Assembly: GCA_030613045.1 (NCBI GenBank)
Contig: JAUWMS010000035.1
Coordinates: 1 to 10,819 of the forward strand
DNA length: 10,819 nt
Source: Candidatus Latescibacterota bacterium
Lineage (GTDB): Bacteria; Latescibacterota; 4484-107
Reading direction: 5' to 3'
Under the pieces are notes generated by a model. It was not told the origin of the DNA. It was given only the letters and a program-made list of their open reading frames with translations, and made no database searches. This document shows, one piece after another, positions 1 through 10,819 of this stretch. Both the position numbers and the translations under genes were made by a program. How positions within the stretch are numbered: the stretch's first letter is position 1; every line of letters begins with the position of its first letter.

Positions 1-49
1 GCAAAGTAGGGCTTCAAATTTTTGAACCCTCAGTCTTGGGTTTTGTCTT

Positions 50-77
50 TTTTTGCGCTCTTTGCGCCTTTGCGGTG
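50..77. repeat. TTTGCG-type micro-tandem repeat
   Basis: Degenerate tandem units of the form TTTGCGCTC / TTTGCGCCT / TTTGCGGTG lie just upstream of exbD. The final CTTTGCGGTG (68-77) is identical to the end of a repeat arm at 7296-7305, so this is one copy of a dispersed family in this genome. No function is visible. Confidence 0.6.
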
Positions 78-90
78 AGATCTTTTCCCC

Positions 91-96
91 GGAGAA
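91..96 (+). promoter_or_regulatory. Ribosome binding site of exbD
   Basis: GGAGAA six bases before the ATG at 103; it fixes this ATG as the start. Confidence 0.7.
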
Positions 97-102
97 TTTG
101 CT

Positions 103-513
103 ATGCGATTTGAACGAAAATCAAAAGTAGGACAATCCATCCCCACCAGTTCCATGGCGGATATTGCGTTTCTTCTGTTGGTCTTCTTTATGGTTTCTAC
201 CGTATTCGTGCGATACAGGGGACTCTCCGTGATGCTGCCCGATGCGGAAAAAACCCAGAAGATCGAGACCAAGCGAAACATCACCCACATCTGGGCATCG
301 CCGGCCGGAGAGGTGATGATTGACGATATGCTGGTGAAGGATATGCCGACGTTGATGCGTGTTGTGGCGAATAAAATGCAGGAAAATCCCCGGATCATCG
401 TCTCCATCAAAGCGGACAAGCGCGCTCCGTACGGAGCGATTTCGGATGTGATGGAAGAATTGAGAAGGGCCGGAGCGCTCAGGATCAATTTTGCAACGAA
501 GCGGGAAAGATAG
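103..513 (+). CDS. exbD: ExbD/TolR-family biopolymer transport protein
   Basis: 136 aa, the usual size of ExbD. This inner-membrane protein uses the proton motive force together with ExbB to energise TonB (or, in TolR paralogues, TolA). The sequence has a short cytoplasmic N-terminus, one transmembrane helix at about residues 18-36 (MADIAFLLLVFFMVSTVFV), and a periplasmic domain ending in the family-typical block around residues 108-133 (YGAISDVMEELRRAGALRI). Asp20 in the helix corresponds to the essential proton-carrying Asp of ExbD. The start follows a GGAGAA site. A tonB gene lies 205 bp downstream on the same strand, which favours ExbD over TolR. No exbB is visible, and it would be expected just left of the window. 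The family call is firm; the ExbD-versus-TolR choice rests on the neighbour. Confidence 0.92.
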   Translation: MRFERKSKVGQSIPTSSMADIAFLLLVFFMVSTVFVRYRGLSVMLPDAEKTQKIETKRNITHIWASPAGEVMIDDMLVKDMPTLMRVVANKMQENPRIIVSIKADKRAPYGAISDVMEELRRAGALRINFATKRER

Positions 514-520
514 AACTGCA

Positions 521-549
521 TTTCAAAGATTTCAAAGATTTCAAAGATT
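521..549. repeat. Three exact 9-bp tandem repeats (TTTCAAAGA)
   Basis: TTTCAAAGA occurs three times without a mismatch at 521-529, 530-538 and 539-547, followed by TT. It begins 8 bp after the exbD stop. The unit length matches the 9-bp units at 661-693 but the sequence differs. Confidence 0.9.
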
Positions 550-584
550 GGACTTCGGCAATTTCAGTAGCTCACAATGATTGT

Positions 585-634
585 TCGTAGTGGGCGTTTC
601 GACGCCTTTAGCCGGGCTAAAATTCGTACTACGA
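585..634. repeat. Cloverleaf-like palindromic element A
   Basis: A 50-bp element built from three nested stems. The outer stem is TCGTAGT (585-591) with ACTACGA (628-634). Inside are GGCGT-TTCG-ACGCC (593-606, a 5-bp stem with a TTCG tetraloop) and TTTAGC-CGG-GCTAAA (607-621, a 6-bp stem with a 3-base loop). It lies in the exbD-tonB gap. It has the same architecture as the element at 3186-3237 but no shared sequence. It is not a tRNA: there is no T-loop or anticodon-type arm. It could be a non-autonomous mobile palindrome, a DNA cruciform or an RNA structure. Confidence 0.7.
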
Positions 635-660
635 GCCCGGATTGTGAGGTGCTGAATTTT

Positions 661-693
661 GGCAATCCTGGCAATTTTGGCAATTTAGGCAAT
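661..693. repeat. 9-bp tandem repeats (GGCAATYYT)
   Basis: GGCAATCCT, GGCAATTTT, GGCAATTTA and a final GGCAAT follow each other directly. The last copy supplies the ATG at 692, an apparent but unlikely start for tonB. Confidence 0.85.
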
Positions 694-718
694 GGGGACG
701 GGAAAGGATGGAGGGGCT

Positions 719-1381
719 ATGGTCCGAGGAAAAAATCCAGCAGTAGATCTGAAGCGAAAGTACAGGGCGGTCTTCGAGAAATGCCTTCTGCTCTCTCTGG
801 CCCTTCATCTGACCGTTTTTTCGGTAAGCCGGAAAGCGACGGTTACTGCCTACGAAGCGGTGAAGCAACAGGTCGTTATCCAAATCGAGGACATACCGGA
901 AACCAAACAGGAAGTCAAGCGTCCCCCGGCTCCGAAGCGGCCAGCCGTGCCCATCGAAGTCGAAAGCGAGGAACTACCGGACGACGTCACCATCGAGACT
1001 ACGGAACTGGACGTATGGGAGGAAAACATTCCGCCTCCGCCACCTCCAGCCGCCGTGGAAGCGCCTCCGCCCGAAGAAGATGAAATCGTCCCCTTCTGGC
1101 ACGTGGAAAAACCACCGGAACTCGTCCACGCGGTACCGCCAAAGTACCCGGAGATCGCCCGAAAAGCCCAGATGGAGGGGAAGATTTTTTTGCACCTCCT
1201 GGTGGGCAAAAACGGTGAAGTTGAGGACGTGAAATTCATTAAAGGCCCGGAGATCTTCAAAGAGGCCGCCATAAAAGCCGCGCGGCAATTCCGTTTTTCC
1301 CCGGCGCTGCAAAACGACAAGCCGGTACGGGTCTGGATGGCGGTCCCCATTGACTTCAAACTTACCGGTAGTTCACAATAG
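719..1381 (+). CDS. tonB: Energy transducer TonB
   Basis: 220 aa. TonB spans the periplasm and passes ExbB/ExbD-derived energy to outer-membrane receptors. I chose the ATG at 719 because GGAGGGG (710-716) precedes it; the ATG at 692 lies inside a tandem repeat and would add nine residues. A basic N-terminus is followed by one membrane segment at about 22-36, which contains S26-x3-H30, the Ser/His spacing of the TonB anchor motif. Next comes a Pro/Glu-rich periplasmic linker (about 58-132), including a six-proline run at 105-110. The TonB C-terminal domain occupies about 138-215, with the typical YPEIARKAQMEGKIFLHLLV and FRFSPALQNDKPVRVWM segments. The exbD gene upstream supports the call. Such transducers often serve siderophore, cobalamin or glycan receptors, but no receptor is visible here. 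Confidence 0.93.
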   Translation: MVRGKNPAVDLKRKYRAVFEKCLLLSLALHLTVFSVSRKATVTAYEAVKQQVVIQIEDIPETKQEVKRPPAPKRPAVPIEVESEELPDDVTIETTELDVWEENIPPPPPPAAVEAPPPEEDEIVPFWHVEKPPELVHAVPPKYPEIARKAQMEGKIFLHLLVGKNGEVEDVKFIKGPEIFKEAAIKAARQFRFSPALQNDKPVRVWMAVPIDFKLTGSSQ

Positions 1382-1651
1382 ATCGGCCTGTCCACAGTGC
1401 GGCAAAGCCGCAATCAAAGAATCGGGCACAAAGGCACAAAGGGACAAAGTAAATCGAAACGGATTTCACAGATCCTACAAGGGAAAACCTTGCCAAAAAA
1501 GCAAGACTTTGCAGGTCAGTAGCACAAAGGGATATCCCTTGCTGGGACACTTTTCCCTTTCCGTAAGAAGGGTATCGTGAGAGCTGAGAAACCGATGTTC
1601 ATAAAGTATCCGTGTGGTAACGCACCAGAGTAGCCCGGTATTTTTAAAAAA
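1382..1651. other. Gene-free gap with CACAAAGG repeats
   Basis: I see no credible gene between tonB and the ArsR gene. The gap holds degenerate CACAAAGG-type units (GGGCACAAAGGCACAAAGG onward, 1424-1449, and another copy near 1522-1530). It also has a perfect 14-bp palindrome AAGGGATATCCCTT (1527-1540) and a short CTTGC/GCAAG inverted pair around 1488-1505. There is no clear U-tract terminator after tonB. The open frame at 1350-1580 overlaps the end of tonB and is repeat-derived. Confidence 0.6.
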
Positions 1652-1673
1652 TTGAAAGAGGCTCATTTTTTCC

Positions 1674-1702
1674 TTGTTTTTTTCGTAATTATTCCGTATA
1701 TT
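1674..1702 (+). promoter_or_regulatory. Candidate sigma-70 promoter of the arsR gene
   Basis: TTGTTT (1674-1679), a 17-bp spacer and TATATT (1697-1702) resemble -35 and -10 elements. The surrounding DNA is much more AT-rich than the genes, as expected of a promoter, but also makes chance matches likely. Confidence 0.4.
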
Positions 1703-1703
1703 A

Positions 1704-1725
1704 TATATATTGAGTTTCATATATA
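1704..1725. promoter_or_regulatory. Candidate operator: AT-rich inverted repeat
   Basis: TATATAT (1704-1710) and ATATATA (1719-1725) form a 7-bp inverted repeat around an 8-base spacer. It sits just after the candidate -10 element and before the ArsR gene, where an ArsR-type repressor would be expected to bind for autoregulation. Alternating AT is easily palindromic, so this is suggestive only. Confidence 0.35.
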
Positions 1726-1783
1726 GCCCTTCTTTCTCTTTTCGCCCTTTTGCGTGCGCACGCGGAGGGCACCTCGGACAAAA

Positions 1784-2092
1784 ATGGCTGCCCCGACTAA
1801 GTTAGACATCGAGACCTTGAAAAAAGCCGCAGGGCTGTTGAAGACGATGGCCCATCCGGTGCGCCTGGACATCGTCCAGTGCCTAAGGGATCAGGAGCAT
1901 GCGGTCAGGGAGATCCAGGCGGCCATAGGAAAGCCCCAGGCGATCGTTTCGCAGCAGTTACGCGTGATGCGGGATCGGGGGGTGCTTTCTGCGCGGCGGG
2001 AAGGTACGACGGTCTATTATTCCGTGGCGCATCCGTTTGTCCTCTACGTGTTGAACTGTATGGTTCGCTGTGTACAAGAAGCGGAGTTATAA
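1784..2092 (+). CDS. ArsR-family winged-helix repressor, possibly thiol/persulfide-responsive
   Basis: 102 aa from the ATG at 1784, a typical ArsR length. GGAGGG (1763-1768) lies somewhat far upstream; a GTG at 1754 would add ten basic residues but has no ribosome binding site. The HTH is clear: MAHPVRLDIVQCL (22-34), then the recognition helix region QAIVSQQLRVMRDRGVL (52-68) and a wing with RREGTTVYYSV (71-81). The usual ArsR/SmtB metal motif (ELCVCDL) is absent; the matching helix reads HAVREIQAAI. Cysteines sit at C33 in the first DNA-domain helices and at C92 and C96 in the last helix. That layout recalls the two-Cys BigR/SqrR sulfide sensors (Cys about 66 residues apart there, 59 or 63 here). 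The thioredoxin and DUF6132 neighbours fit a redox or sulfur role. The family is firm and the ligand is inferred. Confidence 0.9.
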   Translation: MAAPTKLDIETLKKAAGLLKTMAHPVRLDIVQCLRDQEHAVREIQAAIGKPQAIVSQQLRVMRDRGVLSARREGTTVYYSVAHPFVLYVLNCMVRCVQEAEL

Positions 2093-2125
2093 TACGTTGC
2101 CGGGTATTTTTTTTCGCACAGTGGG

Positions 2126-2141
2126 TATAATTATAGCTATA
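2126..2141 (+). promoter_or_regulatory. Candidate internal promoter and operator before thioredoxin
   Basis: A consensus TATAAT (2126-2131) is directly followed by a perfect 10-bp palindrome TATAGCTATA (2132-2141). No good -35 box lies at 16-18 bp. If real, thioredoxin has its own promoter whose start region is covered by an AT palindrome, similar in placement to the one before the ArsR gene. Confidence 0.35.
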
Positions 2142-2182
2142 TATCAATGTTTTAACTTTCACCCCAAAACAGGGAAGTTCCT

Positions 2183-2593
2183 ATGAATTTGTTCGGGAAG
2201 CGATTCGGAGCGAAGACAGGAGAAGAAAAGCACGTCACCCTGAGTGAATTGGAAGAGGGGACGATGCCGGATGCCCCTCTCGCGGTATCGGACGCGGATT
2301 TTACAGACGTGGTGGCGCGATTTCCGATCGTAGTCATTGATTGCTGGGCTGCGTGGTGTATGCCGTGTCTTATGGTGGGTCCGATAATCGAAGATTTAGC
2401 GGGAGAGCTTCAGGGCAAGGTGGTCTTTGGTAAATTGGATGTGGATGACAGTCGGGACAGCGCCCAAACATATGGAATTCGCTCCATCCCTACGTTACTG
2501 GTCTTCAAGGACGGCCAACTGATCGACCAAATGGTGGGCGCTTCGCCCAAGGAGGAGCTGAAGCGTCGGCTCGAAGGATTTTTGGATGAATGA
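2183..2593 (+). CDS. Thioredoxin with WCMPC active site and N-terminal extension
   Basis: 136 aa: a complete thioredoxin fold (from about residue 33) preceded by about 30 extra residues. The redox-active pair is C59 and C62 in WAAWCMPC; the cis-proline is P103 in SIPTLLVF, and LDVDD (85-89) and GQLIDQMVG are also typical. It should be a cytoplasmic dithiol-disulfide reductant, since the N-terminus is charged and not a signal peptide. An additional Cys (C54) replaces the usual Phe five residues before the active site. AGGGAAG (2171-2177) supports the ATG at 2183. However, GGAAGAGGGG directly before an internal ATG at 2264 would give a conventional 109-aa thioredoxin, so either or both starts may be used. 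It follows the ArsR gene by 90 bp and precedes a DUF6132-like gene, suggesting a thiol or sulfur task. Confidence 0.93.
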   Translation: MNLFGKRFGAKTGEEKHVTLSELEEGTMPDAPLAVSDADFTDVVARFPIVVIDCWAAWCMPCLMVGPIIEDLAGELQGKVVFGKLDVDDSRDSAQTYGIRSIPTLLVFKDGQLIDQMVGASPKEELKRRLEGFLDE

Positions 2594-2631
2594 GATGAAG
2601 CCGATTCGCGGAGAGTAATACAGGCAGAAGG

Positions 2632-2661
2632 AAAGGTAAAGGTAAAGGTGAAGGTAGAGGG
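2632..2661. repeat. 6-bp tandem repeats (AAAGGT)
   Basis: AAAGGT occurs three times exactly (2632-2649), then GAAGGT and AGAGGG. GGTAGAGG at 2653-2660 is the reverse complement of CCTCTACC at 2712-2719, so the gap between thioredoxin and the DUF6132-like gene can fold on itself. Confidence 0.8.
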
Positions 2662-2741
2662 GAAGAAAGGCATTGTTGAGGCCTGCCTGTCTTTATTTGC
2701 CTATTCATTTACCTCTACCTGCTTTTATCTATTCGCGTCCT

Positions 2742-2748
2742 AAGGAGA
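2742..2748 (+). promoter_or_regulatory. Ribosome binding site deciding a GTG start
   Basis: AAGGAGA, six bases before GTG at 2755. It favours this GTG over the internal ATG at 2854, which would leave only the hydrophobic core. Confidence 0.75.
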
Positions 2749-2754
2749 CGAATC

Positions 2755-3021
2755 GTGATTGCAAAATCCCGATGTAACAAAAAAGAAAAGGAAGACTTCG
2801 AAGTGAAGGAAGGTCAATCGAGAGCAACGCAACCCGAACTCAAGAGAAAGGCTATGGTGCGTTTTGTTATCGGAGGAGCCATCGGCGGGATACTGGGGTT
2901 TTTGTACTATCGGCTGGTTGGCTGCCCTACGGGTGGCTGTCCATTGACCAGTAACCCCTATACGAGCATGCTATATGGGATGGTGCTCGGAGCGTTGATC
3001 GGGGGGCGTATCGGATCGTAG
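2755..3021 (+). CDS. Small DUF6132-like membrane protein with a cysteine pair
   Basis: 88 aa from a GTG start with a strong ribosome binding site. A charged, hydrophilic N-terminal part (1-36) precedes two short glycine-rich membrane segments at about 37-55 (FVIGGAIGGILGFLYYRLV) and 70-86. Between them is a loop GCPTGGCPLTSNPY with C57 and C62. This matches my memory of the DUF6132 family (two helices, conserved CxxGxCPxTSNP loop), whose biochemical role is unknown. The loop would place a vicinal Cys pair at the membrane surface, suited to thiol exchange or metal or persulfide binding. The thioredoxin 161 bp upstream is a natural partner. The extended N-terminus, with a further C7, is longer than I expect for the family. 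Confidence 0.75.
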   Translation: MIAKSRCNKKEKEDFEVKEGQSRATQPELKRKAMVRFVIGGAIGGILGFLYYRLVGCPTGGCPLTSNPYTSMLYGMVLGALIGGRIGS

Positions 3022-3185
3022 GGATACCCGAAGGTTAGGATCCAGAATTTTGATAACTGTCCGATTTCGTCCCGGATGCACAGAGGCACAAAGAACTTCT
3101 CGTGCTTCGTGGCTTGGTGTCTCTGTTCGGAGGGATAGAGGAACATTTATTTGATTCTCAGTCCTTAATGGAAGGAGTTCAAATA
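3022..3185. other. Gap with imperfect inverted repeat
   Basis: There is no gene here. CAGAGGCACAAAG (3081-3093) and CTTGGTGTCTCTG (3113-3125) form an 11-of-13 inverted repeat of the CACAAAG family also seen near 1424. AAGGAG (3172-3177) followed at good spacing by ATG (3185) looks like a start site, but the reading frame it opens is a shadow of the FmdB-like gene. Confidence 0.5.
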
Positions 3186-3237
3186 TGGAGTGCGGTAACC
3201 GTGTTACCGCATGCACCGACGCGGTCGGTGCACTCCA
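3186..3237. repeat. Cloverleaf-like palindromic element B
   Basis: A 52-bp element that is almost completely base-paired. The outer stem is TGGAGT (3186-3191) with ACTCCA (3232-3237). Hairpin 1 is GCGGTAAC-CGT-GTTACCGC (3192-3210). Hairpin 2 is GCACCGAC-GCG-GTCGGTGC (3213-3231). Only the bases at 3211-3212 are left between the hairpins. All three stems are perfect. It ends 33 bp before the FmdB-like start. It has the same design as the element at 585-634 but a different sequence. It lacks tRNA features; a small non-autonomous mobile palindrome or a folded 5' leader are the main options. Confidence 0.8.
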
Positions 3238-3259
3238 AAACTCTAAACATAATATACAA

Positions 3260-3269
3260 GGAGGAGGAA
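3260..3269 (+). promoter_or_regulatory. Ribosome binding site of the FmdB-like gene
   Basis: AAGGAGGAGG directly before ATG 3271, an extended match to the anti-Shine-Dalgarno sequence. It clearly marks this ATG rather than the one at 3185. Confidence 0.7.
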
Positions 3270-3270
3270 A

Positions 3271-3498
3271 ATGCCGATCTATGAATACGTATGCAAGGAT
3301 TGCGGAGAGAAATCGGAGATGCTGGTCCGGACTTCAGAAGAACGCGTGGCTTGTCCCTCTTGTGGCAGCGCTTCGATGAAAAAAGGGTTCTCCACGTTTG
3401 CCGTGTCCATGTCGTCGGGCTCTTCGAAGGGAGGTTGCACGGATGGGAGTTGTGGGCTTCCTGCTTCGTCGTGTGCGAGCGGCAGTTGTCCCTTCTAA
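3271..3498 (+). CDS. FmdB-type zinc ribbon protein with Cys-rich tail
   Basis: 75 aa. The N-terminus MPIYEYVCKDCG with C8/C11 and a second CPSCG at C28/C31 is the FmdB-family zinc ribbon, a small CxxC...CxxC fold found in many bacteria. The name comes from a formamidase regulator but most members have no known role. After the ribbon comes a Ser/Gly/Cys tail with C56, C61, C68 and C73 in two CxxGxC boxes (CTDGSC, CASGSC). This spacing resembles the CPTGGC loop of the DUF6132-like neighbour. The gene closes the ArsR-thioredoxin-DUF6132 stretch and is followed by a strong terminator. I infer metal or thiol chemistry; no specific function can be given. Confidence 0.88.
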   Translation: MPIYEYVCKDCGEKSEMLVRTSEERVACPSCGSASMKKGFSTFAVSMSSGSSKGGCTDGSCGLPASSCASGSCPF

Positions 3499-3519
3499 GA
3501 TGCGGACATTTTTTTGATC

Positions 3520-3556
3520 GGGCGATCTGCGAAAAGCGCAGGTCGCCCTTTTATTT
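3520..3556 (+). terminator. Rho-independent terminator after the FmdB-like gene
   Basis: The 12-bp stem GGGCGATCTGCG (3520-3531) and CGCAGGTCGCCC (3537-3548) has one G-U pair in RNA, a loop of AAAAG and a TTTTATTT tail (3549-3556). It separates the ArsR/thioredoxin group from the sigma factor operon. Confidence 0.9.
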
Positions 3557-3637
3557 GGGGTGCGCATTCAGGGGCTATGCGTCTGCACAAGAGGGGGTGT
3601 TCACCGTTCGCAATGGAGATATTTGCTCGATTTTGGG

Positions 3638-3666
3638 TTGACAACGAAGGGGAAATAGCGTATCAT
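3638..3666 (+). promoter_or_regulatory. Sigma-70 promoter of the ECF sigma operon
   Basis: A perfect TTGACA (3638-3643), exactly 17 bp, then TATCAT (3661-3666, five of six matches to TATAAT). It lies after the terminator and 214 bp before the sigma factor gene, leaving a leader of about 200 bases. It is the best promoter match in the window. Confidence 0.75.
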
Positions 3667-3676
3667 CTAACCCCCC

Positions 3677-3730
3677 ATGCTTTCCACGTGGGAAGAAGCA
3701 AGTCGAGAAAACCCGGCAAATCTGTGGTAA
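3677..3730 (+). other. Possible 17-codon leader ORF
   Basis: ATG at 3677 opens 17 codons (MLSTWEEASRENPANLW) ending in TAA at 3728-3730. With the promoter at 3638-3666 the transcript would start a few bases before this ATG, so translation would be nearly leaderless. There is no ribosome binding site (only a C-run precedes it). It may be chance. Confidence 0.2.
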
Positions 3731-3842
3731 GTCCCTAAGAACATATCGGGTTGCACAGCTTCTATCCTTGTTCAACAGAACGAGACACCCTGTTGGATCG
3801 TCAGAACGGGACGCTTTCTTGTGCCTCGCTCCGATTTTTTTT

Positions 3843-3871
3843 GGAACTTTTTCCCTATCCCAGGTGTTGAA
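3843..3871 (+). promoter_or_regulatory. Candidate ECF-type (autoregulatory) promoter
   Basis: GGAACTT (3843-3849), a 16-bp spacer and GTTGAA (3866-3871) resemble the RpoE-class pattern GGAACTT...GTCTAA. Transcripts would begin near 3878, leaving almost no leader for ATG 3880 but a suitable one, containing GGGAGAAG, for ATG 3901. ECF sigma genes are often autoregulated in this way. The match is by eye only. Confidence 0.4.
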
Positions 3872-3879
3872 AAGTCATT

Positions 3880-4512
3880 ATGGGAGAAGCGAGTGTGCTT
3901 ATGGCCGGGCCGAATGGCGGACGACTCGATCGTTCCGATGAAGAGCTGCTTCAGGACACCGTCGGCGGGGATCTCCGGGCCTTCGACGTCATCGTCCGAC
4001 GATACAGGGATCGGCTGCTCAATTTCGTCTTTCGATTCCTCGGCGACCGAACGGCGGCGGAGGACGTGGTACAGGAAACTTTTCTGCGGGTCTTTCGTAA
4101 AAGTGGGGAGTATCATGCCTCCGCGCGTTTCTCCACATGGCTTTTTACCATAGCGGGAAATTTGGCCAAAAGCGAGCTCAGACGGCGAAAACGAGGGCGT
4201 TTCACTTCACTGGGGTGGAACGAGGAGGCGGAGCAACACATAGAAATCCCGGACGATCGTCCGCGGCCCGATGCCTTTGCGGAAACCGAAATCGCGACCG
4301 AAGCCATCCAGAAGGCCATTGAATCGCTTCCGCCCAATCATAGACAGGTGGTCATTCTCAGCGATATTCAGGGCATGGCTTATGAGGAAATCGCTCAAAT
4401 TGTGGGCTGTCCCGTGGGCACGGTAAAATCACGGATCAACCGGGGGCGGTTGCGCCTTCAGAATAAATTAGAGCGGCTGGGCTATCTTCCCGATTCGATG
4501 GAGGCCGAATAA
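3880..4512 (+). CDS. RNA polymerase ECF sigma factor (RpoE/SigW-like)
   Basis: 210 aa from ATG 3880, or 203 aa from ATG 3901, which has the better ribosome binding site (GGGAGAAG, 3882-3889). ECF sigma factors direct RNA polymerase to stress promoters. Region 2 lies at about 34-104, with FDVIVRRYRDRLLNFVFRFL, the core-binding segment DRTAAEDVVQETFLRVFR (56-73) and FSTWLFTIAGNLAKSELRRRKR (84-105). Region 4 lies at about 142-197, with LPPNHRQVVILSDIQGMAYEEIA and the recognition helix region VGTVKSRINRGRLRLQ (179-194). An anti-sigma factor follows 97 bp downstream and an HtrA-like protein after that. This is the rpoE-rseA-degP type of order used for envelope stress. The family is certain; the specific regulon is not visible. 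Confidence 0.95.
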   Translation: MGEASVLMAGPNGGRLDRSDEELLQDTVGGDLRAFDVIVRRYRDRLLNFVFRFLGDRTAAEDVVQETFLRVFRKSGEYHASARFSTWLFTIAGNLAKSELRRRKRGRFTSLGWNEEAEQHIEIPDDRPRPDAFAETEIATEAIQKAIESLPPNHRQVVILSDIQGMAYEEIAQIVGCPVGTVKSRINRGRLRLQNKLERLGYLPDSMEAE

Positions 4513-4516
4513 AGTA

Positions 4517-4551
4517 AAAGTGCAAAATGAAAAGTGGAAAATGAAAAGTTG
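4517..4551. repeat. 14-bp tandem repeats between sigma and anti-sigma genes
   Basis: AAAGTGCAAAATGA (4517-4530) and AAAGTGGAAAATGA (4531-4544) differ at one base and are followed by AAAGTTG. TGCAAAATG (4521-4529) is the exact reverse complement of CATTTTGCA (4571-4579), so this spacer could form a hairpin upstream of the anti-sigma ribosome binding site. Confidence 0.75.
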
Positions 4552-4597
4552 CCTTCCTCGCTGTATGTTGCATTTTGCATCAGGGCCGGGAAGCATC

Positions 4598-4603
4598 AGG
4601 AGG
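4598..4603 (+). promoter_or_regulatory. Ribosome binding site of the anti-sigma gene
   Basis: AGGAGG with a six-base spacer to ATG 4610. It decides the start; an in-frame GTG at 4520 would begin inside the tandem repeat. Confidence 0.85.
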
Positions 4604-4609
4604 TTTACG

Positions 4610-5137
4610 ATGACGTGCAAAACGTGCCGTAAATGGATGTCCGAATTTCTCGATGGAAGTCTGGACGTGTGGAGAAAAAGAGACTTCGACGAGCATTTGA
4701 AGGGTTGCCCGGCATGTAGAAATCAACTACATACCATGCAGGTTCTTCAAAAGACGCTGGCTCACCTGCCTCCGATCCGGCCTTCCTCCCACTTCCACTT
4801 TGCCCTCCGGGCAAGGCTTACAGAGGAACTGGGCCGCGGGAAACGATTCCGGAGCGGGTTCCGTTTGTGGGGTTTGTATAGAAGGCCGATCCTGGTCGCC
4901 GCTTCCTTAGCTTTGTTGATTGTAAGCTCGATCCGTCTGAGTCGCCACGAGCCGACTGAGCCTATGCGGACTTCCGAACGGATTGTGACGCACTACATAC
5001 TCGAGCGCATTTCCCCTTCCGACCGGAGCGCTTCAATCTCCCTCAATTCGGATTCAAACGTTCAGTGCGCCACGCCGGATACGGTTTTCGTTCCAGATCA
5101 GACCGTCTCCGGCCGGATCCGAACGGTCAGTTTTTGA
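4610..5137 (+). CDS. Membrane anti-sigma factor with zinc-finger (ZAS/zf-HC2) domain
   Basis: 175 aa. The N-terminus carries the anti-sigma zinc-finger pattern: C3/C6, then H29-x3-C33-x2-C36 (HLKGCPAC). This class binds and silences the cognate ECF sigma factor at the inner membrane until a signal triggers release. One membrane helix is predicted at about 93-108 (PILVAASLALLIVSSI), flanked on the cytoplasmic side by a basic stretch (GRGKRFRSGFR). About 65 residues form a short periplasmic tail with no domain I recognise. The gene starts 97 bp after the sigma gene and is followed by an HtrA-like protein. The likely circuit is proteolytic or conformational release of the sigma factor in response to envelope state. 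The call is firm; the signal is unknown. Confidence 0.9.
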   Translation: MTCKTCRKWMSEFLDGSLDVWRKRDFDEHLKGCPACRNQLHTMQVLQKTLAHLPPIRPSSHFHFALRARLTEELGRGKRFRSGFRLWGLYRRPILVAASLALLIVSSIRLSRHEPTEPMRTSERIVTHYILERISPSDRSASISLNSDSNVQCATPDTVFVPDQTVSGRIRTVSF

Positions 5138-5144
5138 GAAGGTG

Positions 5145-5345
5145 CGTAAAACGTAAAACGTGAAACGTGAAATGCAACATTCCCTGCATGATTCACAAGT
5201 CTGAGGTTTCATGCCCGGGTTAGGGTTTTGCTTAAATTTTCTCAAAAAAGGAGTAGAGAAAAGGTTTCTATTTTTTCTCCAAATCCATCAATAATGCAGG
5301 ATTGGACGCGAGTTGCTGCCTTACGTTTTACGTTTCACGTTTTCC
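5145..5345. repeat. ACGTRAA repeats in inverted orientation
   Basis: Four 7-bp units (GTAAAAC, GTAAAAC, GTGAAAC, GTGAAAT) run from 5146, and TTACGTTTTACGTTTCACG at 5321-5339 is the same family inverted. The 20-mer CGTAAAACGTAAAACGTGAA at 5145-5164 recurs exactly at 8687-8706. The 234-bp gap between the anti-sigma and HtrA-like genes otherwise holds no gene and no clear terminator, so the two genes may be co-transcribed. Confidence 0.8.
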
Positions 5346-5370
5346 TTCTTCCTTTTTTTGGAATTTCCAG

Positions 5371-6378
5371 ATGAAACCTTTTCTTTTATTATCCATCGTG
5401 CTCCTGAGCATTGCTCCCATCGAATCTCCGCGATTTGCGTGGGGCGAAGACGGCGTTCTGGAGCGTATGGAAGATGAAATCGCCTCTATTGTGGGGAAAG
5501 CCCGTCCACTCGTGGTGAGCATCCGGGCCGATCACCCCGAACCGGGCCGAAACGCACGATGGCAGCGCAACGTGGGATCCGGCGTGGTGCTGAATTCCGA
5601 GGGCTACATCCTCACTGCGGAAAGCGTGATCCGTGGAGCGGAGCGCATCTCGGTGGTTGCGATCGCCGAACAAAAGTATGCTGCCGAACCCATTGGTTTC
5701 GATCCGGAATCGGGCCTCGCCGTGATCCGGGTCAAAGAAACCGGCTTCCCATCTCCGCTCTTTGGAGACTCGGACCGTGTGCAGATCGGGCGATGGACCC
5801 TCGTGGTCGGAAATTCCATGGGCGTGGTATCCGCCTCCGCCCTCGGTCTCATCACCGGATTTCGGGAGGGCGGAAGATGGATCCAGATCAACACGCGGAT
5901 CTTCCCCGGGAACGGAGGCGCACCTCTGTTCGACAGCAAGGGCTGCCTTATCGGCATCGTTATCGGCGAACTCTCCCCCCATCGTCCTGCCCCGTCTCCG
6001 TCCGGCGTTCCGGCCTCGGCGCTGGCGATTCCTATCAACGAAGCCCGCCGCGTGGCCCGACATCTGATCGCCTACGGAGAGATGACATACGGCTGGCTGG
6101 GCGTGACCGCCGGCCCGCCGAACCCTCCGTCTGAGGATCGGGTGATCATGGTGTGGCGGGTCGTTGAGCGCAGTCCCGCGCACAAAGCCGGCATCCGGCG
6201 CGGGGATCTCATTCTGTCGTACGAGGGGAGATCCCTCAAAAACGCATGGGAGCTGGCGCGCAGGGTGAGAACGACTTCCGTGGGACAGGTGGTGAACGTG
6301 GAACTAAAGCGGGCAGACCAGCGCATTTCCATACCCGTTCGGATCGAAAAAAAACCATCGTCCCGGCGTGTCCGTTGA
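5371..6378 (+). CDS. Exported HtrA/DegP-like pseudoprotease with PDZ domain
   Basis: 335 aa from ATG 5371. Residues 1-25 form a signal peptide (MKPFLLLSIVLLSIAP, cleavage near residue 25), so the product is periplasmic. Residues about 35-235 align with the HtrA trypsin-like domain (VGSGVVLNSEGYILT; FDPESGLAVIRV; PGNGGAPLFDSKGCLIGIVIG). Residues about 240-328 form one PDZ domain (YGWLGV, SPAHKAGIRRGDLIL). All triad positions are changed. The His of TNxHV is S85 (TAESV), the Asp of DLAV is G115 (GLAV), and the Ser of GNSGGPL is G182 (GNGGAPL). The reading frame is intact and the hydrophobic core is kept, so I call it a structured but non-proteolytic homologue, not a decayed gene. It probably belongs to the upstream sigma/anti-sigma operon, where it could sense or scaffold misfolded envelope proteins. 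The ribosome binding site is weak (GGAA). Confidence 0.9.
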   Translation: MKPFLLLSIVLLSIAPIESPRFAWGEDGVLERMEDEIASIVGKARPLVVSIRADHPEPGRNARWQRNVGSGVVLNSEGYILTAESVIRGAERISVVAIAEQKYAAEPIGFDPESGLAVIRVKETGFPSPLFGDSDRVQIGRWTLVVGNSMGVVSASALGLITGFREGGRWIQINTRIFPGNGGAPLFDSKGCLIGIVIGELSPHRPAPSPSGVPASALAIPINEARRVARHLIAYGEMTYGWLGVTAGPPNPPSEDRVIMVWRVVERSPAHKAGIRRGDLILSYEGRSLKNAWELARRVRTTSVGQVVNVELKRADQRISIPVRIEKKPSSRRVR

Positions 6379-6416
6379 GATTCCGCATCAACCCCTTTTC
6401 ACTTGATAAGGTAAAT

Positions 6417-6451
6417 AACCTCCCGCAGGTTTTGGCAACCTGCGGGAGGTT
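6417..6451. terminator. Perfect 15-bp hairpin after the HtrA-like gene
   Basis: AACCTCCCGCAGGTT (6417-6431) and AACCTGCGGGAGGTT (6437-6451) pair perfectly around TTGGC. Only a short TTT follows, then a second hairpin, so it may act together with that one or be an independent palindrome. Confidence 0.6.
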
Positions 6452-6460
6452 TAGCATTAA

Positions 6461-6493
6461 AAAAAATCCCACACATTATGTGCGGGATTTTTT
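6461..6493. terminator. Bidirectional rho-independent terminator
   Basis: AAAAAATCCC (6461-6470) pairs with GGGATTTTTT (6484-6493), continued after one A/C mismatch by CACA with TGTG around a TTA loop. The A-run and T-run make it work on both strands, which suits the convergent HtrA-like and HAD genes on either side. Confidence 0.85.
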
Positions 6494-6515
6494 GCTTCAG
6501 ACCTATTTTGTGGAC

Positions 6516-7124
6516 TTATCGCTCCCAGATCGGCACGAGCCGGAAGCGTCCGTCCGCCATCTGGTTTACGTCGTACGTGCGCACTTCGGCCGCGCGACCG
6601 GCTTCCAGGTCTTTCCATGAGTTGCCGATGAGGATCGCGTTTTCGGGAGCGGCGTCCCACGTGGCGAGAATTCGGGCCAATCCCTCCGGATCGGGTTTTC
6701 CACGGAGCACATCGTCACTGGAGACGATAAGGTCAAACAGATCGGAAATTCCGAACCGCTCGAAAATCAGCGCGATCGTGCTTTGAAGGTTGGCCGAAAA
6801 GATCGCCAGCCGCTTTGTCGGATCGCTTCGCTTGAGCAATTTCAGCACTCCGAGGAGCGGACGATTGACCAGCGCGCTTTCTACGTCATCCTGCTCGTAA
6901 TCCCGCCAGGTACAGGAAATTTTCCCCAACATTTCCGGCTCCACGTGCTTCCTGAGAAACCGGAGCGTCTGCACGCCCTCAAATCCCAGTTGTTCACACC
7001 ATCGGTGCATGTCCCGCCGCCAGCCGTCCCAGTCCACGTTCCACGTGAACAGCGTTTCGCCGAAGTCGCATATCACGAGTTGGGGAGGTACGAATACCTC
7101 CTCTATTGCGGGATCCAAATTCAC
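6516..7124 (-). CDS. HAD-superfamily hydrolase
   Basis: 202 aa. The start is a GTG at 7124-7122 preceded by AAAGGA at a 7-base spacing; a longer frame up to 7268 would translate the intergenic repeats and is rejected. HAD motif I is ICDFGETLF with nucleophile D20. The second Asp of the usual DxD is Gly, as in the known DFGGTL-type members. Motif II is LAIFSAN (S110), motif III is RGKPDPEG (K143), and motif IV is ILIGNSWKDLEAG (N168, D172). A helical cap lies at about 28-90. The fold supports a small-molecule phosphatase or related phosphotransfer role in the cytoplasm; substrate unknown. It lies downstream of the HgdB-like gene on the same strand, separated by repeat DNA, so co-transcription is uncertain. 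Confidence 0.88.
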   Translation of the reverse strand: MNLDPAIEEVFVPPQLVICDFGETLFTWNVDWDGWRRDMHRWCEQLGFEGVQTLRFLRKHVEPEMLGKISCTWRDYEQDDVESALVNRPLLGVLKLLKRSDPTKRLAIFSANLQSTIALIFERFGISDLFDLIVSSDDVLRGKPDPEGLARILATWDAAPENAILIGNSWKDLEAGRAAEVRTYDVNQMADGRFRLVPIWER

Positions 7125-7160
7125 CAAATCATCCTTTCTGAAAGAAAAAACAACGTTTTT

Positions 7161-7304
7161 ACCGCAGAGACGCAGAGAGCGCGGAGAACTACAAAGGCAA
7201 AGGTTGAGGCTGAGGTTAAGGTTGAGACCACCCCACCCCGCCTTTCTAAACCTAAGCCTTAATTTCAACCTGTTTTTTCTCTGCGTCCTCCGCGTCTTTG
7301 CGGT
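7161..7304. repeat. Composite inverted repeat between HAD and HgdB-like genes
   Basis: The outer arms at 7161-7188 (ACCGCAGAGACGCAGAGAGC onward) and 7277-7304 (ending CGTCTTTGCGGT) are reverse complements at 23 of 28 positions. Inside them, GGTTGAGGCTGAGGTTAAGG (from 7201) faces CCTAAGCCTTAATTTCAACC (ending at 7270), a looser second inverted pair. The arms themselves are built of 6- to 8-bp units. The right arm ends in the CTTTGCGGTG also present at 68-77. Confidence 0.8.
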
Positions 7305-7314
7305 GCACTTCCCC

Positions 7315-8607
7315 TCAGGCAGCCTTAGCTTTTGCCTCGAAATTGAACGGATAGGTCCGCTTCGTCTGTTTCCGCCGTTTGTACGCCTTCGCCAGTTCTA
7401 AGAAAATTCCCACGTCGCTTTCCAGATCGGACTGGGTGCCGTCGAAATAAAACGTTCGGATGGGGATGTGGTCGTGATCGCGGCTGACTACGGGATAGAT
7501 CGCCTCGCACACGATACCGTTCATGCAGGTGAACGGGCTGATATCCACGATGCCGTCCGCGCCTTTTTTTTGCAGATAGATCGCCTTGCCTATGCTGAGC
7601 ACCATCTCCCCCAGCGCTCCGGTGTAAGGCAGATAGGGATAGCTGTAGTTCAGGACCTCCTGTACATGAGGCTCCTCGCAGCCTTTGAAATCTTCATGGA
7701 ACGGTTCCAACAACGCATGCTCATCCTTGCGCTGCACCGCGTTTTTGATCTTGGCGCCCAACATTTCCAGCGAAACCCGCTTGCCCTTCTCCCGGATATT
7801 GTCCTGCTGTTCGTTGTTGGTGTACCAAACCCACTCGGACACGTCGGAAAGCCAGCACTCCCCGCCTTCCGCCTCGATCTTTCGGACCAGATCCTCGTTG
7901 CTGAACGTATTCAACCGACAGAAAATTTCTCCGACCACGCCGATGAGGGGACGTTCGGGATCGTAGTGCGCGGGGATGGCGCGAAAGGCGTCCCGCGCCC
8001 GGGTCAGCGCACGGCGCATGTTCGCTAATTTCTGTTTGTGACTGATGCCCGGCTCCCGGATGGCGTCGCATACGTCGTTCAAAGAGGCTTCGAAGACTTG
8101 ATCCGAGTCGCCCTTGTTGATCTCGTAAGGGCGGGTTTTGAGCAGTATCTTCATCAAAATATCCGAGGACACCATAGCCCGCCAGGCGGTGCGGAGGACA
8201 TCCTGGCCCCCGATGTCTTCATAGCTGTTCTCGCTCGTGGGGGAAAGGATCATCACGTCCTCAAATCCGTTGTCGTCAAGCACCTTCCTTTGATAGATCA
8301 CATACTGCCCGAAACGACATGGGCCATTGGCCGTCATCATCATAAAGGCCGTTTTCTTAGGATCGAACCCTTCCTGTTCGGTGACACGCATAAAGTTTCC
8401 TAACGTCACCTTCTCCGGATAGCACTCATCTCCGGAGGTGTATTTATTCCCCAACTCCTTGGTGCGCTCGTCCGATGGCGGCGCGGGCCGAGCCTCCACT
8501 CCGATAGATTGAAACGTAGCTGCGATCACCCGCGCACCGCTGTAAGGCATGCGGGGAATGTAGAGGGTGCGTCCTTTTAGGCTGTGCTTGGACTTTTTAG
8601 TTGACAT
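7315..8607 (-). CDS. 2-hydroxyacyl-CoA dehydratase (HgdB)-like iron-sulfur protein
   Basis: 430 aa; ATG at 8607-8605 with AAGGAT (complement of 8613-8618) upstream. It resembles the C-terminal, HgdB-like part of the large acyl-CoA dehydratase activase-related proteins. Recognisable blocks are SGDECYPEKVTLGNFM (58-73, C62), TANGPCRFGQYVIYQ (92-106, C97), GVVGEIFCR (C230), a YSYPYLPYTGALGE segment (321-334) and DISPFTCMNGIVCEA (355-369, C361 and C367). These Cys are probable iron-sulfur ligands. The partner ATPase lies immediately upstream on the same strand. In characterised relatives the ATPase injects one electron into the cluster subunit, which then dehydrates 2-hydroxyacyl-CoA, reduces benzoyl-CoA or, in double-cubane proteins, reduces small molecules. 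The actual substrate cannot be read from this window, and a radical or redox repair role is equally open. Confidence 0.85.
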   Translation of the reverse strand: MSTKKSKHSLKGRTLYIPRMPYSGARVIAATFQSIGVEARPAPPSDERTKELGNKYTSGDECYPEKVTLGNFMRVTEQEGFDPKKTAFMMMTANGPCRFGQYVIYQRKVLDDNGFEDVMILSPTSENSYEDIGGQDVLRTAWRAMVSSDILMKILLKTRPYEINKGDSDQVFEASLNDVCDAIREPGISHKQKLANMRRALTRARDAFRAIPAHYDPERPLIGVVGEIFCRLNTFSNEDLVRKIEAEGGECWLSDVSEWVWYTNNEQQDNIREKGKRVSLEMLGAKIKNAVQRKDEHALLEPFHEDFKGCEEPHVQEVLNYSYPYLPYTGALGEMVLSIGKAIYLQKKGADGIVDISPFTCMNGIVCEAIYPVVSRDHDHIPIRTFYFDGTQSDLESDVGIFLELAKAYKRRKQTKRTYPFNFEAKAKAA

Positions 8608-8636
8608 AGTATATCCTTCAAGATTTGGGTTTTAAC

Positions 8637-8762
8637 GGTACAGGGTGCAAGGTACACGGTACAGGGTACGCAGTAAACACCTGAAACGTAAAACGTAAAA
8701 CGTGAACGCACGGAATTATGAATTGCGGCGCACCAATCACCAATCACTACTCACCAATCACC
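8637..8762. repeat. Three repeat families in the gap between the two HgdC/HgdB-like genes
   Basis: The 161-bp gap contains GGTACA-type units (8637-8673), then TGAAACGTAAAACGTAA with CGTAAAACGTAAAACGTGAA (8682-8706), then CACCAATCA units (8731-8762). The middle block repeats DNA found at 5145-5164 exactly, and the inverted copy at 5321-5337 over 17 bp. No promoter or terminator stands out, so the genes may still be co-transcribed. Confidence 0.8.
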
Positions 8763-8768
8763 CGCCGT

Positions 8769-10819
8769 TCACGCCGCCTTCCGCATCCACCATCTCAAAA
8801 ATCCCTTGCTGTCCAGATACGCCTCGCACCGGGTCATCGCGCCCGCGTCGTTGCTGTGTTCATCGAATTGGAGGCTCAGGAAGGGTTTGTTGCCCGAGGC
8901 ACCCCGTACGAAATGGCGGATGTAGGAGTCCGGCCCACACTTGAAATTCGTGATGTAGATGATGTGGAGATTGGGATGTGCTCCTACGATCCGGGCGGTC
9001 TGAAGAATTTTGCGGCCATAGTTCCAGAACATGTTGGCGTTGATGTCGGAGATGTCTATGCCCCAGAGCGGCAGGAAGTCCATCGGGATGACGTTCACGC
9101 CATAGTATTTGCGGAGCTTGCGGGGGATGTCCATGTTGATCCCCTTGTCGTGGATGTTGTACGGACGTCCCACCAACACCATGCCCAACTCGTCTTTCTC
9201 CTCAAGAATGGCGAGCGCCTCTTTGCCCGCTTGCTGGAGCTTCAGCTTGAAATCCGATTGCGCTGCGTACGCCCGCTGGATCGCCCACTCTACCTTGCTT
9301 TTAGGAATTCCGAACGGTTTGGCAAACGCACGAAGCTCTCCCCTCACCGCGTCCAGCCCGCGCCGGAAATGGACCGTTGGGATCAAAAAGCGGTCCATAT
9401 AAGGCTCGAAATGCGGCGCGCGCTGGAGCACATACGGCAGGGTCTGTCCCCACGCGCATACGTGCGATTCTGTATTCGGATCGTCCGTTTCCTCGTTGAG
9501 CACGTTAGGCTGGAAAATATAATCCACACCCTTGTCGAGCAGATTCTGAATGTGCCCGTGCGCCACGCGGATCGGGAAGCACGGCTCGGCCACCGTAGCC
9601 TCTACGCCGTCGTCCCGAATTTTTCGATCCGTGGGATCCGACAGCACCACCTCGAAGCCCAACTCGGACAGGAACGTGGCCCAGAAGGGCAGGCGATCGT
9701 ACATATACATACTCCGCCCCAATCCGATTCTCTTGCCGCGTCCCGCATGCCGCTCTTTGATTTCTTCATAGGCCGATAGGAGCGCTTCCTCGCGGAATGC
9801 CATCAGATCGGGGATCACCGGCTTTTTATCCACCTTGGCGCGTTTGCGGTATCGGTCGGAGCACTTGTCGCCCCAATACGTCTTCTCGCCGTCCACCGTG
9901 ACTTCGCGAATATCGCAGGCATTCGAACAGCCCTTGCACACAAACTCGCGGACCGTGTAATTGACTTTATTCAAATCGTAGCCCCGGAACCGGGTTTTTG
10001 TATCTGTCATCGCGATCTTCTCTTTGGCCAACAGCGCGGCTCCGATGGCTCCGACCACGCCGTTGTGCGGCGGAACGATGATTTCCTTGTCGAGCACCAT
10101 GGAAAACGCTGCGGCCACCGAATCGTTATACGCAGTGCCGCCCTGAAAATAGATGACGTCGCCGATCCTGCGTTCCCGCACCACGCGATTGAGATAATTG
10201 TGCACAATGGAAAAGGCCAGGCCCGCCACGAGGTCTTCCTTGGACGCGCCCCGCTGTTGATACGAAGCCACGTCCTGCCCCATAAACACAGTGCAGCGTT
10301 CGCCCAATTTGAGGGGATGTTCGGATTGAAGCGCCATCTCGCCAAATTGTCCGATGATATTGATCTGGAGCTCCTCAGCTTGCTCCTCCAAAAACGAACC
10401 CGTGCCCGCCGCACACGCATCGTTCATCGCAAAATCCACGACCACGCCGTCCTCGATGCTGATGAACTTGGAGTCCTGGCCTCCGATCTCGAAGATGGTA
10501 TCCACTTCCTTGTCAATCAGGCGGTTTCCGATGTACATCGCGCCGGTCTTGTGCGCGGTGATCTCGTCCTTGATCGTATCCGCGCCGGTCAACTCCCCGA
10601 CCAATTCCCGCCCGGAACCGGTGCTGCCCACGCCCCGAATCGCGATCCTGGACCCGATCTCGTCGGCGATCTCCTCCAATCCCTTGTTCACCACCTCGAT
10701 GGGCCGTGCGTCCGTCTTCGTGTAGATCTCCTTGATCACGTCGCCATCCTCGTCAATCACGACCAGATTCGTGCTCACCGATCCTACGTCAATTCCAAGA
10801 TACGCGTCCACCACCCCTT
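8769..10819 (-). CDS. Acyl-CoA dehydratase activase (HgdC/BadF-type ATPase) with DUF2229-like region, 5' end outside window
   Basis: At least 681 aa are visible; the frame stays open to the right edge, so the N-terminus is probably missing. Residue numbers count from the GTG at 10814. An ASKHA ATPase domain spans about 5-266: YLGIDVGSVSTN (phosphate loop 1), GVGSTGSGRE, EIGGQDSKFI (phosphate loop 2), NDACAAGTGSFLE with C134, and GERCTVF with C174. C134 and C174 match the two HgdC cysteines that bridge one [4Fe-4S] cluster between subunits. A second cysteine set follows, C293-x2-C296-x3-C300 and C318. Then comes a DUF2229-like region (about 360-600; MYDRLPFWATFLSELGFEVV, AEPCFPIRVAHGH) and a C-terminal segment with C626 and C663. 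Relatives often have two tandem ATPase domains; the GIDVGSVSTNLVVID start resembles the second. It should pass electrons to the 430-aa neighbour. Confidence 0.88.
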   Translation of the reverse strand, partial: GVVDAYLGIDVGSVSTNLVVIDEDGDVIKEIYTKTDARPIEVVNKGLEEIADEIGSRIAIRGVGSTGSGRELVGELTGADTIKDEITAHKTGAMYIGNRLIDKEVDTIFEIGGQDSKFISIEDGVVVDFAMNDACAAGTGSFLEEQAEELQINIIGQFGEMALQSEHPLKLGERCTVFMGQDVASYQQRGASKEDLVAGLAFSIVHNYLNRVVRERRIGDVIYFQGGTAYNDSVAAAFSMVLDKEIIVPPHNGVVGAIGAALLAKEKIAMTDTKTRFRGYDLNKVNYTVREFVCKGCSNACDIREVTVDGEKTYWGDKCSDRYRKRAKVDKKPVIPDLMAFREEALLSAYEEIKERHAGRGKRIGLGRSMYMYDRLPFWATFLSELGFEVVLSDPTDRKIRDDGVEATVAEPCFPIRVAHGHIQNLLDKGVDYIFQPNVLNEETDDPNTESHVCAWGQTLPYVLQRAPHFEPYMDRFLIPTVHFRRGLDAVRGELRAFAKPFGIPKSKVEWAIQRAYAAQSDFKLKLQQAGKEALAILEEKDELGMVLVGRPYNIHDKGINMDIPRKLRKYYGVNVIPMDFLPLWGIDISDINANMFWNYGRKILQTARIVGAHPNLHIIYITNFKCGPDSYIRHFVRGASGNKPFLSLQFDEHSNDAGAMTRCEAYLDSKGFLRWWMRKAA

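Follow-up and report, generated by a model that had tools for sequence, protein, structure and literature searches.

What does an HtrA-like protein do beside the genes of an ECF sigma factor and its membrane anti-sigma factor when it has lost the residues needed for proteolysis? HtrAs that regulate anti-sigma factors are textbook proteases, and the sensing of outer-membrane damage by DegS/RseA through PDZ-triggered proteolysis is equally well established. The window (the whole stretch of DNA analysed, 10,819 nucleotides of a contig from a Candidatus Latescibacterota bacterium) carries the following features.

3880..4512, + strand: ECF sigma factor, with Sigma70_r2 and Sigma70_r4_2 matches and an orthologue in locus L004
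4610..5137, + strand: anti-sigma factor, 175 aa, with a PF13490 zf-HC2 match
4616..4720, + strand: cytoplasmic zinc-binding anti-sigma domain (zf-HC2), from a profile match
4886..4936, + strand: predicted single transmembrane segment of the anti-sigma factor (about residues 93-109), from sequence
5126..5134, + strand: anti-sigma C-terminal V-S-F-COOH, proposed PDZ ligand (stop codon at 5135-5137)
5371..6378, + strand: HtrA-like pseudoprotease, 335 aa (P0001), a trypsin-like domain followed by a PDZ domain
5371..5445, + strand: signal-peptide-like N-terminus (about residues 1-25), from sequence inspection only
5623..5625, + strand: Ser85 codon AGC, at the catalytic His position
5713..5715, + strand: Gly115 codon GGC, at the catalytic Asp position
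5848..5883, + strand: shortened segment (residues 160-171), taken as loop L3 from DegS anatomy
5914..5916, + strand: Gly182 codon GGA, at the catalytic Ser position
6088..6360, + strand: PDZ domain (about residues 240-330), with the carboxylate-binding loop GWLGV at 241-245

The anti-sigma start codon (ATG, MTCKTC...) was picked by comparison with L004. A gap of 233 bases (5138-5370) separates the anti-sigma gene from the HtrA-like gene, unlike in many other members, where the two genes nearly touch or overlap. A simple promoter scan gave 3 sites against 1.6 expected and is uninformative; a sigma-70-like site ahead of the sigma gene (3638-3666) and a weak site at 5364-5392 are among them. Elsewhere in the window, on the minus strand, a long frame at 7315-8607 resembles a CoA-dehydratase activase (with a weak DUF2229 match below the cut-off), and a second long frame at 8769-10817 is presumably also CoA-dehydratase-activase-like, judged from its sequence.

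The HtrA-like protein and its lost triad

An earlier note on this DNA, made from the sequence alone, described an HtrA homologue whose triad is replaced by Ser85, Gly115 and Gly182, and this was confirmed. The protein has the domain order of the HtrA/Deg (S1C) fold family, a trypsin-like domain followed by PDZ, and the catalytic triad of active members of that family is absent. Its N-terminus is hydrophobic and signal-peptide-like, at low confidence in the predicted model, and either a signal peptide or an anchor is possible. A Pfam scan (E 0.01) returned Trypsin_2, three PDZ models, a weak Trypsin match and nothing else, with one PDZ region only. NCBIfam DegS/DegP models match, yet far under their cut-offs; TIGR02037, the Do-family endopeptidase model, scores 177.8 bits against a curated cut-off of 416.2. 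The predicted model of the protein retains the HtrA fold. Its tied VIA top matches include peptide-bound AlgW and DegS, and the best 50 matches listed per search were HtrA-type chains. An alternative triad elsewhere in the domain was ruled out, as there is no His within residues 56-203. The catalytic residues that DegS/AlgW-type cutting of an anti-sigma factor would need are absent.

The loss was also thought to be long-standing, and the relatives bear this out. In a search of 5.8 billion protein sequences, in which the 7996 candidates with most shared words were scored and the best 120 taken, nine close relatives stood among the matches listed, followed by a gap down to about 38% identity. 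(Throughout, protein searches scored about 8000 candidates with most shared words and considered at most the best 120 of these.) These nine are 66-86% identical to the window protein in the alignment, and the normal triad is present in none of them: the Asp and Ser positions are Gly in 9/9, and in place of the His there is Ser (seven proteins), Cys (one) or Gly (one). Between the window and L004 (Latescibacteria MAG 4484_107), a single pair compared by the Nei-Gojobori method with our own script, dN/dS was 0.29 for the HtrA-like gene, 0.13 for the sigma gene and 0.31 for the anti-sigma gene. Five other pairs of HtrA-like genes gave 0.12-0.22. When the one pair was split by domain, the PDZ was seen to evolve faster than the dead protease domain (0.41 vs 0.21). 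The low dN/dS shows that the dead protease domain is maintained by purifying selection.

A separate, active-type HtrA is present in the same genome (3.14 Mb, 580 contigs, 78% complete), as one further Trypsin_2 protein with an intact HDS triad on contig C168.

Recurrence of the unit and of the triad loss

The phyla concerned are known mostly from metagenomes. A unit of ECF sigma factor, one-TM anti-sigma factor and HtrA-like protein was found at 84 loci in several phyla, where proteins of the group carry the names Latescibacteria, candidate division KSB1, Calditrichaeota, Gemmatimonadetes and Zixiibacteriota. Of the 64 genomes of the window's phylum (G000-G063), 29 have the tandem trio by a tally that includes G025, in which the sigma gene is off the contig. 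By group it is seen in f1 (2/2), f4 (15/15), f9 (6/6), f10 (1/1), f6 (2/2) and f5 (3/4), and a non-exhaustive search did not find it in f2, f3, f7 and f8. The phyla of G175, G198 and G200 have it in 13/16, 8/8 and 2/4 genomes, respectively (in the last, the sigma gene is off the contig in G337). In the phylum of G383, with 82 genomes, 28 of the best 30 loci hold the trio; the two that show none, L219 and L231, both start at contig ends. It also occurs in G121, G165, G379 and G102. No shared fourth gene was evident downstream of the HtrA-like gene when the first same-strand translation was judged by eye at 10 loci (L053, L044, L127, L129, L131, L132, L133, L134, L136 and L144; L129 has no such translation), the sole exception being a similar gene in L131 and L134.

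One script applied to all loci yielded 166 distinct HtrA frames. The operon frames were reduced from 91 to 84 by the removal of seven truncated second copies (L061, L064, L066, L068, L069, L070 and L073); a check revealed no further truncated copies. An anti-sigma gene lies directly upstream of each of the 84, and a sigma gene is visible in 82 of them. The catalytic His is kept in 0/84 operon frames and the full HDS triad in 73/75 HtrA frames without an anti-sigma neighbour, an association that does not come from a random sample: resemblance to pseudo-HtrAs was the criterion by which the loci were collected, and relatedness among them is common, both the 84 and the 75 including several close relatives. 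In the two non-HDS exceptions, L219 and L231, the frame starts at a distance of 340 and 207 bases, respectively, from a contig end, and any genes upstream are out of view. Not every operon frame has lost the whole triad, as that of the window has: Asp is kept in 25/84 operon frames, Ser in 21/84 and both in 10/84, with none of the three residues left in 48/84. The proposal that the earlier note made for one locus, an HtrA that does not cut and is encoded within a sigma/anti-sigma operon, is borne out by these sequences, in which the arrangement recurs.

At one locus, L141, an HtrA with the HDS triad follows an ECF sigma/anti-sigma pair at a distance of about 1.2 kb, and the anti-sigma factor of that pair ends in HFLQ. 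Proximity to a sigma gene is therefore not, on its own, associated with loss of the triad.

The His-less frames number 52 at less than 65% identity. In a tree of 92 representatives one change separates the frames with His from those without (SH-aLRT 99), the tree being made by a quick method with its root not inferred and with long branches present. Such a tree fits the His having been lost once, long ago, and the loss then having been inherited or transferred.

The anti-sigma C-terminus and the PDZ domain

All 84 operon anti-sigma factors have a hydrophobic segment (best 19-residue Kyte-Doolittle window at least 1.66), followed by 28-180 further residues (median 87). The last residue is aromatic (F/Y/W) in 82/84, typically as V/I-x-F-COOH: F in 75, Y in 6 and W in 1, with P and L once each. 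The only two non-aromatic ends are TFSP in L122 (G121) and AGGL in L138 (G102). In the G121 protein a Phe stands third from the end, and either the frame or a biological difference may account for this. The window anti-sigma factor ends in V-S-F, which has the hydrophobic-x-hydrophobic-COOH pattern of PDZ ligands; its tail is modelled with low confidence, which is usual for flexible tails.

The pattern is retained among distant members. In a divergent subset of 50 anti-sigma factors (less than 50% identity, median pair 22%) the end is aromatic in 48 and position -2 is hydrophobic in 38 (V 21, I 10; V/I/L 33), with no hydrophobic residue there in the remaining 12. Over the last 15 residues of these 50 proteins, position 0 carries 3.38 bits of information and position -2 carries 1.54, with no other position above 1.06. 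As a control, zf-HC2 proteins without an HtrA neighbour were taken from operon-holding genomes, and only 3/75 had an aromatic end (1 F, 2 Y). The difference between 48/50 and 3/75 gives a Fisher p of 2e-28, a value that ignores relatedness. The controls comprised 13/20 loci and 22/30 loci (the remainder being operon copies) together with 40 hand-picked places, and a neighbour was sought on the same strand within a stretch of about 3 kb. Other proteins of the unit end differently: the sigma proteins have V, L or K as last residue in 49/82, and the pseudo-HtrAs themselves end in F in 10/84 and in Y in 2/84 (one frame is cut). In L144, L158 and their relatives (G175 phylum) the pseudo-HtrA ends ...DDGF, a sequence that could be a ligand for the PDZ of the same protein or of a neighbour.

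Outer-membrane proteins can carry a similar end. Among Omp85-family proteins of nine genomes of the window's phylum, 15/19 end in F or Y, with some near copies in this count (19 of 20 loci, L092 left out), and one of those counted, a BamA-like protein of the window's genome, ends FGKSF.

The proposed receptor for the anti-sigma tail is the PDZ domain of the HtrA-like protein. In most operon members the carboxylate-binding loop is of the x-L-G-V kind (WLGV 39, WLGI 12 and KLGV 11, n=84), with exceptions that include WMGG (L014) and FLGT (L187), and the GWLGV of the window protein is of the DegS/AlgW type. In DegS, loop L3 relays PDZ occupancy to the active site. We take the segment between residues 159 and 172 to be this loop, by comparison with DegS anatomy. 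It has 11-12 residues in 74/84 operon members and 16-18 in the other 10, the latter overlapping the short end of active HtrAs (L141, 17); in the 75 non-operon HtrAs the median is 21, and 11 is found only in L219 and L231. On this assignment, the window protein lacks a long L3 sensor loop of the DegS/AlgW type. Read in this way, the HtrA-like proteins are putative binders that have kept the binding anatomy and have lost catalysis and, in most, its coupling.

An AlphaFold co-fold of the anti-sigma factor and HtrA of L007 did not dock the tail (pLDDT 35 and 31, blocks 201-220); the two were folded as a fused chain read through the stop, so that the Phe carboxylate was not free, from 25 sequences only. 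The result does not count in favour of binding. Beyond the aligned end of the PDZ, 75/84 operon HtrA-like proteins (e.g. L216, L144 and L007) have 38-75 further residues that resemble a short coiled coil, with a helix at 584-609 in the L007 model. The window protein does not have this extension.

Proposed role, alternatives and known systems

At the level of sequence it is established that the catalytic residues are lost, that the unit and the anti-sigma tail are conserved, and that the PDZ loop is kept. The reading that we prefer, with a probability of about 0.65, is that sigma factor, anti-sigma factor and HtrA-like protein form one envelope-stress unit, in which a non-cutting HtrA-like receptor would bind the anti-sigma tail through its PDZ and so set the stability or state of the anti-sigma factor. 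The membrane anti-sigma factor would hold the ECF sigma factor and present a flexible periplasmic tail ending in a hydrophobic-x-aromatic carboxylate (V-S-F in the window), and the HtrA-like protein, its proteolysis lost, would serve as the periplasmic receptor. Binding of the tail by the PDZ of this protein is the step that we hold to be quite likely, given the conserved end and the kept loop. As for the direction of effect, the likeliest version is that the HtrA-like protein shields the anti-sigma factor in an RseB-like role, and here we regard the balance as even. Unfolded outer-membrane proteins, many of which likewise have a C-terminal Phe, may compete for the PDZ groove, and the displaced anti-sigma factor would then be freed for another protease; the competition is a tentative suggestion, somewhat less probable than the shielding. 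Equally tentative is the broader picture of an ancient multi-phylum system, in which the anti-sigma factor would mimic the C-terminal signal of outer-membrane proteins, be latched to the PDZ of a dead HtrA and be displaced by unfolded outer-membrane proteins. The earlier note had offered a folding-state sensor, a chaperone or a regulator of the anti-sigma factor as possible roles; the last of these gains indirect support from the recurrence and the PDZ-ligand-like C-terminus, and it is by inference that we choose among the three.

The aromatic tail could alternatively be a degron, or a mimic of one, that is read by an active HtrA or a tail-specific protease, with the pseudo-HtrA acting only as a decoy or cap. 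C-terminal aromatic peptides are recognition signals for the DegS and AlgW PDZ domains in the accessible parts of two papers (PMC8545111, PMC8103513), and an intact-triad HtrA is at hand on C168. We nevertheless consider this unlikely, since the tail accompanies a pseudo-HtrA neighbour and is seen in only 3/75 other zf-HC2 proteins, though many such genomes hold HDS HtrAs. It is more doubtful still that the pseudo-HtrA is a regulatory subunit that tunes an active HtrA in mixed oligomers, in the manner of MamO and MamE, with the operon merely controlling its expression. This idea would leave the conserved anti-sigma C-terminus and the linkage to the anti-sigma gene unexplained. The HtrA fold kept in the model and the two trypsin-like genes of the genome agree with it, as does the requirement of MamE-dependent proteolysis for MamO, a non-catalytic HtrA relative; a physical interaction of MamO with MamE was, however, not detected either, according to the portion of the source available (PMC4794232).

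A plain periplasmic chaperone, i.e. a DegP-like holdase under sigma control without direct contact with the anti-sigma factor, is an improbable reading. DegP has two PDZ domains, whereas one PDZ region was matched in the window protein, and neither the anti-sigma tail nor the recurring gene order would be expected of a chaperone, even if proteolytically inactive HtrA variants retain chaperone-like activity, as the part of the source available reports (PMC11642142). Loss of all three catalytic residues might suggest a decaying pseudogene or a sequencing or assembly error, an explanation of negligible probability that is ruled out by the intact frames, the dN/dS of 0.29, the same losses in nine close relatives and the recurrence over phyla.

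If the preferred reading, a PDZ receptor for the anti-sigma tail, is true, it makes the sharp prediction that a three-residue tail acts as a PDZ ligand, and it shows a protease sensor converted to a binding switch. It would also allow better annotation of genes that now go by the name 'serine protease Do' or 'S1C family serine protease', with the caution that Trypsin_2 and PDZ matches next to an ECF sigma gene do not necessarily mark a protease.

The unit is like DegS-RseA-sigmaE of E. coli and AlgW-MucA of P. aeruginosa in having an ECF sigma factor, a membrane anti-sigma factor and an HtrA fold that carries a single PDZ. In those two systems the HtrA works as an active site-1 protease, whereas here the triad is absent and the L3-region segment is short. 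MucD, encoded in the algT-muc cluster, is likewise an active HtrA protease, in contrast to the proteins described here, which lack the catalytic His. The source of the ligand differs as well: in the accessible text of two papers the DegS PDZ reads YxF and the AlgW PDZ reads WVF on outer-membrane proteins or MucE (PMC8545111, PMC8103513), whereas here the ligand-like tail is on the anti-sigma factor itself. As a proposed periplasmic partner without enzymatic activity, one that would govern how accessible the anti-sigma factor is, the HtrA-like protein resembles RseB/MucB. RseB is encoded in the rpoE operon, according to the part available (PMC8103513), and RseB/MucB have lipid-binding domains, again from partial text (PMC8545111), unlike the HtrA fold with PDZ of the window protein.

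MamO of magnetotactic bacteria is also a bacterial HtrA-derived pseudoprotease with a new function. Its His and Asp are retained and its Ser is replaced by Thr; it also has a di-His metal site and a TauE-like domain, and the portion of its description available showed no sigma/anti-sigma linkage (PMC4794232). A TauE-like transporter domain of the MamO type was not found in the window protein by the Pfam scan (E 0.01). AtDeg16 and the inactive second domain of AtDeg7 are further Deg/HtrA domains with mutated triads, and no link of inactive plant Deg proteins to sigma regulation appears in the accessible part of that source (PMC3473262). Among the papers listed from the open full-text literature (titles and abstract starts; subscription papers mostly absent) there was no catalytically dead HtrA paired with an ECF anti-sigma factor, in keeping with the view that such proteins are little described; within the same scope, no anti-sigma factor was given a PDZ-ligand tail. 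HtrA-derived pseudoproteases are thus already known, and what appears to be new here is the PDZ-ligand-like aromatic tail on the partner anti-sigma factors. If the tentative displacement by outer-membrane proteins also holds, damage would be read in these bacteria by competitive binding, and not by the allosteric activation of a protease.
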